Source of the DNA: Endomicrobium proavitum
GTDB taxonomy: Bacteria > Elusimicrobiota > Endomicrobiia > Endomicrobiales > Endomicrobiaceae
Assembly (NCBI RefSeq): GCF_001027545.1
Contig: NZ_CP009498.1
Span: 868,001 to 932,000 of the forward strand
DNA: 64,000 bases
Reading direction: 5' to 3'
This document shows, piece by piece, positions 1 through 64,000 of the stretch (position 1 is its first letter; each line of letters begins with the position of its first letter). Both the position numbers and the translations under genes were made by a program. The notes under the pieces are model-generated. The model worked only from the letters and a program-made list of their open reading frames with translations. It searched no databases and had not been told where the DNA came from.

Positions 1-529
1 TTGTCCACTCGCGCATAGTTTCGCTGACCGCGTCTTTAAGAGTTTGCGTTCCCGAAGTAACCGCGTTAACTTTTGCGCCGAGTAATTTCATTCTGTAAAC
101 GTTTAACGCTTGGCGACGGGTATCTTCTTTGCCCATAAAAATTTCGCATTCCATGCCAAACAAAGCCGCTGCGGTTGCCGCGGCAACTCCGTGCTGACCT
201 GCGCCTGTTTCGGCAATAACTCTGGTTTTCCCCATTTTTTTTGCAAGCAAAACTTGTCCGAGAACATTATTTATTTTGTGCGAGCCTGTATGGTTTAAAT
301 CTTCCCTTTTTAAATAAATTTTTGCTCCGCCCAAATCTTCCGTTATATTTTTTGCAAAATACAGCAGCGACGGACGCGCCGCATAATTTGCAAGCAAATC
401 TTTCAATTCATTTTGAAAAGATTCGTCGTTTTTATAATTGTTATACGCCTGTTCCAGTTCGTCAAGCGCTTTCATAAGAGTTTCCGGAACATACTGCCCG
501 CCGAAATCTCCGTATCTTCCTTTTTTCAT
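1..529 (-). CDS. trpB: Tryptophan synthase beta chain, 3' part outside window
   Basis: TrpB condenses indole with L-serine in the last step of tryptophan synthesis, using PLP. The reverse strand reads from ATG at 529 into [18 protein letters not shown], then a [15 protein letters not shown] block holding the PLP lysine and an [12 protein letters not shown] block; all three are strongly conserved in TrpB. About 176 residues are present; the usual length is about 390-400, so the rest lies left of the window. The ATG overlaps the trpF stop by 4 bases (ATGA), which indicates translational coupling. It is the last visible gene of the trpEGDCFB operon; trpA probably follows but is not in view. Identity is certain; completeness is not. 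Confidence 0.97.
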
Positions 530-1131
530 AATCTGCATCCTCTTACAAGCGATATTATTTTTGATATTTTTTTCTCATCTTTAACGCCGCCGGTTTCAAC
601 GCCCGAAGAAACGTCTATGCAATAGGGGCTCAACGTTTTTACAGCGTCGCAAACGTTATCTAAATTTATTCCGCCCGCCAAAAAATACGGCTTTTTATAA
701 TCTTTTATTAAATCCCAATCAAAAGTTTTCCCGCTTCCCGCTCCGGAGTCAAAAAGAAGATAGTCGGCGTTTGAAGGCAATTGAGAATTGAGAATTGAGA
801 ATTGAGAATTTATTTTAACAACTTTAATAATTTCATTATCAACCGCATCTTTAAGCTTTTTTATATATTCATCATCTTCATCGCCGTGAAGTTGAACAAG
901 ATTAATTATTTTTTCTTTGCATAAAAGTTCAATATTTTTAATGTCTTCATTTACAAAAACGCCTGCGGACTTTATTCTTTCGTCCATATTCTCTCTAAGT
1001 TCCGCGGCGGCGCAAACAGATACCTGCCTTTTGCTTGGAGCAAAAACAAACCCTGCATAATCAGGCAAATATTTATTTACATATTTAATGTCTTCGGTTC
1101 TTTTTAAGCCGCAAATTTTTATTTTAGACAT
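526..1131 (-). CDS. trpF: Phosphoribosylanthranilate isomerase
   Basis: TrpF isomerises phosphoribosylanthranilate to CdRP, the third step of the tryptophan branch, as a single-domain TIM barrel. Visible signatures are KICGLK at residues 5-10 with the catalytic Cys7, VQLHGDE near 79, LLFDS with the general-acid Asp128, and LAGGIN plus DVSSGVE near the C terminus (phosphate binding). At 201 residues it has normal length. Residues 108-118 ([11 protein letters not shown]) are encoded by a tandem heptanucleotide repeat and form an insert between two core strands just before LLFDS. The gene starts two bases after the trpC stop and overlaps trpB by 4 bases. The core catalytic residues are intact, so I expect an active enzyme despite the repeat. 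Confidence 0.95.
776..810. repeat. Heptanucleotide tandem repeat inside trpF
   Basis: Four perfect copies of GAGAATT (783-810) follow GGCAATT on the plus strand. Read on the coding strand, three units make 21 bases, so the frame is kept and a 7-residue period (SILNSQF-like) is produced. The same GGCAATT-plus-four-heptamer block, followed by TATT, occurs inside folK at 50484-50518. A decayed version lies before dapA near 57500. Confidence 0.9.
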
Positions 1132-1132
1132 T

Positions 1133-1909
1133 TTACCCTTTTAATTGCGCAAGCGCTGCTTTTTTATCTGCGCTTTTAATGATTGATTCTCCAACTAAAA
1201 TTGCATTTACATTATTTTCTTTAAGCAGTTTAACGTCTTCAGGTTTTGAAATACCGCTTTCGGCGACAAATAAAATTTCTTTCGGAACAAATTTGCGCAG
1301 ACGAACGCTGTTATTTAAATTTACTTCAAAAGTTTTAAGATTGCGGTTATTTACGCCAATAATTTTTGCGCCTGCCCATAACGCTGTTTCAACCTCTTTC
1401 TCGTCGTGAGCCTCTATAAGAGCGGAAAGCCCCAGACGTTCGGCAAGAGCTATAAATTCTTTCAATTTTTCCGGCGTAAGTATTGATACAATTAAAAGTA
1501 TCGCGTCGGCTTTAATAAATTTTGCCTGATATATTTGATACTCGTCTATAATAAAATCTTTACGCAAAACAGGTATTGAAACAGCTTCTTTAATTTCTTT
1601 TAGGTATGCGTCTTTGCCCTGAAAAAAATCCGGTTCGGTTAAAACCGAAATTGCATCGGCGCCGGCGATTTCGTATTCAACGGCGATTTTTTTATAATCA
1701 AAATCTTTAACTATTAATCCTTTTGACGGCGACGCTTTTTTTACTTCGCATATAAAAGACATTGCGTCTTTTTTTAAAGCCAGCTCAAAAGGATACGTAA
1801 AATTATTTTCAATTTGAACGCGCGGCTTTAATTCGTCTAAAGACAAAATTTGTTTTTGCCTTGCGACTCTCGCTTTGGTAGCCTCAACAAGTTTATCAAG
1901 TATTGTCAT
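1133..1909 (-). CDS. trpC: Indole-3-glycerol phosphate synthase
   Basis: TrpC closes the indole ring by decarboxylation of CdRP. The single-domain TIM barrel shows the expected active-site blocks: CEVKKASPSKG (residues 54-64) with catalytic lysine and glutamate, VLRKDFIIDEYQ near 115, GVNNRNLKTF near 190 and an AESGI phosphate-binding turn near 215. Length (258) is typical of the monofunctional enzyme. Its first codon overlaps the trpD stop by 4 bases and trpF follows after one spacer base, so the three genes are tightly coupled. Nothing in the sequence is unusual. Confidence 0.97.
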   Translation of the reverse strand: MTILDKLVEATKARVARQKQILSLDELKPRVQIENNFTYPFELALKKDAMSFICEVKKASPSKGLIVKDFDYKKIAVEYEIAGADAISVLTEPDFFQGKDAYLKEIKEAVSIPVLRKDFIIDEYQIYQAKFIKADAILLIVSILTPEKLKEFIALAERLGLSALIEAHDEKEVETALWAGAKIIGVNNRNLKTFEVNLNNSVRLRKFVPKEILFVAESGISKPEDVKLLKENNVNAILVGESIIKSADKKAALAQLKG

Positions 1910-2925
1910 TTTGCTATTTCCTGTGAAAGTTGGACAAAATCTTTAAGTTTTTGCAAAGCCTTGCCGTCGTCTATTATTTTCCCCGCCGTTTTCACGCAGT
2001 CTCTCAATGTTCTGTTGTCGTTAGCCATATATAGACATATTGCGGAATTTAATAAAACTACGTCTCTTTTAGGTCCACGCTCTTTGCCGCTTAAAATATC
2101 TAAAGCTATTTGCGCATTTTCCTGCGGAGTGCCGCCTACCAAATCTGAAAGTTTGCATCTTTTAAGACCAAACTGTTCGGGCGTAATAAAATAGCTGTTA
2201 ATTTTTCCGTAAGAAACTTCGCAAACCGTTGTAGCTCCCGTAAGAGTTACCTCGTCAAGCCCGTCGTGACCGTGAACAACAACCGCTCTTTTCACGCCGA
2301 GGTTTGCCAAAACGTTTGCAAGAGGTTCAACTAAATTTTCATCGTAAACGCCAAGCAGCTGCATATTTGCGCCGGCAGGGTTTGCAAGAGGCCCTAAAAT
2401 ATTAAAAATTGTGCGCGCGCCAAGCTCCTTTCTAACGGGCGCTACAAATTTCATGGCAGAATGATATATCGGCGCCGCCATAAAACATATATCTATTTTA
2501 TCTAAAATTTTTTGATTTTGCTCGGCGGTTAAATTAATATTTACTCCTAACGCTTCAAGAACGTCCGCGCTGCCGGATTTGCTGGACACGCTTCTATTGC
2601 CGTGCTTTGCAACTGGAACGCCGCCTGCGGCAATTACAATAGAAGAAACCGTGGATATGTTAAAAGAATAAAGCTCGTCGCCGCCGGTGCCGACTATATC
2701 TAAGACGTCTCTGCCCGGATTTAACTTTAACGCCTTTTCTCTCATAACAAGAGCGCACGCGGTTATTTCGTCTATGGTCTCGCCTTTCAAACGCATTGCG
2801 GTTAAAAAAGAACCTATCTGCGCCGGCGTGGTTTGCCCTTCCATTATTTCAAACATAACGCTTTTTGTTGTTTCAAGCGAAAGATGTTTTCCGTTTAACA
2901 GTTCGCTTATGGCTTGTTTAATCAT
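1906..2925 (-). CDS. trpD: Anthranilate phosphoribosyltransferase
   Basis: TrpD transfers the phosphoribosyl group of PRPP to anthranilate. The GTGGDELYSFNIST block forms the PRPP site, KHGNRSVSSKSGSADVLEALG follows with the anthranilate and metal contacts, and a VVHGHDGLDE stretch lies further on, all characteristic of this family. I place the start at the ATG at 2925 (MIKQAISELL) because GGAGG lies a few bases upstream. A longer frame opening with TTG at 2937 would put the ribosome site inside the gene. This gives 339 residues, the usual length, and an 8-base overlap with trpG. It is a free-standing TrpD, not fused to TrpG. Confidence 0.96.
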   Translation of the reverse strand: MIKQAISELLNGKHLSLETTKSVMFEIMEGQTTPAQIGSFLTAMRLKGETIDEITACALVMREKALKLNPGRDVLDIVGTGGDELYSFNISTVSSIVIAAGGVPVAKHGNRSVSSKSGSADVLEALGVNINLTAEQNQKILDKIDICFMAAPIYHSAMKFVAPVRKELGARTIFNILGPLANPAGANMQLLGVYDENLVEPLANVLANLGVKRAVVVHGHDGLDEVTLTGATTVCEVSYGKINSYFITPEQFGLKRCKLSDLVGGTPQENAQIALDILSGKERGPKRDVVLLNSAICLYMANDNRTLRDCVKTAGKIIDDGKALQKLKDFVQLSQEIAK

Positions 2926-3499
2926 TGCATCCTCCAAGCTTCAGGAAGTTTTCAATTATTATAATTCCGTTTTTTGTTAAAATTGATTCCGGATGAAATT
3001 GCAGTCCGTATAAATCGTAATCGCGGTGTTTTACGCCCATAACCTGACCGTCTTCATCTTCGGCTATAACAAGAAGTTCGTCGGGCAAAGTTTTTCTGTC
3101 CGCAATTAAAGAATGATATCTTGCGGCTTTTATAACCGGAGCAAGCCCTCTAAAAACCGGACTTCCGTTTGCAATTTGAACGTCGCTTGTTTTACCGTGC
3201 ATAAGAGCTTTTGCGTAAACAATATCTCCGCCGAACGCCTCGCATATTGCCTGATGTCCAAGACATACGCCGAAAATCGGGATTTTTCCTTTAAAATATT
3301 TTATAGCTTCTTCCATAATTCCTGCGTCCGCAGGTCTGCCGGGTCCCGGAGAAAAAACTAAATGCGACGGATTTAATTTTTCTATTTCCGCAATTGAAAC
3401 CTCGTCGTTTTTTACAACTTTAACGTCCGAATTTTGCATGCCGATAAATTGATACAAGTTATAAGAAAAACTATCATAGTTATCTATTATCAAAATCAT
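2918..3499 (-). CDS. trpG: Anthranilate synthase component II (glutamine amidotransferase)
   Basis: TrpG is the class-I glutamine amidotransferase that supplies ammonia to TrpE. It opens with MILIIDNYDSFSYNL, has the nucleophile Cys79 in GVCLGHQAICEAFGG and ends with the LQFHPESIL block that carries the catalytic His and Glu. Length (193) is standard for an unfused subunit. Overlaps with trpE (4 bases) and trpD (8 bases) support stoichiometric coupled translation. A bifunctional role with PabB in folate synthesis is possible, as is known for some bacteria; nothing here decides this. Confidence 0.96.
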   Translation of the reverse strand: MILIIDNYDSFSYNLYQFIGMQNSDVKVVKNDEVSIAEIEKLNPSHLVFSPGPGRPADAGIMEEAIKYFKGKIPIFGVCLGHQAICEAFGGDIVYAKALMHGKTSDVQIANGSPVFRGLAPVIKAARYHSLIADRKTLPDELLVIAEDEDGQVMGVKHRDYDLYGLQFHPESILTKNGIIIIENFLKLGGCND

Positions 3500-4965
3500 T
3501 TCGCATCTCCTTCGGAAGCGATTTTTATCGCGGAAACTACAGCCTGCGCTTTATTTAAACATTCCTGAAATTCTTTTTGCGGATTGCTGTCTGCAACAAT
3601 GCCAGCTCCCGCCTGAACGTAAATTTTTCCGTTTTGAAATTTTGCCATTCTTATGGCTATGCACATATCCATATTTCCCGTAAAATCTATATAACCTATC
3701 GCGCCGCCGTAAGTTCCTCTTTTATGTTTTTCAAGAGAATTTATAATTTCGCAGGCTTTAATTTTCGGCGCGCCCGAAAGCGTTCCCGCCGGAAGAACCG
3801 CAGCCACGGCGTCAAATTGGTCGTAACCGGATTTAATTTTTCCTTTAATAACGGAAGCTATATGGCTTACGTGCGAAAATTTTAAAATTTTCATATACTC
3901 TTCAACTTTCACGGAACCGAACTCGCTTATTTTTCCTAAATCGTTTCTTCCAAGATCAACAAGCATATTGTGCTCGGAAAGTTCTTTTTCATCGCTTAAA
4001 AGCGCGGCAATTAATTCATCGTCTTCTTTCGGAGTTTTACCTCTTTTAGTTGTGCCGGCTAACGCGTAATTTGTAAGCTCCCCGTCTTTTAGCGTTACAA
4101 GAGTTTCCGGCGACGCGCCTGCAATTTCGGAGTCCGCAAAATTCAAATAAAACATATACGGCGACGGGTTTATAGTTCTTAACGTTCTGTAAGTTTGCAA
4201 AAGATTTCCTTCAAACTGCGCTTCTATGCCGTTTGAAATTACAGCTTGGAAAATATCGCCCTCGTGAATATGATGTTTTATTGTCGCAATCATCTTTGAA
4301 AAATCTTCTTCGTTGTGCAAAAGATTCAACTCGGATTTAAGCCCTGATTTTACGTTGCTTTCTTTTAATTGCGACAGTATTAATTTTTCAAGAACATCTA
4401 TTTCTTGTTGAGCTTTTTTAAAACTGTTTTCAAAATCTTGGACGGGAGCATTCACAATTATAAAAATTTTCTGTTTGAAATGGTCAAACGCTATAACTTT
4501 ATCAAAAAGCATAAGATGCAAATCGTCAAAATTTTCAGCATTTCTGTTTGTAAGATTTAAAGATTTCTCAACGTATTTAATATAATCGTAAGAAAAATAT
4601 CCCACAAGCCCGCCGGTAAAAGGCGGAAGCTCTGCAATTTTCGGACTTTTATAGCGCGACAAAATTCCTCTTAAAACTACAGCCGGATTTTCTATTTTTG
4701 TTTCTTTTTTATCGCCTGCGGTTATAACGGCTTTTCCATCGTTATATTGAATGCTGACCGTAGGGTCGCAGCCTAAAAACGAGTATCTTCCCCAATTTTC
4801 CACGCTTTCAACGCTTTCCAAAAGAAAGCATTTTTTATTTTGCGCGACAAAATTTCTTAAAACTTCAACAGACGTTTTAACGTCGGCAAAAAGTTCTTTG
4901 TAAATAGGTATAACCGTATAATCTTTAAAATACTTTTCTGCTTGCTCGGGCGTAGGTTTTATCAT
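3496..4965 (-). CDS. trpE: Anthranilate synthase component I
   Basis: TrpE converts chorismate plus ammonia to anthranilate and is normally feedback-inhibited by tryptophan. The N-terminal part has LLESVE (the tryptophan-sensing element of the family) and GGLVGYFSYDYI. The C-terminal chorismate-binding domain shows SPYMFYL, GASPETLV, AGTTKRGKT, DLGRNDLG and PAGTLSGAPK, then GAIGYIDF. I start at the ATG at 4965, preceded by AGAGGA, giving 489 residues. An upstream in-frame extension to 5079 would run back through the T-box terminator hairpin and is not credible. It is the first gene of the operon. Confidence 0.96.
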   Translation of the reverse strand: MIKPTPEQAEKYFKDYTVIPIYKELFADVKTSVEVLRNFVAQNKKCFLLESVESVENWGRYSFLGCDPTVSIQYNDGKAVITAGDKKETKIENPAVVLRGILSRYKSPKIAELPPFTGGLVGYFSYDYIKYVEKSLNLTNRNAENFDDLHLMLFDKVIAFDHFKQKIFIIVNAPVQDFENSFKKAQQEIDVLEKLILSQLKESNVKSGLKSELNLLHNEEDFSKMIATIKHHIHEGDIFQAVISNGIEAQFEGNLLQTYRTLRTINPSPYMFYLNFADSEIAGASPETLVTLKDGELTNYALAGTTKRGKTPKEDDELIAALLSDEKELSEHNMLVDLGRNDLGKISEFGSVKVEEYMKILKFSHVSHIASVIKGKIKSGYDQFDAVAAVLPAGTLSGAPKIKACEIINSLEKHKRGTYGGAIGYIDFTGNMDMCIAIRMAKFQNGKIYVQAGAGIVADSNPQKEFQECLNKAQAVVSAIKIASEGDAK

Positions 4966-5010
4966 AAATCCTCTTTTTTTACGTTTGACGGTTATTTTTA
5001 TACTTTGCAT

Positions 5011-5060
5011 AAAAATAAAAAAATCCGTCGTCGGCATAGAAAAACTATGCCAAGGACGGA
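5011..5060 (-). terminator. Regulated intrinsic terminator of the T-box leader
   Basis: On the minus strand TCCGTC and GGCATAG pair with CTATGCC and GACGGA around a short loop (hairpin 5024-5060), followed by a run of seven U and further U-rich sequence. The left arm begins inside the sequence that would form the antiterminator with the T-box core, the usual mutually exclusive arrangement. Confidence 0.88.
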
Positions 5061-5325
5061 ATAAGTTCCGCGGTGCCACCTTGCTTTGCGAAAAACAGTT
5101 AACTTATAGTTTTCGCACTCTTTGCGAAGCGCAAACACGCTTCTCACTTGTAACGCTTGTGCTGCGTCGCGGAGTACTCGGAAAACTTCGTTTCTTTTAT
5201 AGAAACTACTTATTCCTTTGACCGCGCCCTCGGTGGTCCAACCGGGTAATCTGCGTTGTGCGGGAATCTCAGCTGCGCCCGCTCTCTGTAACTGCACAAT
5301 TACCGTCTTCCACGTCAACAGTTTA
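5011..5325 (-). promoter_or_regulatory. T-box leader (tRNA-Trp sensing) of the trp operon
   Basis: The 5' leader of trpE contains the T-box core AAGGTGGCACCGCGG (minus strand, 5068-5082). T-box RNAs bind uncharged tRNA and switch an antiterminator on. The bulge reads UGGC, which would pair with NCCA ends whose discriminator is G, as in bacterial tRNA-Trp. Upstream are a Stem-I-like region with an AGAGA element and a TGG-A stretch at 5240-5238 that is the best candidate specifier codon (Trp). The core is followed by a competing terminator and then trpE. Identity of the class is firm; the exact specifier assignment is my inference without folding. Confidence 0.92.
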
Positions 5326-5329
5326 GAGA

Positions 5330-5358
5330 AGTATATGATATTTTTTATTTTATGTCAA
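5330..5358 (-). promoter_or_regulatory. Sigma70-type promoter of the trp operon
   Basis: TTGACA (5358-5353) and TATACT (5335-5330) are separated by 17 bases on the minus strand. Transcription would start near 5323, at the beginning of the T-box leader. This is a near-consensus housekeeping promoter. Confidence 0.85.
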
Positions 5359-5457
5359 CATTTTTACGCCAATAACGGTTAAGTTATTTACTACAAATTG
5401 TTACGGCAAACACGTATGTTTGCAGGTAATGAGTAATTTTTTATTCTGTTATAAGTA

Positions 5458-6219
5458 TTAGGATAGATATTTTTCTATTTCGTGCGACTGCCCAAGGCGG
5501 TATATGGCAAAATCATATTTTATGGGGTCTGCGGCGTCAAAAGTTTTAAGCGTTTCGGTAAGTTCCAAAACCGCTTTGAAATCGTATGTTTTGCGCTTCA
5601 AAAGTCCAAGTTTTTTTGAAACATTAAAAGTATGAACGTCCAAAGGCATTAAAAGCGAAGCCTTATTTACGCCGCGCCACAAACCCATATCAAGCTCGTC
5701 GCTGCGCACAACCCAACGCAAAAATAAATTCCATCTTTTATACGGCGACGACGGATTTTTGTCCGGAATTTTTCCAAGCAAAAATTCATAACCCTGCGAG
5801 CGGTAAGAGTTTAAACTGTACATTTTTTCAAGAACAGTTTTAATGCCGGCAATTACGCCTCCTTTCAAATATCCTTGTAAAAAAAGCTCTTCCAGAGAAT
5901 GCTTTTTTTTAAGCAGTGAAAGCGTTTTAAAAAGCTGCACAACATCTTCGTTAGTTTGAAAACGATAATAGCATCCCTGCAGTTTTTTGCGTATGGTTTT
6001 TTCATCATCGTTTAATGCGGAAAAATCCAAAGAGAGCAAAAACTTTTCAATAAGCTTGGCATTGCCGTAAGCAAACAACGCGCAAATAACAGCAACAAAA
6101 TCATCCTTGTGCTTTTTAGCAACCCGTAACGGATCTGCGGCCGCAGTTGCAGAAAGTTCAAGCGAAGTGTTTTTATTTGCAACTTCAATATCTAAAAGTT
6201 TTTTAATTTCATGCAGCAT
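5458..6219 (-). CDS. TIGR02757 / DUF2400 family protein
   Basis: A 253-residue protein of the TIGR02757 (DUF2400) family, known from several Gram-negative phyla and without an established biochemical role. Recognised by FAYGNAKLIEKF near residue 50, SPYKRWNLFLRWVVR near 155-170, the PLDVHTFNVSKKLGLLKR block near 195 and a C-terminal DPIKYDFAIYRLG. The conserved helix-hairpin-helix-like layout recalls DNA glycosylases, but I see no basis for assigning an activity. Its start lies inside the end of the preceding flavoprotein gene (11-base overlap), so the two are probably co-transcribed. The trp promoter follows about 100 bases after its stop. Confidence 0.85.
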   Translation of the reverse strand: MLHEIKKLLDIEVANKNTSLELSATAAADPLRVAKKHKDDFVAVICALFAYGNAKLIEKFLLSLDFSALNDDEKTIRKKLQGCYYRFQTNEDVVQLFKTLSLLKKKHSLEELFLQGYLKGGVIAGIKTVLEKMYSLNSYRSQGYEFLLGKIPDKNPSSPYKRWNLFLRWVVRSDELDMGLWRGVNKASLLMPLDVHTFNVSKKLGLLKRKTYDFKAVLELTETLKTFDAADPIKYDFAIYRLGQSHEIEKYLS

Positions 6220-7405
6220 TTGCCGCTCCGTGTTTTTTATTTTGCAATTCTTTTACAACAGCGTAAGCGGACGCCCACGCCCAATGCAAATTATATCCGC
6301 CAAGCTGACCCGTTACATCAAGAGCTTCGCCGGTAAAATACAAACCTTTAACTTTTTTGCTTTCCATTGTTTGCGATGAAATATCGTCAGTGCTAACGCC
6401 GCCTGACATAACTTCAGCTTTATTATAATTTTCTAAAGACGATATTTTAAACTTCGCATTTTTAACGTTAGCCGTTATATTTTCCAAATCTTTTTTAGAA
6501 CAATTGCTTAACGTTGGCGTTTGTTGCGGGACAAATGCCTTTGCTAATCTTTTAGGCAAATAATTCGCTATTACAGATTCAATGTTTATATTTTTATTGC
6601 GGTTAACGGCAAACTCGGAGGCTATATCAACATCGGGCAAAAAATCTATTGATATAGTGTCGCCGGAATTTGCGTAAAGAGATATCTGGTATATAGCAGG
6701 TCCGCTTAAACCGGCTTGGGTAAAAACAATTCCGTCGTAAAAAGAATGTTTGCCAAAACTCACTTTAACATTTAAAGAAATCCCGGACATGTCGCTAATA
6801 TTGTTTTCAATAACCGCAGCAACAAGAGCCGCGCGAAGCGGAAACGTTTTTATTCCGAATTTCTCCGCCAAATCTATAGCAAATTTTGTTCCGTTTAAAG
6901 CAAGCCCGCCGGAAGCAATCACTGCATTACGCGCTTTAATATTTATAATATTTTTATTTGAATCTTCTATTTGCAAAATAAATAAATCGTCTTTCTTTTC
7001 AACATCAACAACTTCTTTGCCGAATAAAAACAAACAATTATTTTCCAAACATTTTTTTATAAAAACATTACTAAGCTGCATTGCGCTTTCTTTCAAAAAC
7101 AAACGCCCAAAATTCCGCTCTTCAATTTCTATATTATTATTTTTTAAAAACTCTAAAAAATCTTCAGTTGTATAACCGCAAAGCGCAGACTTAACAAAGC
7201 GCTCATTAGAGCAAACATAATTTTTATAACCTATATTTCTGTTAGAAAAATTACACTTCCCCCCGCCGGAAACATTCAACTTCTTAGCGGCATTTAATTC
7301 TTTCTCTATTATACAAACATCGCCGAACAAATTGAGGTGCGCCCCTAAAAACAACCCGCTCGCCCCCGCGCCGACAATAGCCGCATCGTATATTTTCTCT
7401 TTCAT
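6209..7405 (-). CDS. HI0933-family FAD/NAD(P)-dependent oxidoreductase
   Basis: A cytoplasmic flavoprotein of the HI0933/BaiN family. It shows the dinucleotide-binding GAGASGLFLGAHL at the N terminus (about residues 12-24), NVSGGGKCNFSN near 45-56, the ASGGLALNGT block near 165, an ITQAGLSGPAIYQIS-like stretch mid-protein and a C-terminal GEALDVTGQLGGYNLHWAWASG-type FAD site (reads GGYNLHWAWASA). Length (398) is usual. The physiological substrate of most members is unknown; BaiN acts on bile-acid intermediates, but that cannot be transferred here. It overlaps the DUF2400 gene and is preceded by a terminator, so it likely begins this transcription unit. Confidence 0.88.
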   Translation of the reverse strand: MKEKIYDAAIVGAGASGLFLGAHLNLFGDVCIIEKELNAAKKLNVSGGGKCNFSNRNIGYKNYVCSNERFVKSALCGYTTEDFLEFLKNNNIEIEERNFGRLFLKESAMQLSNVFIKKCLENNCLFLFGKEVVDVEKKDDLFILQIEDSNKNIINIKARNAVIASGGLALNGTKFAIDLAEKFGIKTFPLRAALVAAVIENNISDMSGISLNVKVSFGKHSFYDGIVFTQAGLSGPAIYQISLYANSGDTISIDFLPDVDIASEFAVNRNKNINIESVIANYLPKRLAKAFVPQQTPTLSNCSKKDLENITANVKNAKFKISSLENYNKAEVMSGGVSTDDISSQTMESKKVKGLYFTGEALDVTGQLGGYNLHWAWASAYAVVKELQNKKHGAANAA

Positions 7406-7473
7406 ATGAATACTATTTTATAATATTGCCAAAGATAAGTTAAGCCACTTCCGCTTGACCAAAAAACGAATCA

Positions 7474-7518
7474 ATAAAAAACGTTTAGAAACCGTATTCG
7501 GTTTCTAAACGTTTTTTA
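7474..7518. terminator. Bidirectional terminator-like hairpin
   Basis: CGTTTAGAAACCG (from 7482) pairs with CGGTTTCTAAACG (from 7499) around a 4-base loop, flanked by A-run and T-run, so it could stop transcription on either strand. It is nested inside an outer 9-bp inverted repeat, TTAAGCCAC at 7440-7448 and GTGGCTTAA at 7532-7540. Confidence 0.8.
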
Positions 7519-7540
7519 ATGTTATTATGGGGTGGCTTAA

Positions 7541-7991
7541 TTAACAATTTATTCAACCAATTAGCCATATATCCAGTGAACTTGCATAATCTTAGCATAT
7601 TTAAAAAGAAAAAGTCTAACCTTGCATTATCTTCACTGCCTAAAATTGATAGTATTACAGTGAAATGAAATAAAAATTTTAAAAATTGATATTTTAGATA
7701 CGATATTTTAATACATTCACTATAATAATTGATAACAATATTTAATTTTATATGAAACAGGATATGTTTAATATATCTCTTACTAAAAAATATTCATAAT
7801 AAATATTACTATACTCTCTTATTTATTAAAAGTCCATATTATCAATCTTATTTATGCAAGACTTAAGAATAAAAATAAAGATTGATTAAATAATTATTTC
7901 TATCTAAAAATTGCCGTATTTGAGATTTAAGAATAGAAATAGTGCTTGGCAGAAAAATACAATTTAGGATATTTGAAGTTAAAGAACGGCT
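7541..7991. other. AT-rich intergenic stretch, no gene seen
   Basis: About 450 bases with far higher A+T than the surroundings. No credible ORF with a ribosome site was found on either strand. Partial inverted repeats such as CAGTGAA near 7575 and TTCACTG near 7635 enclose two similar CTTGCATWATCTT words. The composition suggests acquired or decayed DNA next to the nuclease gene. Confidence 0.6.
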
Positions 7992-8540
7992 TTATTTATA
8001 TGCCGGATCTTTACGCCATTTCCAAGGAGCTGTTGGGTTATCTTCTTGCCATAAGCCCTTTTTATCTGCCTTGGCTATTGTTTGTAGATTTTCCCATTCT
8101 GATTTTTCCGGAAGTTTCATATATTGAGAATATACCCAAGCATAGCCATTTTTAACCATTTCTCTGTTAATGTCTAAATCATCAATGAAAACTCTTCCAA
8201 CTGAACGCTTATATTTATCAATATCTATAACATCAACTGTAATGTATTTACCGTTTATTTGGCTTGATAAAAATTGTTTAGAGTTTGAACCAAACTCTTG
8301 CTTAGTTTCAGGCGCGTCTATGCCATAAAGCCTTATTTTAACCAATTTGTTATCTGAATTTATAATAGTCAAGGTATCACCATCAGCAATTTTAGTTACT
8401 TTGCCGGCAATAACTCCTTTAACAGGTTCAGCATAATCTTTTACAACAGTCTCTTTAGCAAAAAAGCCTGAAACTATAATTGCAAACAGAAAGGCAAGTA
8501 ATTTAGTGGTTTTCTTTACAGAAGCTTTCTTTTTAGCCAT
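7992..8540 (-). CDS. Thermonuclease-family (SNase-like) secreted nuclease
   Basis: A 182-residue staphylococcal-nuclease homologue. Residues 12-28 form a hydrophobic signal or anchor segment after a lysine-rich N terminus, so it is probably exported or membrane-tethered. The SNase fold carries the expected catalytic set: Asp53/Asp55 in ADGDTL, Arg70, Asp75 and Glu78 in RLYGIDAPETK and Arg112 in DKYKR. It ends with APWKWRKD, as in many SNase-like proteins. AAGGAA precedes the ATG. It sits between an AT-rich gene-free stretch and two tRNA genes, a setting compatible with acquisition. It would degrade DNA or RNA in a Ca-dependent way if it behaves like the family. Confidence 0.9.
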   Translation of the reverse strand: MAKKKASVKKTTKLLAFLFAIIVSGFFAKETVVKDYAEPVKGVIAGKVTKIADGDTLTIINSDNKLVKIRLYGIDAPETKQEFGSNSKQFLSSQINGKYITVDVIDIDKYKRSVGRVFIDDLDINREMVKNGYAWVYSQYMKLPEKSEWENLQTIAKADKKGLWQEDNPTAPWKWRKDPAYK

Positions 8541-8686
8541 AAAGCAAATTCCTTATTGCCGGTCATTAATATTACATATAAAAAAGTTTTTGATTTTGAA
8601 AATTTAATTTTTAGTTAAAAGGTTTTTGCAAACACAAAACTACTTGAAAATTCAATTTTTTAAAAAGTTCAAGTAATTTCGCAAAG

Positions 8687-8761
8687 GGTGGCTGGCGGGA
8701 CTTGAACCCGTAGCCTTCGGTTCCACAAACCGATGCTCTAACCAATTGAGCTACAACCACC
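8687..8761 (-). tRNA. tRNA-His (GTG)
   Basis: Cloverleaf on the minus strand: acceptor GTGGTTG pairs with CAGCCAC, D-arm GCTCAATTGGTTAGAGC, anticodon arm CGGTT-TGTGGAA-ACCG region with GTG anticodon, T-arm GGGTTCAAGTCCC. The extra 5' G (8761) opposite a C discriminator (8687) is the hallmark of tRNA-His. No CCA is encoded. Confidence 0.95.
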
Positions 8762-8833
8762 GATGAAAAGATAAATTTTAGAGTTTAAAGTGAAGAAATG
8801 TCAACTACGTAAACAACCGGCAAATGCAACTAC

Positions 8834-8947
8834 AAATATACCCCGTCAGGCTTTGCCTGACTCCGGGGCGCTCACATCTCGCGCCCGTTCGTGGCTCGTG
8901 CTCCTTATTCGTCGCACACTCACCCCCTTTTTATAAAGGGGAATTAT
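8834..8947 (+). repeat. CCGTCAGGCTTTGCC dispersed repeat, copy A
   Basis: Contains a GC-rich hairpin around CCCCGTCAGGCTTTGCCTGA (8841-8860) and ends with CCCCTTTTTATAAAGGGG followed by AATTA. The same two blocks occur at 53360-53416 (opposite orientation) and 57667-57715, so this is a mobile or repeatedly seeded element. Copy A has about 60 extra bases between the blocks. Confidence 0.8.
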
Positions 8948-8969
8948 TACAACGATTCAATTTTAGCGA

Positions 8970-9060
8970 AGTATTTTGAGTTTAGACAAGGAAGAGGCGA
9001 GGAAAGTTTGCTAAACGCAAATGATCTAGTCTCTGACGCAGGATAAACTCAAAAGACAAA
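8970..9060. repeat. ~90-bp inverted-repeat element, copy 1
   Basis: Bounded by TTTTGAGTTTA (8974-8984) and its exact complement TAAACTCAAAA (9044-9054). The interior shares words in the same order with the copy at 52312-52402: GTATTTTGA, an AAG-xx-TGCTAA-xC segment, TGA, GACGCA and TAAACTCAAAAGAC. It lies between tRNA-His and tRNA-Arg. Confidence 0.78.
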
Positions 9061-9067
9061 GCTAAAA

Positions 9068-9141
9068 CGTCTCCGGCGTGAGTTGAACACGCAACCTACT
9101 GCTTAGAAGGCAGTTGCTCTATCCAGTTGAGCTACGGAGAC
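9068..9141 (-). tRNA. tRNA-Arg (TCT)
   Basis: Minus-strand cloverleaf: acceptor GTCTCCG pairs with CGGAGAC, D-arm GCTCAACTGGATAGAGC, anticodon stem ACTGC/GCAGT with loop CTTCTAA giving anticodon TCT, T-arm GCGTGTTCAACTCACGC, discriminator G. CCA is not encoded. It reads AGA codons, common in this AT-leaning genome. Confidence 0.95.
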
Positions 9142-9265
9142 ATCAAACAGTGAGAAGAGATTATACAAAATGACGTTCAGACAGTCAAATACTTATAACG
9201 GCAAAGTGAAATTAACTACAACGCCATAAACCTGCGACTATTATTTTTATTTTATTTAGACAAAT

Positions 9266-9317
9266 ATACGAAAAAGCGGAGAGCGTTATTAAGCTTCTTA
9301 ATTTCACTCTCCGCTTT
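9266..9317 (-). terminator. Terminator after the RND efflux gene
   Basis: AAAGCGGAGAG pairs with CTCTCCGCTTT, with an inner ATTAAG/CTTAAT helix, followed on the minus strand by TTTTTCG. It lies 13 bases after the RND stop codon. Confidence 0.85.
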
Positions 9318-9329
9318 CCACTTTGTTGT

Positions 9330-12300
9330 TTAAAGATCTTTTGTTTTTAATTCTTCGTCCGTTAAATCTACCATTCTTGTATCGGGTCTGCCGAAAATTC
9401 TTCTTAGGAAATGTCTGAAAATATCCATATACTCAAATATTGCAGGCACAACCACAAGCGTTAAAACAGTAGAACTTATGATACCGCCGATTACAACTAT
9501 TCCCATGCCTTTTCTGAAACTTCCCACTTCGGAAAGTCCGAGAGCCGTTGGCAACATGCCGGCTATCAGCGCGAAAGAAGTCATAAGTATCGGACGGAAT
9601 CTTATGGTTCCGGCTTTAACTATTGCAGTGTCTATGTCAAAACCTGCGCGTATTTGCTGCTGAATATAGTCCACAAGCAAAATAGAATTTTTTGCGACTA
9701 TACCCAAAAGCATTATCATACCGATAAGCGTAAACATATCGGCTGGCTGCCTTGCAATTATCAAAGAGAAAATTGCGCCTACAATTGCAAGCGGCAGCGC
9801 CGTCATAATAGTAAACGGCGTTACGACAGATTCATACAAGCTTGAAAGCACCATGAAAATAAAGAGCAGCGAAAGTAACGCGGCAATTGCTATGCTTTGC
9901 ACCATTGTGCCCATTTCTTCGGCGTTGCCCGACACTTTCATTTCTACATTTTTAAATTTCGCGGAAGTTTTCGGATTGTTATATTTTTCTTCTTTGAAAA
10001 TTTTAAACGCCTCGGATTGAACTTCGCTGATAGTTCCGCCTTCGGAAATATTTCCCTCTACGGTAACGTAGCGCGCTCTGTCCTTTTTGAAAATCTGCGT
10101 AGGGCCGTCTGTAGCGCGGACAAAAGCTACATTTTTAAGACGTACCAATTTGTTGTTAACATTGTTAACGTATATGGTATCAAAATCTTTGACTACGTCT
10201 TTTTGATCGTCGCGGAATTTTACTCTTATATCGTATTCTAAACCGTTTTCTCTGTATTTGCCGGCTGTGGCTCCGTCAACCATGGCTCTTATTTCGTTGC
10301 CGGCTATAACGGAATTTACGCCGAGAGATTCCATGTTTTTCATATCCATCTGAATTTGCATTTCAGGTTTGCCGGGTTGATAATTAGATTTAATATCAAC
10401 AAGATGCGGTATGGTTTTAAAACGCTCCATTAAGTTTTGCGCCGCGCTGTATAAAACGTCCACATTATCGCCCGTAAGTTCCACAACAAACTCGCTTTCC
10501 GCGCCGCCGATAGATTGTCTGAGATATTGAAAAGTAAGTTCGTCGCCGTATTTTTTCTGCAATACGTCTCTCAAATAATCTTTCATTTGCGAAGTTGAAC
10601 GCTTATCGGATTCTTTCTGAAAAATTCCGATAAAAGCTTTTGCGTATTTTTTTAATATGTTATGTTCTTCGTCTTTGGAGTACATTTTCACATATAAGCT
10701 TGCTTCGTTTGTAGGGCTTGACCACATTCCGGTAGAACCTACGGATGCGGAAACAAGCTCAACATCCGGCTCGTTCATAATAACTTCTTCCACTTCTCTT
10801 GTGTATTTATCCATCTGCTCAAGAGAGGTTCCCGGACGAGCCGTAATGCTTACGTTAAACTCTCCCCAGTCGGAATTAGGCATGAAGTTAACCTTAAGAG
10901 CGCCGGCGGCGACAAGTCCTATAACTATAAAAACTATAACTGCCGACGCGCCTAAAGTTATAAGTTTCATTCCTTTTGTTTTTACAATAAAAGAAATTGT
11001 TTTTGTGTAAAATCTTTCCACTGCATTAAAAACTATGTTAAACCAATCAACCGTCAAAAATCTTACAACTTTAACAATTCTCGCAAAAACTCTTTTTACG
11101 CTTTCGGAAAATTCTCCGCGCTTTTTTGCTTTTTTATTTTTATCAGGTATGAAATAAGCCGAAAGCATAGGCGCTATAGTTAAAGCGTCAAGAATAGATA
11201 TTGCCATTGCAAAAACAACGGTAAGTCCGAATTCTCTGAAGAATTGACCCATTATGCCGCTTAAAAACGATACGGGCAAAAACACCGCTATAACCGTGCT
11301 TGTTGTTGCGATAACTGCAAGAGTAACTTCATTGGTTCCGTTTATTGCCGCTTTTACAGGGTCTTCGCCCTCTTCGTAATGCCTGAAAATATTTTCTCGC
11401 ACAACTATGGCGTCGTCAATTAAAAGCCCGACGGCAAGAGACAAAGACATAAGCGAAATAACATTTAAGCTAAACCCGAAAGCATACATGAAAATAAAAG
11501 AACCTATCAAGCTGTTAGGAAGAGCAAGCGCGGTAATAAACGTTGATCGCCAGCTGCCGAGGAAAAAATAAACTACAAGTATCGCAAGAAAAATTCCTTC
11601 AACAATAGTATTTTTAACGTCGGCTATATTAAGACGAACTCCGCGCGCCGAGTCGGAAATAAGCGTAAGATGCGGTTTGCCGGCATATCTCTGATATTTT
11701 TTATTTACCTCGTCAAGCTTAAGCTGTACTCCGTCGGATACGGCAACGTCATTGCCTTTAGCCTGTCTGAAAACCTGCACCAATAATGAAGACTCATAAC
11801 TTATTTTTCCGTCTTCTTTGGTATCTAATCTTGCTCTTGAAGTTTCGGATTGAACGCCGTCAACAACCTGCGCCACGTCTTTTACCGTAACGGGAACATC
11901 GTTGCCCATAAAACTTACGACAACGTTTCCTATTTGGTCAACGGAAGTAAATTCGCCCATAGTCCTAAAAGCTATTTCTTTAGACCCTCTGTCAATTTTT
12001 CCCGCCGGAATATTTAAACTGTTGGCTTGTATTCTTGCGGCAAGCGCCGTAAGAGTAATTTCGTGTTCTTTAAGTTTATCTTTATTTGCTTTAACTTGAA
12101 TTTCTCTTTTTTGTCCTCCGACAATGCTTATTTGGGAAACGCCGGCAACTTGCGCAAAATCTTTAGACACAACATCGTCGGCAAAATCATACAATTCTTT
12201 CGGAGAAAGCGTATCGGACTTCAAGCTTAAAATTACAAGCGGCATGCTGTTCATGTCCGCTTTCATAATAATAGGCTCATCTACGTCGTCCGGAAGAGTA

Positions 12301-12650
12301 AGTCTTATTTGTCCTATTTTATCGCGAACTTCCTGTGCGGCTATATCCGGATTTTTTGACAATTCAAATTCCGCAAACACAACCGATATATTATCCTGAT
12401 TCATGGAAGTTACATGCTTAAGTCCGGAAACGCCGCTCATAGCGTCTTCAATAGGTTTTGAAACAAGCTGGTCTATTTCCGCAACGCCGGCGCCGGGATA
12501 ACTTGTAATAACGGCTACGTAAGGAAACTCTACATCCGGAAACATTCTTACGCTTAATTTTGAAAATGCCATAACGCCTAAAACAAGCGCGGCAATAAGA
12601 ATTGCAAAAATAAACGTTGGTCGTTTAATTGACAGTTTTGCTAAATTCAT
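9330..12650 (-). CDS. RND-family efflux permease (HAE1/AcrB type)
   Basis: A 1106-residue inner-membrane resistance-nodulation-division pump. It starts MNLAKLSIKRPTFIFAIL (first helix), followed by the family blocks VRMFPDVEFPYVAV and YPGAGVAEIDQLV. The proton-relay aspartate pair lies in TM4 (GLLIDDAIVVREN, near residue 410). Two large periplasmic halves are each followed by helices, and a second GIVAKNSILLVDY block is near 1000. Such pumps export drugs, detergents or metals with an adaptor and TolC. The gene follows a TolC gene by 18 bases and a TetR gene, but no membrane-fusion protein is encoded in the operon. The C terminus extends slightly past the last helix with acidic residues. Substrate unknown. 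Confidence 0.95.
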   Translation of the reverse strand: MNLAKLSIKRPTFIFAILIAALVLGVMAFSKLSVRMFPDVEFPYVAVITSYPGAGVAEIDQLVSKPIEDAMSGVSGLKHVTSMNQDNISVVFAEFELSKNPDIAAQEVRDKIGQIRLTLPDDVDEPIIMKADMNSMPLVILSLKSDTLSPKELYDFADDVVSKDFAQVAGVSQISIVGGQKREIQVKANKDKLKEHEITLTALAARIQANSLNIPAGKIDRGSKEIAFRTMGEFTSVDQIGNVVVSFMGNDVPVTVKDVAQVVDGVQSETSRARLDTKEDGKISYESSLLVQVFRQAKGNDVAVSDGVQLKLDEVNKKYQRYAGKPHLTLISDSARGVRLNIADVKNTIVEGIFLAILVVYFFLGSWRSTFITALALPNSLIGSFIFMYAFGFSLNVISLMSLSLAVGLLIDDAIVVRENIFRHYEEGEDPVKAAINGTNEVTLAVIATTSTVIAVFLPVSFLSGIMGQFFREFGLTVVFAMAISILDALTIAPMLSAYFIPDKNKKAKKRGEFSESVKRVFARIVKVVRFLTVDWFNIVFNAVERFYTKTISFIVKTKGMKLITLGASAVIVFIVIGLVAAGALKVNFMPNSDWGEFNVSITARPGTSLEQMDKYTREVEEVIMNEPDVELVSASVGSTGMWSSPTNEASLYVKMYSKDEEHNILKKYAKAFIGIFQKESDKRSTSQMKDYLRDVLQKKYGDELTFQYLRQSIGGAESEFVVELTGDNVDVLYSAAQNLMERFKTIPHLVDIKSNYQPGKPEMQIQMDMKNMESLGVNSVIAGNEIRAMVDGATAGKYRENGLEYDIRVKFRDDQKDVVKDFDTIYVNNVNNKLVRLKNVAFVRATDGPTQIFKKDRARYVTVEGNISEGGTISEVQSEAFKIFKEEKYNNPKTSAKFKNVEMKVSGNAEEMGTMVQSIAIAALLSLLFIFMVLSSLYESVVTPFTIMTALPLAIVGAIFSLIIARQPADMFTLIGMIMLLGIVAKNSILLVDYIQQQIRAGFDIDTAIVKAGTIRFRPILMTSFALIAGMLPTALGLSEVGSFRKGMGIVVIGGIISSTVLTLVVVPAIFEYMDIFRHFLRRIFGRPDTRMVDLTDEELKTKDL

Positions 12651-12668
12651 TTTTTGATTCCTTTATAA

Positions 12669-14102
12669 TTATTCAATTTCATTTGTATTGTAAAAAGCTT
12701 CGGCCTGCTCGTATATGCTTACAAGTTCAAGAATATTTTGGAAAACGTTTAAAGTTGAATCGTCCAAATCTTGTTCGCTTTGCAAAACGTAATACGTTGT
12801 GCTTCTGCCTTTTTTAAGCAGGTTCTGTTCTTCCGCGTTTCTTTGATGCTGAATAGTTTGTATCTCCGTTAAAAGAGCAAGACGCGCTTTAGAATTATTC
12901 CAATTATCTACAAGCTGCAGCCAGTCGTTGCTTTCTTTTATCTTTGCGGATTCCGCCGTTTTTTGCGCGGAAGTTTTCGCGCTTTCATATCCGCTCTTTA
13001 TAGAGCTTCTTGCGGAAAAATCCAAAGGCAAAGTATATTTTAAGCCCACGGTAAACGCAGGTTTTTCGCCTTTTAAAACATAGTCTTTTGCAACTTCATA
13101 TTTTTCATCAACGCCGTTTAGAGAAAATTGTCCGGTTAAAACCAAATCTTGCCCTATGCTTTTTTTGGAAGCCACCGCAGCCTGCTTGGCGCTTTCAACA
13201 TCTTCAAAAGCCGCAAGCAAATCCGCCCTTTGACCTTTTTTTGAAATAACTTTTCCTTTTTCAAAGTTGTTTCCCATTTTCATAAAAGCTTCTACGTCGT
13301 ATAAAACTTTTTCGGAAGAACTGTTTAAAAATCCGTTAAAAACTCTTGACGCCTGAACTTCGCTTTCTTTGGCAAGTCTTAAATTCAAATCTCTCATTTT
13401 ATACGCCGCCTGAGACTGAAGCAAATCCGACTTTTCCGCTAAATCTTTTGCATATCTTTTTTGATTCCAATCAAGAATTTTCTGGGTTCTATCAAGAGAG
13501 GTCGTTCTAAAATCTACAACGCTTCTTGCATACGATAAATTCCAATACGCAAGTTTAGCGTTTAGAAGAACGGACTGTTTTTTATACTCCAAAAGATAAA
13601 GCGCAGATTTTGCATCGGCTTTAGCTTTTAAAACATTGGCTTTAGTTGCGCCGCCGCCGAGTTCTTTTAAAAGGGACTGCTCAAGTCTTATAAAAGGAGC
13701 AACGTCGGTAACATCATATTTTGTGCCGGTTATAAGATCGTAAGAACCAAGAGAACCGTTAAGCCCCAATGTAACTTTCGTGCCTATAGCAAACTGCTTG
13801 TTTATGCTTGCGTCATAAGATATGTTTTTTATTTCATTAGTAGTGAGCGTCGGATACGAATACGGTCTTCCGCTTTTATCGTCGGTGTAAGAACCGCCTA
13901 AATTAAAATAATACGCATAAGCTCTGTCTATTTCAATAATTTTTCCTTTAACGGCGTCAATGCTTGCCTGAACCGCTATGAGGTCATTATTGTTCTTCTT
14001 TATCAAATCCACATAATCTTCAAGACTTAAAACTTCGCCGAAAGCTCCGGCGGAGCAAACGGCCAAAACAGCCGCCGACAAAAACAACTTCAACTTTTTC
14101 AT
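12669..14102 (-). CDS. TolC-family outer-membrane efflux protein
   Basis: An outer-membrane channel protein of the TolC/OEP family (477 residues). I choose the ATG at 14102, preceded by GGAGAGA, which gives a clear signal peptide (MKKLKLFLSAAVLAVCSAGAFG). The longer frame to 14138 runs into tetR without a ribosome site. Two long alpha-helical repeats are visible, with heptad-like Leu/Ala patterns around residues 170-280 and 380-465, separated by beta-strand segments such as LVLTGQFSLNG and FTVGLKYTLPL. It lies between the TetR regulator and the RND pump and most likely forms the exit duct for that pump. Confidence 0.9.
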   Translation of the reverse strand: MKKLKLFLSAAVLAVCSAGAFGEVLSLEDYVDLIKKNNNDLIAVQASIDAVKGKIIEIDRAYAYYFNLGGSYTDDKSGRPYSYPTLTTNEIKNISYDASINKQFAIGTKVTLGLNGSLGSYDLITGTKYDVTDVAPFIRLEQSLLKELGGGATKANVLKAKADAKSALYLLEYKKQSVLLNAKLAYWNLSYARSVVDFRTTSLDRTQKILDWNQKRYAKDLAEKSDLLQSQAAYKMRDLNLRLAKESEVQASRVFNGFLNSSSEKVLYDVEAFMKMGNNFEKGKVISKKGQRADLLAAFEDVESAKQAAVASKKSIGQDLVLTGQFSLNGVDEKYEVAKDYVLKGEKPAFTVGLKYTLPLDFSARSSIKSGYESAKTSAQKTAESAKIKESNDWLQLVDNWNNSKARLALLTEIQTIQHQRNAEEQNLLKKGRSTTYYVLQSEQDLDDSTLNVFQNILELVSIYEQAEAFYNTNEIE

Positions 14103-14121
14103 AACTCTCTCCTGTATTTTT

Positions 14122-14703
14122 TTATTTAAATTTTTCAAACAGTAAATTTATCATCTCTTCCATTTTTGCGTAAATGGCATTATCGTCGCAAATATTAACG
14201 CAGTGTTTTGAATACATCATAACGCCGCCGATAATTACCGCCGTAAGAATTTCGTTTGATATATTTTTGTCCAAATATCCTTCTTGCTTGCAGTCTTTTA
14301 TTAAATTTAAAAAAAACTCGCCGAATTGCTTATGAAGGCCTTTTGCAATATTTTTGTAAAAGTCGTTTGAGAAATCTACGTCTTTAACTATTGTCTCAAA
14401 AGCGCCTCTTTTTTCTTTCATCATTTTCGCGTTAAGATAAAGAACTCTTTTTAACTTCTCCGGCGCGCTTGACAGCCCTTCGGACTCTTTAATCCAATAA
14501 GCGTGCAAATCGTTAGTTAAAGTTTCAAGAAGAATTTTTATATAATTTTCTTTCGTTTTAAAATAATAATAAAACATTCCCAAATTAACTTTGGATTCAA
14601 TGCAAATAGAACGAATGCTAAGCTTTGCAATGCCTTGCTCAATCATTCTTTTCTTGCCTATGGCAATTAGTTTTTTATCAATGTTCTGCGATGGTCTTGA
14701 CAT
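14122..14703 (-). CDS. TetR/AcrR-family regulator of the efflux operon
   Basis: A 193-residue one-component repressor. The N-terminal helix-turn-helix is clear (residues about 12-58: GKKRMIEQGIAKLSIRSIC, then NLGMFYYYFKTKENYI, the TetR recognition helix). The C-terminal ligand domain is family-typical and variable. It is the first gene of the TetR-TolC-RND operon, 19 bases upstream of the TolC start. A 22-bp palindrome overlaps its own -10 box, so autorepression relieved by an efflux substrate is likely. The predicted 5' untranslated leader is only about five bases and lacks a Shine-Dalgarno site. Confidence 0.9.
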   Translation of the reverse strand: MSRPSQNIDKKLIAIGKKRMIEQGIAKLSIRSICIESKVNLGMFYYYFKTKENYIKILLETLTNDLHAYWIKESEGLSSAPEKLKRVLYLNAKMMKEKRGAFETIVKDVDFSNDFYKNIAKGLHKQFGEFFLNLIKDCKQEGYLDKNISNEILTAVIIGGVMMYSKHCVNICDDNAIYAKMEEMINLLFEKFK

Positions 14704-14712
14704 AATTGACCG

Positions 14713-14743
14713 TTATTATAAGCATTTATAATAAATTTGTCAA
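14713..14743 (-). promoter_or_regulatory. tetR promoter with overlapping operator palindrome
   Basis: TTGACA (14743-14738), 17-base spacer, TATAAT (14720-14715): a consensus promoter on the minus strand. TTATTATAA-N4-TTATAATAA (14713-14734) is a perfect 9+9 palindrome covering the -10 box and part of the spacer, the expected position and size for a TetR-dimer operator. Confidence 0.82.
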
Positions 14744-14824
14744 GCGTTTATTTTTGATAACGTAATATGATTGATTTTTCAATATAATTTATTTTTATAC
14801 AATATTATAAGAATTGTATCTATT

Positions 14825-14865
14825 TATAAAAAAAGAACCAAAAGTGAAAAAACTTTCGGCTCTTT
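14825..14865 (-). terminator. Terminator after rlmD
   Basis: Two 14-base arms (AAAGAGCCGAAAGT and ACTTTTGGTTCTTT on the minus strand, two G-U pairs) around a 6-base loop, then seven U. It lies 25 bases after the rlmD stop and isolates it from the efflux operon. Confidence 0.88.
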
Positions 14866-14890
14866 AAAATAGTTTTTATATTAAAATTTT

Positions 14891-16231
14891 TTATGCTTCA
14901 AGCAATACCACAGTCTCTACATGGTAAGTTTGAGGAAACATATCCACCGGGGTTATCGCTTTTATTTTATATTTGTTTTCCGACGTTAGAAGAGTTAAAT
15001 CTCTGGCAAGCGTTGACGGATTGCAGGATACATATACTATTTTTTTTGCGCCGGAATTCAGTAAAAATTTTATGACATCGTTTGTAAGACCGCTTCTGGG
15101 CGGGTCTATGACTATTGAATTAAATTTTTGATTGTTTTCTTTTACCCATTTTTCTGCCGTTGACGCGTAAAATTGCGCATTGCTGATTTTATTTAATTCG
15201 GCGTTAGTTTTTGCGTTTTCTACAGCCTGCTCAATTTGTTCTATACCTATAACTTTTTGAACGCGGTGCGCCATAGATATTCCTATTGTGCCGGTGCCGC
15301 AATATAAATCTAAAAGCTCGTCTTGTTTTGACGGGTTTAAAAGTCTTAAAACTTCATTGTAAAGTATTTCCGTGCCTTTGGAGTTTGTCTGAAAAAATGA
15401 AAAAGGCGAGATATTGAAAAAATAATCTTTTGCGCCGACATTTAATTTTTCGGTTATGTTTTCTTTGCCGTAAAGCAAAGTAAAATTATCTACCACAACC
15501 GCGTCGGAAAGTCTGCCGTTTTGCGTCCAAAATATACTTTGCGCAAAAGGAGTTAATTCTTTTACTAACGGCGCAAAATTATACTCTGCTGCGTTTGTAA
15601 CAATATTTATAAGAAACTGATTATTATTTTGCGCTTTTCTTAAAACCAAATGCCTGAAAAAACCTTCGTGAGTTTTATTGTTGTAAGCAGGCAGTCCGTT
15701 TTTGTTTGCAAAGTTTTTAACAATTTCCGCAGCTTTTACAAAATCTTCGTCGGCAATAAAACACGGCGGAACGGAAACATATCTGTTAAAACTTCCGCGG
15801 CAATGAAGACCCAAATCGGCCTTATCGCCATTATTAAAAAAACTAAACTCCATTTTATTTCTGTAGTTCCAAACCTGCGGGCTTTGTAAAATTTCGCCTA
15901 TTTCAACGCCGAAAATATTTAAAAGTTCGCCTATGTATTCTTTTTTATATTTTATCTGGTTTTTATAATCCGTATTTTGAAAAGTGCACCCGCCGCACCT
16001 GCCAAACGACAAACATTTAGGCTCTATTCTTGCGGGAGATTTTTCCGTGATATTTTTTAAAAGCCCTTCCCTGAAAGATTTTTTATCTCTGATAACCAAA
16101 ACATCTGCGGTCTCGCCCGCAAGCAAGCCTTCCGTAAACAAAGCAATTCCGTCGGCACATCTGCAAAGAGAACGCCCCGGAAAAACTATTTTTTCACATT
16201 TAACGTTGATTGTTTGATTTTTTAAGGACAT
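14891..16231 (-). CDS. rlmD: 23S rRNA (uracil-5-)-methyltransferase, RumA/RlmD family
   Basis: An SAM-dependent m5U methyltransferase of the TrmA/RumA family. The N terminus has a TRAM-like region (KCEKIVFPGRSLCR to ADVLVIRDKK). Next are the iron-sulfur cysteines in EPKCLSFGRCGGCTFQ, with a further upstream Cys. The C-terminal Rossmann domain shows LLDLYCGTGTIGI, DPPRSGL and the catalytic cysteine in VYVSCNPSTLARDL, all intact. ATG at 16231 gives 446 residues. A TTG five codons upstream is possible; neither has a clear ribosome site. The family modifies U1939 or U747 of 23S rRNA; the exact target cannot be read here. Confidence 0.9.
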   Translation of the reverse strand: MSLKNQTINVKCEKIVFPGRSLCRCADGIALFTEGLLAGETADVLVIRDKKSFREGLLKNITEKSPARIEPKCLSFGRCGGCTFQNTDYKNQIKYKKEYIGELLNIFGVEIGEILQSPQVWNYRNKMEFSFFNNGDKADLGLHCRGSFNRYVSVPPCFIADEDFVKAAEIVKNFANKNGLPAYNNKTHEGFFRHLVLRKAQNNNQFLINIVTNAAEYNFAPLVKELTPFAQSIFWTQNGRLSDAVVVDNFTLLYGKENITEKLNVGAKDYFFNISPFSFFQTNSKGTEILYNEVLRLLNPSKQDELLDLYCGTGTIGISMAHRVQKVIGIEQIEQAVENAKTNAELNKISNAQFYASTAEKWVKENNQKFNSIVIDPPRSGLTNDVIKFLLNSGAKKIVYVSCNPSTLARDLTLLTSENKYKIKAITPVDMFPQTYHVETVVLLEA

Positions 16232-16244
16232 AGTTTTTAAAAGC

Positions 16245-16295
16245 AAAATAAAAAGTGGAAAGTGAAATTAACGGCAAATTTCACTTTCCACTTTT
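16245..16295 (-). terminator. Terminator after yajQ
   Basis: Perfect 18-base arms (16251-16268 and 16278-16295, AAAAGTGGAAAGTGAAAT and complement) with a 9-base loop and a U-rich tail on the minus strand. The words AAAGTGG/AAAGTGA/AATTAACGGC are also found as heptamer-like repeats near 9195 and 50297. Confidence 0.88.
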
Positions 16296-16305
16296 CACTT
16301 TATCA

Positions 16306-16803
16306 TTATCTGTAGTTTGTAAACTGAAGAGGGAGTGAAAAACTTACTTGTTTTAAATACGCTATAACCTGCTGCAAATCGTCTTTTTTGGGAGAAATTA
16401 CTTTTACTTTTGCGCCGTCAATTTGCGTTTGAACTTTTATTTTTGAGTCTCTTATAATTTTTGCAAGTTCTTTCGCTTTTTCCGAAGGAAGTCCGGAAAT
16501 TATTTCGGCAACCTGCCTTATATATCCTTCAAAAGCTTTTTCCTGCGACTTATAATCTAACGATTTCAACGAAATGCCTCTTTTCGCAAAGCGTCCTTCC
16601 AAAATATCTTTCAAGGCTTTCATTTTAAAATCATCGTCGGCAACAAGAGTAATTTTTTTGTCGTTTTTATTAAGCTCAAGAGAAGCTTTGCTGCCTTTAA
16701 AATCAAATCTGTTGGCAAGCTCTTTTTGGGACTGATTTACGGCGTTTTCAACTTCCATCATATCTACTTCCGAAACTATGTCAAATGAAAATTTATCAGC
16801 CAT
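16306..16803 (-). CDS. yajQ: YajQ-family nucleotide-binding protein
   Basis: A 165-residue YajQ/UPF0234 protein with the hallmark N terminus FSFDIVSEVDMMEVENAVNQ, the NRFDFKGSKASLEL block, and a C-terminal KKDDLQQVIAYLKQ followed by PLQFTNYR. The family has two RNP-like ferredoxin folds. A Xanthomonas member binds cyclic di-GMP and acts on transcription; others bind nucleotides of unknown identity. Full normal length with no changes in the conserved blocks. It sits between an outer-membrane protein gene (18-base gap) and rlmD, separated from the latter by a strong terminator. Confidence 0.93.
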   Translation of the reverse strand: MADKFSFDIVSEVDMMEVENAVNQSQKELANRFDFKGSKASLELNKNDKKITLVADDDFKMKALKDILEGRFAKRGISLKSLDYKSQEKAFEGYIRQVAEIISGLPSEKAKELAKIIRDSKIKVQTQIDGAKVKVISPKKDDLQQVIAYLKQVSFSLPLQFTNYR

Positions 16804-16820
16804 TAAAATATCTCCAAAAA

Positions 16821-17519
16821 TTAAAGATTGAATTTATATCCTATGTTGATGTTTGTAGTGGTGTACTTTGCGTCAAGACTTCCCGCCGTTTGCTCGCCGG
16901 TGGATTCAACAATGCCGTTAGCTTTTATTGTGGACTCATTTACGCAAAATAAAAGTTCAAAAACAAAGTTATTAAACTCGCAGCCTATGCCTGCGGCATA
17001 ATACAAACCGCCCTCGGTTTTTGTAGGAATTAAATCGTAAGTCGGAAGAGATGACAATTTATAATCGTGAATAAACAATCCGTATCCGCCCTGGAAAAGT
17101 CCGTAAACGTAATCTATTCCCCAGTCTGCGGGCAATGTAAGTTTCGGCTTAACCGAAACGTAAAAATTAGTAATTGCTATTTCGCCGAAATTTTCTATTT
17201 TCCTGTCAAACTGCTGCTTTACGCCAAAACCTAACCCCAAAAATTTTACGGGATAGTAATAAAGTTCCGCCGTCGCATTAAAACCCGCTTCGCTTGCCTG
17301 CTGTTCGGAAGGATATTCTATATTGTAAAGAAGTCCCGTTATGGCTTTTTTAAGATCTAACTGTCCCGACGGCGCTATTTCAAGTTTCAAAACAAGTTCT
17401 GTTTTTGAAATTTCTGCCGGCGCTGCCGACGCAGTTGAGCTGCTTTCTTCAATTTCTTGAGCAAACAAAGGAGTTACTAACATAAGCGCTGCAATAACCG
17501 AAAAAATAATTTTATGCAT
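16821..17519 (-). CDS. Putative outer-membrane beta-barrel protein
   Basis: I do not recognise a specific family. The 232-residue product has a signal peptide (MHKIIFSVIAALMLVTPLFA, cleavage after position 20) and a Ser/Ala-rich linker. Alternating-hydrophobic segments (FNATAELYYYPVKFLGLGFGV, LYYAAGIGCEFNNFVFELLF) and the C-terminal TTTNINIGYKFNL with terminal aromatic-hydrophobic pattern are typical of small 8-stranded barrels. It follows the 44-residue membrane protein by 18 bases, suggesting one unit. A structural or adhesion role is possible but is not shown by sequence. Confidence 0.7.
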   Translation of the reverse strand: MHKIIFSVIAALMLVTPLFAQEIEESSSTASAAPAEISKTELVLKLEIAPSGQLDLKKAITGLLYNIEYPSEQQASEAGFNATAELYYYPVKFLGLGFGVKQQFDRKIENFGEIAITNFYVSVKPKLTLPADWGIDYVYGLFQGGYGLFIHDYKLSSLPTYDLIPTKTEGGLYYAAGIGCEFNNFVFELLFCVNESTIKANGIVESTGEQTAGSLDAKYTTTNINIGYKFNL

Positions 17520-17537
17520 GGTTTTAAAACCTCTTTA

Positions 17538-17672
17538 TTATTTTTTTTCTTCTGTTTTAGCTACAGGAGTTTCTTCTTTTGCGTGTCCCTTTATGATAAC
17601 GTACACCATAAATAATACAAACACAGCCATTGAAACGTAAGCCGGCCAATCTCCGGCAAAATCAATATACAT
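17538..17672 (-). CDS. 44-residue single-pass membrane protein
   Basis: A short gene with an excellent ribosome site (GGAGG, 8 bases before ATG at 17672). The product begins MYIDFAGDWPAYV, has one transmembrane helix over about residues 11-27 (AYVSMAVFVLFMVYVII), then a short basic turn and a Lys/Glu-rich tail ending KTEEKK. It lies between cysteine desulfurase and the beta-barrel gene on the same strand. No family is recognised. The size and layout recall small accessory subunits such as CcoQ-type proteins, but there is no oxidase nearby. Confidence 0.7.
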   Translation of the reverse strand: MYIDFAGDWPAYVSMAVFVLFMVYVIIKGHAKEETPVAKTEEKK

Positions 17673-17743
17673 TGTAAGTCCTCCGTGTAAACTTTATATC
17701 TTATTTTAGAATTGTAGCTATTTTGCAACAGAAAAACAACAGA

Positions 17744-18928
17744 TTACTGCTTTTTGCTGCGCCATACCGGAGACATATTTCTTAGCGACTGCACTATTTC
17801 CGGCAAAACGGATAAAACATAATCCACTTCTTCTTCGGTATTATTATAGCTGAAAGAAAAACGAACCGCACCCTGCGCCGCAACGGGATCTGCGCGCATA
17901 GCGGCAAGCACGTGCGAAGGTTCGCCCGTAGCGCATGCCGAACCGCTTGAAGCGGCAATGCCTTTCATATCAAGTTTTAAAAGAAGCGCCTCGCCTTCAA
18001 TATAATTAAAGCTTACGTTTAGTATGTTAGACACGGCTCTGCTGCCGCTGCCGTTTATTATAACTTCAGGAATTGTTTCCAAAATTCCTTTTTTTAATTT
18101 TTCTCTTAAGAAGAAAATATGTTTATCGTGCTCGTCAAGCGCAGAGTTTGCAATTTCTAAAGCTTTTGCGGCGCCGACTATGCCCGCTACGTTTTCAGTT
18201 CCCGGGCGCAGTCCGTTTTCGTGATGTCCGCCGAAAGTAACGGACTCTATTTTTGTTCCTCTTTTTACGTATAAAACCCCTACGCCCTTGGGTCCGCCGA
18301 ATTTATGTCCGGACATTGAAAGCAAATCTACGCCGAGCTTTTTAACGTCTATTTTCAGCTTTCCTGCCGTTTGAACCGAATCCGTGTGAAAGTATATTTT
18401 TTCTTTGCGTTTAGAGTTTATTTCGTTAAGCGCTGCGGCAATTTCCGCAATAGGCTGCAAAGCGCCGACTTCATTATTTGCGTGCATAACGCTTACAAAA
18501 AGAGTGTCTTCTGCAACGGCTTTTTTTAAATCTTCCGCGGAAATAACTCCGTCTTTATCAACTTCCAAATATGTAACTTTATAGCCCTGCTTTTCAAGAT
18601 GTCTAAAAGAATATAAAACCGCGTGATGCTCTATTTTAGTAGTTATTATGTGCCCTTTTTTACAATAAGCGTTAAGAACGCCGAATATTGCGATATTGTC
18701 CGACTCGGTTCCGCAGCCGGTAAAAAAAACTTCATCCGGCGTTGCGTTTATTAACTCTGCAATTTTAATGCGCGACGCATCTAAAGCTTTTTTAGCTTCT
18801 CTGCCAAAATGATGGAAGCTTGAAGCGTTTCCGAAAATGTCGGAAAAGTAAGGCGTCATCTCTTTTACAACTTCAGGCAAAACCGCCGTTGTGGAACTGT
18901 TGTCTAAATAAACTCTTTTTTTATCCAT
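17744..18928 (-). CDS. Cysteine desulfurase (NifS/IscS class)
   Basis: A PLP enzyme that takes sulfur from cysteine for Fe-S cluster and thio-cofactor assembly. It starts MDKKRVYLDNSSTT. It has HADSVQ-like FHTDSVQTAGK, the PLP lysine Lys209 in LSMSGHKFGG and the catalytic Cys332 in SSGSACATGEPSHVL (group I loop). Length 394 is typical. No nifU or iscU partner is adjacent; the gene instead follows the zf-HC2 gene by 9 bases. The many Fe-S proteins in this window (two hydrogenases, HydG, RlmD) need such an enzyme, but the assignment to NifS versus IscS is not decided by sequence alone. Confidence 0.93.
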   Translation of the reverse strand: MDKKRVYLDNSSTTAVLPEVVKEMTPYFSDIFGNASSFHHFGREAKKALDASRIKIAELINATPDEVFFTGCGTESDNIAIFGVLNAYCKKGHIITTKIEHHAVLYSFRHLEKQGYKVTYLEVDKDGVISAEDLKKAVAEDTLFVSVMHANNEVGALQPIAEIAAALNEINSKRKEKIYFHTDSVQTAGKLKIDVKKLGVDLLSMSGHKFGGPKGVGVLYVKRGTKIESVTFGGHHENGLRPGTENVAGIVGAAKALEIANSALDEHDKHIFFLREKLKKGILETIPEVIINGSGSRAVSNILNVSFNYIEGEALLLKLDMKGIAASSGSACATGEPSHVLAAMRADPVAAQGAVRFSFSYNNTEEEVDYVLSVLPEIVQSLRNMSPVWRSKKQ

Positions 18929-18937
18929 GCTTCCTTC

Positions 18938-19114
18938 TTATTCTTTTTTACGCGCGTTATTTTCTATGTAATTTTTTGCTTTTCTTATTCTAAAAGATGT
19001 TCTCGCGCAGTCTTTACACACCGTTGTGTGACGCCTATATTCTTTAGTTTTTTCTTCGTCAAGCTCTCCGCTGTAAAACGGTATTATCTCAAGGAGAATT
19101 TCACGGCATTTCAT
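18938..19114 (-). CDS. Mini zf-HC2 zinc-finger protein (anti-sigma-like)
   Basis: A 58-residue gene with GAGG seven bases before ATG (19114), overlapping the upstream sigma-like gene by 14 bases. It reads MKCREILLEIIPFYSGELDEEKTKEYRRH, then TVCKDCARTSF. Cys3, His29 and Cys33-x2-Cys36 form the H-x3-C-x2-C zinc pattern of anti-sigma factors (zf-HC2). A basic tail follows, with no transmembrane helix. Since its partner upstream looks like a diverged ECF sigma factor, it is probably a soluble zinc-binding anti-sigma. A stand-alone nucleic-acid binder is the alternative. Confidence 0.75.
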   Translation of the reverse strand: MKCREILLEIIPFYSGELDEEKTKEYRRHTTVCKDCARTSFRIRKAKNYIENNARKKE

Positions 19115-19511
19115 TTTTTTCCTCTAAAACGGCGGCAATTTTTTCCGTAGTATAAAAAAGCGACTTTTTAATTTCGCTTTCTTTTGCGTTTAAAACTTCG
19201 CTTATATCTTCAATGTTAAAACCGTGCTCGTATTTTAACACAAAAACTTTTTTGTCAAAAATTTTAAAGTTTTTCTTGGCAAGGCAAATAAAATCAGAAC
19301 CCAAACATTTCTTCTTTTTTACCGAAAACCTTCCGACGTATTTAAGCAGTCTTTTGTAGAGGGCAAGTTTTAATTGTCTTTCATCTGAAAATAAACGCTT
19401 TGAAACTTTTTTAAAAGTTTTTTTGGTAAGCTTTTTAGCTTTTTTATCGTCATAAACAAGGCTTAGAGCCAGCGAGTGTATATCGTTTTTGTTTTGTTTT
19501 ATCTGTTTCAT
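19101..19511 (-). CDS. Diverged ECF-sigma-like protein
   Basis: A 136-residue lysine-rich protein. Residues about 12-55 (SLALSLVYDDKKAKKLTKKTFKKV) match the layout of ECF region 2.1-2.2, in which a DAEDLVQETF motif is expected. Residues about 80-125 (FDKKVFVLKYEHGFNIEDISEVLNAKESEIKKSLFYT) match the region-4 helix-turn-helix. The sequence is shorter and more basic than normal ECF factors (about 170-190), and part of region 2 is missing or eroded. The adjacent zf-HC2 gene supports a sigma/anti-sigma pair. Whether it still binds core RNA polymerase is doubtful. Confidence 0.6.
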   Translation of the reverse strand: MKQIKQNKNDIHSLALSLVYDDKKAKKLTKKTFKKVSKRLFSDERQLKLALYKRLLKYVGRFSVKKKKCLGSDFICLAKKNFKIFDKKVFVLKYEHGFNIEDISEVLNAKESEIKKSLFYTTEKIAAVLEEKNEMP

Positions 19512-19517
19512 CTGCTA

Positions 19518-20450
19518 TTAATTTCTAACGGCGCGTTTATTTTTTATATGTCCTTCAAGAGAATCAGCAAACAAACTGCTTCCGTCGCCTGCCGCTACAA
19601 AATACAAACTGTTTGTATCCGCAGGATAAAGCGCGGCTTTTATTGACTCTATACCCGGGCTGCATATTGGCGCCGGAGGAAGACCGAATATTTTATACGT
19701 ATTATAAGGAGAATCAAACTTTGTGTCTTCTATAGACAAGTGCGCTTTATTTATGCCCATAGCGTAAAGCACCGTGGCGCAAGACTCAAGCCTTATTCTC
19801 TTTTTTAATCTGTTGTGAAACACCGCCGATATTATCGGGCGCTCGTTAGGCTTAACCGCTTCTTTTTCTATTATTGACGCCAAAATAATTACTTTTTTCA
19901 TAGGCATATTTATTTCTTTTGCGCGTTCATACATTTGAGGCGTAATTTTTTTATCAAATTCGCGCTGCATCATGTTTATAATATCTTCTTCTTTCATTGA
20001 CGGATCTACCATATAAGTTTCGGGCATAAGATAGCCTTCCATGGCGCGCACTTTGGCTACTTCTATAAATTTGTCTTTACTTATTCCCACTTTAGCGGAT
20101 ATTATTTCAGCCGTCTGCCCAACGGTGCTTCCCTCGGGAATTGTAAACCTTATCATATTTTTTGAGCCGCTTTTAAGCTCGCTTAATATTTGAAACATGC
20201 TGTTGTTTTTTCTAAATTCATAAACGCCGGCTTTTATTTTGTTTTGAGAACCTGAAAATTTAACTAAAACTACAAAAAGATTTTTTGAAATTATCAGTTC
20301 GTTTCTTTTAAGATCGGCTGCAACTAAAGACGCTCCTTCGCCGTTTTGAACGGTTATGGAAACTTTTTTTCCGGGTATGGAAAAATAGCAGAAAACCATT
20401 ATAACGACTATTGCCGCAACTGTAATTTTTTTCTTTATTTTTTTATCCAC
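19518..20450 (-). CDS. mltG: Endolytic murein transglycosylase
   Basis: MltG (YceG-like) cleaves nascent glycan strands and ends their elongation at the inner membrane. The 310-residue protein has an N-terminal membrane anchor (about residues 9-25, ITVAAIVVIMVFCYF) and a LysM-like early part (FTIPEGSTVGQTAEIIS). The catalytic domain contains ILASIIEKEAV, the catalytic-glutamate block, followed by AVFHNRLKK, LESCATVLYA and SPYNTYKIFGLPPAPICSPG. It overlaps the NYN-domain gene by 16 bases and precedes the sigma-like gene by 6 bases. Slightly short for the family but complete. Confidence 0.94.
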   Translation of the reverse strand: MDKKIKKKITVAAIVVIMVFCYFSIPGKKVSITVQNGEGASLVAADLKRNELIISKNLFVVLVKFSGSQNKIKAGVYEFRKNNSMFQILSELKSGSKNMIRFTIPEGSTVGQTAEIISAKVGISKDKFIEVAKVRAMEGYLMPETYMVDPSMKEEDIINMMQREFDKKITPQMYERAKEINMPMKKVIILASIIEKEAVKPNERPIISAVFHNRLKKRIRLESCATVLYAMGINKAHLSIEDTKFDSPYNTYKIFGLPPAPICSPGIESIKAALYPADTNSLYFVAAGDGSSLFADSLEGHIKNKRAVRN

Positions 20451-20920
20451 AGCTTTTCAAACTCCTCGTTTATTTCTTCTTTAACGTCGCCCGACAAAAC
20501 TTCTGAAGCTCTTTTTATATTTTTTTGTTTAAAACCCTTTGCCAAAAAACTTTCCACGCTTTCGTGCTTTGCCCCCGCAGGAGCCGTTCTGCGGCGAATT
20601 CCTTTATCGTTTGTTACAACGGTTATCTCGTAAGGATTAGAACTTTCGTCAACAATTTGAGCTATTATGTCATCCGCCAAATCTACGCCGTCGCTAAAAA
20701 TTATTTCAATATTTCCCAAGTGAGACTTATTATGCCCGCAAAAGTCATACGGATTTTTTGATTTATTATCAAAGACAACGGTAATGCTGTTTTTAAAACT
20801 CCCGTGCGGACGGTTTTGATTTATAAATTCAAAAAGCTTATCGCGCCTGCCCTCAAGCGTAGATGCTTTAAAAATATCGCTTGCATTTATAACATTATAA
20901 CCGTCAACTATGTAACGCAC
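20435..20920 (-). CDS. NYN-domain (YacP-like) putative ribonuclease
   Basis: A 161-residue protein of the YacP/NYN family (PIN-like nuclease fold). The opening MRYIVDGYNVINASDIF carries the first acidic residue of the metal site. ITVVFDNK, DLADDIIAQIV and ITVVTNDKGIR carry the remaining acidic residues (Asp in VVFD, DD, and TND), as expected for a magnesium-dependent RNase. Bacillus YacP (Rae1) cleaves mRNA at the ribosome, but orthology is not shown. It is co-directional with mltG (16-base overlap). Confidence 0.85.
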   Translation of the reverse strand: MRYIVDGYNVINASDIFKASTLEGRRDKLFEFINQNRPHGSFKNSITVVFDNKSKNPYDFCGHNKSHLGNIEIIFSDGVDLADDIIAQIVDESSNPYEITVVTNDKGIRRRTAPAGAKHESVESFLAKGFKQKNIKRASEVLSGDVKEEINEEFEKLWIKK

Positions 20921-20943
20921 AAGAACTCCAAAACGGCAAATAC

Positions 20944-21720
20944 TTAATTTTTTTTCTTTCGATTTAATTGTTCCGCGCGCAATTGCCGCAACTTAATATA
21001 TTTTACCCACACATAAAAAAAATGGTTTAAACTTAAAACAAACCCTAATTTCCCGTCAAGAAACCCTTTTTGAATAACTAACATCTGAAAAAAATCGGCA
21101 GAAGCATGAAAAAAAGCGGCAACGATAGAACTTTTTTTATTGCGTTCGTGCGCATTTTGCGCCCATATGCTTGTATATTGGTTAAATTTATTAAAATATT
21201 GATCCCAATTGTTATAAGTGTAGTGTTTTATATATCCTGCCAATTTTTTCTTTGGCAAACTGCACAAAGGTTGTTCGTGCACTTTATTTATCCACTTTAC
21301 GCTTGCTCTTGGGAACAACCTTACAACAAAATCCGCTCTCAATACGCCGTAATTAAACTCTTGTCCGAATGCCACGGATTTTCTTTTTATAATACACTGT
21401 TTATCTTCGTTTGTCACGACAATACTTTTGATATTATTAATCAACTCATCGCTCAAACGTTCGTCAGCGTCAACATACAGAATCCATTTAGCCTGGGTTT
21501 GCGTTAAAGCAAAATTTCTTTGCTCGGAAAAATCATTATCTAACTCTCTGCAAACAACTCTTGCGCCGTTTGCTTTGGCAAGCCGAATTGTATTATCTGT
21601 GCTGAAAGAATCTACAACAAGTATATCATCCGCGCATTTTTTAACATTATTAATTACTTCAACTATATTATCTTGCTCATTTTTTGTCAATATAACAACT
21701 GTTAAATTAAACATTAGCAT
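20944..21720 (-). CDS. Family 2 glycosyltransferase (LPS glucosyltransferase-like)
   Basis: A GT-A fold enzyme of 258 residues resembling the WaaE/KdtX group that adds a beta-linked sugar to the lipopolysaccharide inner core. It shows VVILTKNEQDNI at the nucleotide-sugar end, ADDILVVDSFSTDNT, EQRNFALTQTQAKWILYVDADERLS (metal-binding D-x-D equivalent in DAD) and VHEQPLC near 175. Hydrophobic C-terminal residues suggest membrane association. It overlaps the preceding glycosyltransferase by 14 bases, so both are likely used on the same glycan. The sugar is not predictable. Confidence 0.85.
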   Translation of the reverse strand: MLMFNLTVVILTKNEQDNIVEVINNVKKCADDILVVDSFSTDNTIRLAKANGARVVCRELDNDFSEQRNFALTQTQAKWILYVDADERLSDELINNIKSIVVTNEDKQCIIKRKSVAFGQEFNYGVLRADFVVRLFPRASVKWINKVHEQPLCSLPKKKLAGYIKHYTYNNWDQYFNKFNQYTSIWAQNAHERNKKSSIVAAFFHASADFFQMLVIQKGFLDGKLGFVLSLNHFFYVWVKYIKLRQLRAEQLNRKKKN

Positions 21721-22744
21721 TACCGGATTTTACAAGTTTATTATACTTCAGCCAATAAAATAATTTTCTTGGATTTAAACTAAATCGTAAAAAATTTTTA
21801 TTTTTCAAATCTATAAGCTCTTCCTTAAATATATTAAAAAGCTCCGACTGTTTCTGCTTATCCGATTTTTTTATTTTATTGTATTGTATTCTCAATCTTT
21901 TTGCCGCAACATGCTTTGCCACAAAATCAAAATCTTTTTTAGGAGCATCTTTATACTGCTGCCACATATAAACTATTCCTTTATGATAATCTTCTATTTG
22001 TTTTTGCGTTATTGAAGATCTTGAGATTGATTTTGGATTATCTATATAAAAATACAGCGCTTCATTTAATAAAACTGTTTTAGGGTGTTTTTTACATATT
22101 GCAATAATAAACGGATCGTCTTCAAAAGCAATTCCCGGAATAAATTCCACATCTTTTAAAATTTCCTGCTTATATAATCTTGCCCATGCGTAATAAGTCA
22201 TTTTGTAGAACGGATTTTTTTTGAATAAATACAACGGAGCATTTGTTATTTTATACCTGATATCTTCTATACTTTTATATAAAGGCGGCACATATGTAAA
22301 CTCTACGGCATTGCCCGCTTTTTTGACAACTCTGTGCAAAACCGAATCATGTCTGAACGTTATCCAATCTGCATTGTATTTTGTTATGAAATAATATGTA
22401 ATTTCTAAAAGCTGCGGATGAATAAAATCATCAGAATCTAAAAAATAAATATACTTGCCTTTTGCTTTTCTCATCCCGCTGTTACGCGCAGCGGACAGTC
22501 CTTGATTTTCTTGATTGATAATTCTAATACGCGAGTCTTTTTTTGAATACTCTTCAAGTATTTCGGCCGAATTATCAGGAGAACCGTCGTTGACGCAAAT
22601 AATTTCAAAATTTTTAAATGTTTGGGCAAACACGCTGTCTAAACAGCGTGCAAGATATTTTTCCACATTCCATACCGGCACAATTATACTTATTAAAGGT
22701 GTTTTTTCCGCGATAGAAATTTCTTCTCTTTCATTATCTTTCAT
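21707..22744 (-). CDS. Family 2 glycosyltransferase
   Basis: A 345-residue GT2 enzyme. The N-terminal GT-A domain reads PLISIIVPVWNVEKYLARCLDS, then FEIICVNDGSPDNS, GLSAARNSGMRKAKGKYIYFLDSDDF with the metal-binding DSDD, and the C-terminal half has an extended aromatic-rich region (YYAWARLYKQEIL, GIAFEDDPF) typical of polysaccharide or LPS glycosyltransferases. It is the first gene of a probable two-gene glycan unit with the downstream GT2, 18 bases after ruvX's end. Acceptor and sugar unknown. Confidence 0.88.
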   Translation of the reverse strand: MKDNEREEISIAEKTPLISIIVPVWNVEKYLARCLDSVFAQTFKNFEIICVNDGSPDNSAEILEEYSKKDSRIRIINQENQGLSAARNSGMRKAKGKYIYFLDSDDFIHPQLLEITYYFITKYNADWITFRHDSVLHRVVKKAGNAVEFTYVPPLYKSIEDIRYKITNAPLYLFKKNPFYKMTYYAWARLYKQEILKDVEFIPGIAFEDDPFIIAICKKHPKTVLLNEALYFYIDNPKSISRSSITQKQIEDYHKGIVYMWQQYKDAPKKDFDFVAKHVAAKRLRIQYNKIKKSDKQKQSELFNIFKEELIDLKNKNFLRFSLNPRKLFYWLKYNKLVKSGNANV

Positions 22745-22762
22745 AGGTTAAATTATAAAACC

Positions 22763-23176
22763 TCAAATTTGATACTTTTCCAAATATCTCTGCAAAATAA
22801 TGGCGGCGGCAAGTTTGTCTTTTACGCCTTTTTGTTTTTTTCGGGAGGCGTCGGCTTTGCCTACAAGCAAATCCATGGCTTCGTTTGTCGTAAAACTTTC
22901 GTCCACGGTTTCTATTTTCATATTGCCTAATTCTTTAAGTTTAGATATAAAACTATTTACTGTTTCCGCCATTTCCGTGTGAACGTCGTTAAGAGGGATT
23001 CCTACAACTATTGTTTCAACCTGATTATTTTGCGCAATTTCATATATTTTTTGCGCGTCTTTTTTTAACGACACGCTTTCTATTACGTCAAAAGGGTTTG
23101 CCGTTATTTGCAGCATATCGGTAAGAGCTACGCCTATTCTTTTTAGCCCGTAATCTATTCCCATTATTCTTGACAA
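22763..23176 (-). CDS. ruvX: Holliday-junction-resolvase-like / pre-16S rRNA nuclease YqgF
   Basis: A 137-residue RNase H-fold protein of the YqgF/RuvX family, implicated in maturing the 5' end of 16S rRNA. It begins with IMGIDYGLKRIGVALTD, which carries the first catalytic Asp. VVGIPLN and ETVDESFTTNEA contribute the second acidic site and KDKLAAAIILQRYL the last Asp. I keep the TTG start at 23176 because AAGGAGAAG lies at the right distance; the ATG four codons later would be about 20 bases from it. It follows the hydrogenase terminator. Confidence 0.93.
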   Translation of the reverse strand: MSRIMGIDYGLKRIGVALTDMLQITANPFDVIESVSLKKDAQKIYEIAQNNQVETIVVGIPLNDVHTEMAETVNSFISKLKELGNMKIETVDESFTTNEAMDLLVGKADASRKKQKGVKDKLAAAIILQRYLEKYQI

Positions 23177-23188
23177 AAACTTCTCCTT

Positions 23189-23226
23189 AAAACAAAAACG
23201 GCAGAGACCGTTAAGTCTCTGCCGTT
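23189..23226 (-). terminator. Terminator of the rex-hydCBA operon
   Basis: AACGGCAGAGAC and its complement form a 12-bp helix with a 6-base loop, followed on the minus strand by TTTTTG and further T. It sits 14 bases after the hydA stop and just before the ruvX ribosome site. Confidence 0.9.
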
Positions 23227-23239
23227 ATTTTAGCATTTT

Positions 23240-25258
23240 TTAGGCATTTTTAGAGAATTTTTTTATCTGCTCTTCTATTGTTTCAATTGCCTTTTCTATC
23301 GTGCATTTTTCAATCAACTTATCGCCTATTCTTACAACCGGTCCTTTGGAACATCTTTCAAAGCAGAAAGACGCGTCTATTCCGATATTATCTTTATACT
23401 CATGAGCTTGCGTGAAATCAAGAATTTGTTTCAAAAGTTTCTGCGAACCTTTAAGCATACAGCTTGTGCCAAAGCACACATTAATATTTAATCTGTTTTC
23501 TTTGACGGATTTATGAATTGTAAAAGGTCCTTCTTTGAGTCTTTTTTTATTGCTGTGTTTTGAATGCAGCAGCTCGTGCGCAACGTTGCTTCCCGGTTTT
23601 CCGAGGAATTGCTGATACATCTCGCGCACGTAAGGATTGTCCTGCGGTTTGTGAAGTTCCAAAGTTTTATCGTTTTCGTATAAAACTTTTGTGCGGACTT
23701 TTCTTACGGACAAATCTTTGTAAACGGGCTGTCCCGCTCCGCCTATGCATCCGCCGGGACATGCCATAACTTCTATAAAGTCGTATCTTGATTTATCGGC
23801 TTTTATGTCTCGGACTATTTGTCTTGCGTTTTTAAGTCCGTAAACAATAGCTATTTTAAGTTCTTTGCCGCCGACGTTTACTTTTGCTTCTCTTATGCCG
23901 TCTTCTCCGCGGACAAAATTAAACTGCTCCGTTTCGTCAACGGAATCGTTAGTTTTGCTTATAACATTTCTTAAAACGGCTTCGGTTACTCCGCCTGAAT
24001 TTCCAAATATTACGCCGCCGCCCGTTTTAAAACCCATAGGCATATCAAAAGCCGAAGCTTCAATTTCCGCAAAACGCAAACCCGACTCTTCTATCATTCT
24101 GGCAAATTCCTGCGTCGTTAAAACATAATCTATATCCTGCAAACCGTCTTTTGAAAGTTCGGATCTTCTTGCTTCAAACTTTTTTGCCGTGCAGGGCATT
24201 ATGGAAACTACAACCAAATCTTCTTTGGGAACTTCTAAAATATCCGGCATTATTTTTTTAGCTATTGAACCGAACATCCCTTGAGGAGAACGGCAGCTTG
24301 AAAGATTTTCTATCATGTCGGGATAATACTGCTCAACAAATTTTACCCACGCGGGGCAGCACGACGTAAACTGCGGCATACTTTTTCCGTTGCCGAGTCT
24401 TTCTACAAATTCGTTTGCCTCTTCAACAATAGTCATATCGGCGCTGAAAGATATATCAAAAACTTTGTCAAAACCCATTGCGCGAAGCGCGGTAACAATT
24501 TTTCCGGCAGCTTCCGTGCCGTTTTCGCCGACAAGCCCGAACGCTTCGCCTATCGCCGCGCGCACAGCCGGAGCAATTGCAACTATAACTTTTTTCTTCG
24601 GGTCGCTCAACGCTTTCCAAACAAGGCTTACTTCAGACTTCGGCGTAAGCGCGCCCGTCGGGCAAACTCTTGCGCACTGGCCGCAGTAAACGCATTCCGA
24701 ACTTTCCAAATCTTTTCCGAAGCTCGGGCAAACTACGGAGTTAGGCCCTCTGTTTGCAAAATCTATTGCGCCTATGCTTTGCACTTCTTCACAAAAGCGC
24801 ACGCAGTCGCCGCACAAAACGCATTTATTGGGGTCTCGCACTAAAGCGTGAGTTGATAAATCTTTAGGTTCTTTTTTCAGGACGGGTCTGAATCTTATTG
24901 TATCAATGCCGAGTCTTCTTGCAAGCGTTTGAAGCTGGCAAGTTTCGCTTTTGCGGCAGGTTGTGCATCTTTTGTCATGGTTTGCAAGAAGAAGCTCTAC
25001 TATTATTTTTCTCATCTCGCGGATTTGTTCGTTGTTGGTTCTTATTTTCATTGCGTTTTCCGGAGGAGTGGAACAAGCGGGAAGAATGCCTCTACCCTCA
25101 ACTTCAACCATGCAAAGCCTGCACGAACCGTAAGCGCTTAATTCGGAATGATAGCAAAATGTGGGAAGTTCAATATTTTCTTTTCTGATGATTTCTAAAA
25201 TATTTTTTTCGTTGTCAAAAGAAACCGTTTTGTTATTTATAATTAAATGTTTTTCCAT
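23240..25258 (-). CDS. hydA: [FeFe]-hydrogenase large subunit, HydABC type
   Basis: Catalytic subunit of a cytoplasmic NAD-linked, probably electron-bifurcating hydrogenase. Domain order: 2Fe-2S ferredoxin (Cys35, 46, 49, 62), His-ligated 4Fe-4S (His94, Cys98, 101, 107), two 4Fe-4S clusters (CVLCGDCVRFC, CVYCGQCARVC), then the H-cluster domain with canonical L1 TSCCPAW (298-304), L2 MPCTAKKFE (Cys356) and L3 [10 protein letters not shown] (Cys500, 504). A C-terminal thioredoxin-like 2Fe-2S domain follows (Cys595, 600, 632, 636). At 672 residues it matches the trimeric Thermotoga-type HydA better than short HndD. Last gene of rex-hydC-hydB-hydA. Confidence 0.96.
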   Translation of the reverse strand: MEKHLIINNKTVSFDNEKNILEIIRKENIELPTFCYHSELSAYGSCRLCMVEVEGRGILPACSTPPENAMKIRTNNEQIREMRKIIVELLLANHDKRCTTCRKSETCQLQTLARRLGIDTIRFRPVLKKEPKDLSTHALVRDPNKCVLCGDCVRFCEEVQSIGAIDFANRGPNSVVCPSFGKDLESSECVYCGQCARVCPTGALTPKSEVSLVWKALSDPKKKVIVAIAPAVRAAIGEAFGLVGENGTEAAGKIVTALRAMGFDKVFDISFSADMTIVEEANEFVERLGNGKSMPQFTSCCPAWVKFVEQYYPDMIENLSSCRSPQGMFGSIAKKIMPDILEVPKEDLVVVSIMPCTAKKFEARRSELSKDGLQDIDYVLTTQEFARMIEESGLRFAEIEASAFDMPMGFKTGGGVIFGNSGGVTEAVLRNVISKTNDSVDETEQFNFVRGEDGIREAKVNVGGKELKIAIVYGLKNARQIVRDIKADKSRYDFIEVMACPGGCIGGAGQPVYKDLSVRKVRTKVLYENDKTLELHKPQDNPYVREMYQQFLGKPGSNVAHELLHSKHSNKKRLKEGPFTIHKSVKENRLNINVCFGTSCMLKGSQKLLKQILDFTQAHEYKDNIGIDASFCFERCSKGPVVRIGDKLIEKCTIEKAIETIEEQIKKFSKNA

Positions 25259-25261
25259 TTT

Positions 25262-27136
25262 TTATCCTCTTACCACGGCATTAAATTTACATGTATCCAA
25301 ACAGACTCCGCACTTTATGCATTTTACGGTATCTATTACATGCTGTTTTTTAAGCGTTCCCGCAATTGCGCCGACAGGGCACTTTCTTGCGCACGCCGTG
25401 CAGCCTAAACATTTATCGTTAATGCTGTAATTTACAAGATTTGAACATTCTCCGGCGGGACATCTCTTATCTTTTACATGAGCGTTATATTCGTCTCTAA
25501 AATATCTAAGCGTTGACAACACGGGGTTTGGCGCCGTTTTTCCAAGCCCGCACAAAGAACCTACCTGCACGGCTTTAGCGAGTTTTTCTAAAAGGGTAAG
25601 AGTATTTTCGTCGGCTCTTCCCTCGGTAATATCTTCAAGCATTAAAAGCATTTGTCTTGTGCCTTCTCTGCACAAAACGCATTTTCCGCAAGATTCGTTT
25701 TGAGTAAACTGCATGAAAAACTTTGCCATCTTTACCATACAGGTATTTTGATTCATAACAACAAGCCCGCCGGAACCTACCATTGCGCCGACTTTTTTGA
25801 GAGAATCAAAATCAAGCGGCAGGTCAAGATGTTCTTTTGTTAGACATCCGCCCGAAGGTCCGCCTATTTGCACGGCTTTAAAATTTTTATCGTCAACTTT
25901 TCCTTTTTCGTCGGTTACTCCGCCGGCAGTATCAAAAACAACCTGTCTTAAAGTTGTTCCCATAGGCACTTCTATAAGCCCCGTATTTAAAACCTGACCC
26001 GTAAGAGCAAAAGTTTTTGTTCCCGGAGACTGCGGCGTGCCAAGCTGTCTGAACGAATCCGCGCCGTAATTAATTACAAGAGGAACCGTGGCAAGCGTTT
26101 CTACATTATTTATGGCAGTCGGTTTTTCCCAAAGACCGCTCTGCGCCGGAAACGGAGGTTTTGGCGAAGGCATGCCTCTTTTTCCCTCAATAGAAGCTAT
26201 AAGCGCGGTTTCTTCGCCGCAAACAAAAGCGCCCGCGCCTTCCATAACGTGAAGCGTAAAATTGTGCGCGCTTCCAAAAATATTTTTTCCTAAAACGCCT
26301 TTTTGCACGGCGGCTTCAACGGCTTTCTTCATTCTTTCAACGGCAAGCCCGTATTCGGTTCTTACGTAAACATAACCCTCGTCGGCGCCGATTGCTTTTG
26401 CCGCTATTATCATTCCTTCTATAACGCTGTGAGGGTTGCCTTCCATAACGCTTCTGTCCATAAACGCGCCGGGGTCTCCTTCGTCGCCGTTACAGATAAT
26501 ATATTTTTTATCTCTCTGCTGAACGCGCGTTAAATCCCACTTTTTACCCGTTGGAAATCCGCCGCCGCCTCTGCCTCTAAGACCCGCGGCTAAAACAACG
26601 TCGCAGATTTCTTTGTCCGTCATATCTATACAGGCTTTTTTTGCGGCTCTGTAACCGCCGTCAAAAATATATTCGTCTATGTTTTCAGGATCTACAACTC
26701 CGCACTGCTTTAAAACCATTCTGCTTTGTTTTTGATAAAAAGGAATTTCATTTTGACCTTTGCAAACTTTGCCGTTGTCGTTGTAACACAGCCTTTCTAT
26801 AACTTCGTCGGCTTTTATGCTTTTTTCCAAAATTTCTTTTACGTCTTCAACTTTAACTTTTGTATAGAGAATTCCCGACGGCAAAATATTTACCAAAGGT
26901 CCCATCTGGCAAAAACCCTGACAGCCGCTTTTTGAAAGAAGATTAGTTTTTCCTTTTTCCTCTTTAAGTTCTACGGATATTTTAACTCCAAGCTCGTCCG
27001 CGCTTTTTATAAAAGCGTTAAAAACTTTTAAAGAGCCGTTTGCAACGCAGCCCGTGCCGGCGCATATAATAATTCTTTTTGTCACATTTCCAAGAGATTT
27101 CTGGACGGATTCGGTTATTTTTTTTAAATCTAACAT
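25262..27136 (-). CDS. hydB: NADH-binding flavoprotein subunit of the hydrogenase, HydB (NuoF-like)
   Basis: HydB passes electrons between NAD(H) and the iron-sulfur chain. The 624-residue protein has an N-terminal thioredoxin-like 2Fe-2S domain (CAGTGCVANGS, then CQGFCQMGP). The NuoF core follows, with the FMN/NADH glycine-rich loops GRGGGGFPTGKKW and [19 protein letters not shown], and the ESCGKCVLCREGT 4Fe-4S site. A C-terminal pair of 4Fe-4S clusters ends the protein (CLGCTACARKC, CIKCGVCLDTC). This is the complete HydB architecture of trimeric bifurcating hydrogenases. Its start overlaps the hydC stop by one base and hydA follows after 3 bases. Confidence 0.96.
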   Translation of the reverse strand: MLDLKKITESVQKSLGNVTKRIIICAGTGCVANGSLKVFNAFIKSADELGVKISVELKEEKGKTNLLSKSGCQGFCQMGPLVNILPSGILYTKVKVEDVKEILEKSIKADEVIERLCYNDNGKVCKGQNEIPFYQKQSRMVLKQCGVVDPENIDEYIFDGGYRAAKKACIDMTDKEICDVVLAAGLRGRGGGGFPTGKKWDLTRVQQRDKKYIICNGDEGDPGAFMDRSVMEGNPHSVIEGMIIAAKAIGADEGYVYVRTEYGLAVERMKKAVEAAVQKGVLGKNIFGSAHNFTLHVMEGAGAFVCGEETALIASIEGKRGMPSPKPPFPAQSGLWEKPTAINNVETLATVPLVINYGADSFRQLGTPQSPGTKTFALTGQVLNTGLIEVPMGTTLRQVVFDTAGGVTDEKGKVDDKNFKAVQIGGPSGGCLTKEHLDLPLDFDSLKKVGAMVGSGGLVVMNQNTCMVKMAKFFMQFTQNESCGKCVLCREGTRQMLLMLEDITEGRADENTLTLLEKLAKAVQVGSLCGLGKTAPNPVLSTLRYFRDEYNAHVKDKRCPAGECSNLVNYSINDKCLGCTACARKCPVGAIAGTLKKQHVIDTVKCIKCGVCLDTCKFNAVVRG

Positions 27137-27624
27137 TATTGCGCCGCCTCCTGTTTAAGAATTGAATCTATAATTTGTATAACTTTATCAGGAGTAACCT
27201 GACCGAAAACATCCTCGTCAACAACCATAACCGGCGCAAGTCCGCACGCGCCAAGGCATGACACGGTTTCAAGCGTAAACAGCATATCTTTTGTTGTGAA
27301 CTCTCCGTCTTTAAGAGCAAGTTTATTTTTTATCGTATTTATAAGATTTGTGGATTTTTTTACGTGACAGGCGGTGCCGTCGCAAACTTTAATAATATGT
27401 TTGCCTTTTTGTTTAAGCGTAAAATGCGCAAAAAACGTAGCCACGCCGTAAACTCTTGCGGGAGAAATTCTTAATGACGACGCTATAAACGCCAAAATTT
27501 CTTCCGGCAAATATCTGTATTCATTTTGCACGGCTTGCAAAATAGGGATAAGCTTTGACTTATCGTAGTTGTTTTCTTCAATAATTTGGCAAACCCTGTC
27601 AAACTTACTGTAACCGGCTTCCAT
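27136..27624 (-). CDS. hydC: NuoE-like 2Fe-2S subunit HydC
   Basis: A 162-residue thioredoxin-fold subunit that binds one 2Fe-2S cluster. It has the N-terminal helical bundle (LIPILQAVQNEYRYLPEEIL) and VYGVATFFAHF. The four cluster cysteines lie in CDGTACHVK and CLGACGLAPV. It is a usual partner of NuoF-like proteins in Hyd and Nuo complexes. Encoded between rex and hydB with GGAG before the ATG. Normal length, no changes at the ligands. Confidence 0.95.
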   Translation of the reverse strand: MEAGYSKFDRVCQIIEENNYDKSKLIPILQAVQNEYRYLPEEILAFIASSLRISPARVYGVATFFAHFTLKQKGKHIIKVCDGTACHVKKSTNLINTIKNKLALKDGEFTTKDMLFTLETVSCLGACGLAPVMVVDEDVFGQVTPDKVIQIIDSILKQEAAQ

Positions 27625-27638
27625 TTGTAAAGCTCCTG

Positions 27639-28268
27639 TTATAAAGATTTTTTATTTATATTTTTAAATAACACCGCAAGCGACGACGCTAAATTTTCGT
27701 GCTGAATTATTACGTCTTTAGCCGATGTTGTAATTCTTGCCGGCGCAAAACTCCAAATAGCTTTAATTCCGGCAGATATCATTATATCTGCAAGTTCTTG
27801 CGCCGATGACGCCGGAACCGTTAAAATGCCCACTTCGGTTTTATGTTCGCGTATGTATTTTTCCATGGAATCTATTGAATAAATAGGTTTTCCGTGGATA
27901 AGTTTTCCTATTTTTGCAAAATCGTTGTCAAAAGCCGCGGCAATTTTCAAACCGTAATGTTCAAAACCCTGATACCCCAATATTGCGTAACCCAAATGCC
28001 CCGCGCCGATGAGAATTGCGGGATTTATTTTATTCCATTCTAAAAAAGTTTCTATTGCGCCAAGCAAATCCGAAACCGCGTAACCGACTTTCGGTTTGCC
28101 TTTCAGCCCGGTGGCTTCCAAATCTTTCCTAACCTGTATGGGAGTTAAATTTAAATCCGAGGCGATTTGCGTTGAAGATATTGCGGCAATTCCCATTTCT
28201 TTTGTTTTTAATAAATAATGATGATAAACAGGAAGCCTTCTTATTGTAGCTTCTGAAACTTCTCTCAT
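27639..28268 (-). CDS. rex: Redox-sensing transcriptional repressor Rex
   Basis: Rex binds DNA when NAD+ dominates and leaves it when NADH rises, so it links fermentation genes to the NADH/NAD+ ratio. The 209-residue protein has the winged helix at the N terminus (ATIRRLPVYHHYL, IASDLNLTPIQVRKDL) and a Rossmann NAD(H) domain with AILIGAGHLGYAIL, then AAFDND. A domain-swap helix ends the protein. It is the first gene of rex-hydC-hydB-hydA, consistent with autoregulation and control of hydrogen production. Several palindromes surround the operon promoter. The classical TTGTTAA-N4-TTAACAA operator is not seen there. Confidence 0.95.
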   Translation of the reverse strand: MREVSEATIRRLPVYHHYLLKTKEMGIAAISSTQIASDLNLTPIQVRKDLEATGLKGKPKVGYAVSDLLGAIETFLEWNKINPAILIGAGHLGYAILGYQGFEHYGLKIAAAFDNDFAKIGKLIHGKPIYSIDSMEKYIREHKTEVGILTVPASSAQELADIMISAGIKAIWSFAPARITTSAKDVIIQHENLASSLAVLFKNINKKSL

Positions 28269-28300
28269 AATTTCACCGTTGATTTGATTTCAGGATTAGA

Positions 28301-28324
28301 TATTTTTTTATCTATAAAAAAATA
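28301..28324. promoter_or_regulatory. Palindrome at the rex transcription start
   Basis: TATTTTTTTAT-CT-ATAAAAAAATA is an exact 11+11 palindrome directly after the -10 box of the rex promoter, at about +2 to +25. The position suits a repressor site. It is also simply AT-rich, so it may be only a weak hairpin. Confidence 0.45.
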
Positions 28325-28332
28325 CTGATATG

Positions 28333-28360
28333 ATTATACAATTTTATTCAAACATGTCAA
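28333..28360 (-). promoter_or_regulatory. Sigma70-type promoter of rex-hydCBA
   Basis: TTGACA (28360-28355), 16-base spacer and TATAAT (28338-28333) on the minus strand: consensus hexamers. The start would be near 28326, giving a leader of about 58 bases. Confidence 0.85.
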
Positions 28361-28364
28361 TAGT

Positions 28365-28399
28365 TTTAGATTACTCTAAATTTTAGCGCGCTAAATTTT
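28365..28399. promoter_or_regulatory. Two palindromes upstream of the rex promoter
   Basis: TTTAGA-N4-TCTAAA (28365-28380) lies 4 bases upstream of the -35 box. It is joined to AAATTTTAGCGCGCTAAATTTT-like sequence (28378-28399; palindromic apart from one pair, GCGCGC centre). They may bind Rex or another regulator. Confidence 0.5.
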
Positions 28400-28416
28400 C
28401 ATTGATTTTTGAATGT

Positions 28417-28456
28417 AAAAAAAAGCAGCGGACAAATAAATTTATTTGCCCGCTGC
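28417..28456 (-). terminator. Terminator after hydG
   Basis: Arms of 16 bases (GCAGCGGGCAAATAAA and TTTATTTGTCCGCTGC on the minus strand, one G-U pair) followed by eight U, about 50 bases after the hydG stop. It separates hydG from the rex operon. Confidence 0.9.
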
Positions 28457-28506
28457 TGTGATATGTTTTTAATTCAAACGATTTAATTGTCGTTATATAT
28501 TAGCGT

Positions 28507-29892
28507 TTATACATATTCGTCGCGAATTCCGGCGTCTATATTTTTAAACATTTTTTCTAAAGTTTTTATAGCTTCGGCATCAAGATTTTTTTTAGCTTCT
28601 TCAATAAGTTTATAGCCTGCTTTTTTTACTTCCGGTTCCGCAAAATCTTCAAGATACTCTTTTAGTGTTACAAGCGCGTTAATATCGCACATGTGTTTTA
28701 TATCGCCCGGTTTTGCCAAATCCATAAAATGTTCGCCGGTGCGGTTTTTGCGGTAACACGCCGCGCAAAAAGAAGGTATGAGCCCTTGCAAAATTAGCGA
28801 CGAAGTTATTTCGGTTAAACTTCTTTGGTCATTTAAAGAAAATTGTTTTTCAACGGTTTTATTATCCTGAACAACTTCTTCATACCCCCCCGGAGTTACT
28901 CGCGACTCGGCGCTTATTTGCGAAACGCCCAAATTAACAAGCTCGTCGCGCATTTCGGATGTTTCTCTCGTGGACATTATTATTCCGGTATAAGGAACGG
29001 ACAAACGCAAAACCGCTACAAGCTTTTTAAAATTTTCATCCGTAAGAGGGTATTCGCCGTGATCGGCATAATTTGTTCCCTGCGCGGGCTCTATACGCGG
29101 CATGGAAATAGTGTGAGGCCCTATCCCGAATTTTTTCTCAAGATATTCTATATGCATAAGCATTGCCAAAACTTCAAATCTATAATCGTAAAGACCAAAG
29201 AGCGTCCCTATGCCCACGTCGTCAATACCGGCTTCAAAAGCTCTGTCAATTGCGTCAAGCCTGTTATCCGGTTCTGATTTTGCGCCTGCCACATGAAGTT
29301 TTCTGTATGTGGCGTCGTGATAGGTTTCCTGAAACAACTGATACGTGCCTATACCGGCGTCTTTTAATTTTTTAAACTGTTCTACGCTTAAAGGCGCAAC
29401 GTTTACATTAACTCTTTTTATTTTGCTGCCTTTATAATCCGCCGCATAAATAGCTTTAACGGCGTCTATATAATAATTAACGTTTTCATCGGAAGAAGCC
29501 GTTTCGCCGGCAACCATTAAAATGCGTTTATGCCCGCGCTTAAGCAAAATTTCAGTTTGTTTTTTTATTTCTTCAAGAGAGAGTTTTTTTCTAACGGTTA
29601 ATTTATTGTTTACCGAAAAACCGCAGTAAAGACATGTATTTGCGCACACGTTGCTTATATACAGCGGAACAAATAAAACCACGCGCTTACCGTAAATTAT
29701 ATTTTTTACGCGCGCAGCGGCTTTGTAAATTTTTTTGAGGAGTTTTGCGTCGGCTACGGCAAGAAGTTTTGCGCAATCTTCAAGAGAAAGTCTTTTGAGC
29801 AGTTTTGTTTTCTCTAAAATTTCGTCTATTTCCCGAGGATAAACTTTTATATTAATAAGAGAATTTATTGTTTTTTCATCTATGTGTTTCAA
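28507..29892 (-). CDS. hydG: [FeFe]-hydrogenase maturase HydG (radical SAM)
   Basis: HydG splits tyrosine to yield the CO and cyanide ligands of the H-cluster. The radical-SAM cluster motif C-x3-C-x2-C is at Cys83, Cys87 and Cys90 (ANTCLYCGF). The second, C-terminal cluster site is present (CAACYRKNRTGEHFM, with a later Cys in HMCDINAL), which distinguishes HydG from ThiH. Length 461 is typical. It has its own promoter and terminator between two hydrogenase operons and could serve both. HydE and HydF, also needed for maturation, are not in the window. Confidence 0.95.
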   Translation of the reverse strand: MKHIDEKTINSLINIKVYPREIDEILEKTKLLKRLSLEDCAKLLAVADAKLLKKIYKAAARVKNIIYGKRVVLFVPLYISNVCANTCLYCGFSVNNKLTVRKKLSLEEIKKQTEILLKRGHKRILMVAGETASSDENVNYYIDAVKAIYAADYKGSKIKRVNVNVAPLSVEQFKKLKDAGIGTYQLFQETYHDATYRKLHVAGAKSEPDNRLDAIDRAFEAGIDDVGIGTLFGLYDYRFEVLAMLMHIEYLEKKFGIGPHTISMPRIEPAQGTNYADHGEYPLTDENFKKLVAVLRLSVPYTGIIMSTRETSEMRDELVNLGVSQISAESRVTPGGYEEVVQDNKTVEKQFSLNDQRSLTEITSSLILQGLIPSFCAACYRKNRTGEHFMDLAKPGDIKHMCDINALVTLKEYLEDFAEPEVKKAGYKLIEEAKKNLDAEAIKTLEKMFKNIDAGIRDEYV

Positions 29893-29922
29893 TTAAATCG
29901 CCGCCCTTTTTTGTTTGGCTTC

Positions 29923-29951
29923 ATTGTATATCTAAAATAAAAATATGTCAA
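29923..29951 (-). promoter_or_regulatory. Sigma70-type promoter of hydG
   Basis: TTGACA (29951-29946), 17-base spacer and TACAAT (29928-29923) on the minus strand. It begins 10 bases after the terminator of the preceding hydrogenase operon, so hydG is an independent unit. Confidence 0.8.
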
Positions 29952-29956
29952 ACTTT

Positions 29957-29992
29957 TATAAAAAAACCCCGCCAAATCAGGCGAGGTTTTTT
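29957..29992 (-). terminator. Terminator of the Hnd-like hydrogenase operon
   Basis: AAAAAACCTCGCC pairs with GGCGGGGTTTTTT (one G-U) around TGATTT on the minus strand, continuing into a U-run. Located about 30 bases after the NuoE-like gene. Confidence 0.9.
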
Positions 29993-30020
29993 TATCGCTT
30001 TTGTTTTTTTAGTTTTTTAA

Positions 30021-30503
30021 CTACATTCCCGCTTTTTTATATTCGTTTATTACTTCAATTACTTTTTTCGGAGTTAAATCGCCGTGGATTTTTCCGTTTA
30101 CCATTATAACAGGCGCAAGCCCGCACGCGCCTAAACATCTTGCTTCCTGAAGCGTAAACATCATATCTTCCGTCGTTTCGCCTTCTTTTATATTTAGCTC
30201 TTCTTTAATCGCTTCCATAATTTCCACAGCGCCTTTTACGTAGCACGCCGTGCCAAGGCAAACGGAAATTGTGTATTTGCCCTGCGGAGTTAAATTAAAA
30301 TAATGATAAAACGTCGCCACCCCCCAAATGTGAGCCGCAGGAACATTCATTTCTTCTGCGACAAACTCCATAGTTTCTTTAGACAGGTAACCGTAAAGAA
30401 CCTGCGCTTTATGCAAAACCGCAATCAAATACGAGCTTGCATCGTCTTTTTTTGAATATTTTTCAATATAAGCTTTTAATTCTATCTGCTTTTTATCAGC
30501 CAT
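30021..30503 (-). CDS. NuoE-like 2Fe-2S hydrogenase subunit (HndA/HydC type), second set
   Basis: A second, divergent NuoE-like protein (160 residues from ATG 30503, chosen because GAGAGG lies 7 bases upstream; a TTG five codons earlier lacks this). Cluster cysteines are intact in CLGTACYVKGA and CLGACGLAPV; IWGVATFYHYF is the usual fold block. It is the last gene of the HndB-like/NuoF/HydA2 set but is separated from hydA2 by a 131-base repeat-containing gap. It presumably holds the peripheral cluster of that complex, equivalent to HndA of HndABCD hydrogenases. Confidence 0.9.
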   Translation of the reverse strand: MADKKQIELKAYIEKYSKKDDASSYLIAVLHKAQVLYGYLSKETMEFVAEEMNVPAAHIWGVATFYHYFNLTPQGKYTISVCLGTACYVKGAVEIMEAIKEELNIKEGETTEDMMFTLQEARCLGACGLAPVIMVNGKIHGDLTPKKVIEVINEYKKAGM

Positions 30504-30518
30504 TTTTTCCTCTCGCAA

Positions 30519-30634
30519 TGTGTATGACCTTTTGTTTTGCCATTACGATGAAAGCTTGTCTCACCATAGTAAAACCGACACAATCGGAATCCATTTTAAA
30601 AGGTCACTACTCAACTTCTAAGCTTCCCAACTTC
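30519..30634. repeat. Inverted-repeat-bearing gap between hydA2 and its NuoE-like gene
   Basis: TGACCTTTT and AAAAGGTCA flank about 65 bases that include GCCATTACGATGAAAGC and CGGAATCCATTTT. Similar words (CATTGCGGTGAAAACCG, AATCCATTTT, CACTACTC) occur at 52155-52215. The left end carries heptamer-like AACTTCTAAGCTT/CCCAACTTCTTAACTT words. No gene is present. Confidence 0.6.
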
Positions 30635-32398
30635 TTAACTTTTGTTTTTATTAGGTAAAATGCCAACGGGAAAATGTTGCTTGTAATGCGTATGCAAAAG
30701 TTTGTGCGCCTTTTCGCCTAAAGGCTTGCCGAGAAAATCTTTATAAAGTTTTTGTATGTCCGGATTTTCGTGGCTTTTTCTAATGACTTTTGCGACATCG
30801 CAATTATAAAGCGCCTGCGCTCTTAACTTTAACAAACCTATATCAAACGGCTGGGAACCAAGCCCAGCGTAAGGCTGCCCGCCGCCGCCGATACAACCGC
30901 CGGGGCACGCCATTATTTCAATAAAGTGATATTTGTTTTTATCTTTTCTGACTTCGTTTAAAACTTTAGACGCGTTGCCAAGACCGCTTGCTACGGCAAA
31001 GCGTATTTCCGTGCCGCCTACGTCTATTTTCCCTTCTTTTATTCCCGCAATTCCGCGGGCTTCTTTTATATCTATATTTTCTAAAGTTTTTCCCGTTGCA
31101 AACTCATAAGCCGTGCGAAGAGCCGCTTCCATAACGCCGCCCGTGGCGCCGAAAATTGTAGCCGCGCCCGAAGACTGCCCCAGCGGAGAATCAAATTCTT
31201 CGCCTTTTAACGTCGGCAAATCTATGCCGGCGGATTTTAACATCCAGCCTAGCTCTCTTGTGGTAAGAGAATAATCCGTCGTGCGCATGCCGTCTATTTC
31301 AAGCTCCGGACGGGCTGCTTCGTATTTTTTTGCCACGCAGCACATAAACGCAATATTTACAATATTTTTAGGATCGGCATTTATTTGTTTTGCAAAATAC
31401 GTTTTTGTTATTGAACTTAACATAGACATTGGCGAACGGCAGCTTGAAACGTTTGGTATTAAATCGGAATAAAACTGTTCCATAGCTTTCATCCACGCCG
31501 AAGAACAAGAAGTTATCATCGGCAAAACGCCGCCGTTTTTAAGTCTGTCTAAAAACTCGCTCGCCTCTTCCATTATGGTTAAATCGGCGGCAAACTGCGT
31601 GTCAAAAACGTAATCAAAACCGAGCTTTCTTAAAGCTGCGGCGGTTTCTTTTTCCCAGTTTTGCCCAGGTTTTATGCCGAAATATTCGCCGATAGCCGCG
31701 CGTACCGACGGCGCAATTTGAGCTATTTTAATTTTTGATTTATCATTTAAAGCGGCAAACGCTTCCTTAATATAATTGTGTTCCATAAGCGTTGCCGTTG
31801 GGCAAACGTTTATACACTGACCGCAATTAGAACAAACGCTGTCTTTAAAAGACGCGTTAAACGCGGGCGAAATTTTTGTGTTAATTCCGCGGTTTACAAA
31901 ATCTATAGCGTGAATATTTTGTATCTCGGCGCATGTGCGAACGCAGCGTCCGCAGAGAATACATTTTTCCTGATTATTTGTTACGCAAGGCGAAGCGTTA
32001 TCTTTATCGTATTTTTTTCTTGCGCCCTCAAAATCTCTTGTTTCCACGCCGACCGTGCGCGCTAAATTTTGCAGCTCGCACATTCCGTTTCTCATGCAAA
32101 CGTTGCAGTCTTGCGGATGATTGTCTAAAATAAGCTCCACTATTTCTTTGCGCGCTTTTCTTATAGCCTCGGTATTTGTGTGAATTTTCATTCCCTCTTT
32201 AACCGGATAAGAACACGACGCCACAAAATTTTTAATTCCCTCAACTTCAACTATGCAAACGCGGCAGCCGCCGTATGTGGAAAGTCTGGGGTGATAACAC
32301 AAACTTGGAATTTTATATCCTGCCGTTGTGGCGGCCTGCATTATAGTTATACCGTCAACAACGTCGTAAGGTCTGTCATTTATGTAAACTTTTATCAT
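30635..32398 (-). CDS. [FeFe]-hydrogenase large subunit, Hnd-like, atypical L1 motif
   Basis: Second [FeFe]-hydrogenase catalytic subunit, 587 residues, matching HndD size and lacking the C-terminal thioredoxin domain of HydA. N-terminal 2Fe-2S, His-ligated 4Fe-4S (His94, Cys98, 101, 107) and two 4Fe-4S sites ([22 protein letters not shown]) are intact. In the H-cluster domain L3 is normal ([10 protein letters not shown], Cys498 and 502). L1 reads TSCSSAW (296-302), so Ser299 replaces the second Cys and Ser300 the Pro. L2 reads [10 protein letters not shown], with Cys353 where Pro is usual. The first L1 Cys (298) and L2 Cys354 remain. It may be a functional variant, a sensory form or altered in activity. 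Confidence 0.9.
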
Positions 32399-33933
32399 TT
32401 CGTATTCTCCAAACCGGAAGCTTTATCAACAGCGTTAAATTTACACGTTTTAAAACATCTCGTGCAGTGAACGCATTTTGCTTTATATATGTAATGCTTT
32501 GCTTTGACCGCTCCCTCTATAGCTTCAGCCGGACAAACTCTTCTGCACGCGCCGCAGCCTACGCAATTATCGTTGATAACGTAATCAACAAGTTTTTCGC
32601 AAACTTTAGCTCTGCATTTTTTCAGCAGCACGTGTTCTTCATACTCTTGTCTGAAATTTTTAATTGTGCTTAAAACCGGGTTTGGCGCCGACTGTCCTAA
32701 ACCGCAAAGCGAAGATTTTTTCATCATATCGCCCAAATTTTCAAGACGTTCTATATCGCCGTCTTTGCCTTCTCCCTCGGTAATTCTTGTAAGAAGCTCA
32801 TACATTCTCGTGGTGCCCTCGCGGCACGGAACGCACTTTCCGCAAGATTCGCTTTGCGTAAACTCAATAAAATATTTCGCAAGATTTACCATGCAGGAAT
32901 CTTCGTCTATAATTATCATTCCGCCGGAACCCATTATAGAACCAGCCGCGGCAAGAGATTCGTAATCTATGCTTGTATCTAAAAATTTCTCGGTAAGACA
33001 TCCTCCGGAAGGTCCGCCGGTTTGAACTGATTTCAATTTTTTATTATTAGGAATTCCGCCGCCGATATCGTAAACTATTTGTCTTAAAGTTGTGCCCATA
33101 GGCACTTCAACAAGACCGGTGTTTTTAATTTTTCCGGCGAGCGCAAAAACTTTTGTGCCTTTAGATTTTTCAGTTCCTATGGAAGAAAACCAATCGGCGC
33201 CTTCAAGAAATATCGCCGGTATATTAGCCCATGTTTCAACGTTATTTACAAGAGTCGGCTTTCCAAAAACTCCGTTGACCGCCGGAAACGGCGGGCGCGG
33301 ACGCGGCATTCCGCGCTTGCCTTCTATGGAATTTATCAACGCGGTTTCTTCGCCGCAAACAAATGCTCCGGCGCCAAGCCTTATTTCTATGTCAAAACTA
33401 AATTTTGAACCTAAAATATTTTTACCCAGCAGCCCTTCCTGTCTTGCGGCAACAAACGCTTTTTCCAAACGCTCCACGGCAAGAGGATATTCCGCTCTTA
33501 TATAAACTATGCCTTTAGAAGCTCCTACGGCATATCCGCCGATAAGCATTCCTTCAACTATGCTGTGAGGGTCGCCTTCAATTGCGCTTCTGTCCATAAA
33601 CGCGCCGGGGTCGCCCTCGTCGGCGTTGCACACTATATATTTTTCAGAATTTTTTTCTTTAGCGGTAAACTCCCATTTTAAACCTGTAGGAAAACCGGCG
33701 CCGCCGCGTCCGCGAATGCCGGACTTTTTTACGGCTTCAACAACGTCTTGCGGCTTCATTGTTTCCAAAACCGTTGCAAGAGCTTTATAACCTTGCGCAT
33801 TATAAAGATAATCGTAAATATTTTCAGGGTCTATAAGTCCGCAATTTCTTAACGCAACGCGGGTTTGCTGCAGAAAAAATTTTTCGTCTGCAAAAGTTTT
33901 TTGAAAGTTGTCAAAAATATGTCGTTTTGTCAT
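32395..33933 (-). CDS. NuoF-like NADH-binding subunit (HndC type)
   Basis: A 512-residue flavoprotein subunit without the N-terminal thioredoxin domain found in HydB; that domain is a separate gene just upstream. [13 protein letters not shown] and [20 protein letters not shown] form the FMN/NADH site. [13 protein letters not shown] binds a 4Fe-4S cluster, and two C-terminal clusters follow ([22 protein letters not shown]). It overlaps hydA2 by 4 bases and the HndB-like gene by 4 bases. The split architecture matches Hnd-type NAD(P)-linked hydrogenases. Cofactor preference (NADH or NADPH) is not readable. Confidence 0.93.
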
Positions 33934-34259
33934 TTTTTAACCTTTTTTAAACCGTCAATTATTTCGCGCGCTTTTTCTTCGTTTACATGCACGTAATTTT
34001 CAGGTTTTTTGCCTTCAAAATAAACTTCTACGGTAGGCTCAAGATTGCATCTTCCGGCGCATCCCTTTTTAGTTAAAAAAAAGTCCGAACCGTTTTTTAG
34101 AGCATCGGAAAAAACTTCGTAAACTTTTTGCGCGCCGGCGGCATTCTCGCAAGTTGCCGAGCCTACAAAAATTTTTACCGGTTTAAAGTATCCGGTTTTT
34201 TCCAGCTCTTGTTTTGATTTCTCAACTTTAATTTTTAACGCGTCCGTTGGGGAAGACAT
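33930..34259 (-). CDS. Thioredoxin-like 2Fe-2S protein (HndB-like)
   Basis: A 109-residue 2Fe-2S ferredoxin-like subunit. The N-terminal charged helix is followed by [20 protein letters not shown], with a single Cys as in HndB (GTCGIAAGA-type), then [18 protein letters not shown] with two more cysteines. It corresponds to the thioredoxin-like domain fused to HydB in the other complex. First gene of the second hydrogenase set, 43 bases after glgB, with GGAG before the ATG. No separate promoter is evident, so readthrough from glgB is possible. Confidence 0.85.
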
Positions 34260-34302
34260 TTTCTGCTCCGTTATAAATAATTTTATTTTTACAGTTTATC
34301 GC

Positions 34303-36219
34303 TTAATACTTATATCTAAAAAAAACAGCGGCAAGCGGCGGTATGGAAACTTCAAGGCTGTAAGGCTTCGCATGCGCGCCAAAATCTTTAGTTTCTTTAA
34401 ATCCGAGATTTCCTACTCCGCTGCCAAAATATTCTTTGGCGTCGCTGTTGAGTATTTCTTCCCATTTGCCTTTATAATCTACTCCTATTTTATAATTGTG
34501 CCGCGGGATAGGCGTAAAATTAAATATGCACAGCACCGCTTCTTTGGCTTTTGGAGCTTTGCGGATAAAAGTAATTATGCTGTTGTCGGAATCGTTGGCG
34601 TCCACCCAGCTGAAACCTTCCCAGCTTAAATCGTTTTCAAACAGCGCCGGATTTTGTTTATAGACGGAATTTAAATCTCTGACAAATTTTTTCACCCCTG
34701 AATTTTCAGGATACGCCAAAAGGTGCCAGTCTAAACTGCCGTTAAAATCCCACTCTTTGAATTGTCCGAACTCTCCGCCCATAAACAAAAGTTTTTTACC
34801 GGGGTGCGAATACATATACGCAAACAAAACGCGCAAATTGGCAAACTGTCTCCATTTATCTCCGGGAAGTTTTGATATTAACGAACCTTTGCCGTTTGCA
34901 ACTTCGTCGTGCGAAAAAGGCAAAACAAAATTTTCGCTGAAAGCGTAAATAAAGCTAAATGTAAGTTTCCCGTGATGATATTTTCTAAAAACAGGATCTA
35001 CCTGCATGTAACTTAAAACGTCGTTCATCCAGCCCATGTTCCATTTATATCCAAACCCCAAACCACCAAGATACGTAGGCTTTGAAACCATAGGCCACGA
35101 CGTTGATTCTTCGGCGTAAGTTTGCACTCCGTCATAATTTTCGTAAACCACATGATTTAAGCGTTTTATAAATTCTATCGCTTCAAGATTCTCTTTGCCG
35201 CCGTATTTATTCGCAAGCCACTCGCCCTCTTTTCTTGAATAATCAAGATACAGCATAGACGCAACGCCGTCCACCCTTAGTCCGTCAATGTGATATTTAT
35301 CAAGCCAAAAAAGCGCGCTTGAAATTAAGAAATCTTTTACTTCATTTCTTCCGTAATTAAAAATTGCGCTTTTCCAGTCCGGATGAAAACCCTGTCTTTT
35401 ATCGGCATGTTCGTAAAGACACGTGCCGTCAAAAAAAGCAAGCCCGTGCTCGTCAAACGGAAAATGCGAGGGAACCCAGTCTAAAATTACGGCTATTTTT
35501 TCGCGGTGAAGTTTATCCACAAGATACATAAAATCCTGCGGAGTTCCAAAACGGGACGTAGGCGCAAAATATCCTAAACTCTGATAACCCCACGACGGGT
35601 CAAAAGGGTGCTCCATGACGGGCAAAAGTTCTACATGCGTAAACCCCATATCGCGGCAGTAGTCCGCAAGAGAATCTGCAATTTCCGTATAAGTAAGATA
35701 TCTGTCGTTATCTTCCGGCTTTCTGCGCCACGAACCGAGATGAACTTCGTAAATAGATATGGGAGCATTATTTGCGTTTTTTTGTTTTCTTGAATTCATC
35801 CAAACGGAATCGCTCCATGAATAATCAAGTTTCCAAAGTTTTGATGCGGTTTTTTTTGGAGTTTCAAAATGAAATGCGTAGGGGTCGGCTTTTTCTACCG
35901 AGTAGTTATTAAAGTTTGAAGTTATAAAATATTTGTAAGCGTCGCCTTGTTTAAGACCGGCAATAAAACCTTCCCAAATTCCGGAGCCGTCGGAGCGCAA
36001 AATAAGCGGATGAGACTGCCTGCTCCAAGAATTAAAATCTCCGGTTACGCAAACGCTTTTTGCATTTGGCGCCCACACGCAAAAATATGCGCCGTCAACG
36101 CCGTCTTTGGAAACAAGTTTAGAGCCCATTTTTTCATAAAGCCTAAAATGGCTGCCTTCGCGAAACAAATGAATGTCGTCTTCCGTCAAAAGCGAAAAAG
36201 TCTGAACTTTATTTTCCAT
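34303..36219 (-). CDS. glgB: 1,4-alpha-glucan branching enzyme
   Basis: GlgB introduces alpha-1,6 branches into glycogen. The protein (638 residues from ATG 36219, AGGCGG just upstream) has the N-terminal CBM48-like module (GAYFCVWAPNAKSVCVTGDFN). The GH13 barrel follows, with SYQSLGYF-type WGYQSLGYFAPTSRFG, then DWVPSHF, GLRVDGVASMLYLDY (catalytic Asp), TYAEESTSWP (catalytic Glu) and LPFSHDEV (His-Asp). A C-terminal all-beta domain ends it. It is the only glycogen gene in view; glgA, glgC and glgP are elsewhere or absent. It lies between the membrane-protein genes and the second hydrogenase operon. Confidence 0.95.
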   Translation of the reverse strand: MENKVQTFSLLTEDDIHLFREGSHFRLYEKMGSKLVSKDGVDGAYFCVWAPNAKSVCVTGDFNSWSRQSHPLILRSDGSGIWEGFIAGLKQGDAYKYFITSNFNNYSVEKADPYAFHFETPKKTASKLWKLDYSWSDSVWMNSRKQKNANNAPISIYEVHLGSWRRKPEDNDRYLTYTEIADSLADYCRDMGFTHVELLPVMEHPFDPSWGYQSLGYFAPTSRFGTPQDFMYLVDKLHREKIAVILDWVPSHFPFDEHGLAFFDGTCLYEHADKRQGFHPDWKSAIFNYGRNEVKDFLISSALFWLDKYHIDGLRVDGVASMLYLDYSRKEGEWLANKYGGKENLEAIEFIKRLNHVVYENYDGVQTYAEESTSWPMVSKPTYLGGLGFGYKWNMGWMNDVLSYMQVDPVFRKYHHGKLTFSFIYAFSENFVLPFSHDEVANGKGSLISKLPGDKWRQFANLRVLFAYMYSHPGKKLLFMGGEFGQFKEWDFNGSLDWHLLAYPENSGVKKFVRDLNSVYKQNPALFENDLSWEGFSWVDANDSDNSIITFIRKAPKAKEAVLCIFNFTPIPRHNYKIGVDYKGKWEEILNSDAKEYFGSGVGNLGFKETKDFGAHAKPYSLEVSIPPLAAVFFRYKY

Positions 36220-36261
36220 ACGGCCGCCTTTGAACTGCAAATTCAAATTGAATTTTTGCCG

Positions 36262-37305
36262 CTATATTGCGTTCTTATACTTTTTAAAAAGCATTACAAA
36301 AATAGTTTTTATTATTGCCGCCACGGGAACCGCAAAAACTATTCCTAAAAAACCGAAAATTTGCGCGCCCGCAAGCATCACAAAAATCATTGTTACAGGA
36401 CCTAAGTTTACATTCTGCCCTACGGCAAAAGGCTGAACAAAATTATTATCTAAAAATTGTATTATAAGAAAAGCGGGTATTACTTTAAAAAGAATTTCCA
36501 CGCTTTGATATTGTATAAGAGCAACCGCCGACGCAATTAAAAGACCTACCGTAGGCCCGGCGTAAGGCACCAAGTTTGCCACTCCTGCCGTCAACCCTAT
36601 TATAAGCGCAAAATTCACGTTAAAAATACTTAATGCGGCAACAGACATTACGCCGACAAACGAAGCTTCTATAAGCTGCCCTCTTATAAATCTGCCAAGC
36701 ACCGAATCTATTTCATAAATTACGGCCAGTATAGTTTCAACAAATTTTTCAGGCACAAACTCAACTATTGACTGAACGGTTTTTTCTCCGCCCAAAAGCA
36801 TAAAAAGCGATAGCAGCGGAATTAAAACAAATAGTGAGAATATTGAAAACATGCTCACAACATATTGCGGAATTCTTTGAGCTGCCCCGATAGATATGTT
36901 TTTAACTTTATCAATTACTATATCCGCAACGTTATATTCTTTAAGCATCGGAAGAGCGCTTTCGGCATTTTCTTTCAAGCGGACAAGCAAACCGTTTAAG
37001 GAATTATAATATGTCGGAATATTTACGGAAAGTTTGTCTATTTCTTCAAGAAATATAGGAATAAAAATTATTAAAAGCGCGGCTATAAACGCCAAAAATA
37101 TAGCCGCAATAACGGCTACGCCAACCCATCTTCTGTAACCGTAAGACTGTATTTTTGTAACAAGAGGCGAAAGCAGATAAGTTAAAAATGCGGCAAGCAA
37201 AAACGGGGCAAGTATGCCTTTTGCAAAATATAAAAACAGGCACACTGCCACAAAAATTAAAACAGACAAAATAAAAACTTTATTTTTAGACGATTCCGTC
37301 ATCAT
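36262..37305 (-). CDS. AI-2E family membrane permease
   Basis: A 347-residue polytopic protein of the AI-2E/PerM family. It has the usual N-terminal helices (VFILSVLIFVAVCLFLYFA, ILAPFLLAAFLTYLL with following SPLV), a long amphipathic middle, and the C-terminal set including VANLVPYAGPTVGLL and FLDNNFVQPFAVGQNVNLGP, the family signature. One E. coli member exports AI-2 and others are ion antiporters, so the cargo here is unknown. It sits 4 bases after the cyclic-nucleotide-binding gene and upstream of glgB. Confidence 0.9.
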   Translation of the reverse strand: MMTESSKNKVFILSVLIFVAVCLFLYFAKGILAPFLLAAFLTYLLSPLVTKIQSYGYRRWVGVAVIAAIFLAFIAALLIIFIPIFLEEIDKLSVNIPTYYNSLNGLLVRLKENAESALPMLKEYNVADIVIDKVKNISIGAAQRIPQYVVSMFSIFSLFVLIPLLSLFMLLGGEKTVQSIVEFVPEKFVETILAVIYEIDSVLGRFIRGQLIEASFVGVMSVAALSIFNVNFALIIGLTAGVANLVPYAGPTVGLLIASAVALIQYQSVEILFKVIPAFLIIQFLDNNFVQPFAVGQNVNLGPVTMIFVMLAGAQIFGFLGIVFAVPVAAIIKTIFVMLFKKYKNAI

Positions 37306-37309
37306 AGTT

Positions 37310-37765
37310 TTATAATTCCAAACACTTAAGTCTTGTGGCGAATATATTTGAAAGATTTTTCATTATCTTAAAACCGGTCTTAATGTCGGAGTCAACCAAG
37401 TCGTCAAGCTTAACTCTGTATATAAGATAGAGCTCGGATTTTTTTACAGCCGTTGCAGAAGAGTCATGTTTTTTATTTTCAAAAAGCGCAATTTCGCCGA
37501 AAAAATCTTCAGCCCCTAAAATTTTATCGGAGCTGGCGCTGCTTATTTTTATTTCGCCTTCTTTTATTATGTAAACTACGTTGGCTTCCTGTTTAATTTT
37601 AAAAATTTTATCGCCGACGGCGTAAGTTTTTTTAAAAACTATCAAAGCTATTTTTGCAAGCGCTTTATCGTGAACGCCCTGAAACAGCTCAATCTTTTTT
37701 AAAAACTGAACATCCTCTTTTAAAGCGGAATCAATAAAAAGATTTTTTAAGATTTGTTTTATCAT
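37310..37765 (-). CDS. Cyclic-nucleotide-binding-domain protein
   Basis: A 151-residue protein formed almost entirely by one cNMP-binding fold (residues about 20-140). It contains IELFQGVHDKALAKIA, YAVGDKIFKIKQEANVVYIIKEGEI, the phosphate-binding cassette region LGAEDFFGEIALFENKKHDSSATAV (FGEIAL conserved, the usual Arg replaced by Asp/Ser) and a final helix. No DNA-binding or kinase domain is attached. It may act as a free regulatory module for the flanking membrane proteins; ligand binding is uncertain because the cassette arginine is not evident. Confidence 0.85.
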   Translation of the reverse strand: MIKQILKNLFIDSALKEDVQFLKKIELFQGVHDKALAKIALIVFKKTYAVGDKIFKIKQEANVVYIIKEGEIKISSASSDKILGAEDFFGEIALFENKKHDSSATAVKKSELYLIYRVKLDDLVDSDIKTGFKIMKNLSNIFATRLKCLEL

Positions 37766-37791
37766 AAACTGCGTCTCCGTTTGAACGGTTT

Positions 37792-39186
37792 CTATTTAGC
37801 TGCTTTTTTATTTATTATCCATACAACAAACCATAAAACGCAAATTAGCGCAAGTATAGGCGCTACCGTAAGAAAAATAAATCTGCTCATAACATCAGAC
37901 GCAATATTTATATAAAACGCCGTCGCGCCCGCAAAAAATACGGACATTGCAAAAGGCAAATTGCGCGTTATATATTTTGAAACTTTGCCGGTAAGAAGTA
38001 AAAACAAAACGGCAAACCAAAACATAAAAGAAAACAGATAAATCGTCTCTGCGTTTTTAACGTAATAATAGAACGCCGCAAAAGGTTCAAAAATAAATCT
38101 GCCGATATCCGAGCTTTGCTTTTCTCTGTAAAGTATTACGCTTATATCGGGGTTTTCTATAAGCTGGTCTCTTAAGTTTACGTTTTTAGAACCTTTAAAA
38201 ACAGTCCAAACGTCGGTCATATACCCCCAGCCGTGCCAGTCGGTAACGCCAAACATTAAAAGCCCGTCTTGTTTTGCAAAATTAATAAGCGCGCGCTGCT
38301 CGGTTTCGTCAAAATATCTGTATCCGCAATTATAAATTTCAAAACCGTCTATGCCCATATCGCGCAACTCTTCAAAAGTAAACTTGTGCCATTTCCACCA
38401 ATGCGGAACAATGGCAATCATGCCGTTTTCATGAGCCAAACTTATAAGCTCTTCGGTAGTTTTGCCTCTGAAATTGCTTGCGTCAAACTTTTTTTGAGCA
38501 AGAAGAACAAGAGATATTCCGTCGCTGGTCTGCATTTGAACGCCCGGGAAAACTTTTTTATTTACAACATTTTGAGGGAACTGTTCAAGGCTTGACGAAA
38601 CGGCGTGTTCTGTTATAAAAAACGAATCGTATCCGTGTTTATTGTGAAACGTAAGATTTGACGCGGGAGCGGCAACGCCGTCATGAGAATAAAGAGAATG
38701 CGAATGCGTGTCAACGGCAATAAAACCGGCCGGCTTTATAAGTTTAGCTCCTTCAAGAGGAAGCATTGCGGTAAGCACAAAAGCGGAAAGCAAAAACAAC
38801 ACGCCGTAAAAAACTTTTACAATAGTTTGTTTAACGGTTTTAGCGGACACTTTGCAATAAATTAAAATTAAAACTATAACCCATGCAAACCACGATATAA
38901 CCGCAGGCTGATAAAAATTTCTGTTTAATGTAAGAGCGTAATACGTAAACGCGTAATATGGTTCTATAAAAAATCTGATTACAGGCCATTGCAAAGAAAA
39001 ATTAGGAGTTTTGGCGCCGGAAATTAAATCGTATAAAAACATCGGAGAATAAAACAGCAGGCTTGAACCCGCAATAAAACACAACAACAGCAGCAGCCAG
39101 TTAAGAGCAGTGTTATTATTTTTTGATTTAACGCCGACGGTATCAACGGCTTGAGTTTTTACGGCGCGTTTTAACTTTCTTATCAC
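37792..39186 (-). CDS. Membrane protein with a PHP phosphoesterase domain
   Basis: A 464-residue protein with predicted helices at about 29-60, 70-110 and 120-150, a PHP-type metallo-phosphoesterase domain in the middle, and further helices near the C terminus. The PHP motifs are clear: FIAVDTHSHSLYSHDG (two metal-binding His and Asp), FFITEHA, a later VPHWWKWH and FGVTDWHGWG. GTG at 39186 is the start because GGAGG lies 5 bases upstream. Such proteins often hydrolyse phosphate esters, but the membrane-embedded form is uncharacterised as far as I know. It directly follows tolR. Confidence 0.85.
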   Translation of the reverse strand: MIRKLKRAVKTQAVDTVGVKSKNNNTALNWLLLLLCFIAGSSLLFYSPMFLYDLISGAKTPNFSLQWPVIRFFIEPYYAFTYYALTLNRNFYQPAVISWFAWVIVLILIYCKVSAKTVKQTIVKVFYGVLFLLSAFVLTAMLPLEGAKLIKPAGFIAVDTHSHSLYSHDGVAAPASNLTFHNKHGYDSFFITEHAVSSSLEQFPQNVVNKKVFPGVQMQTSDGISLVLLAQKKFDASNFRGKTTEELISLAHENGMIAIVPHWWKWHKFTFEELRDMGIDGFEIYNCGYRYFDETEQRALINFAKQDGLLMFGVTDWHGWGYMTDVWTVFKGSKNVNLRDQLIENPDISVILYREKQSSDIGRFIFEPFAAFYYYVKNAETIYLFSFMFWFAVLFLLLTGKVSKYITRNLPFAMSVFFAGATAFYINIASDVMSRFIFLTVAPILALICVLWFVVWIINKKAAK

Positions 39187-39197
39187 AACGACCTCCG

Positions 39198-39605
39198 TTA
39201 CTTCATTTTATTGTCAACGGCAAGAGCAAACTTTGTGGCGCCGGCAATTTTTGCTTTATCCATAAACTGCATGATATAATCGTATTTTACGTCTTTATCG
39301 CCTTTTATAACTATCGGCTTATCCGGAGATTTTGCAAGCAGCTGCCTTATGGTCTGTTCAACGTTTGAAGAATGAATTTGTTTGCCCTGTATGTAAGCAA
39401 ACCCGTCTCTTGTGATAAGAACTTCAACGTTTGTTGAATCTTCGCTGTCGGTAGTGGCGGTTTTTGGAAGATTTACTTTTATCCCCGGCTGCATAAGCAT
39501 TGGGGTTGTTATCATAAAAATTATGAGAAGCACAAGTATTACGTCGGTAAACGGAGTTATGTTTATTTCAGATACTACTTTGCTTTTGCCTCTGGAGGAT
39601 TTCAT
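39198..39605 (-). CDS. tolR: TolR/ExbD-family biopolymer transport protein
   Basis: A 135-residue inner-membrane protein with one N-terminal transmembrane helix (about residues 19-40) containing the key Asp in INITPFTDVILVLLIIFM, the proton-channel residue of ExbD/TolR. The periplasmic domain follows (VLITRDGFAYIQGK, VIKGDKDVKYDYIMQFMD). With TolQ just upstream (3-base gap) it forms the proton-driven motor of the Tol system, which pulls in the outer membrane during division. Confidence 0.94.
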   Translation of the reverse strand: MKSSRGKSKVVSEINITPFTDVILVLLIIFMITTPMLMQPGIKVNLPKTATTDSEDSTNVEVLITRDGFAYIQGKQIHSSNVEQTIRQLLAKSPDKPIVIKGDKDVKYDYIMQFMDKAKIAGATKFALAVDNKMK

Positions 39606-39608
39606 CGT

Positions 39609-40232
39609 TTATTTCCCCGATATAAAGTCTTCTACGGCAGACGCGCTGTATTCCATATCTACCACGAAATTATCTATAGTTTTGCTCAAAAAGTTGTAAG
39701 CTATAACCGCAGGAATTGCCACCGCAAGACCTGCCGCAGTTGCTATAAGAGATTCCGACACTCCGCCGATAACTACCGAAATTCCGCCGGAGCCTACCTG
39801 CGCTATATTTTTAAAAGATTTAATAATTCCGATAACCGTTCCAAGCAAGCCTATGTAAACCGCGATACTTCCTATTGTTCCGATAATAGTCGTATATTTT
39901 TCAAGAATAATAGTTTGAATTTTAATTTCTCTATCCATAGCTTCGCCGGGAGTTCCTTCCTTGCTTGAATAAGCGTCAAGACCGGCTTTAACCACCGGAG
40001 CCATAGGGGACAACGTGTTGTCGCACAAATTAATTGCGCCGTCAACATTTTTCTTTCTGAGCTTTTCTAAAATTTGGTTTATAAAAGTTTTTCTTGTAAC
40101 TTTAGATTTGTTTTTAAATTCCATAAGCTTTAAAATAATTACGGCTATAGATAAAACCGACGCGCCTATTAAAATCCAAAACGGCCAGCCGCCCATCCAA
40201 ATTATTGCAAAAACGCTTTTACCGGCAAACAT
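39609..40232 (-). CDS. tolQ: TolQ/ExbB-family proton-channel protein
   Basis: A 207-residue polytopic protein with three helices: an N-terminal one (WPFWILIGASVLSIAVIIL, about 14-32) and two near 115-180. The latter include TIGSIAVYIGLLGTVIGIIKSF and ESLIATAAGLAVAIPAVIAYN with the conserved Thr/Ser-lined channel pattern. It assembles as a pentamer around TolR. The cytoplasmic loop carries the basic stretch typical of the family. It lies between tolB and tolR in this unusual pal-to-tolR order. Confidence 0.93.
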   Translation of the reverse strand: MFAGKSVFAIIWMGGWPFWILIGASVLSIAVIILKLMEFKNKSKVTRKTFINQILEKLRKKNVDGAINLCDNTLSPMAPVVKAGLDAYSSKEGTPGEAMDREIKIQTIILEKYTTIIGTIGSIAVYIGLLGTVIGIIKSFKNIAQVGSGGISVVIGGVSESLIATAAGLAVAIPAVIAYNFLSKTIDNFVVDMEYSASAVEDFISGK

Positions 40233-40254
40233 TGTTCCACCTCTTTATATTTTT

Positions 40255-41547
40255 TTATTTGTCGCTTAAATTTGGAGACCACGACGGAGTAAACGAACTT
40301 CCCGGCATTGCCGCAAGTTTTCTGGTTCCGGAACCGTCTATAGCCATTATGTATATTTCGCTCTTTCCGGATCTGTTTGAAGAAAATACCACAAATCTGC
40401 CGTCGGGAGACCATGTGGGGTTTTCGTTGTTTCTTTGTCCGTTTGTGAGTTTTGTAACTTTTGCCGTGGGCAAATCGTAAACGTATAAATCGTAGTTTCC
40501 GCCGGGCTGTCTCATAGTGAAAACTATTTTATCTCCTCTCGGGGACCACGCCGGAGAATCGCAATATCCCGAAGTGGTAAGCCTTCTGACGTTTCCGCCT
40601 TCAACGTTCATTATGTAAAGCTGCGGATAACCCGGTCTGTCCGATATAAAAACTATTTCCTGACCGTTCGGGGCAAACGTCGCGCTTGTATCTATTGCCG
40701 CGCCGTCGGTAAGTCTGCGCAATATTTCGCCTTTGGGCGTTATAAGATATAAGTTTGGAGCTTTGCCGCGAGAAAGGGTAAGAATAATTTTTGTTCCGTC
40801 CGGAGAAAAAGAGCCCGTGGCGTTAAGCCCCGTATATTTTGAAATTACGCTTCTCTTATTTTTCTCAAGATCTAAAAACATTAAATCCGGATTGTTATAT
40901 ATGTAGCTGGTGTATATTATTCCGCTTCCGTCCGGCGACCACTTCGGCAAAAGATTTATTTTACCGTCTTTTGTAAGCCTTCTCAAATTGTGTCCGTCAT
41001 AATCTACAATATACAGCTCTTTATTTTTTGTGCTGTTGTTTACAAAAACTATTTTTGAACCGGCTATGCCGCGCTCGCCCGTGAAACGGCGAATAATTTC
41101 GTCGCTTATTGAATGCGCTATAGTTCTTGAGTCCGCTTTTTTAGCGGTATAATTTTGTTTCCAAATAACCTGTCCGGACATAACGTCGTAAAGTTTAGCT
41201 TCCGTAGTAAACTGTCCGTCTGAAGTTTTTACAATGTCGGCGCCAAGCAAAACCGACGCGCCTTTTTTATCCCAAAATTCAAGCTGCTGCGCAAAAGGTA
41301 TATTTTTTGAAGGATCGCCCAAAATAATGTTGAAATATCTTGAAAGAATAAGATCGTTTTCTACGGCTTCTTTTAAAACCGCCGCGTTGCTTGCGCTTTC
41401 GTCAAGCCCGTCGGAATAGCTAAACGACTGAATTGCAATGTCAGACCTGCTTCCGGTAGCGGAAAGAGACAAATAAATGTCTCCCTGCGCAAAAACCGAC
41501 GAAGCGAAAAACAAAACTAACGACGCCAAAGCTAAAATTTTTTTCAT
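40255..41547 (-). CDS. tolB: Tol-Pal beta-propeller protein TolB
   Basis: A periplasmic protein of 430 residues with a signal peptide (MKKILALASLVLFFASSVFA). The N-terminal domain contacts TolA (VENDLILSRYFNIIL), and a six-bladed beta-propeller is made of WSPDG/FSPDG repeats (LPKWSPDGSGIIYTS, GSFSPDGTKIILT, ATFAPNGQEIVFIS, PAWSPRGDKIVFT, PTWSPDGRFVVFSS). It binds Pal and helps recycle it during constriction. It directly follows tolA (3-base gap). Confidence 0.95.
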   Translation of the reverse strand: MKKILALASLVLFFASSVFAQGDIYLSLSATGSRSDIAIQSFSYSDGLDESASNAAVLKEAVENDLILSRYFNIILGDPSKNIPFAQQLEFWDKKGASVLLGADIVKTSDGQFTTEAKLYDVMSGQVIWKQNYTAKKADSRTIAHSISDEIIRRFTGERGIAGSKIVFVNNSTKNKELYIVDYDGHNLRRLTKDGKINLLPKWSPDGSGIIYTSYIYNNPDLMFLDLEKNKRSVISKYTGLNATGSFSPDGTKIILTLSRGKAPNLYLITPKGEILRRLTDGAAIDTSATFAPNGQEIVFISDRPGYPQLYIMNVEGGNVRRLTTSGYCDSPAWSPRGDKIVFTMRQPGGNYDLYVYDLPTAKVTKLTNGQRNNENPTWSPDGRFVVFSSNRSGKSEIYIMAIDGSGTRKLAAMPGSSFTPSWSPNLSDK

Positions 41548-41550
41548 TTT

Positions 41551-42210
41551 TTAATTCCTGTATTTAAACTCAAAATAAACGCCTAAAGAATCTTTCTCGT
41601 AATCTTCCGGAAGAGGAGCAAACGGACTTGCAAGCTCAATGGCGCGCGCGGCGTTTCTGTCATAACCGGAATCGCCGGACGAGTCCGTAACTTTTATATC
41701 AACAACGGCTCCGTTTTTAAGTATTCTAAAAAACACTACAGCTCTAAGCTTTCCGTAACTTTCCGTCCACTGCCAAAATCTTCCTATTTTTCGCACAACG
41801 GTGTTAGTGTAATACGCATATTTAAAATCTTGAGTGTCTAACGACAATCCGCCGTATTGCGAACCTGCGACTTCATTAGTAGGTTTTGTTTCCGACTGTT
41901 GTGTTTTAGGGGTATTATCTACCGGCTTGGATTTTTCCGGCTTCTTAGATTTGTCTTTTACGGCAACGTCGCCTTTTTTAGGCGGTTCTTCTTTCGGCTG
42001 CTGCTTTTTAGGTTCTTCCTTAGGCGCAACGGGAGCCGGGTCTGCGCGCTGCACAGACGGAGTAAAAAAAGAAACCTCTATCGGTACCGACATAAAAACA
42101 CGATTATGCCTTATGCGGTGTATTTCATATATGAGAACTGCCGTCAAATGCAATGCGATTGCAATCGCAAGATATTTAATTAACGAATCTGTATTATCTC
42201 TTTTTAACAT
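41551..42210 (-). CDS. tolA: TolA/TonB-like energy transducer
   Basis: A 219-residue protein (ATG at 42210; GTG one codon earlier also possible) with one N-terminal membrane helix (about 11-27, IKYLAIAIALHLTAVLIYE). A Pro/Lys/Glu-rich stretch (PAPVAPKEEPKKQQPKEEPP) spans the periplasm. The C-terminal domain is of TonB/TolA type (FRILKNGAVVDIKVTDSSGDSGYDRNAARAI). It couples the TolQR motor to TolB and Pal. The position upstream of tolB and after cpoB supports TolA rather than TonB. Confidence 0.88.
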   Translation of the reverse strand: MLKRDNTDSLIKYLAIAIALHLTAVLIYEIHRIRHNRVFMSVPIEVSFFTPSVQRADPAPVAPKEEPKKQQPKEEPPKKGDVAVKDKSKKPEKSKPVDNTPKTQQSETKPTNEVAGSQYGGLSLDTQDFKYAYYTNTVVRKIGRFWQWTESYGKLRAVVFFRILKNGAVVDIKVTDSSGDSGYDRNAARAIELASPFAPLPEDYEKDSLGVYFEFKYRN

Positions 42211-42952
42211 CACTATACGCTCTGATTTTTTCTCTTGCCGTCAGAGCTTCCGAACTCTGAGGATAGTCTTTAACTATCAAAGCGAAAATATTTAACGCGT
42301 CGCTTTTCTTGTCTAAAGCCTCATAACTAAGAGCTGTTTTAAGTTTTGCGGTTACTGTTAAATCCGACAACTTGTAATTTTTTTCAACTTTTTTGTATTC
42401 TTCAACGGCTCTGTCCCAGTTTTTTAGGGAATACATGCACTCGCCCATATAAAACTGCGCTTGAGGGGCAAGCTCCGAAGACGGGAATTTTTCAATGAAA
42501 GATTTAAAACCTTGATATGATAAATCGTATTTTCCTCGGGCGTAATCGCTGTATGCGGTTTGATAAACGCTTACGGGAGAAACTTGAGCCAATGGCGCCG
42601 CCGGCGCAAGATTAGGAGCGGTATTTGTAGCCGCGGATAAATCGTAAGCGTCCACAATTTTTGCGCTCTGGCTGTTTCTTATTTCATTTTCAAGCGCCTG
42701 AACTTTTTGCGTAAGTATAAGAATTTTATTTTGAATATCTTTTACCGTTTCGTTTAACACGTCGGAATTTCCGGTGGCGGAATCTGTTTTGAGAGATAAA
42801 TCCGCATTTCTGGTTTGCAGCTCGCTAAAATTTATTTGCATCTGCGAAACTTCGTCGCGCAACTGAGTTAAATCTTTTGAATTTGCGGGAACGCATCCGG
42901 AAACTGCAAATACGCTAACTAATAATACGGCAGGCAAAATATATTTTTTCAT
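42194..42952 (-). CDS. cpoB: CpoB/YbgF-type periplasmic TPR protein
   Basis: A 252-residue secreted protein (ATG 42952 chosen over the in-frame TTG at 42964). It has a lipoprotein-like signal: residues about 4-18 are hydrophobic and end VFAVSGC, so the Cys is a probable lipidation site. A coiled coil follows (LRDEVSQMQINFSELQTRNADLSL and TQKVQALENEIRN), then tetratricopeptide repeats with YSDYARGKYDLSYQGFKSF and YMGECMYSLKNWDRAVEEYKKV. CpoB joins Tol-Pal to peptidoglycan synthesis. The predicted Cys anchor differs from the soluble E. coli protein. Confidence 0.9.
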   Translation of the reverse strand: MKKYILPAVLLVSVFAVSGCVPANSKDLTQLRDEVSQMQINFSELQTRNADLSLKTDSATGNSDVLNETVKDIQNKILILTQKVQALENEIRNSQSAKIVDAYDLSAATNTAPNLAPAAPLAQVSPVSVYQTAYSDYARGKYDLSYQGFKSFIEKFPSSELAPQAQFYMGECMYSLKNWDRAVEEYKKVEKNYKLSDLTVTAKLKTALSYEALDKKSDALNIFALIVKDYPQSSEALTAREKIRAYSDVKKR

Positions 42953-42982
42953 ATTAACACCCAATGAATATTTTTTTAATTA

Positions 42983-43468
42983 TTATTTTTGATTCTTTGA
43001 TTCGGATCTTCTGTTTTCAGACCATGCCGCTTCGTTGGAAGCCGGGTTAGCCGGTTTTTCTTCGCCGTAGGAAATTGTAGCTATTCTGTTTCCGGCAACG
43101 CCAAGCTGTATATAATATTGGCGAACAGTTGAAGCTCTGCGCTGCGCAAGAGTAAGATTATATTCCGTGGTTCCTCTTTCGTCGGTATGGCCTTCAACTA
43201 CTATGTTTACTTTAGGATTTTTCAAAAGCCATTTTGCGTTATCTTTCAATGTTTCAATAGCGGAAGCCGAAAGTTCGCTTTTGTCAAAATCAAAACGTAT
43301 GGTTTTTAAATTAGGATTTGTTTCCGTTTCGCCTCTGTAAGTAGGTTCTACGGAAGTATCAACGGTTCCCGAACTGTCCGCGCCGCTTCCCGGCTGAACG
43401 TCGCCTTTTTTACAGCCTGCAGCAAACACCAAAACGCCAAACATTGCCAACAAAAGAATTTTTTTCAT
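42983..43468 (-). CDS. pal: Peptidoglycan-associated lipoprotein Pal
   Basis: A 161-residue outer-membrane lipoprotein with signal and lipobox (LLAMFGVLVFAAGC, Cys19) and an OmpA-like peptidoglycan-binding domain. Its motifs are TIRFDFDKSELSASAIETL, VEGHTDERGTTEYNLTLAQRRA and TISYGEEKPA. The Asp and Arg that hold diaminopimelate (in GHTDERG and QRRAS) are present. Pal anchors the outer membrane to the wall. It is the first gene of this Tol-Pal unit, in contrast to the usual late position. Confidence 0.95.
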   Translation of the reverse strand: MKKILLLAMFGVLVFAAGCKKGDVQPGSGADSSGTVDTSVEPTYRGETETNPNLKTIRFDFDKSELSASAIETLKDNAKWLLKNPKVNIVVEGHTDERGTTEYNLTLAQRRASTVRQYYIQLGVAGNRIATISYGEEKPANPASNEAAWSENRRSESKNQK

Positions 43469-43491
43469 AATATAACTCCCGTGTATAAATT

Positions 43492-43541
43492 TATGCTTCG
43501 TTTTGCAACACCTATATATGCTTTGTTTTGCAACACCTATA
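43492..43541. repeat. 25-bp tandem repeat in the pal leader
   Basis: Two immediately adjacent 25-base copies (43492-43516 and 43517-43541) differ at one base. Each contains TTTTGCAACACCTATA. They lie between the promoter and the pal start and so form most of the 5' untranslated region. Confidence 0.85.
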
Positions 43542-43548
43542 ATAGTAT

Positions 43549-43577
43549 ATTTTACATTTTATAACAGAACGAGTCAA
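43549..43577 (-). promoter_or_regulatory. Promoter of the pal-tol operon
   Basis: TTGACT (43577-43572), 17-base spacer, TAAAAT (43554-43549) on the minus strand. The start would lie at the edge of the 25-bp tandem repeats. Confidence 0.7.
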
Positions 43578-43592
43578 CAACTGCCGCCGCCG

Positions 43593-46409
43593 TTAAAGCT
43601 TATGTTTTCTGACGTGTTCTTTAAGATAAAGACCCGTGAAAGATTCTTTAACTTTCATAATATCTTCAGGCGAACCTTCGGCTACTACTTTTCCGCCGCG
43701 CTCGCCGCCTTCGGGACCTAAATCTACAATCCAATCCGCGGTTTTTATGACGTCTAAATTATGCTCTATTACAATAACGCTGTTGCCGGCATATGTAAGC
43801 CTCTGCAAAACTTCAAGCAGTTTGCCGACGTCGGCAAAGTGAAGTCCGGTAGTTGGCTCATCAAGAATATAAATTGTGCGGCCGGTGGCTTTTTTTGAAA
43901 GTTCCGCGGCAAGTTTTACTCTTTGCGCTTCGCCGCCAGATAACGTTGTGGCTTGCTGCCCTATTTTTATATATCCCAAACCTACGTCGTCAAGGGTTTT
44001 TAAAATTCTGTTAAGTGTGGAAAAATTCTCAAAAAATTTCACGCCTTCTTCAACCGTCATTTCTAAAATTTCGCTGATATTTTTACCTTTATATCTTATC
44101 TGAAGCGTCTCTTCATTAAAGCGTTTTCCGTCGCAGACATCGCATTTTACGTAAACGTCAGGTAAAAACTGCATCTCTATTTTCAAAGTTCCGTCGCCCT
44201 GACAATTTTCGCATCTTCCGCCTTTAACGTTGAAAGAAAAACGTCCGGGCAAATAACCTCTGGCTTTAGATTCCGGAAGCTGCGCGAACAAATCTCTTAT
44301 AATTCCAAATGAGCCGGTGTAAGTGGCTGGGTTTGAGCGCGGCGTTCTTCCTATGGGAGACTGATCCACAATTACAACTTTATCAATATTTTCAACGCCG
44401 TCCATGCTTTTAAACTTTCCGGGCAAATCTTTTGACCCGTAAATTTTGTTTGCGAGATTTTTATAAATTATTTCGTGCACCAGCGTAGATTTACCGCTGC
44501 CGGAAACTCCGGTAACGCAGGTAAAAAGTCCTATCGGAATGTGGACGTCAACATTTTTTAAATTAAACTGTTTTGCGCCTTCTATTGTAAGCCATTTATC
44601 CGAAGGCTGTTTTCTTTTTTTAGGCAGCGGAATTTGAATATCGCCTTTAAGATAACGTCCGGTAAGAGATTTTTTATTGTTCATTACGTCTTTCAAACTG
44701 CCCTCGGCAATTATGTGTCCGCCGTGAACGCCTGCGCCGGGACCTAAATCTATTATATGATCGGCAACTTTCATGGTGTCTTCGTCATGCTCTACTACTA
44801 TTAAAGAGTTTCCCAAATCTCTTAATCTTAAAAGAGTCTCAAGAAGTTTATCGTTGTCTCTCTGGTGAAGCCCTATTGACGGTTCGTCTAACACGTAAAG
44901 AACGCCGGTAAGCCCCGAACCTATTTGCGTTGCAAGATGAATTCTCTGCCCTTCTCCGCCGGAAAGAGTTCCGCTTTCTCTGTCAAGACTTAAATATCCC
45001 AGCCCAACGTTATTTAAAAATTTAACTCTCTCTTTTATTTCTTTTAAAATTGTTTTACTTATAATTTTATCTTTTTCGCCAAGATTGATTTCGGCAAAAA
45101 AGTTTTGAGATTTTTCAATGGACATTGCCGTAATATCGGCTATGGATTTTCCTTTAATTAAAACGGAAAGAGCTTCTTTTTTAAGCCTTTTTCCCTTGCA
45201 CAAAGGGCAGATATTAACGCCCATGTATTTATTATAGATTTCTTCTTTTACAAAGTCGGATTCCGTTTCGGTATATCTGCGTTTAATGTTTGTTATTACG
45301 CCTTCAAAATCGTCTTTTCCGTAAAGAAGAATTGTTTGCTGGTTGCGCGTTAAATCTTTCCACGGAACGTTTGTTGGAATTTTATTTTCTTTTGCCGCCT
45401 GCGATAAAAGTTCCCAATAGTATCCGCCCCACGAGCCTTTCCATCTGTTGGTTTTTGTTGTAATAGGTTCCGACCAAGCAATAATTGCGCCTTGTTTTAC
45501 GGAACGCTCTTTGTTTGGGACAACTAAATTTTCGTCCACTTCTATTTTGTTTCCCAAACCGCCGCACTCCGGACACGCGCCAAAGGGCGTGTTAAAAGAA
45601 AAAAGACGCGGCTCTATTTCAAGAAGGCTTACCGCGCAGTCAGAACATGCGTATTTCTCGCTGTAAACGTTTTCGGAAATGGTTTTTCCGCTTTTATCCG
45701 AAACCGTTACAATCGCTAAACCTTTTGATTCTTTGAGCGCCGTCTCCACGGAATCCGCAACTCTTAAGCGCGCGTCTTTTGAAATTTTTATTCTGCCTAC
45801 CACAATGTCTATGGTATGCTTTTTATATCTGTCTAATTTAATTTTTTCTTCAAGCGAATAAATCTGTTTATCAACGCGCACTCTTGTGTATCCGCTTTTT
45901 GCAAGACGCGCAAAAAGTTCTTCGTAAGTGCCGGTTCTTGCTTTTACAAGAGGCGACAAAATTTGCACGAGAGTGTTGTCCGGAAATTTCATTATTTCGT
46001 CTATAATCTGCTGCGCGGACTGCGGTTTAATTTCCTTGCCGCACTCGGGGCAATGAGGCACGCCGATTCTTGCAAACAGAAGTCTCATATAATCGTAAAT
46101 TTCGGTTACGGTTCCTACGGTAGAACGCGGGTTGTGCGACGGGTTTCTCTGTTCAATAGATATTGCGGGCGAAAGCCCTTCTATAATATCCGCGTCGGGC
46201 TTTTCCATAAGGTCTAAAAATTGCCTTGCGTAAGCCGACAAAGATTCTACGTATTTTCTCTGCCCCTCGGCGTAAATAGTATCAAACGCAAGCGACGACT
46301 TTCCCGAGCCCGACAAACCGGTAACTACAACAAGTTTGTTTCTCGGAATATCCAAATCTATATTTTTTAAATTATGCTGCCGCGCCCCGCGAATTTTTAT
46401 TATGTCCAT
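43593..46409 (-). CDS. uvrA: Excinuclease ABC subunit A
   Basis: UvrA recognises DNA damage in nucleotide excision repair. The 938-residue protein has two ABC ATPase modules: Walker [14 protein letters not shown] near residue 35 and [14 protein letters not shown] near 635, with LSGGEGQRI and LSGGEAQRV signatures. The zinc fingers are intact ([14 protein letters not shown]...CPECGG in the first module and CENCQGDG...CDVCDG in the second). All lie at the expected places and length is standard. It is followed by the pal promoter. UvrB and UvrC are not in view. Confidence 0.97.
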
Positions 46410-46428
46410 AAAAAACCTCTTTAAACAA

Positions 46429-46529
46429 CAATTATTAATTACAAATTACGCATTTATATGTTTTGCAAAGCAAAATCTATTTATAAGCTGCGCTTTGCGC
46501 AGCACGACAATTCGTAATTCGTAATTTTC
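46429..46529. repeat. Palindromic intergenic repeat between nadB and uvrA
   Basis: Two tight hairpins (TTTTGC-AAA-GCAAAA at 46461-46475 and GCTGCGC-TTT-GCGCAGC at 46487-46503) sit between heptamer-type words: AATTACAAATTACG on the left and TTCGTAATTCGTAATT on the right. The latter are another heptanucleotide repeat family. No gene present. Confidence 0.7.
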
Positions 46530-46532
46530 GTT

Positions 46533-48101
46533 TCACTGCTGTTGCGCCGTTATAACCGTATCTTTAGCTTCCGGCGCCGTAAACGGATAGTCGGTATTAT
46601 AGTGCAAGCCTCTGCTTTCTTTTCTCAAACTTGCGGAACGCGCTATCATTTCCGCTACGGCTACTATGTTTCTAACTTCAATTATATCTACCGTAATAGC
46701 AGAATGTTGAAAATACTCGTCTATTTCTTCTTTTAAAATTTCTATTCTTTTTATAGCCTTGCCGAGTCTTTCATTCGAACGGGAAATTCCAAGATAGTTC
46801 CACGTTAAGCGTCTTAATTCGTTCCAATCTTGAAGAAAAGCCGTGGAATCTTTTTGCCCGCGCGAATTATTTAAAAGTTTAACGTCTAACTCCGTATAAT
46901 TTTTATTTAAAAGTTTTTGCGAATCTTCAAACGCTCTGTGAGCGTAAACTATGCCTTCAAGAAGAGAATTAGACGCAAGCCTGTTTGCTCCGTGAACCCC
47001 GGAACACGCCGTTTCCCCTATTGCGTAAAGATTTGGTATTGTGGTTTTTCCGTTTTCGTCCACGGTAACGCCGCCGCAGAAAAAATGCGCTGCGGGAACA
47101 ACGGGAATCATGTCTTTTGAAATATCTATGCCGTATTCAAGACATTTCGCGTAAATATTCGGAAATCTTTTGACGAGAAAATCTCTGCTTTTAGCGGTAA
47201 TATCAAGATAAACGAAATTCTCCCCACGCGCTTTTAACCGGCTGTCTATGGCGCGCGCAACTATGTCGCGCGGCGCAAGTTCTTTTAGCGAACTGTATTT
47301 TTCCATAAACGTTTCGCCGTTTTTAAGACGTAAAATTCCGCCTTCGCCGCGAACAGCCTCGGAAATTAAAAAAGATTTTGCATCCGGGTTGTATAAACAC
47401 GTAGGATGAAACTGCACAAACTCCATGTTGGAAATTTTTGCGCCGGCTCTGTAAGCCATTGCCACGCCGTCGCCTGTAGCTACGCCGGGGTTTGAAGTGT
47501 AAAGATAAGTTTTACCCGCGCCGCCGGAAGCAAGAACGGTAATTTTAGATTGGAAAATTTCCGTTTCGTTTTTATCATTTATAAAAACAGAAGCGCCAAG
47601 ACAATCGCCTGTTTTTTTGTCAATTATTAAATCTACCGCAGTGTGATTTTCGTATATTTGTATATTGGATTGTTTCTTAAGATTTTCTATTAAAACTTTT
47701 TCTATTTCGTTACCCGTCATATCGCCGGCATGTAAAATTCTTCTTTTGCTGTGCCCGCCTTCAAGCCCTAGTTCAAATTCGGAATCGGAGTAATCTTTTT
47801 TAGAAAATTTTACGCCGAGCTTTATAAGCTCTTTAATTCTTGCGGGGCCTTCGGTAACCATATTTGTTACGGCTTTAACATTGCAAAGTCCGGCGCCGGC
47901 AACAATAGTGTCTTTAATATGATTTTCAAAAGAGTCGGATTTAGACGTAACGCACGCCACGCCGCCCTGAGCTTTGCCCGTGGCGGAGTCGTAAAGTTTT
48001 CTTTTTGTTATTAAAGCGACACTGCCTTTTTGGCTTGCTTTAAGCGCAAGACTCAATCCGGCAATGCCGCTTCCTATAATTAAATAATCTGAGCGTATCA
48101 T
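46533..48101 (-). CDS. nadB: L-aspartate oxidase
   Basis: NadB oxidises aspartate to iminoaspartate, the first step of de novo NAD synthesis. The 522-residue flavoprotein shows the FAD-binding DYLIIGSGIAGLSLALKA and AQGGVACV. It also has the HRRILHAGD-like SKRRILHAGDMTG and FVQFHPTCLY with the conserved His, then CSGVHGANRLASNSLLEG (the succinate-dehydrogenase-like signature), and a C-terminal helical domain. In anaerobes fumarate can accept the electrons. nadA and nadC are not adjacent; the gene follows the HAMP-protein gene by 14 bases. Confidence 0.95.
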   Translation of the reverse strand: MIRSDYLIIGSGIAGLSLALKASQKGSVALITKRKLYDSATGKAQGGVACVTSKSDSFENHIKDTIVAGAGLCNVKAVTNMVTEGPARIKELIKLGVKFSKKDYSDSEFELGLEGGHSKRRILHAGDMTGNEIEKVLIENLKKQSNIQIYENHTAVDLIIDKKTGDCLGASVFINDKNETEIFQSKITVLASGGAGKTYLYTSNPGVATGDGVAMAYRAGAKISNMEFVQFHPTCLYNPDAKSFLISEAVRGEGGILRLKNGETFMEKYSSLKELAPRDIVARAIDSRLKARGENFVYLDITAKSRDFLVKRFPNIYAKCLEYGIDISKDMIPVVPAAHFFCGGVTVDENGKTTIPNLYAIGETACSGVHGANRLASNSLLEGIVYAHRAFEDSQKLLNKNYTELDVKLLNNSRGQKDSTAFLQDWNELRRLTWNYLGISRSNERLGKAIKRIEILKEEIDEYFQHSAITVDIIEVRNIVAVAEMIARSASLRKESRGLHYNTDYPFTAPEAKDTVITAQQQ

Positions 48102-48115
48102 TATTTTTCTGTTTA

Positions 48116-48631
48116 TTATTGCGTTTTACACCACTTTGTAACGCCTTGTAAAAGTTTTTTTGCTTTTTTAGTATCTTTGGCATCCATGGCTTTTATCGCT
48201 TCTTTTACTTTTTTCCTATCGCTTAAAACGGAAACCCTTGTGCTTTTTATTGCCGCATCTATCAATTCGGCAAGTTCTTTGGTTTCGTCTCTTTTTCTCC
48301 AGTGAACATTCATGCTGACATTTCCGTCGGAAAGTTTTTTCATTACTTTCTCAAAGAAAAACAGAGGTCCTATAAGCCTGTGAAAATAGAAAATACTGTA
48401 AACTAAAACAACAGCAGCAAAAACAAAAATAACCCAGAAAAAACCGTTAGAGTAAGCGCTTTTAAAACTTTTAATGGTTCCGGAACTTAACTGTTCAATG
48501 CCCGGCGTGGAAACTAAAGAATTTAAAAACGCGTAATAACCGAGCACGCCTAAAACAGCCATTATTAACGCTAAAATAACAAAATATCGCCACTGAAGTT
48601 TAGGTTTTACCAAATACTTTTTTCTTAACAT
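48116..48631 (-). CDS. Two-helix membrane protein with HAMP-like domain
   Basis: A 171-residue protein with a basic N terminus and two transmembrane helices (about 17-35 and 66-85: WVIFVFAAVVLVYSIFYF). A short HAMP-like segment (RLIGPLFFFEKVMKKLSDGNVSMNVHWRKRDETKELAELIDAA) follows, then a lysine-rich helical tail. No chemoreceptor, kinase or cyclase domain is attached. Similar stand-alone HAMP proteins occur in anaerobes without known role. It lies within the panC-nadB unit (14-base gap to nadB, 8 to panC). Confidence 0.75.
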   Translation of the reverse strand: MLRKKYLVKPKLQWRYFVILALIMAVLGVLGYYAFLNSLVSTPGIEQLSSGTIKSFKSAYSNGFFWVIFVFAAVVLVYSIFYFHRLIGPLFFFEKVMKKLSDGNVSMNVHWRKRDETKELAELIDAAIKSTRVSVLSDRKKVKEAIKAMDAKDTKKAKKLLQGVTKWCKTQ

Positions 48632-48639
48632 TCATCCTC

Positions 48640-49473
48640 CTATAGGACAACGTTATCTATAAGTCTTGTTTTGCCTACCCACACAGCGACGGCAAAAATA
48701 AAATTTCTTGAGGCTTTATCAGCGCGGCTTAAAGTATTAGCGTCTAAAATTTCGGCATAATCAATTTTTGAACCGGAAATTTTATTTAATTTTTTTATGG
48801 CGTCTTTCAAGACTGCGCTAACATTATTTTTACTGAAATTCTTTTTTGCTTCTTTTAATATTTTTGAAATTTGGACGGCGTCATTTTTTTCTTTTTGACT
48901 TAAATAAGAGTTTCTGCTTGATAATGCCAAGCCGCTTTTTTCTCTAACAACCGGACAAGGCACAATTTTCGTTCTGAAATTTAAATCTTTCGCCATGCGC
49001 TCTATTATTTTTAACTGCTGAAAATCTTTCATTCCGAAATAAGCGCGCTCGGCAAACGTTATGTTAAATAATTTTGCCACAACGGTAGCCACGCCGCGAA
49101 AATGCCCTTTTCTAAAAGAACCGCACAACACGTCTTGCATCTGTTTAACTTCAATAAAAGTTTTATGCGCCGCCGGAAACATCTCGTTTACGGAAGGCGC
49201 AAAAATATAATCCACATGATTTTTTTTACATATTGCAACGTCTTTTTCAAACGGTCTCGGGTATTTTAAATAATCTTCATTAAGACCAAACTGCGTAGGG
49301 TTTACAAAAATTGACACAATTGTTATATCGTCGTTGCGGACTGATTTATCTATTAATGAAACGTGCCCTTCGTGCAAAGCGCCCATTGTAGGCACAAGAC
49401 CCGCTTCGTCGCCGTCTTGGAAATATTTAAGCGCAATTTTTTGCATTTGGGAAACTTTTCTTATAATTTTCAT
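48640..49473 (-). CDS. panC: Pantothenate synthetase
   Basis: PanC joins pantoate and beta-alanine with ATP. It shows [15 protein letters not shown] (HxGH, ATP site), [21 protein letters not shown], the [17 protein letters not shown] block and [13 protein letters not shown] with the KMSKS-equivalent in SSRNSYLS. Length 277 is normal. It overlaps panB by 4 bases, so pantoate is made and used by coupled genes. panD is not in view. Confidence 0.96.
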
Positions 49474-50270
49474 TTATAGGTATTCTCTTGTGAAGGAAAT
49501 TTTCCCGAGCGCACTTCGTCTATATAATTTTTTACCGCTTCTTTTACCGTTTCTCCGACGTTAGCATACTTTTTAACAAATTTAGGCGTGAAATCCGTAA
49601 ACATTCCAAGCATGTCGTCAATAACCAAAACCTGCCCGTCGCAATCTTTACCTGCTCCAATTCCTATTACTGGAATTGAAAGAGTTTCAGAAAGTTTTTT
49701 GCCTAAATCCGCCGGAACCGCCTCTAAAACTATCGCAAAAACTCCGGCTTTTTCCAAAGCTTTGGCGTCTTCAATTAACTTTTTTTGCGCCTCGTCTTGT
49801 CTTGCCTGAACTTTATGTCCGCCGAATTTATTTATAGCCTGCGGCGTAAGACCGAGATGTCCTACTACAGGTATTTTTGCGTCTAAAATAGCTTTTACTT
49901 TATCTAATATTTCAATGCCGCCTTCAATTTTTACGGCTTCCGCGCCGCCTTCTTTTATAATTCTTGCGGCATTGCGCACAGCTTCGCAAGCGGTTATTTC
50001 ATAAGACATAAAAGGCATATCGGTAACAATCAGCGCCTGCGCGTTTCCCCTCTTAACTGCTTTTGTATGATAAATCATATCATCAACCGTAACCGGCAAC
50101 GTGTTTTCGTAACCAAGTTTCACAACGCCGAGGGAATCGCCTATTAAAAGAGAATCTATATCCTGAGATGACACAAGTTTTGCCATAGCATAATCATAGC
50201 AAGTTAACATCGTTATTTTCTGCCCGTCTTTTTTCATCTTGGAAATAGTAGAAACTGTTTTTTTGTTCAT
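49470..50270 (-). CDS. panB: 3-methyl-2-oxobutanoate hydroxymethyltransferase
   Basis: PanB makes ketopantoate from ketoisovalerate and methylene-tetrahydrofolate. The 266-residue TIM barrel has [34 protein letters not shown] (metal ligands), KIEGG and [15 protein letters not shown]. Late blocks [20 protein letters not shown] complete the pattern. All are intact. It directly precedes panC and follows folK by 47 bases; the gap holds AAAGCGAAAAGTGGAATTAACG-type repeat words. Confidence 0.96.
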
Positions 50271-50317
50271 AATTTTTTATATTTGTCTTTGTCGTTAATT
50301 CCACTTTTCGCTTTGTC

Positions 50318-50836
50318 TTATGCAGTAATTCTAACCTTTTGGTTTAAAAGTGTCAATGAATTGATTTTTAGAATATTATTGATTTTTCTGTTTAAAACAG
50401 GGTGAACAAAATTCGGCGCAATTTCCGCCAAAGGAATTAAAACAAAAAGCCTATGTTCAATCTCTTTATGAGGAACTATTAACGGCAATTGAGAATTGAG
50501 AATTGAGAGTTGAGAGTTTATTACCGACCGTCCGTAAAATAAAATATCAATATCTATAACGCGCGGCAGCCATTTGCCCGATGGTTTGCGACCGAGAATA
50601 ACCTCAGTCTGTTTTACAAGAGTAAGCAAATTTTGCGGAGTTAAATTTGTTTGCGCTTGAACAACAACATTATAAAATTTCCTCTGCTTCGGACCAACTG
50701 CAGAAGTTTCGTAAAAAGATGAAATTTTTTGAATATTTACAAATCCGCTGCTTTGCAAAATAGAAAGAGCGGAAATTATATTTTCCGCCCTATCGCCTAT
50801 ATTTGACCCTAAACCTAAAAATATTTTATGTTTCAT
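50318..50836 (-). CDS. folK: HPPK, 6-hydroxymethyl-7,8-dihydropterin pyrophosphokinase
   Basis: FolK transfers pyrophosphate from ATP in folate synthesis. It has FLGLGSNIGDRAENI, FYNVVVQAQTNLTP and PRVIDIDILFYG, which carries the two magnesium-binding aspartates. VPHKEIEHRLFVLIPLAEIAP follows. I start at MKHKIFLGLG (ATG 50836, 172 residues); the ribosome site is weak and earlier in-frame starts exist. Between DIDILFYGR and VPHKE lies a repeat-derived segment (VINSQLSILNSQL) from four GAGARTT heptamers. It occupies a surface loop in the family, so activity may persist. Confidence 0.92.
   Translation of the reverse strand: MKHKIFLGLGSNIGDRAENIISALSILQSSGFVNIQKISSFYETSAVGPKQRKFYNVVVQAQTNLTPQNLLTLVKQTEVILGRKPSGKWLPRVIDIDILFYGRSVINSQLSILNSQLPLIVPHKEIEHRLFVLIPLAEIAPNFVHPVLNRKINNILKINSLTLLNQKVRITA
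50484..50518. repeat. Heptanucleotide tandem repeat inside folK
   Basis: GGCAATT followed by GAGAATT twice and GAGAGTT twice (50491-50518), then TATT: the same arrangement as in trpF at 776-810. The frame is kept, and the encoded peptide is again of NSQLSILNSQL type. Confidence 0.9.
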
Positions 50837-50870
50837 TTTGTTTATCATCAACAAGCTGCCTTCATTTTGT

Positions 50871-50951
50871 CATTGCGAACTGCCGCAGACAGCAAATCAA
50901 TCCAGTCTCTGGATTGCCGCGTCGGAAGGCGTTGCTTTCTTCCTCGCAATG
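50871..50951. repeat. Palindromic intergenic element between dapL and folK
   Basis: An 81-base element with terminal CATTGCGA / TCGCAATG and an inner hairpin AATCCAG-TCT-CTGGATT. The type (CATTGCGA...AATCCAG...CTCGCAATG) is familiar as a dispersed palindrome in many bacterial genomes. Only one full copy is seen here. Confidence 0.75.
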
Positions 50952-50962
50952 CATATGATGCA

Positions 50963-52123
50963 TTAAAACTTAAGTTTTGCGATTCTTTCCACCGCTTCTT
51001 TAATTCTCGGCACGCCTACGGTAAGCGCAAATCTCACGTAGCCTTCGCCGCTTTTTCCCATGCCGTTGCCGGGGGTGCAAACTATTGCGGCTTCGTCAAG
51101 AAGTTTTGAAACTGCCTGCGCCGACGTATAACCTTTGGGAACTTTCGCCCAAACATAAAATGTTGCTTTAGGCGGTTTTACGTCCCAGCCTAATTTTTGC
51201 AAACCTTCAACAAGCGCGTCTCTGCGTTCTTTGTATATTTTTCTTGCGTCTTCAACGCATTTTTGCGACGAGGTAAGCGCGGTAATTGCAGCTTCCTGAA
51301 CAGCTTGAAAAACGCCTGAATCGTAATTGTCTTTTACTTTTGCCACGCCTGCTACAATATCTTTATTTCCTGCAACCCAGCCTATGCGCCAGCCTGTCAT
51401 GTTATAAGTTTTTGAAAGCGAATGAAATTCAACGCCTACTTCTTTTGCGCCGGGAATTTCCAAAAAACTTATCGGTTTTTCATCATAATAAATTTCGGAA
51501 TACGCCGCGTCCGCAGCAACAATAATATTATTCTTCTTTGCAAAATCTATAAGCTTCTCGTAAAACTCTTTCGTGGCGACGGCTGCCGTAGGATTGTTAG
51601 GATAATTAACAAAAATAATTTTAGCTTTCTTTAAAACGTCAGCCGCAATTGCGTCTAAATCCGGAAGATAATTATTCTTTTCAAGAAGCGGCATAAAGTA
51701 AGGGACGCCGTCGGTAAAAATTGTGCCGGTGTTGTAAACAGGGTATCCGGGTTCAGGTATTAAAACAACATCTTCCGGATTAATAAAACCGAGATGAATA
51801 TGTCCGATACCTTCTTTAGAACCTATTAAAGCGCAAACCTCATCGGCGGATATTTCAACATTGAATCTGCTTTTATACCAATCCGCAACAGCTTTTCTGT
51901 AAGACAAAAGCCCCGCGCCGAACGGATACTGGTGATTTACAGGTTTTGCAACAGCGGACTGCATTGACTTAATTATATGCTCCGGAGTCGGCAAATCAGG
52001 GTCGCCAACGCCCAAAGAAATTATATCCGCACCGCGCTCAATAGCTTCTTTTTTCTTTCTGTCTATTTCAATAAAAAGATAAGGCGGCAACTTCTTTAAT
52101 TTTTCATTGTAACGAATTTCCAT
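50963..52123 (-). CDS. dapL: LL-diaminopimelate aminotransferase
   Basis: DapL converts tetrahydrodipicolinate directly to LL-diaminopimelate, bypassing DapD/C/E. The class-I PLP aminotransferase (386 residues) shows ISLGVGDPDLPTPEHII, GSKEGIGHIHLGFINPEDVVL, PEPGYPVY, VNYPNNPTAAVA and the PLP lysine in FHSLSKTYNMTGWRIGWVAG. The set is typical of DapL, and its place beside dapB and near dapA/dapF supports it. No dapD or dapE is seen, consistent with the aminotransferase route. Confidence 0.93.
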   Translation of the reverse strand: MEIRYNEKLKKLPPYLFIEIDRKKKEAIERGADIISLGVGDPDLPTPEHIIKSMQSAVAKPVNHQYPFGAGLLSYRKAVADWYKSRFNVEISADEVCALIGSKEGIGHIHLGFINPEDVVLIPEPGYPVYNTGTIFTDGVPYFMPLLEKNNYLPDLDAIAADVLKKAKIIFVNYPNNPTAAVATKEFYEKLIDFAKKNNIIVAADAAYSEIYYDEKPISFLEIPGAKEVGVEFHSLSKTYNMTGWRIGWVAGNKDIVAGVAKVKDNYDSGVFQAVQEAAITALTSSQKCVEDARKIYKERRDALVEGLQKLGWDVKPPKATFYVWAKVPKGYTSAQAVSKLLDEAAIVCTPGNGMGKSGEGYVRFALTVGVPRIKEAVERIAKLKF

Positions 52124-52154
52124 TGAAAACTCCTGTATATTATTTTAGTTATAC

Positions 52155-52270
52155 CTTGTCATTGCGGTGAAAACCGAAATCCATTTTTACCAAATATTGT
52201 CTTTCACTACTCACGCTTTCAGCATATTTATTTTTAGCAACCGTGGATCCTGAATCAAGTTTAGGATGAC
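52155..52270. repeat. Repeat-rich gap before dapL
   Basis: Contains GTCATTGCGGTGAAAACCG...AATCCATTTTTACC (related to the element at 30519-30634) and a palindrome GGATCCTGAATCAAGTTTAGGATGAC-like (52245-52270, TCCTGAA/TTTAGGA arms). The rest up to 52311 has no gene. Confidence 0.6.
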
Positions 52271-52311
52271 AAACAAAATGCATATGTCGTTAAATTCGTA
52301 ATTGTCGGGCG

Positions 52312-52402
52312 CATAGTATTTTGAATTTAAGCGAGGCGCGCGACGGCGAAGCGTGCTAAGCACGTGAGCTTGAGCGCAACGACGCATAAACTCAAAAGAC
52401 GA
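52312..52402. repeat. ~90-bp inverted-repeat element, copy 2
   Basis: Second copy of the element at 8970-9060: TTTTGAATTTA (52319-52329) and TAAACTCAAAA (52387-52397) bound it, with one arm mismatch. The interior holds GTGCTAAGCAC, a perfect small hairpin, and ends ACGACGCATAAACTCAAAAGACGAAGC-like. It abuts the 3' end of dapB. Confidence 0.78.
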
Positions 52403-52407
52403 AGCGC

Positions 52408-53184
52408 CTACTTCAGTTCCAAAACATCCTGCATATCATAAAGCCCCGGTTGTTTCCCTTTCAGCCACTTTGCAGCTCTAACTGCTCCTGCTGCGAAAGT
52501 ATCTCTTGAGTGCGCTCTGTGGGTAAGCTCTATTCTTTCTCCGGGACCTGCAAAATAAACTGTGTGATCGCCGACTATATCGCCGGCTCTTACAGACATA
52601 ACGCCGATTTCATCTTGATTTCTTGTGCCTATAATTCCGTGTCTGCCGTAAACTCCGACGGACTCAATTTTTTTACCTATGCCTTTAGCGGCAACTTCGG
52701 CAAGTTTGGCTGCAGTTCCCGAAGGAGCGTCTTTTTTCTTATTGTGGTGAAGCTCTACTATTTCTATATCGTAATCCGGAATTTTTTTCGCAACTTCGTC
52801 AACAAGTTTAAAAAGAAGATTAACGCCAATAGACATATTCGGCGACATAACAACAGGAATTGATTTTGCAATTTCAGCTATTTCGTTTTTTTGTTCGTCA
52901 ATAAAACCGGTGGTGCCTATAACTACGGGGATTTTATATTTTTTTGCAGCTTTCAAATTTTTCAAAGCGCTGTCCGGACTTGTAAAATCTATCAAAGCGT
53001 CCGCCTGCGGCAAAACTTTTTCCAAATCGCTAATTGGCGCAACCCGCGGCGTGCCGCTGCCAATTGCGGAACTTCCGTCATATTCAAAAGCCCCGACAAC
53101 CTGAACGTTTTCATCAGCTTTAGCAACAGACAAAATAGCCTGCCCCATTCTACCCGCAGCTCCGCATATAATTATTTTCATCAT
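52408..53184 (-). CDS. dapB: 4-hydroxy-tetrahydrodipicolinate reductase
   Basis: DapB reduces the DapA product to tetrahydrodipicolinate with NAD(P)H. The Rossmann domain starts KIIICGAAGRMGQAIL and has VIGTTGF. The substrate domain carries VELHHNKKKDAPSGTA (catalytic His and Lys) and GTRNQDEIGVMSVRAGDIVGDHTV. ATG at 53184 has GGGG upstream; the next codon is also ATG. 259 residues. The 5' leader from the promoter at 53239-53267 starts directly with a terminator-like hairpin. It is separated from dapA by the accessory patch at 53.5-56.6 kb. Confidence 0.94.
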   Translation of the reverse strand: MMKIIICGAAGRMGQAILSVAKADENVQVVGAFEYDGSSAIGSGTPRVAPISDLEKVLPQADALIDFTSPDSALKNLKAAKKYKIPVVIGTTGFIDEQKNEIAEIAKSIPVVMSPNMSIGVNLLFKLVDEVAKKIPDYDIEIVELHHNKKKDAPSGTAAKLAEVAAKGIGKKIESVGVYGRHGIIGTRNQDEIGVMSVRAGDIVGDHTVYFAGPGERIELTHRAHSRDTFAAGAVRAAKWLKGKQPGLYDMQDVLELK

Positions 53185-53199
53185 CGTACCCCGTTTGCA

Positions 53200-53235
53200 A
53201 AAAAATAAAAACAACGGCATAAAAAACACCGTTGT
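53200..53235 (-). terminator. Terminator-like hairpin at the 5' end of the dapB mRNA
   Basis: ACAACGG pairs with CCGTTGT around an 11-base loop, followed by TTTTTATTTTTTT on the minus strand. It ends 16 bases before dapB, and the predicted transcription start is at its first base or just upstream. It could attenuate dapB, stop readthrough or protect the mRNA end. Confidence 0.65.
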
Positions 53236-53238
53236 GTC

Positions 53239-53267
53239 ATTTTACAAAATATGACGCGGATTGACAA
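53239..53267 (-). promoter_or_regulatory. Promoter of dapB-dapL
   Basis: TTGTCA (53267-53262), 17-base spacer and TAAAAT (53244-53239) on the minus strand, placed immediately before the 5' hairpin. Confidence 0.65.
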
Positions 53268-53359
53268 TTATTTATATAGATTATATCTGCCATTGCAAGC
53301 AAACTTACTGCGTTGCAGCACAGCGAAAACAAGCGGTAATTCAAAGTAGTCATGCAGTT

Positions 53360-53416
53360 TTAATTCCTCTTTTAATAAAAAGGGTTGTAAGGCAAAGCCT
53401 GACGGGATATTTGCCG
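53360..53416 (-). repeat. CCGTCAGGCTTTGCC dispersed repeat, copy B
   Basis: On the minus strand CAAATATCCCGTCAGGCTTTGCC is followed closely by CCCTTTTTATTAAAAGAGG and AATTA. It is the compact form of the element at 8834-8947, in opposite orientation, and lies between the RGG-like gene and dapB. Confidence 0.8.
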
Positions 53417-53429
53417 TTATTTCCACATC

Positions 53430-53474
53430 TGCAAAATAAAAAAAACGCCTTAACACAAAGTGCCAAAGCGTTTC
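53430..53474 (-). terminator. Terminator after the RGG-like gene
   Basis: AAACGC pairs with GCGTTT with a longer imperfect inner helix (TTTGGCAC/GTGTTAAG), followed by seven or more U on the minus strand, about 30 bases after the stop. Confidence 0.75.
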
Positions 53475-53505
53475 CTTTAAATAATATTGATTTGTTCCTA
53501 CAATC

Positions 53506-53802
53506 CTAAAAACTTTTTTTCTTTTTGAAAAACTTCTTATAATCTCCGCGCCCGCCGCGACTTTCTCTGCCGGCAAAGTCAGATCTTTTTTCATCTCTGT
53601 CATCGTGTCTGCCTTCACGATGAAAACCGCCGAAACTCTTTTTACCAAACCCGCCGCCATGCCCGCCAAAACTTCTCGGAGAAAAACTTCTTTCCTGCGG
53701 CTTTTGCGAATTCATTTTTTCAATATTTTGGTTTAATCTTTTCAATTCCTCAACCAACGCCCCCAACTGCGCCACCAACCCCAAAGCAACCTTGTCTTCC
53801 AT
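53506..53802 (-). CDS. Small basic Gly/Arg-rich protein (RGG-like)
   Basis: A 98-residue protein from ATG 53802, with GGGAG upstream. Residues 1-35 form an amphipathic helix or coiled coil (MEDKVALGLVAQLGALVEEL then LNQNIEKM). The rest is low-complexity: GGHGGGFGKKSFGGF, repeated Arg/Asp, GRESRGGRGDYKKFFKKKK. Such RGG-rich tails bind RNA non-specifically or drive condensation in other proteins. No family recognised. It lies between the accessory patch and dapB, with its own terminator. Confidence 0.65.
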   Translation of the reverse strand: MEDKVALGLVAQLGALVEELKRLNQNIEKMNSQKPQERSFSPRSFGGHGGGFGKKSFGGFHREGRHDDRDEKRSDFAGRESRGGRGDYKKFFKKKKSF

Positions 53803-54078
53803 TTTAAAACTCCCTTTAAAGCTAATGATAAGAACCATTGCCTTACTGCTCTATTATAGCTTATATAAATGTAGAAAGACATTTTATTGTTGAAAATCAG
53901 AGATTTGAGATAGGCAGGTTTTATGAGAAAAATAGGTTGAAATTTTGTAATGGTTTTCCACCATATGCAAAGTTGCAGAGTTTCTGCAAGCTGATTAAAG
54001 GAGGTATCACTAAAATAGCAATTTTGTTGATTTCTTATAATTCACTACATCCTTCTGACAAAAACTTGCATATTATAT

Positions 54079-54852
54079 TTATTTGTAAAAAGATGGCAAT
54101 TTCACTGCCCACTGTGTAAATTTGAATTTTTTCAGATAGAGTATAATACCAAGTACTAAATCAAGGAAGTAGTCAATCTCTTCAGCATCAATATCGCCTG
54201 CCAATGCACCTGGAGCTAACATATTGCTGTGTTTATAATTACAATATTTTGTATAGTAGCGAAAAAACTCACCATCATCAATATTATCCATATTCTTTGA
54301 AAATGCAGCTATATAACCTGTAATACGTGGTATTTTATAAGAATCTCTTAACAGTTTAATTTTTTCTGCATTTGCACCGATACGAAATTTTATTTTTTCA
54401 CCAACTTCTTTGTGTTTTTCTTCAACATCATTAGTTACTTTAATTATACTCGCCCCTACAGGATAAAATATTTTTAGTACCGCCACATACGCATTCCATG
54501 TAGAGTCTTGTTCAAGGTTAGAACCCATCTCAAGTATGGCAATCAAACGCCCAACAGCAGAACCTGCTATGTATCTATTGTATTTTTCAAGTTGTACAGC
54601 TTCAGCATCATTATCTTTGATATAACTTAACACACTACAAGTTTCCAACGCATGTCCGGCAATTATAAATGCATCATAATATCGCTGATTATCCAGTAAT
54701 ACCAGAAATGATTCGAGCGCTTCACAAACACGATTATACAGATTCCATATTATATATCGTATTGCATGTTCGTTATTATTAAACTGCGGTTGCGGCATAG
54801 GCACGAAATCACGAATGATTTCGATTTTGTCATTTGTTTCAAAATTCGTCAT
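54079..54852 (-). CDS. HEPN-like unknown protein (possibly DUF5677-like)
   Basis: A 257-residue, largely helical soluble protein. NLYNRVCEALESFLVLLDNQRYYDAFIIAGHALETCSVLSYI resembles the first helices of HEPN-like/DUF5677 proteins (conserved Glu in ALET). A C-terminal CNYKHSNMLAPG holds a Lys-His pair where such families have a polar active-site motif. I cannot confirm the family. It is AT-rich compared with flanking genes and sits next to an Abi_C protein and a broken ATPase, a setting typical of phage-defence islands. No promoter of note. Confidence 0.5.
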   Translation of the reverse strand: MTNFETNDKIEIIRDFVPMPQPQFNNNEHAIRYIIWNLYNRVCEALESFLVLLDNQRYYDAFIIAGHALETCSVLSYIKDNDAEAVQLEKYNRYIAGSAVGRLIAILEMGSNLEQDSTWNAYVAVLKIFYPVGASIIKVTNDVEEKHKEVGEKIKFRIGANAEKIKLLRDSYKIPRITGYIAAFSKNMDNIDDGEFFRYYTKYCNYKHSNMLAPGALAGDIDAEEIDYFLDLVLGIILYLKKFKFTQWAVKLPSFYK

Positions 54853-54949
54853 AAATCATTTACTACCTTCTTATTATGTTCATTTCTTAAAATTTTCTGC
54901 TTACTTTAAATGAGTAATGCTCCATCACCATGACTCATCAAAAGTTACT

Positions 54950-55804
54950 TTACCTCACGTTTTTTGATTCATATAAACACCAAAGAAAACGTGTTAATGC
55001 TATAGCAACATCAACGGATAACTGTGCTTCTATTTTACTTGGAGGTTTAAATTTTACGATATTCTTACCATGCCCTGTTCCTTTTGCGTTACGTAGTTCC
55101 GCGATCCCTGCCGCAACCCCAGATAAATTACCAATAATTTTATTTACAGATTCATTTTTGGAATTTAAATTTAATTTTCCTTTTACTTTTTTCATTAAGG
55201 CAGGAATATCTAAAGATTTATCATCTGTTGCTAAAATTGTTTTACAACAAGTCTCTATCAATTCTTTTGATTTTCCAATAGCATCAGCAGTATTTGTATG
55301 TATAGAATCTATCATCACGCTTATTTGCTGATTCATATATTCAGAATTAAACAATTCTTTAACAGAGTTGGCTTGATGCATAGTAGCATTATTTATATAA
55401 AAAATTGGGTCATATAGTATGATATCAATTTTGGTAAATGTGTCAGGTATTGTACTCCCGCCAGAATTAGATAAGAATTTAGAACATTTTCCTAAAATCG
55501 CTTTATAGCTATCGTTCACTATAATTTCAACACTTTCTTTTTTTAGCGCTTTAACAAGATCTATAATCATAGTATTCATAGTAATTAAAACACGACTACT
55601 TTCAGCATTAAAATGGCGATTAACAGTAATCTTATAATTCATAAACTCAAACAGCTTATTTAACTCTTGATGGAAATATGAAAATATTATTTTATATTTA
55701 TCAGAAAATTCTTCATAAAGATCTATATATAATTTTTCCATTTCATAATGTGGATAATTGATCTTTTTTATATAGTTATCAAGTATTAAATTTTCTTTTG
55801 TCAT
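54950..55804 (-). CDS. Abortive-infection (Abi_C domain) protein
   Basis: A 284-residue protein. The C-terminal third fits the Abi_C domain: SKELIETCCKTILATDDKSLDIPALMKKVKGKLNL, then INKIIGNLSGVAAGIAELRNAKGTGHGKN, in which R-N-x-x-G-x-G-H-G is the hallmark, and finally VAIALTRFLWCLYES. The N-terminal part is helical with no recognised domain. Abi_C proteins are linked to phage exclusion; the mechanism is unclear. It follows the ATPase remnant by 58 bases. Its genes have lower GC than the metabolic genes around. The domain call is by motif recall, not a search. Confidence 0.78.
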   Translation of the reverse strand: MTKENLILDNYIKKINYPHYEMEKLYIDLYEEFSDKYKIIFSYFHQELNKLFEFMNYKITVNRHFNAESSRVLITMNTMIIDLVKALKKESVEIIVNDSYKAILGKCSKFLSNSGGSTIPDTFTKIDIILYDPIFYINNATMHQANSVKELFNSEYMNQQISVMIDSIHTNTADAIGKSKELIETCCKTILATDDKSLDIPALMKKVKGKLNLNSKNESVNKIIGNLSGVAAGIAELRNAKGTGHGKNIVKFKPPSKIEAQLSVDVAIALTRFLWCLYESKNVR

Positions 55805-55862
55805 ATTTTATTTTTCCTGTATTCCTTATCTGGTTTTTATTCCTAAAACAAATATATTCAGT

Positions 55863-56291
55863 CTATACCTTATTGCTATTAAAATGATTATTATCTATAT
55901 CTTCAATTCTCTTCATTAAAAATTTTGTAGAGCTTAAAATTTCATCTGGATTTCTTGATAAATTATGCGATAAAACATTGCAAACATTTAATAATTGACC
56001 TATTTTAGTTTTATTATCGTCCGAAATTTGATTACAAGCTCTGTTGAATAACACTTGACCAATAATTTATTCATTGGCTTTTGTCGGAGTTGTTTTTGTA
56101 GCTTTAAATCTCAAACCATCGTCAGTCTTTGTAGTATCTTTTAAAAATTCTCGTTTAACTCCAAGCACCAAAGAACTTTTACCTTTACCGTTATAGGCAA
56201 AGATTATATTTTTTTGTTTGAATTTTAAATCACCCGGATTTGTATAATTCTTAAAAGACTTATGGGTATAATTACACACTTTTTCTATCAT
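55863..56291 (-). pseudogene. Internally deleted AAA-ATPase (AAA_13-like) remnant
   Basis: Two ORFs in one frame are separated by a single TAA (56067-56069). The upstream piece, from MIEKVCNYTHKSF (ATG 56291), has FKQKNIIFAYNGKGKSSLVLG, a P-loop at the start of SMC-like/AAA_13 ATPases. The downstream piece reads IGQLLNVCNVLSHNLSRNPDEILSSTKFL...IEDIDNNHF, resembling the extreme C terminus of those proteins. The complete family has several hundred residues between these parts, including the second ATPase half, which are missing. Thus a large internal deletion plus a stop. RloC-like or other defence ATPases are candidates. Confidence 0.72.
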
Positions 56292-56597
56292 AATTATTCC
56301 ATTGATTAAAAGATTCATTTTTCGCTAATATTCTTTCCATTATATATCTTTCAAATTTTTTTATATCTATTGATAACTATATAAATTTATGATTTTTCGA
56401 AAATTACTTTTTTAGACACATTGAAAAAATCTATCAAATGGTGCTCTTAAGCGAGGTGCTATTACATAGAGCTGCTCCCTAAATATTTTTTCATTTTGTT
56501 CTCTTTTTTACAACTATAATTTCTATAGGAAGTTTTTGAATTCAGTTGACTGAAAATTGCAGTCAACTGAATTCTTTAGTTTTGAGAACTTATATTT
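56292..56597. other. Gene-free AT-rich gap with long palindrome
   Basis: No ORF with a plausible start was found between the ATPase remnant and dapA. The only structure is the 15-bp inverted repeat at 56538-56574; the rest is AT-rich. Confidence 0.55.
56538..56574. repeat. Perfect 15-bp inverted repeat at the patch edge
   Basis: GAATTCAGTTGACTG and its exact complement flank a 7-base loop (AAAATTG). On the plus strand TTTAGTTTT follows. It lies just after dapA (stop at 56598) and may be its terminator, although the minus-strand side lacks a U-run. Confidence 0.75.
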
Positions 56598-57473
56598 TTA
56601 TTTCAACAGCCCAAAATCCCTCAGCGCCTTTTCAAGTTTGGCTTTGTTGGTTTCTTCCATTTCGCACATTGGGAGTCTTAGTTCTAATTGGCATATTCCA
56701 AGTAAGGCGGCGGCGGTTTTTACCGGGATTGGGTTGGTTTCTATGAACATTGCTTTTGTTATGGGGAGTAATTTGTAGTGTATTTTTGCGGCTTCTTTAA
56801 TGTTGCCGGCGTTGAAGGCTTTTACTAAGGCTACAACTTCTGCGGGGGCGATGTTTGTGAGAACGGAAATTACGCCGCAGCCGCCTACCGAAAGAAGCGG
56901 AAGCGTTAACGCGTCGTCGCCGGAAATTAAATCTATGTTTGGCGATAAAGATTTAATTGCGCTCATTTGGTCTAACGAGCCTGACGATTCTTTTACGCCT
57001 ATAATATTTTTGCAGTCTTTTGTAAGTTTCGCAAGCGTGGCAGGTTCTACGTTTACGCCTGTTCTTCCTGCTATGTTGTAAACAACTATCGGGATATCTA
57101 CCGCGTCTGCGATAGTTTTAAAATGCAGATACAAACCTTTTTGCGTAGGTTTGTTGTAATACGGTGAAACAACCAACGCTCCGTCGCATCCGGCTTTTTT
57201 TGCGAACTTTGTAAAATGTATTGCTTCGTCGGTAGAATTAGAACCCGTGCCGGCAAGAACTTTCATTTTTCCTTTTGCGGCTCGGACGGCAAACTCTATT
57301 ACGGCTTCGTGCTCTTCGTAAGAAAGCGTGGGCGACTCGCCGGTTGTTCCGCACGGCACAATACCGTTAACGCCTGCTTTATACTGACTTTCTATTAAAG
57401 CGCCAAAAGCATCAAAATCAACTTTGTCGTTTTTAAACGGCGTAATCAAAGCTGTATAAACTCCGGAAAACAT
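56598..57473 (-). CDS. dapA: 4-hydroxy-tetrahydrodipicolinate synthase
   Basis: DapA condenses pyruvate and aspartate semialdehyde. The TIM barrel shows VYTALITPFKNDKVDF, GIVPCGTTGESPTLSYEEH, VSPYYNKPTQKGLYLHF, VVYNIAGRTGVN (catalytic Tyr region) and NIIGVKESSG, with the Schiff-base lysine. ATG 57473 is chosen for its GGAGGG; the longer TTG frame lacks it. 291 residues. It follows dapF in the lysA-dapF-dapA order. A repeat-filled 249-base gap separates it from dapF. Confidence 0.95.
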   Translation of the reverse strand: MFSGVYTALITPFKNDKVDFDAFGALIESQYKAGVNGIVPCGTTGESPTLSYEEHEAVIEFAVRAAKGKMKVLAGTGSNSTDEAIHFTKFAKKAGCDGALVVSPYYNKPTQKGLYLHFKTIADAVDIPIVVYNIAGRTGVNVEPATLAKLTKDCKNIIGVKESSGSLDQMSAIKSLSPNIDLISGDDALTLPLLSVGGCGVISVLTNIAPAEVVALVKAFNAGNIKEAAKIHYKLLPITKAMFIETNPIPVKTAAALLGICQLELRLPMCEMEETNKAKLEKALRDFGLLK

Positions 57474-57488
57474 AGGAACCCTCCAAGG

Positions 57489-57531
57489 TTGCAATTAAAA
57501 ATGGAGAATTGAGAATGAAGAATTTATAACT
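57489..57531. repeat. Decayed heptanucleotide repeat before dapA
   Basis: TGCAATTAAAAATGGAGAATTGAGAATGAAGAATTTAT-like sequence: the GCAATT/GAGAATT words of the trpF and folK repeats with substitutions. It sits in the leader of dapA, not in a coding region. Confidence 0.6.
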
Positions 57532-57587
57532 ATATTGATATTCTCAACCGTCATTTATCAATTGTTAATTACTTTTTTATATTTTTA

Positions 57588-57641
57588 CTGAATTTATTTC
57601 AGCACCTGCTGTAAAAAATGACCAATCCTGAAATAAATTCA
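57588..57641. repeat. Palindrome TGAATTTATTTCAG element
   Basis: CTGAATTTATTTCAG (57588-57602) and CTGAAATAAATTCA (57628-57641) are exact complements over 14 bases around a 25-base loop; AAATGACAG follows. A typical dispersed stem-loop of bacterial genomes, here in one copy. Confidence 0.75.
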
Positions 57642-57666
57642 AAATGACAGACAAACAACAACTACT

Positions 57667-57715
57667 AAATACCCGTCAAGCTTTGCCTACCACCTCTTTT
57701 TAAAAAGAGGAATTA
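57667..57715 (+). repeat. CCGTCAGGCTTTGCC dispersed repeat, copy C
   Basis: ACCCGTCAAGCTTTGCCTACC, then CCTCTTTTTAAAAAGAGG and AATTA: the compact element again, just before the dapF 3' end. Confidence 0.8.
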
Positions 57716-57722
57716 GCCAACC

Positions 57723-58535
57723 TTAAATATTCACAACGCCTGTGAAAGAAATTATCGCAGGTCCTTCTAAAATTACGTTTGTTATTTTTTCAGCTTCAGT
57801 TTTAAAAGATACCGAAAGATTGTCGCCGCCTCTTGCTATAACTTTTACCGGAGATTCTGCTAAACCTTTTAGTCCGGAAATAATTGCCGAAGCAATTATG
57901 CCGGTGCCGCAAGCTAAAGTTTCACCCTCAACGCCTCTTTCGTAAGTGCGCACTAAAATAGTGTTGTCTTTAGTTGGCTGGACAAAATCTACATTTGTTC
58001 CTGCGGGAGCAAACTCTTTATGAAGTCTTATTGCTCTGCCGTATTTGAATACGTCGGGCTTTTCAATATCGTCAACAAAAATTACCGCGTGAGGCACGCC
58101 GGTGTCAATAAAATCTATATCAAACTTTTCGCCTTCAATTTCAAGTTTAATATTTCTTCTTAAATCTTTCGGGTTGTAAAGATCAAGCTTAACTCTGCTG
58201 CCCGGTATTATGCCTGCGGCTATTATGCCTGCGTCGGTTTCAAAAATCATTTTTTCTTTTGCAGCGCCTATTTCGTAAGCAAACATTGCAATAGAACGCC
58301 CGCCGTTGCCGCACATGCTGGCATGCGACCCGTCGGAATTTAAATATTTCATTTTAAAATCATGCGACGAACTTTTTTCAAGAAGTATTAAACCGTCGGC
58401 GCCAATTGAATATTTCCTATCGCAAAGCTTTACGGCCAAAGACTGATAATCTTTAGCGGAAATTATATTTTCCCTATTATCTATTAAAACAAAATCATTC
58501 CCTGCCGCCGTAAGTTTTGAAAAATTTATTTGCAT
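57723..58535 (-). CDS. dapF: Diaminopimelate epimerase
   Basis: DapF interconverts LL- and meso-diaminopimelate without cofactor. It opens NFSKLTAAGNDFVLID. The two catalytic cysteines lie in ASMCGNGGRS (near residue 75) and LACGTGIIAS (near 220), and VDFVQ and VRTYERGVEGET are the substrate blocks. 270 residues. It gives meso-DAP for the cell wall and for lysine via LysA, whose gene is just upstream (78-base gap). Confidence 0.96.
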   Translation of the reverse strand: MQINFSKLTAAGNDFVLIDNRENIISAKDYQSLAVKLCDRKYSIGADGLILLEKSSSHDFKMKYLNSDGSHASMCGNGGRSIAMFAYEIGAAKEKMIFETDAGIIAAGIIPGSRVKLDLYNPKDLRRNIKLEIEGEKFDIDFIDTGVPHAVIFVDDIEKPDVFKYGRAIRLHKEFAPAGTNVDFVQPTKDNTILVRTYERGVEGETLACGTGIIASAIISGLKGLAESPVKVIARGGDNLSVSFKTEAEKITNVILEGPAIISFTGVVNI

Positions 58536-58613
58536 ATATATCTATCCTTTATTATTTAAAGCAGCAACAAATATCCCGTCCACCGTTCGTCCTTACTTGC
58601 TCCCTACTCCTTC

Positions 58614-59852
58614 TTACTTACTACTTGTCTCATTCAACAGCAAATCTTCATACGCGGCGCGTCTTTTTATTAGCGTGGCTTTGTTGCCGTCAACTAACAC
58701 TTCGGCAAGCAGCGGTCTGGAATTGTATTGGGACGACATTGCCGCGCCGTATGCGCCTGCGTCTTTTATTAAAAGACAGCCGCCTTGTTCAACAACCGGC
58801 AGCATTCTGTCTTTACCCATAAAATCGCTGCTTTCACAGATTGGACCTACAACGTCGGTTTTAACTTTTTTTGCCGACGTCCGTTTTATGGGAATAATTT
58901 CGTGATACGCGTCGTAAAATGAGGGTCTTATTAAATCGTTCATTCCCGCGTCTGTAATTAGAAAACTTTTTCCGCCGGAAATTTTTCTGTAAATTACTTT
59001 TGCAAGCAAATGTCCCGCGCTTGCGGTTATGGAGCGTCCGGGTTCAAAAATAAATTTTTTATCTTTATCAAATAACGGAAAAATTTCACTCATCAATTGT
59101 TTAGGCGTTGCCGGTTTTTCGCCTTTAACGTATTCAATGCCAAGCCCGCCGCCGCAATCTATGTATTCAATATTTATGCCGTTTGCTTCAACATCTTTTA
59201 CGATTTTATTTATTTTTTTTGCAGCAAGCGCAAATGATTTTGTTTCAAGAATTTGCGAACCTATATGGCTGTGAATGCCGGAAATTATAATATTTTTTTT
59301 CTTTTTTGCCGTTACGTAAGCGTTTACGGCATCGTCGTAAGCTATGCCGAATTTTGTGCCTTTTTTCCCCGTGGTTATATACGAATGCGTATCAGGGTCA
59401 ACGTGCGGATTTATTCTGAAAGCTATTTTTGCTTTTACTTTTAATTTGCCGGCTATTTTGTCTATAAGGTCAAGCTCTTCAAGCGATTCTACGTTAAACA
59501 TTAAAATTTTATTTTTTAACGCGTATTCAATTTCTTCGGCGGTTTTGCCTACTCCTGCGTAAACTATTTTTGAAGGATTAAATCCGGCTTTTAAACATCT
59601 GTAAATTTCTCCGCCAGAAGTGGTGTCCGCGCCGGCGCCGAGTTTTGCCAATATTTTTAAAATAGCGGCGTTAGAATTTGTTTTGCAGGCAAAACATATA
59701 ATGCCGTCTTTTGTCAAAGCATTTTTATAGTTTTGAAAATTTTTTATCAGCTGATTTTTTGAATAAACGTATGTGCTTGTTCCAAACTTTTTTGCTATAT
59801 CGGACAATTTCACATTTTCAACATAAAGGTCTTTTCCCTTAAAACTTAACAT
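58614..59852 (-). CDS. lysA: Diaminopimelate decarboxylase
   Basis: LysA makes lysine from meso-diaminopimelate. The fold-III PLP barrel has the PLP lysine in CFACKTNSNAAIL (near residue 57), GVGKTAEEIEYAL, the FRINPHVDP stretch, GIHSHIGSQI with the active-site His, the CGGGLGIEY phosphate-binding loop, and FEPGRSITASAG. The C-terminal CESSDFMGKDR carries the conserved Cys and GAYGAAM the Tyr. 412 residues. First gene of lysA-dapF-dapA. The final residues (NETSSK) run into TACTTACTACTT-type repeat sequence just behind the stop. Confidence 0.95.
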   Translation of the reverse strand: MLSFKGKDLYVENVKLSDIAKKFGTSTYVYSKNQLIKNFQNYKNALTKDGIICFACKTNSNAAILKILAKLGAGADTTSGGEIYRCLKAGFNPSKIVYAGVGKTAEEIEYALKNKILMFNVESLEELDLIDKIAGKLKVKAKIAFRINPHVDPDTHSYITTGKKGTKFGIAYDDAVNAYVTAKKKKNIIISGIHSHIGSQILETKSFALAAKKINKIVKDVEANGINIEYIDCGGGLGIEYVKGEKPATPKQLMSEIFPLFDKDKKFIFEPGRSITASAGHLLAKVIYRKISGGKSFLITDAGMNDLIRPSFYDAYHEIIPIKRTSAKKVKTDVVGPICESSDFMGKDRMLPVVEQGGCLLIKDAGAYGAAMSSQYNSRPLLAEVLVDGNKATLIKRRAAYEDLLLNETSSK

Positions 59853-59900
59853 TGCTTCCTCTCTGAAGTTTAATTGAAGTTATTATATAAAAACACGACG

Positions 59901-60929
59901 CTATTTGCCATTGAAGAAATCCGTCATTCGCTGCGCTTGTTCCTGAAGAAAAGGGGTTTTTGCATTAGCGTATGCGTTTTTTGCATAAACCTTTGCAGCA
60001 GAGATATTTTTCATTTTATAAGAAATTCTCGCGCGCATTAAATCCGTTACGGCAAGCGCCGGATTAATTTTTGCGGATTTATCAAGAAACTCTTTGGCTT
60101 TTTGAAGTTCCGAAACGCTTTCATAAACCACGGCAAGATATATATAAGCGGTAGCATTTGAAGAATTTACTCCTATGGATTTTAAGAAAGCGCCTTCGGC
60201 TTCTTTATATTTTTTTTCGTCAAAATATAACATTCCTAATAAAAATAAAATTTCCGCGTCGTCGTCATAGCGCAAACTGTTATTTATAAGATTTACTGCT
60301 TTTTGCGAATTGTTTAAATTTCTGTAACAAGCAACCATATTGATGACGGTTTCTCTGTTAATATAAAAGTGATCTACCGACTCATAATATTCTATGGCTT
60401 TAAGATACATATCCTGCTTTAAATAAACGTCTCCGAGCCTTCTTTTTGCATAATCAGAACGTTTATTTCTTGAAAGAACTTCCAAAAAATTTCTTTCGGC
60501 AAGAGTATAAAGATTGCTGCTTAAAAATGTGTTGCCGATTTTCAGATTTACTTCCGCGTTATTTTCGTAAAGCGCCCGCGCCGCAGAGTAATAATTTAAA
60601 GTTGAAGCGTATTCTTTTTTTAAATAATATAAATCTCCGATTTTAACGTTGTAATCAAATTGATCTTTTTTAGACAAATTCCCGTTTAAAATTTCTTTAT
60701 ATAAATCTATAGCCCCGTCGGAATTTCCAATTTTAACAAGAGTTTCGGCAAGGTCGGTCATCAATATTTTTTTTTGCTTTTGCCCTTTAGCCGTTTTAAC
60801 TTTTTCCGCCAAAGCGTCTATTTCCGTTTTTATGCTTTCGCTGACGGCAACGCCGGAAACGTCATCGGCGTAAGCCGCCGAAGTTATAAATAATAACGTA
60901 AATATAATTGCCGCAAATATTTTATTCAA
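59901..60929 (-). CDS. Secreted tetratricopeptide-repeat protein
   Basis: A 342-residue protein with a signal peptide (IFAAIIFTLLFITSAAYA), then about eight TPR units. Examples are IDLYKEILNGNLSKKDQFDYNVKIGDLYYLKKEY, ALYENNAEVNLKIGNTFLSSNLYTLA and FLLGMLYFDEKKYKEAEGAFLKSI. TPR scaffolds mediate protein contacts, probably in the periplasm. The TTG start at 60929 is 12 bases from GGAGA and overlaps the patatin gene by 8 bases. It has a clear coupling to the patatin and TolC-like genes, so they may act together at the outer membrane. Confidence 0.85.
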   Translation of the reverse strand: MNKIFAAIIFTLLFITSAAYADDVSGVAVSESIKTEIDALAEKVKTAKGQKQKKILMTDLAETLVKIGNSDGAIDLYKEILNGNLSKKDQFDYNVKIGDLYYLKKEYASTLNYYSAARALYENNAEVNLKIGNTFLSSNLYTLAERNFLEVLSRNKRSDYAKRRLGDVYLKQDMYLKAIEYYESVDHFYINRETVINMVACYRNLNNSQKAVNLINNSLRYDDDAEILFLLGMLYFDEKKYKEAEGAFLKSIGVNSSNATAYIYLAVVYESVSELQKAKEFLDKSAKINPALAVTDLMRARISYKMKNISAAKVYAKNAYANAKTPFLQEQAQRMTDFFNGK

Positions 60930-61875
60930 GCAAGTATTTCTCCTGCGTTTTTTCTATTATTTTTATTTTAATATCTTTAAGAGATTTTTGCGCGGCGTAA
61001 AAACCTTTGTCCACGGCTTGATATGCATGTTCCATGTCTATAGCGTTTATATCGCCGACGTTCGGTCTTATTAAAACATCCGCGTTTTGAAGTTCTTCCT
61101 GATCTATGGATTGTCCCTGAATATATATTGCCTGCATAAGCGTCATGTAAACATTATCGGTAGAATTTTTAGTTATGTCCGCCGGAACCGGAACGGCTAT
61201 TATTACGTCGGGTTTATAAATTTGAGCCACTTTTACGGGAATGTTTTCAGAGATTCCGCCGTCAACAAGATATCTTTGTTTATACTCTACAGGTTCAAAA
61301 AGTCCGGGAATATTAGAGCTTGCTCTTGCGGCAAAACTTACGCTGCCGCTTCTTAAAAGAATTCTTTCTCCGGTATTTAAATCCGTAGCTACGCAAATTA
61401 AAGGGGTTTGAAGCTGGTCAAAAGTAATGTCGCCCATAGAGTCGTTTAAAAATTTGACGAGCTTCTCGTTAGATAAAAGTTTGTCGCTTAAAAACATAAC
61501 CGCAAGAGACGGAATATTAAAATTTGATATTTGGCTCCAACTCATATGTTTTGCAAGAGCATCTACTTTTGACATGGAAATACCCGCGCAAAAAAACGCC
61601 CCTGCAATGGAACCTATACTTGTGCCTACAACTAAATCTACCGGGATTTGTTCTTCGCGAAAAACTTTTAAAACGCCTATGTGAGCAAAACCTCTGGCTC
61701 CGCCGCCGCCGAGAACAACGGCAACTTTAGGTCTTTTTTCTTTAGGAAGGTTTTCAAATCTGTTCCACAAAATATTTACCGCAAGCTCTTCTTCGTCCAA
61801 ATCAAAAACAGACGCGTAAGAAGGCGCGGCAAGAAGGCTTACAAGAAGGGCAAATATTACGCTAATACGAATCAA
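60922..61875 (-). CDS. Patatin-like phospholipase (RssA-type)
   Basis: A 317-residue lipid hydrolase. A short signal peptide (VIFALLVSLLAAPSYA) precedes the patatin domain, in which the oxyanion hole is VVLGGGGARGFAHIGVL. The nucleophile Ser86 is in VGTSIGS (G-x-S-x-G) and the catalytic Asp in YLVDGGISENIPV. Substrate lipid unknown. The TTG start has GGAG upstream and overlaps the TolC gene by 14 bases. Export plus a neighbouring TolC-like duct suggests a role in outer-membrane lipids or in release to the outside. Confidence 0.9.
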   Translation of the reverse strand: MIRISVIFALLVSLLAAPSYASVFDLDEEELAVNILWNRFENLPKEKRPKVAVVLGGGGARGFAHIGVLKVFREEQIPVDLVVGTSIGSIAGAFFCAGISMSKVDALAKHMSWSQISNFNIPSLAVMFLSDKLLSNEKLVKFLNDSMGDITFDQLQTPLICVATDLNTGERILLRSGSVSFAARASSNIPGLFEPVEYKQRYLVDGGISENIPVKVAQIYKPDVIIAVPVPADITKNSTDNVYMTLMQAIYIQGQSIDQEELQNADVLIRPNVGDINAIDMEHAYQAVDKGFYAAQKSLKDIKIKIIEKTQEKYLLE

Positions 61876-63022
61876 GCTGAACTCCTACCGCAAGTTCAAG
61901 CGTATAGTAGCTTTTATTTAGGTTGTCTATAATATCAAGTTCCGCTTCGGAAAATTTTTCCGTTTTATCAATTAACTTTTGTTCGGCGGCTTGTTTCTTC
62001 CAAAAATTATATTCTAAAAACGCTTTGTTTACCGCAAGACGAACCGCCTCTTCTATTTTTGATCTTTTTAAAGTTGAAGCTCTTAAATTTATTTTGCCCT
62101 GTTTGGCTCTTGCAAACATTGCTCCGCCGTCAAATAGTGGAATATTTACATTTGCCGAAATATACCAATTTGAATTAACGCCTTCGCCGACGATTTTCTC
62201 CCCCGTCCATTCCTGCGCGGCGCCTATTGAAATTGTAGGATAGCGCTGCATAGACAAAAGATTTACGCCGAGATCGTCCATTATTTCCTGATTTTGCGTA
62301 ATTTGCATTTCAGGTTTAAACTGGTAAGCCAAAAGCAAACACTGATTAAGAGTTACCTCTTTTATTTTCGCTTTAAATACTCCGGAAACATCCGCCAAAG
62401 TATCAAGATCAAGCCCGATGGCGGCAAGCAAATTTATAAGCGCTTTATCGTAATTAAACTGCGCTATACTTATTTTTGCCGCGCGCTCTTTTGGCGTTAA
62501 TCCGCTTGTTGCGGATTTATAAAGTTTCAGTTTTTCTTTGTAATAAAGACAATCGTTAAAAATTGTTTTTACTTTTCCCGTAACCTGAAACTTTATAAGA
62601 TTTTCTTCATTTTTTACTTTATCTAAATTTATTATTGCAAGTTTATTTGTTGCGCGGTTTCTTCCGCCGGCGTAAATGGTTTGCCACGCCGACACTCTTG
62701 TAACATAATAAAGACTTCTATTTGTGTCCGGCAAAAAAACCGGAGTAGGAGCAAAATCTCCGGAGAGAATAATAGGCGAAGTGTTATCAAAACCAGAAGC
62801 GTTAAAATTAAAATCTATTCTGGGAAAATAAAGCGCGCTGGACTCGTTTATTCTCTGTTTTGCAAACTCTACATTTTGCGCCTGTATTAAAACGTCGTGA
62901 TTTATGGCAAGAGCCGTTTGAATGCTGGACTCCTGCGTTAAAACTCTTTCAAAACCCGTTTCTGCGGCAAAAAGATTTTGAAGCGCGAATATAAACGTAA
63001 AAATTAATAAAATTTTTCTCAT
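61862..63022 (-). CDS. TolC-family outer-membrane protein
   Basis: A 386-residue TolC-like protein with signal peptide (ILLIFTFIFALQNLFA). Helical segments (SIQTALAINHDVLIQAQNVEFAKQ, then RAATNKLAIINLDKVKNEE-like) and a beta stretch (ISANVNIPLFDGG) match the OEP family. It is about 60-90 residues shorter than average TolC, with fewer strand segments. No pump gene is adjacent; neighbours are argH, a patatin and a TPR protein. It shares ATGA with argH (4-base overlap). Confidence 0.82.
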   Translation of the reverse strand: MRKILLIFTFIFALQNLFAAETGFERVLTQESSIQTALAINHDVLIQAQNVEFAKQRINESSALYFPRIDFNFNASGFDNTSPIILSGDFAPTPVFLPDTNRSLYYVTRVSAWQTIYAGGRNRATNKLAIINLDKVKNEENLIKFQVTGKVKTIFNDCLYYKEKLKLYKSATSGLTPKERAAKISIAQFNYDKALINLLAAIGLDLDTLADVSGVFKAKIKEVTLNQCLLLAYQFKPEMQITQNQEIMDDLGVNLLSMQRYPTISIGAAQEWTGEKIVGEGVNSNWYISANVNIPLFDGGAMFARAKQGKINLRASTLKRSKIEEAVRLAVNKAFLEYNFWKKQAAEQKLIDKTEKFSEAELDIIDNLNKSYYTLELAVGVQLDSY

Positions 63023-64000
63023 TTTTGTTTCCGTTTAACAATATTTTTTAACAGCGATATTTGTTTTTTAACGGAATTAACCGACGTTCCGCCTTCGGAC
63101 GTTTTTTTAGCGACAATGTTTTGCAAATCTATAAATTTAAAAATATCATCGTCAAAAATAGGATATTTTTTAGGATAAAATTTATTGTACTCCTGCAAAG
63201 ACAAGGAGCTTAAAGTTTTGGAATTTTTAATGCAGTATTCAACTATGCTTTTAACAACGCCGTGCGCTTCTCTGAAAGGAATATCTTTTCTTGCAAGATA
63301 ATCTGCAATTTCAGTAGCCGCCATAAAACCTTTTTCCGTACTTTTTAAGGTTTTTGCTTTATCAAATTTTAAAGTGACTATCATTTCGTTTATAACTTCC
63401 ACGCACAATTTTACATTATCAACGGCGTCAAACACAGGCGGTTTATCTTCCTGCAAATCTCTGTTGTATGCAAGCGGCAAAGATTTAACTATTGTAAGCA
63501 ACGCAAACAAATCGCCGAATATTCTTCCTGATTTTCCTCTTATAACTTCCGCGCAGTCCGGATTTCTTTTCTGCGGCATTATTGAAGAGCCGGATGTAAA
63601 CTTATCGGCAATTTTAATATATCCGAATTCCGGATTCATCCACAAAATTATTTCTTCGCAAAACCTTGTAAGATGCAAAGCTATTGTTGAAAGGCAGAAA
63701 ACAAATTCTACAGCAAAATCCCTGTCGCTTACGCCGTCTAAAGAATTTTCGCTTACGCCGTCAAAGCCTAAAAGTTTTGCGCTGTATTGCCTGTCTATTT
63801 TAAACGAAGTGCCGGCAAGAGCCGCACTGCCTAACGGCAACACGTTAATTCTTTTGCGGCAGTCGGTAAGTCTTTCTTTATCTCTCTCAAGCATCCACGC
63901 GTAAGCCAAAAGATGATGCGCCGCCAAAACAGGCTGCGCCGGCTGCAAATGCGTAAAGCCCGGCATAATTACATTAATATTTTCTTCGGATTTTTTAATG
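63019..64000 (-). CDS. argH: Argininosuccinate lyase, 5' part outside window
   Basis: ArgH splits argininosuccinate into arginine and fumarate, the last step of arginine synthesis. The visible C-terminal 326 residues hold NVIMPGFTHLQPAQPV (substrate-binding His), the family signature GSSIMPQKRNPD and a C-terminal GTSVNSVKKQI. The reading frame continues through the right window edge without stop, so the gene is complete only beyond it. It is the first visible gene of a run that reaches dapA. Confidence 0.95.
   Translation of the reverse strand, partial: IKKSEENINVIMPGFTHLQPAQPVLAAHHLLAYAWMLERDKERLTDCRKRINVLPLGSAALAGTSFKIDRQYSAKLLGFDGVSENSLDGVSDRDFAVEFVFCLSTIALHLTRFCEEIILWMNPEFGYIKIADKFTSGSSIMPQKRNPDCAEVIRGKSGRIFGDLFALLTIVKSLPLAYNRDLQEDKPPVFDAVDNVKLCVEVINEMIVTLKFDKAKTLKSTEKGFMAATEIADYLARKDIPFREAHGVVKSIVEYCIKNSKTLSSLSLQEYNKFYPKKYPIFDDDIFKFIDLQNIVAKKTSEGGTSVNSVKKQISLLKNIVKRKQK

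What the first reader, a model, noticed from the sequence alone, without database searches (positions are those of the whole stretch)
5011..5358. Tryptophan T-box leader outside the usual phyla
A complete T-box (AAGGTGGCACCGCGG core, TGG candidate specifier, terminator, consensus promoter) controls trpEGDCFB. T-boxes are known mainly from Firmicutes and some Actinobacteria, Chloroflexi and Deltaproteobacteria. If the host is an Elusimicrobiota member, as gene content suggests, this is an uncommon placement that may reflect transfer of the whole operon. The bulge UGGC matches a G discriminator of tRNA-Trp.
Basis: partly seen in the sequence, partly recalled or inferred. Interest (0 to 1): 0.6.

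Follow-up and report, generated by a model that had tools for sequence, protein, structure and literature searches.

The report
Borrowed tryptophan T-box in Endomicrobium
The tryptophan operon of this termite-gut bacterium (phylum Elusimicrobiota) is switched by a T-box, an RNA that senses empty tryptophan tRNA and is otherwise typical of Gram-positive bacteria, and gene trees show that operon and switch were taken over together from Clostridia, apparently twice within the family.

Summary
The minus strand at 5358-5011 carries a promoter, a full-length T-box and a terminator in front of a complete trpEGDCFBA operon. The genome has exactly the published length of Endomicrobium proavitum Rsa215, so the host guess (Elusimicrobiota) is right. 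Rfam RF00230 matches over its whole length (E 1.5e-15) at 70.8 bits, below the curated cut-off of 93; 22 of 47 T-boxes in four Clostridia also miss that cut-off. UGG lies in the specifier column, and tRNA-Trp has anticodon CCA and acceptor end GCCA, pairing with the UGGC bulge. It is not a lone case: 39 of 77 Endomicrobiaceae genomes have a T-box, 36 of them before trpE. The rest of the phylum has almost none. The transfer suspicion is confirmed and sharpened: concatenated Trp proteins place Endomicrobiaceae among Bacillota, in two separate places; one Endomicrobiaceae clade (AU p 1.7e-15) and one Elusimicrobiota clade (3.1e-10) are both rejected. E. proavitum and five relatives have a changed codon-presenting loop, not found in any other T-box examined. 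Known kind of element, new phylum, well documented cassette transfer. Nothing was tested at the bench.

The parts
5353..5358 (-). -35 hexamer TTGACA
   Evidence: consensus scan, 17-nt spacer; sequence
5330..5335 (-). -10 hexamer TATACT
   Evidence: consensus scan
5049..5327 (-). RF00230 T-box match, model positions 1-219
   Evidence: 70.8 bits, E 1.5e-15 in the genome, below gathering score 93
5228..5324 (-). Stem I with GA motif (UGA / GAG), AGAGA distal element and specifier loop
   Evidence: Rfam alignment; conserved and covarying helices in 23 leaders
5305..5309 (-). 5' strand of the variant specifier loop, AAGAC (relatives: AGAUAAC)
5241..5244 (-). 3' strand of the variant specifier loop before the codon, CGGU (relatives: AAA)
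5238..5240 (-). specifier UGG (Trp), followed by A-CC
   Evidence: specifier column of the Rfam alignment; conserved in relatives
5168..5226 (-). Stem II with AGUA element (5178-5175)
   Evidence: CGCGG/CCGCG, 3 of 5 pairs with changes on both sides, 100% of cells paired
5151..5167 (-). Stem IIA/B region (ACGC/GCGU)
   Evidence: Rfam alignment
5087..5117 (-). Stem III (UGCGAAAAC / GUUUUUCGCA)
   Evidence: Rfam alignment; fold
5052..5082 (-). antiterminator with T-box core; UGGC bulge at 5078-5075
   Evidence: fold with 7-nt bulge, -7.4 kcal/mol; invariant lower helix in 23 leaders
5011..5060 (-). terminator hairpin 5060-5024 and U-run to 5011
   Evidence: -23.7 kcal/mol, shares its 5' arm with the antiterminator
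3496..4965 (-). trpE (ATG at 4965)
   Evidence: TIGR00564 above cut-off; ORF list shows a longer GTG start at 5079 inside the leader, taken as spurious
2918..3499 (-). trpG
   Evidence: TIGR00566 above cut-off
1906..2937 (-). trpD
   Evidence: TIGR01245 above cut-off
1133..1909 (-). trpC
   Evidence: NF001377 above cut-off
526..1131 (-). trpF
   Evidence: best match phosphoribosylanthranilate isomerase, E 7e-55
1..538 (-). trpB (start; it runs on beyond the window edge, followed by trpA)
   Evidence: L080 4346-5539 and 3580-4353 minus; TIGR00263 and TIGR00262 above cut-off

Best explanation
It is a canonical, transcription-controlling (class I) tryptophan T-box riboswitch acquired by lateral transfer from Clostridia together with the trp operon that it controls. 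When tryptophan runs short, uncharged tRNA-Trp docks on the nascent leader: its anticodon CCA pairs with the Stem I specifier UGG and its free 3' end GCCA pairs with the UGGC bulge, which holds the antiterminator and lets RNA polymerase read on into trpEGDCFBA. Charged tRNA-Trp cannot make the second contact, the terminator at 5060-5024 forms, and transcription stops. Shown by computation: sequence, architecture, alternative folds, conserved pairing in relatives, cognate tRNA, operon content, gene trees. Inferred: that the switch works in the cell as in Bacillus, the direction of transfer, and the number of transfers (two).
For: Full-length RF00230 match, the only one in the genome; antiterminator and terminator folds; tRNA-Trp anticodon CCA and end GCCA; complete trp operon downstream; T-box before trpE in 36 Endomicrobiaceae genomes; paired changes in 11 of 26 pairs, 97.7% of cells paired; TrpE 52-58% to Clostridia against at most 44% to other Elusimicrobiota; 67 of the 80 nearest outside loci have a T-box core before trpE; concatenated tree and AU tests.
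Against: No expression data. Score below the Rfam gathering cut-off. Stem I alone folds otherwise in the minimum-energy model. The specifier loop departs from the conserved form. Outside sequences in the trees were picked by likeness to the family, and for the group with E. proavitum the direction of transfer rests on the rooting.
Confidence: 0.88

Rival explanations
1. The T-box and its operon are ancestral in Elusimicrobiota (vertical descent); the other families lost the T-box.
For: Other Elusimicrobiota also have trp operons, often in the same gene order; a thrS T-box exists in another family of the phylum (L041, L043).
Against: Trp proteins of the family group with Bacillota, not with the phylum; AU p 3.1e-10 against one Elusimicrobiota clade. 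No RF00230 match near trpE elsewhere in the phylum.
Confidence: 0.04
2. One acquisition by the ancestor of Endomicrobiaceae, with later spread from Endomicrobiaceae to some Clostridia or replacement in one lineage, instead of two separate acquisitions.
For: All genera of the family with a trp operon except one share the leader; branches in the middle of the trees are short.
Against: AU p 1.7e-15 (six proteins) and 0.014 (TrpE) against one family clade; genera g10, g12, g13 nest inside Bacillota.
Confidence: 0.2
3. The leader of E. proavitum is a decaying relic that no longer senses tRNA; transcription is governed by the terminator alone or by readthrough.
For: Decay does occur in related genomes: in G276 and G284 trpE is open but the leader has no RF00230 match (L092, L097). 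This leader scores lower than many relatives, and its isolated Stem I folds otherwise.
Against: Core, bulge, GA motif, UGG, antiterminator and terminator are intact, and the same loop form recurs in six genomes of three genera, with the neighbouring helix kept by paired changes.
Confidence: 0.08

Closest known systems
Trp T-box leaders before trpE in Clostridia (Acetobacterium wieringae L116, Desulfosporosinus L123)
   Same: Same architecture, UGG specifier followed by A-CC, AAGGUGG core, trp operon behind; nearest trp proteins
   Different: Host phylum; donor-like genomes carry 6-21 T-boxes, E. proavitum one; specifier loop AGAUAA/AAA there, AAGAC/CGGU here
Trp T-boxes before trpE and a trpB-like gene in Dehalococcoides (Chloroflexi), reported in PMC2494555
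   Same: Host outside Firmicutes, trp target
   Different: Other phylum; sequences not compared here
Other Endomicrobiaceae trp leaders (G292, G295, G297, G298 and others)
   Same: Same position, core, stems and target
   Different: Standard specifier loop; only G291, G293, G294, G296 and G301 share the variant

Membership tests
T-box riboswitch, class I (RF00230) | Conserved T-box core and antiterminator with UGGN bulge | tested here: met
   AAGGUGGCACCGCGG; fold with 7-nt bulge; invariant lower helix in 23 leaders
T-box riboswitch, class I (RF00230) | Stem I with a specifier codon in an internal loop | tested here: met
   UGG in the specifier column of the Rfam alignment; flanking helices conserved and covarying. 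The minimum-energy fold of the isolated E. proavitum stem differs
T-box riboswitch, class I (RF00230) | Mutually exclusive terminator with U-run | tested here: met
   Shared arm, -23.7 against -7.4 kcal/mol
T-box riboswitch, class I (RF00230) | Cognate tRNA: anticodon fits the specifier, discriminator fits the bulge | tested here: met
   tRNA-Trp CCA, end GCCA
T-box riboswitch, class I (RF00230) | Target gene for the same amino acid | tested here: met
   trpEGDCFBA
T-box riboswitch, class I (RF00230) | Rfam gathering score of 93 bits (a curation threshold, not a biological feature) | tested here: not met
   70.8 bits, E 1.5e-15; 22 of 47 T-boxes in four Clostridia also fail
T-box riboswitch, class I (RF00230) | AGUA/GAA loop E motif in the specifier loop (usual in most T-boxes, PMC4695836; not universal) | tested here: not met
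   5' AAGAC / 3' CGGU; standard relatives and Clostridial Trp leaders have AGAUAA/AAA
T-box riboswitch, class I (RF00230) | tRNA-dependent antitermination | not testable with these tools
   needs transcription assays

The most novel reading that the evidence does not exclude
Six Endomicrobiaceae, E. proavitum among them, use a T-box specifier loop of a new form (5' A(A/G)GA(C), 3' GGU-UGG-(A/C)) in place of the AGAUAA/AAA module of the Clostridial Trp T-boxes examined. The form is patchy across three genera, as if the codon-reading Stem I were exchanged as a module between leaders. If it binds tRNA-Trp, it shows a different way of presenting the codon.
Probability: 0.35. Interest if true: 0.6.

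Novelty: new member of a known kind. Interest (0 to 1): 0.5.

Why it matters
The literature leaves open whether T-boxes outside Firmicutes descend from a common ancestor or were transferred (PMC3766115, PMC2494555). Here the switch, its operon and its likely source clades can all be traced, and the case supports transfer, apparently twice into one family. E. proavitum can be grown, so function can be tested. Relatives in which the switch decays while trpE stays open bear on whether endosymbionts of this family supply tryptophan to their flagellate hosts.

Tried and rejected
The Rfam cut-off failure was considered as refutation and rejected after calibration on Clostridia. An apparent Trp T-box before a tryptophanase-like pseudogene in G253 (L045) turned out to read UAC (Tyr) in the specifier column. 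The weak RF00230 hits in G326 (L049) and in G255 contig 10 (L048) showed no recognisable T-box on reading and are probably chance. Pattern hits of the variant loop in one Bacillota genome (L256) and in G081 (L257) are not T-boxes. A single origin of the variant loop on the TrpE tree is neither shown nor excluded (three changes; AU p 0.18). The 106-aa ORF at 4998-5318 and the GTG start of trpE at 5079 are taken as spurious because they lie on the leader.

Full report
Host. Family code f1 is therefore taken as Endomicrobiaceae.

The element. On the minus strand a TTGACA-17-TATACT promoter precedes a leader that matches Rfam RF00230 over all 219 positions. It is the only match in the genome. In the alignment UGG (5240-5238) occupies the specifier column, followed by A-CC. 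Antiterminator (5082-5052) and terminator (5060-5024) share one arm and exclude each other. The tRNA-Trp found in the genome has anticodon CCA and ends G-CCA, so both contacts of a T-box can form: CCA with UGG, GCCA with UGGC. The operon behind it is complete: trpE, G, D, C, F, B, A.

Score. 70.8 bits is under the gathering score of 93, and the gathering-threshold scan of the window lists no T-box. The same search gives 47 T-boxes in four Clostridia, of which 22 fall under 93, and Acetobacterium's trpE leader gets 79.9. The cut-off is strict and does not count against the finding.

Relatives. Among 341 Elusimicrobiota genomes 42 have a match, 39 of them in the host's family of 77 genomes. In 36 of these trpE follows, once only after 1.1 kb; one leader stands before trpF-trpB, one is cut by a contig end just after what reads like a TrpE start, and one genome has only a Tyr-type leader. 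Nearly all trp leaders show UGG in the specifier place. Across 23 leaders 97.7% of the cells in 26 proposed pairs form standard pairs, and 11 pairs change on both sides, 5 of them in the helix above the specifier loop; none of 500 shuffles reaches these values, and sliding the partners drops pairing to 38-51%.

Origin. TrpE of E. proavitum is 52-58% identical to its nearest Clostridial relatives and at most 44% to other Elusimicrobiota, which have their own trp operon, often in the same order, without a matched T-box. 67 of the 80 best outside loci have a T-box core before trpE. In the tree of concatenated TrpE, G, D, C, B and A the other Elusimicrobiota are one clade (100). The family falls in two places among Bacillota: six rows including E. 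proavitum with Acetobacterium (99), and three rows (genera g10, g12, g13) with Desulfosporosinus (97). AU tests reject a single family clade (p 1.7e-15) and a single Elusimicrobiota clade (p 3.1e-10). TrpE alone agrees, and separate TrpB and TrpD trees also put the family among the outside rows. The nested position of the second group argues for transfer from Bacillota; for the first group direction is less certain. Limits: outside sequences were chosen by likeness with two peptide patterns, and the concatenated tree used a simple model and a quick search.

Variant loop. In standard leaders the specifier loop is 5' AGAUAAC / 3' AAA-UGG-A. E. proavitum, G291, G293, G294, G296 and G301 have 5' A(A/G)GA(C) / 3' GGU-UGG-(A/C), always both strands together. 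The pattern occurs in no T-box of 398 Bacillota genomes; as a measure of what such a scan can find, the standard pattern hits 6 of 101. The 55 Bacillota T-box fragments with a UGG specifier that could be read have CAAA, TAAA, GAAA or TGAA before it. Stem I of G291/G293 is 94-98% identical to that of G294/G296 of another genus, while Stems II-III of G291/G293 are closest to G292 of their own genus: either the Stem I module was exchanged or the change arose more than once. Whether it alters tRNA binding is unknown.

Mechanism. By established knowledge of T-boxes, uncharged tRNA-Trp stabilises the antiterminator and opens the operon. This step is inferred here, not shown.

Literature. Within the held library one paper names T-boxes and Elusimicrobia together, and it treats HisR in E. 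minutum; none links Endomicrobia with riboswitches. Surveys from 2008 and 2013 list no Elusimicrobiota and leave open whether T-boxes outside Firmicutes are ancestral or transferred. The 2024 study of gene transfer in Endomicrobia does not mention T-boxes and names tryptophan once. TBDB (23,535 sequences) could not be searched and may hold entries, so novelty is claimed only as 'not found described'.

Noticed in passing
L002, L003, L004, L005, L009, L032 (genus g13): Five genomes of genus g13 have a second T-box before ilvB (acetolactate synthase large subunit) with a GUC (Val) specifier; in L009 the distal part of Stem I is missing and the specifier reads UUC.
   Followed up: partly
L041 2013-2299 and L043 (G103, G104, family f16): A T-box before thrS with an apparent ACC (Thr) specifier and UGGA bulge, in another family of Elusimicrobiota.
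   Followed up: partly
L045 2299-2066 minus (G253): A Tyr-type T-box (UAC in the specifier column) before a broken tryptophanase / tyrosine phenol-lyase gene; intact relatives in G292, G294, G308 and G296 have no T-box core upstream.
   Followed up: partly
L092 (G276), L097 (G284): The trp leader has decayed (no RF00230 match at E 0.01) in front of an open trpE, in small genomes of genus g3, probably flagellate endosymbionts.
   Followed up: partly
L105 (G303): A family member whose TrpE (62%) has no T-box upstream at all.
   Followed up: no
L169, L174: Methanomassiliicoccales archaea carry TrpE of the Clostridial type (52% to E. proavitum) without a T-box core upstream: another apparent transfer of trpE.
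   Followed up: no

Follow-up and report, generated by a model that had tools for sequence, protein, structure and literature searches.

A dispersed palindromic repeat has two copies in the window analysed here, by which we mean the whole stretch of 64,000 nucleotides. Copy 1 lies between the genes for tRNA-Arg and tRNA-His, and copy 2 lies directly behind a gene whose product, from reading the protein sequence, we take to be DapB (dihydrodipicolinate reductase). The features concerned are the following:

8961 to 9067, minus strand: copy 1, the whole palindrome including a 5-bp outer helix of local sequence (TTTTA/TAAAA), from the sequence and the model match
8966 to 9062, minus strand (that of the upstream gene): core of copy 1 by covariance model (R2, 93.2 bits, E 3.9e-21)
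8974 to 8984, plus strand: left arm of the 11-bp inverted repeat of copy 1, TTTTGAGTTTA, from the sequence
9044 to 9054, minus strand: right arm of the same 11-bp inverted repeat, the exact inverse of TTTTGAGTTTA
9067 to 9142, minus strand: tRNA-Arg (TCT), its 3' end abutting copy 1 (ARAGORN; 9068 to 9141 by Rfam)
8686 to 8760, minus strand: tRNA-His (GTG), the next tRNA downstream of copy 1 (ARAGORN)
52311 to 52405, minus strand: core of copy 2 by covariance model (R2, 93.3 bits, E 3.5e-21)
52408 to 53181, minus strand: dapB, the gene upstream of copy 2, by translation, with its stop codon 2 nt before the copy 2 core

The first-pass annotation had described copy 1 as a unit of about 90 bp at 8970-9060 that carries an exact 11-bp inverted repeat and separates two tRNA genes. 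Copy 1 does sit between tRNA-His and tRNA-Arg, both on the minus strand, and the order tRNA-Arg, element, tRNA-His recurs in three relatives (G001, G002 and G003). The inverted repeat is also present and beyond chance, its spaced form being found at one place in the window and never in 100 shuffles; the motif TTTTGARTTTA is found seven times against 0.92 expected. The repeat thus exists, but its ends lie further out and a 90-bp length is rejected: positions 8974-9054 are the core of an imperfect palindrome of about 107 bp, the covariance model places the core ends at 8966 and 9062, and five extra bases pair on each side (8961-8965 with 9063-9067). Apart from the opposite strand of copy 2, the model matched only copies 1 and 2 in the window, both on the minus strand. 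An interior shared with 52312-52402 had also been claimed; the second copy is real, but its arms, TTTTGAATTTA and TAAACTCAAAA at 52319-52329 and 52387-52397, are imperfect. A second G+C-rich sequence (GCGCTCACATCTCGCG...) occupies 8855-8920, between tRNA-His and copy 1. Its 15-base core, present once in the window, recurs in the home genome after tRNA-Asn (L051) and in G003 after a truncated element at tRNA-Leu (L201).

The home genome is a single contig of 1,588,979 bases that includes the window. Using BLAST, an exact spaced pattern and a covariance model built on 11 copies, we found 28 distinct places at E <= 0.00102 among the 150 of 1414 candidates that were scored; the model output held 30 rows, two of which were the opposite strand of places already counted. 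The exact spaced pattern gave 17 matches over the two strands and none in the control. A genome-wide search for copies had been proposed earlier, with confinement to two copies as the outcome that would speak against a dispersed element; the 28 model matches reject such confinement. Five copies stand head to tail behind tRNA-Leu(TAA) at 435341-435861 (L081) with a period of about 106 bp; the GCTTCG start is lost in three inner copies, and the orthologous gene of G002 has one copy. A second tandem comprises two copies at 1432028-1432226, and a half copy lies at 231694 behind one further tRNA gene. A direct repeat, ATTATAACAAATCCATTTTTTTAGTCCCGTCAG, is regularly spaced near 1285513 (L364), in the manner of a CRISPR array. 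Beyond the home genome, a 23-base pattern had no match in a collection of genome contigs that may leave out the home genome itself. Two exact patterns had no match in viral contigs, and carriage by phage is rejected on this result, which is weak evidence because exact patterns only were used.

The copies lie mostly at the 3' ends of genes, a link beyond what the earlier reading of the window alone could see. In the home genome, which has 45 tRNA genes, 11 of the 28 copies begin 2-11 nt past the 3' end of a tRNA on the same strand. A random place hits such a spot with p = 2.3e-4, so that 11 of 28 gives P = 1.7e-33. Among the remaining 17 places, seven begin 2-4 nt past a stop codon (found by script for six, and for 1432028 from a TAA read in the sequence), five follow another copy and five differ. 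At 1338786 the copy lies 23 nt behind an open reading frame, and at 431366 and 1046412 it is reversed. The copy at 1061626-1061720 (L099) abuts the 5' end of tRNA-Leu(CAG) in antisense; here the opposite strand of the tRNA gene, once folded, may have acted as the end.

The same rule extends to relatives. We assembled 93 copies from six genomes, 27 from the home genome and 66 from five relatives, with neighbours taken from ARAGORN and a simple list of open reading frames (>=70 aa) rather than from annotation. The weakest home match, 444600-444686, was dropped from this set and is also outside the placement analysis. The relatives' copies represent 66 of 89 matches (8 of 8 in G001, 20 of 22 in G002, 10 of 10 in G003, 25 of 39 in G011 and 3 of 10 in G012); from their 74 match rows, seven opposite-strand duplicates and a weak separate match (L173, 1530-1626) were left out. 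In sense orientation and within 30 nt of a gene 3' end we found 71 of the 93 copies, 34 behind a tRNA and 37 behind a stop codon, at a median of 4 nt in each class. Six others follow another copy (assigned by hand), and the one left open by the script is home copy 1432028, with TAA read upstream. The exceptions are seven copies reversed between genes of the other strand, the one at a tRNA 5' end in antisense, and seven without a clear neighbour. Between codirectional coding sequences, the upstream stop is closer than the next start in 31 of 33 pairs (medians 4 versus 53 nt). Another 20 stretches (18 from other families) gave 21 matches, three of which lie behind a tRNA and nine within 22 nt of a stop codon; nine fall outside the gene-end rule, and of these two (L320 and L322) follow a terminator-like hairpin, as judged by eye.

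A position at gene ends would suit a factor-dependent or otherwise unusual transcription terminator standing in for the usual intrinsic one after tRNA genes. The gene strand is richer in C than in G in 90 of 93 copies, a bias also found at Rho entry sites, and the usual terminators occur somewhat less often after tRNAs with an element (6 of 28) than after those without one (23 of 58). This difference is not significant (p = 0.14); the comparison skipped 6 of 34 element-bearing and 5 element-free tRNAs, and excluded 38 rows bearing an element or half element. Nor do the copies present a hairpin followed by a T tract, since the hairpin gives way mostly to A-rich or mixed sequence, with T's in some copies only. 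The next codirectional start is often only 18-60 nt on, and the L320 and L322 copies stand directly behind what is apparently an intrinsic terminator already. Replacement of terminators is rejected, and we regard a terminator role as improbable.

The consensus folds as one long hairpin whose internal loops are pyrimidine-rich on the gene strand, and the core measures 96-113 bp in 75 of the 93 copies. Three copies (L190 1307-1459, L194 1320-1473 and L181 1386-1539) carry about 50 extra bases in the apical loop that resemble another repeat, reading GGATTCC...GATTAAGACA in two of the three. Paired changes, which the first-pass annotation had suggested looking for, are abundant in the stem. In our first prediction, from 11 copies aligned without a model, 17 of 32 pairs already showed two-sided changes. 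In a set of 73 distinct sequences from 62 chosen sources, two-sided changes affect 23 of 28 stem pairs (an earlier count over all 74 rows was similar), and the proportion of paired cells is 91.8%, compared with 71.9% in shuffles and no more than 49.3% in slides; these alignments were fitted to the model and lean towards it.

Covariation of this kind could reflect a structured RNA, the alternative raised earlier for the repeat. The element would then be transcribed with the gene as a functional part of the 3' untranslated region, where its fold shields the transcript end or directs the processing of tRNA trailers, and its usefulness would account for its spread. The fixed orientation and the few nucleotides that separate it from the gene end are in keeping with such a role, as is the presence of a copy at the same genes in different species (several tRNAs and, presumably, going by the protein sequences, rpsG, lysC and hisG). 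Selection on RNA would give more G-U than A-C pairs. In the core stem the ratio of G-U to A-C is 46:73 (66 rows), against 105:22 in the acceptor and T stems of tRNAs from the same genomes (1,212 cells, 130 of them neither paired, G-U nor A-C; Fisher p 1.3e-12), and it is 28:42 when one poorly aligned helix, a source of some A-C cells, is removed. The absence of such an excess points to a DNA palindrome, and the stem appears to covary as one rather than as an RNA stem. At the outer five positions G-U outnumbers A-C by 29 to 9, with 93:71 at positions 6-12; the outer excess is the one pairing result that favours RNA, and it counts against a pure DNA reading.

Strand preference and database matches bear on the same alternative. 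The opposite, non-gene strand folds better in 78 of 93 copies with RNA parameters and in 88 of 93 with DNA parameters, so that the would-be RNA strand is the less stable one in most copies. At gathering scores, Rfam matched only tRNAs in the window and neither copy, and at E <= 0.5 six loci gave no convincing match to the element. Below threshold, two matches (27.7 of 114 and 28.7 of 55 bits) reach the end of the L320 copy, next to the terminator-like hairpin. The element is moreover missing from many orthologous genes, and copies at the same gene are not more alike than others (see below). A conserved RNA is rejected for want of a wobble excess in the core and of an Rfam match at gathering scores; the structured-RNA alternative thus finds no support, and we judge a functional RNA element unlikely.

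The bases just outside the core pair with each other although they are specific to the site, as in TTTTT/AAAAA, TTTTA/TAAAA, AAAAT/ATTTT, GGC/GCC and AATC/GATT. Flank positions 1-4 are paired in 77, 76, 76 and 63 of the 93 copies, each above the maximum of 2000 re-pairings, and position 5 (49 of 93) and those beyond are not above them. Among the 57 copies without TTTT beside the core, positions 1-3 alone exceed re-pairings. Similarly, exact inverted 5-mers flank 32 of 93 copies, against 10.5 in shuffles (maximum 18). The target-site duplication that the first-pass annotation had thought worth seeking at the ends did not appear: direct repeats of 3-6 nt adjoin the core in 0-1 of 93 copies, at chance level by comparison with shuffles, and a target-site duplication is rejected. 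Direct repeats of 2 nt are more frequent (19 versus 4.9), as palindromic dinucleotides would give, and those of 8 nt occur in 3 of 93 copies against no more than 2 in shuffles, a count that three inner tandem copies would produce by their flanks.

To describe the spread of the element, we examined the home genome and 40 relatives, and found model matches in 19 of these 41 genomes: 18 of the 25 in the home family and one of the 16 others. With a broader model (74 rows) and E <= 1e-5, the family turned up in at least 79 of 294 genomes sampled from the phylum; this is a minimum, since 13 candidates per genome were scored. Presence at a given gene is uneven. A tRNA gene that bears a copy in one species can lack it in another, and when several species have a copy at the gene, the copies often differ in subfamily or size; tRNA-Arg(TCT) bears a copy in the home genome, G001, G002 and G003, of 62 to 101 bases. 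In 31 same-gene pairs from 13 picked genes, the partner was the best match in the other genome in four, and the fractional rank averaged 0.47. When identity was taken over aligned columns, so that length differences carry no penalty, three of 31 ranked first and the average was 0.55; among the 24 pairs of ordinary length the figures are three and 0.57. Copies at the same gene are therefore no more alike than other copies, and gene-end sites seem to be re-filled.

These comparisons also bear on whether the element has long been present at gene ends, passed down vertically and gradually disappearing, with hairpin-templated repair homogenising its stems. The same genes bear a copy in different genera (whether more often than by chance is only roughly estimated), four of the 31 pairs do rank first, and some pairs look inherited, such as rpsG of G002 and G003 (0.92) and tRNA-Glu of G001 and G003 (0.86). 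Yet the mean ranks of same-gene pairs, whether 0.47 or 0.55, are no better than chance, and the home genome contains tandem arrays and close copies. The closest copy lies within the same genome for 21 of 27 copies in the home genome and 21 of 25 in G011; the corresponding counts are 0 of 8 in G001, 9 of 20 in G002 and 3 of 10 in G003. We consider vertical inheritance as the main explanation very improbable.

We looked for an empty counterpart of copy 2 at dapB loci of relatives. None of 19 loci (two from one assembly, one with just 70 nt of flank) has an element directly behind the dapB stop codon; their flanks do not align with the home flanks, so no exact insertion point was obtained. The single weak match in these loci (25.8 bits, L232) is more than 400 nt away from dapB. 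The nearest named relatives of the DapB protein are Endomicrobia or Endomicrobium records at 70-74% identity. In the home genome tRNA-Val has an element between TTTTT and AAAAA; the corresponding place in G001 (L214) reads TTTTTACAAAAA, a single case of what may be an empty or healed site. As no pair of filled and empty sites with alignable flanks was found, movement is inferred.

We searched for candidates that might move the element. Y1/HUH transposases (PF01797) were absent from the home genome, G002, G011 and G012, and present once each in G001, G003, G004, G008 and G017. An integron integrase (TIGR02249) was below cut-off in all 16 family-f1 genomes searched, the home genome showing, with this model, just two Xer-sized tyrosine recombinase reading frames; only G026 and G027, of the same order, exceeded the cut-off, and G026 has one weak element match. 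Reverse transcriptase (PF00078) was missing from 12 of 13 genomes, home included, with two in G049, and PF02371, one of the two IS110-type transposase domains, was found in none of 13. RAYT (Y1/HUH), integron integrase, reverse transcriptase and IS110 are rejected as movers, since these searches found none in the home genome, in the case of the integrase none over cut-off.

An autonomous partner was likewise sought by end patterns. None appeared in the home genome among the 8 of 27 matches that were read, nor in 77 sequences at up to 4 kb, a search that partners with diverged ends would escape; the one distant pair of end patterns (L160) proved to belong to two ordinary copies. The first-pass annotation had considered a non-autonomous transposable unit. 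Dispersed copies, patchy presence and dissimilarity of same-gene copies support a non-autonomous mobile unit, but a classical inverted-repeat transposon is weakened because neither a target-site duplication nor an autonomous partner was found. The element shares with MITEs of the DDE-transposase type its shortness, terminal inverted repeats and many copies, and differs in lacking their target-site duplication and in showing, with the end patterns searched, no autonomous element with the same ends.

Integron attC sites conserve structure over sequence, stand behind stop codons in gene orientation and fold better on the opposite strand. The element resembles them in being an imperfect palindrome with that same placement, orientation and strand preference, and in its capacity for tandem arrays, so that a dispersed attC-like recombination site has to be weighed. 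In contrast to attC, the copies are dispersed and follow tRNAs and apparent housekeeping genes, the conserved ends are not the attC boxes, and the 16 family genomes gave no integrase over cut-off. An attC-like site is hardly credible.

We think it probable that the element is a non-autonomous, REP/ERIC-like palindromic mobile repeat of about 107 bp, aimed at gene 3' ends and distributed across the phylum. Both its mobility and a mechanism of hairpin joining are inferred. The element would move as a DNA hairpin, in keeping with the better folding of the strand opposite to the gene; an enzyme acting in trans would join the hairpin at the ends of transcription units; and the inverted flanks would arise as the joined hairpin end is extended, copying a few target bases. 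Effects on neighbouring RNA, such as stability or trailer processing, would be secondary. It is a speculative further step, one we rate as doubtful, to see here a new kind of mobile hairpin, whose enzyme, no known transposase, reverse transcriptase or integrase, would recognise the end of a transcription unit or a folded DNA end (a tRNA cloverleaf, a terminator, a stop region or another copy), join the hairpin and copy about four target bases to the far side, producing an inverted target repeat.

Bacteria commonly contain small palindromic repeats, and little is understood of what determines their sites. This family is a clean case that spans many genomes of a single phylum: its distance from the gene and its orientation to it are mostly constant to within a few bases, for tRNA genes as for protein genes, and the flanks are inverted local sequence in place of the duplication that would be expected. 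The family thereby gives a defined starting point for finding an enzyme, and allows one to test why REP-like repeats accumulate behind genes.

Several known systems invite comparison. Group IIC introns insert behind gene ends and intrinsic terminators; the element is far too short to be one, and the home genome is missing the reverse transcriptase domain. RtT RNA consists of repeats behind tRNA-Tyr in enterobacteria, and is likewise a repeated, structured sequence behind a tRNA. The element differs from it in having no RtT match, in not being confined to tRNAs and in its DNA-type covariation. Titles and the beginnings of abstracts found in literature searches contained no description of this repeat, and the accessible part of an Endomicrobia genome paper (PMC11257099) mentions transposons, insertion sequences and CRISPR, with no mention there of such a repeat.

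The closest parallels are palindromic repeats of other bacteria. REP/BIME sequences with RAYT (TnpA-REP) are, in the portions of the sources available to us, short palindromic intergenic repeats that lie predominantly downstream of coding regions and whose ends can supply stop codons (PMC3733652, PMC12306157 for the former; PMC3733652 for the latter); in E. coli, 446 of 4,072 predicted REPs are within 15 nt of a stop codon, according to an excerpt of PMC12306157. The location downstream of genes is thus shared, but the element is about 107 bp against 20-40 for a REP, lacks a GTAG/CGTC tag, has flanks that vary from copy to copy, keeps mostly one orientation to the gene and uses tRNA ends too, in a home genome without a Y1/HUH transposase. 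ERIC/IRU, YPAL and the RU-1 to RU-3 MITEs are described in the available parts of PMC3733652, PMC2759123 and PMC2229807 as dispersed imperfect palindromes of about 100-170 bp, intergenic and non-autonomous, all of which applies to the element. It differs from them in its inverted local flanks without a target-site duplication, in its tie to gene 3' ends, those of tRNAs included, and in belonging to another phylum. We conclude that the repeat represents a new family of REP/ERIC-like palindromic repeats, which is placed with unusual precision at gene 3' ends and is flanked by inverted local sequence without a duplication of the target.
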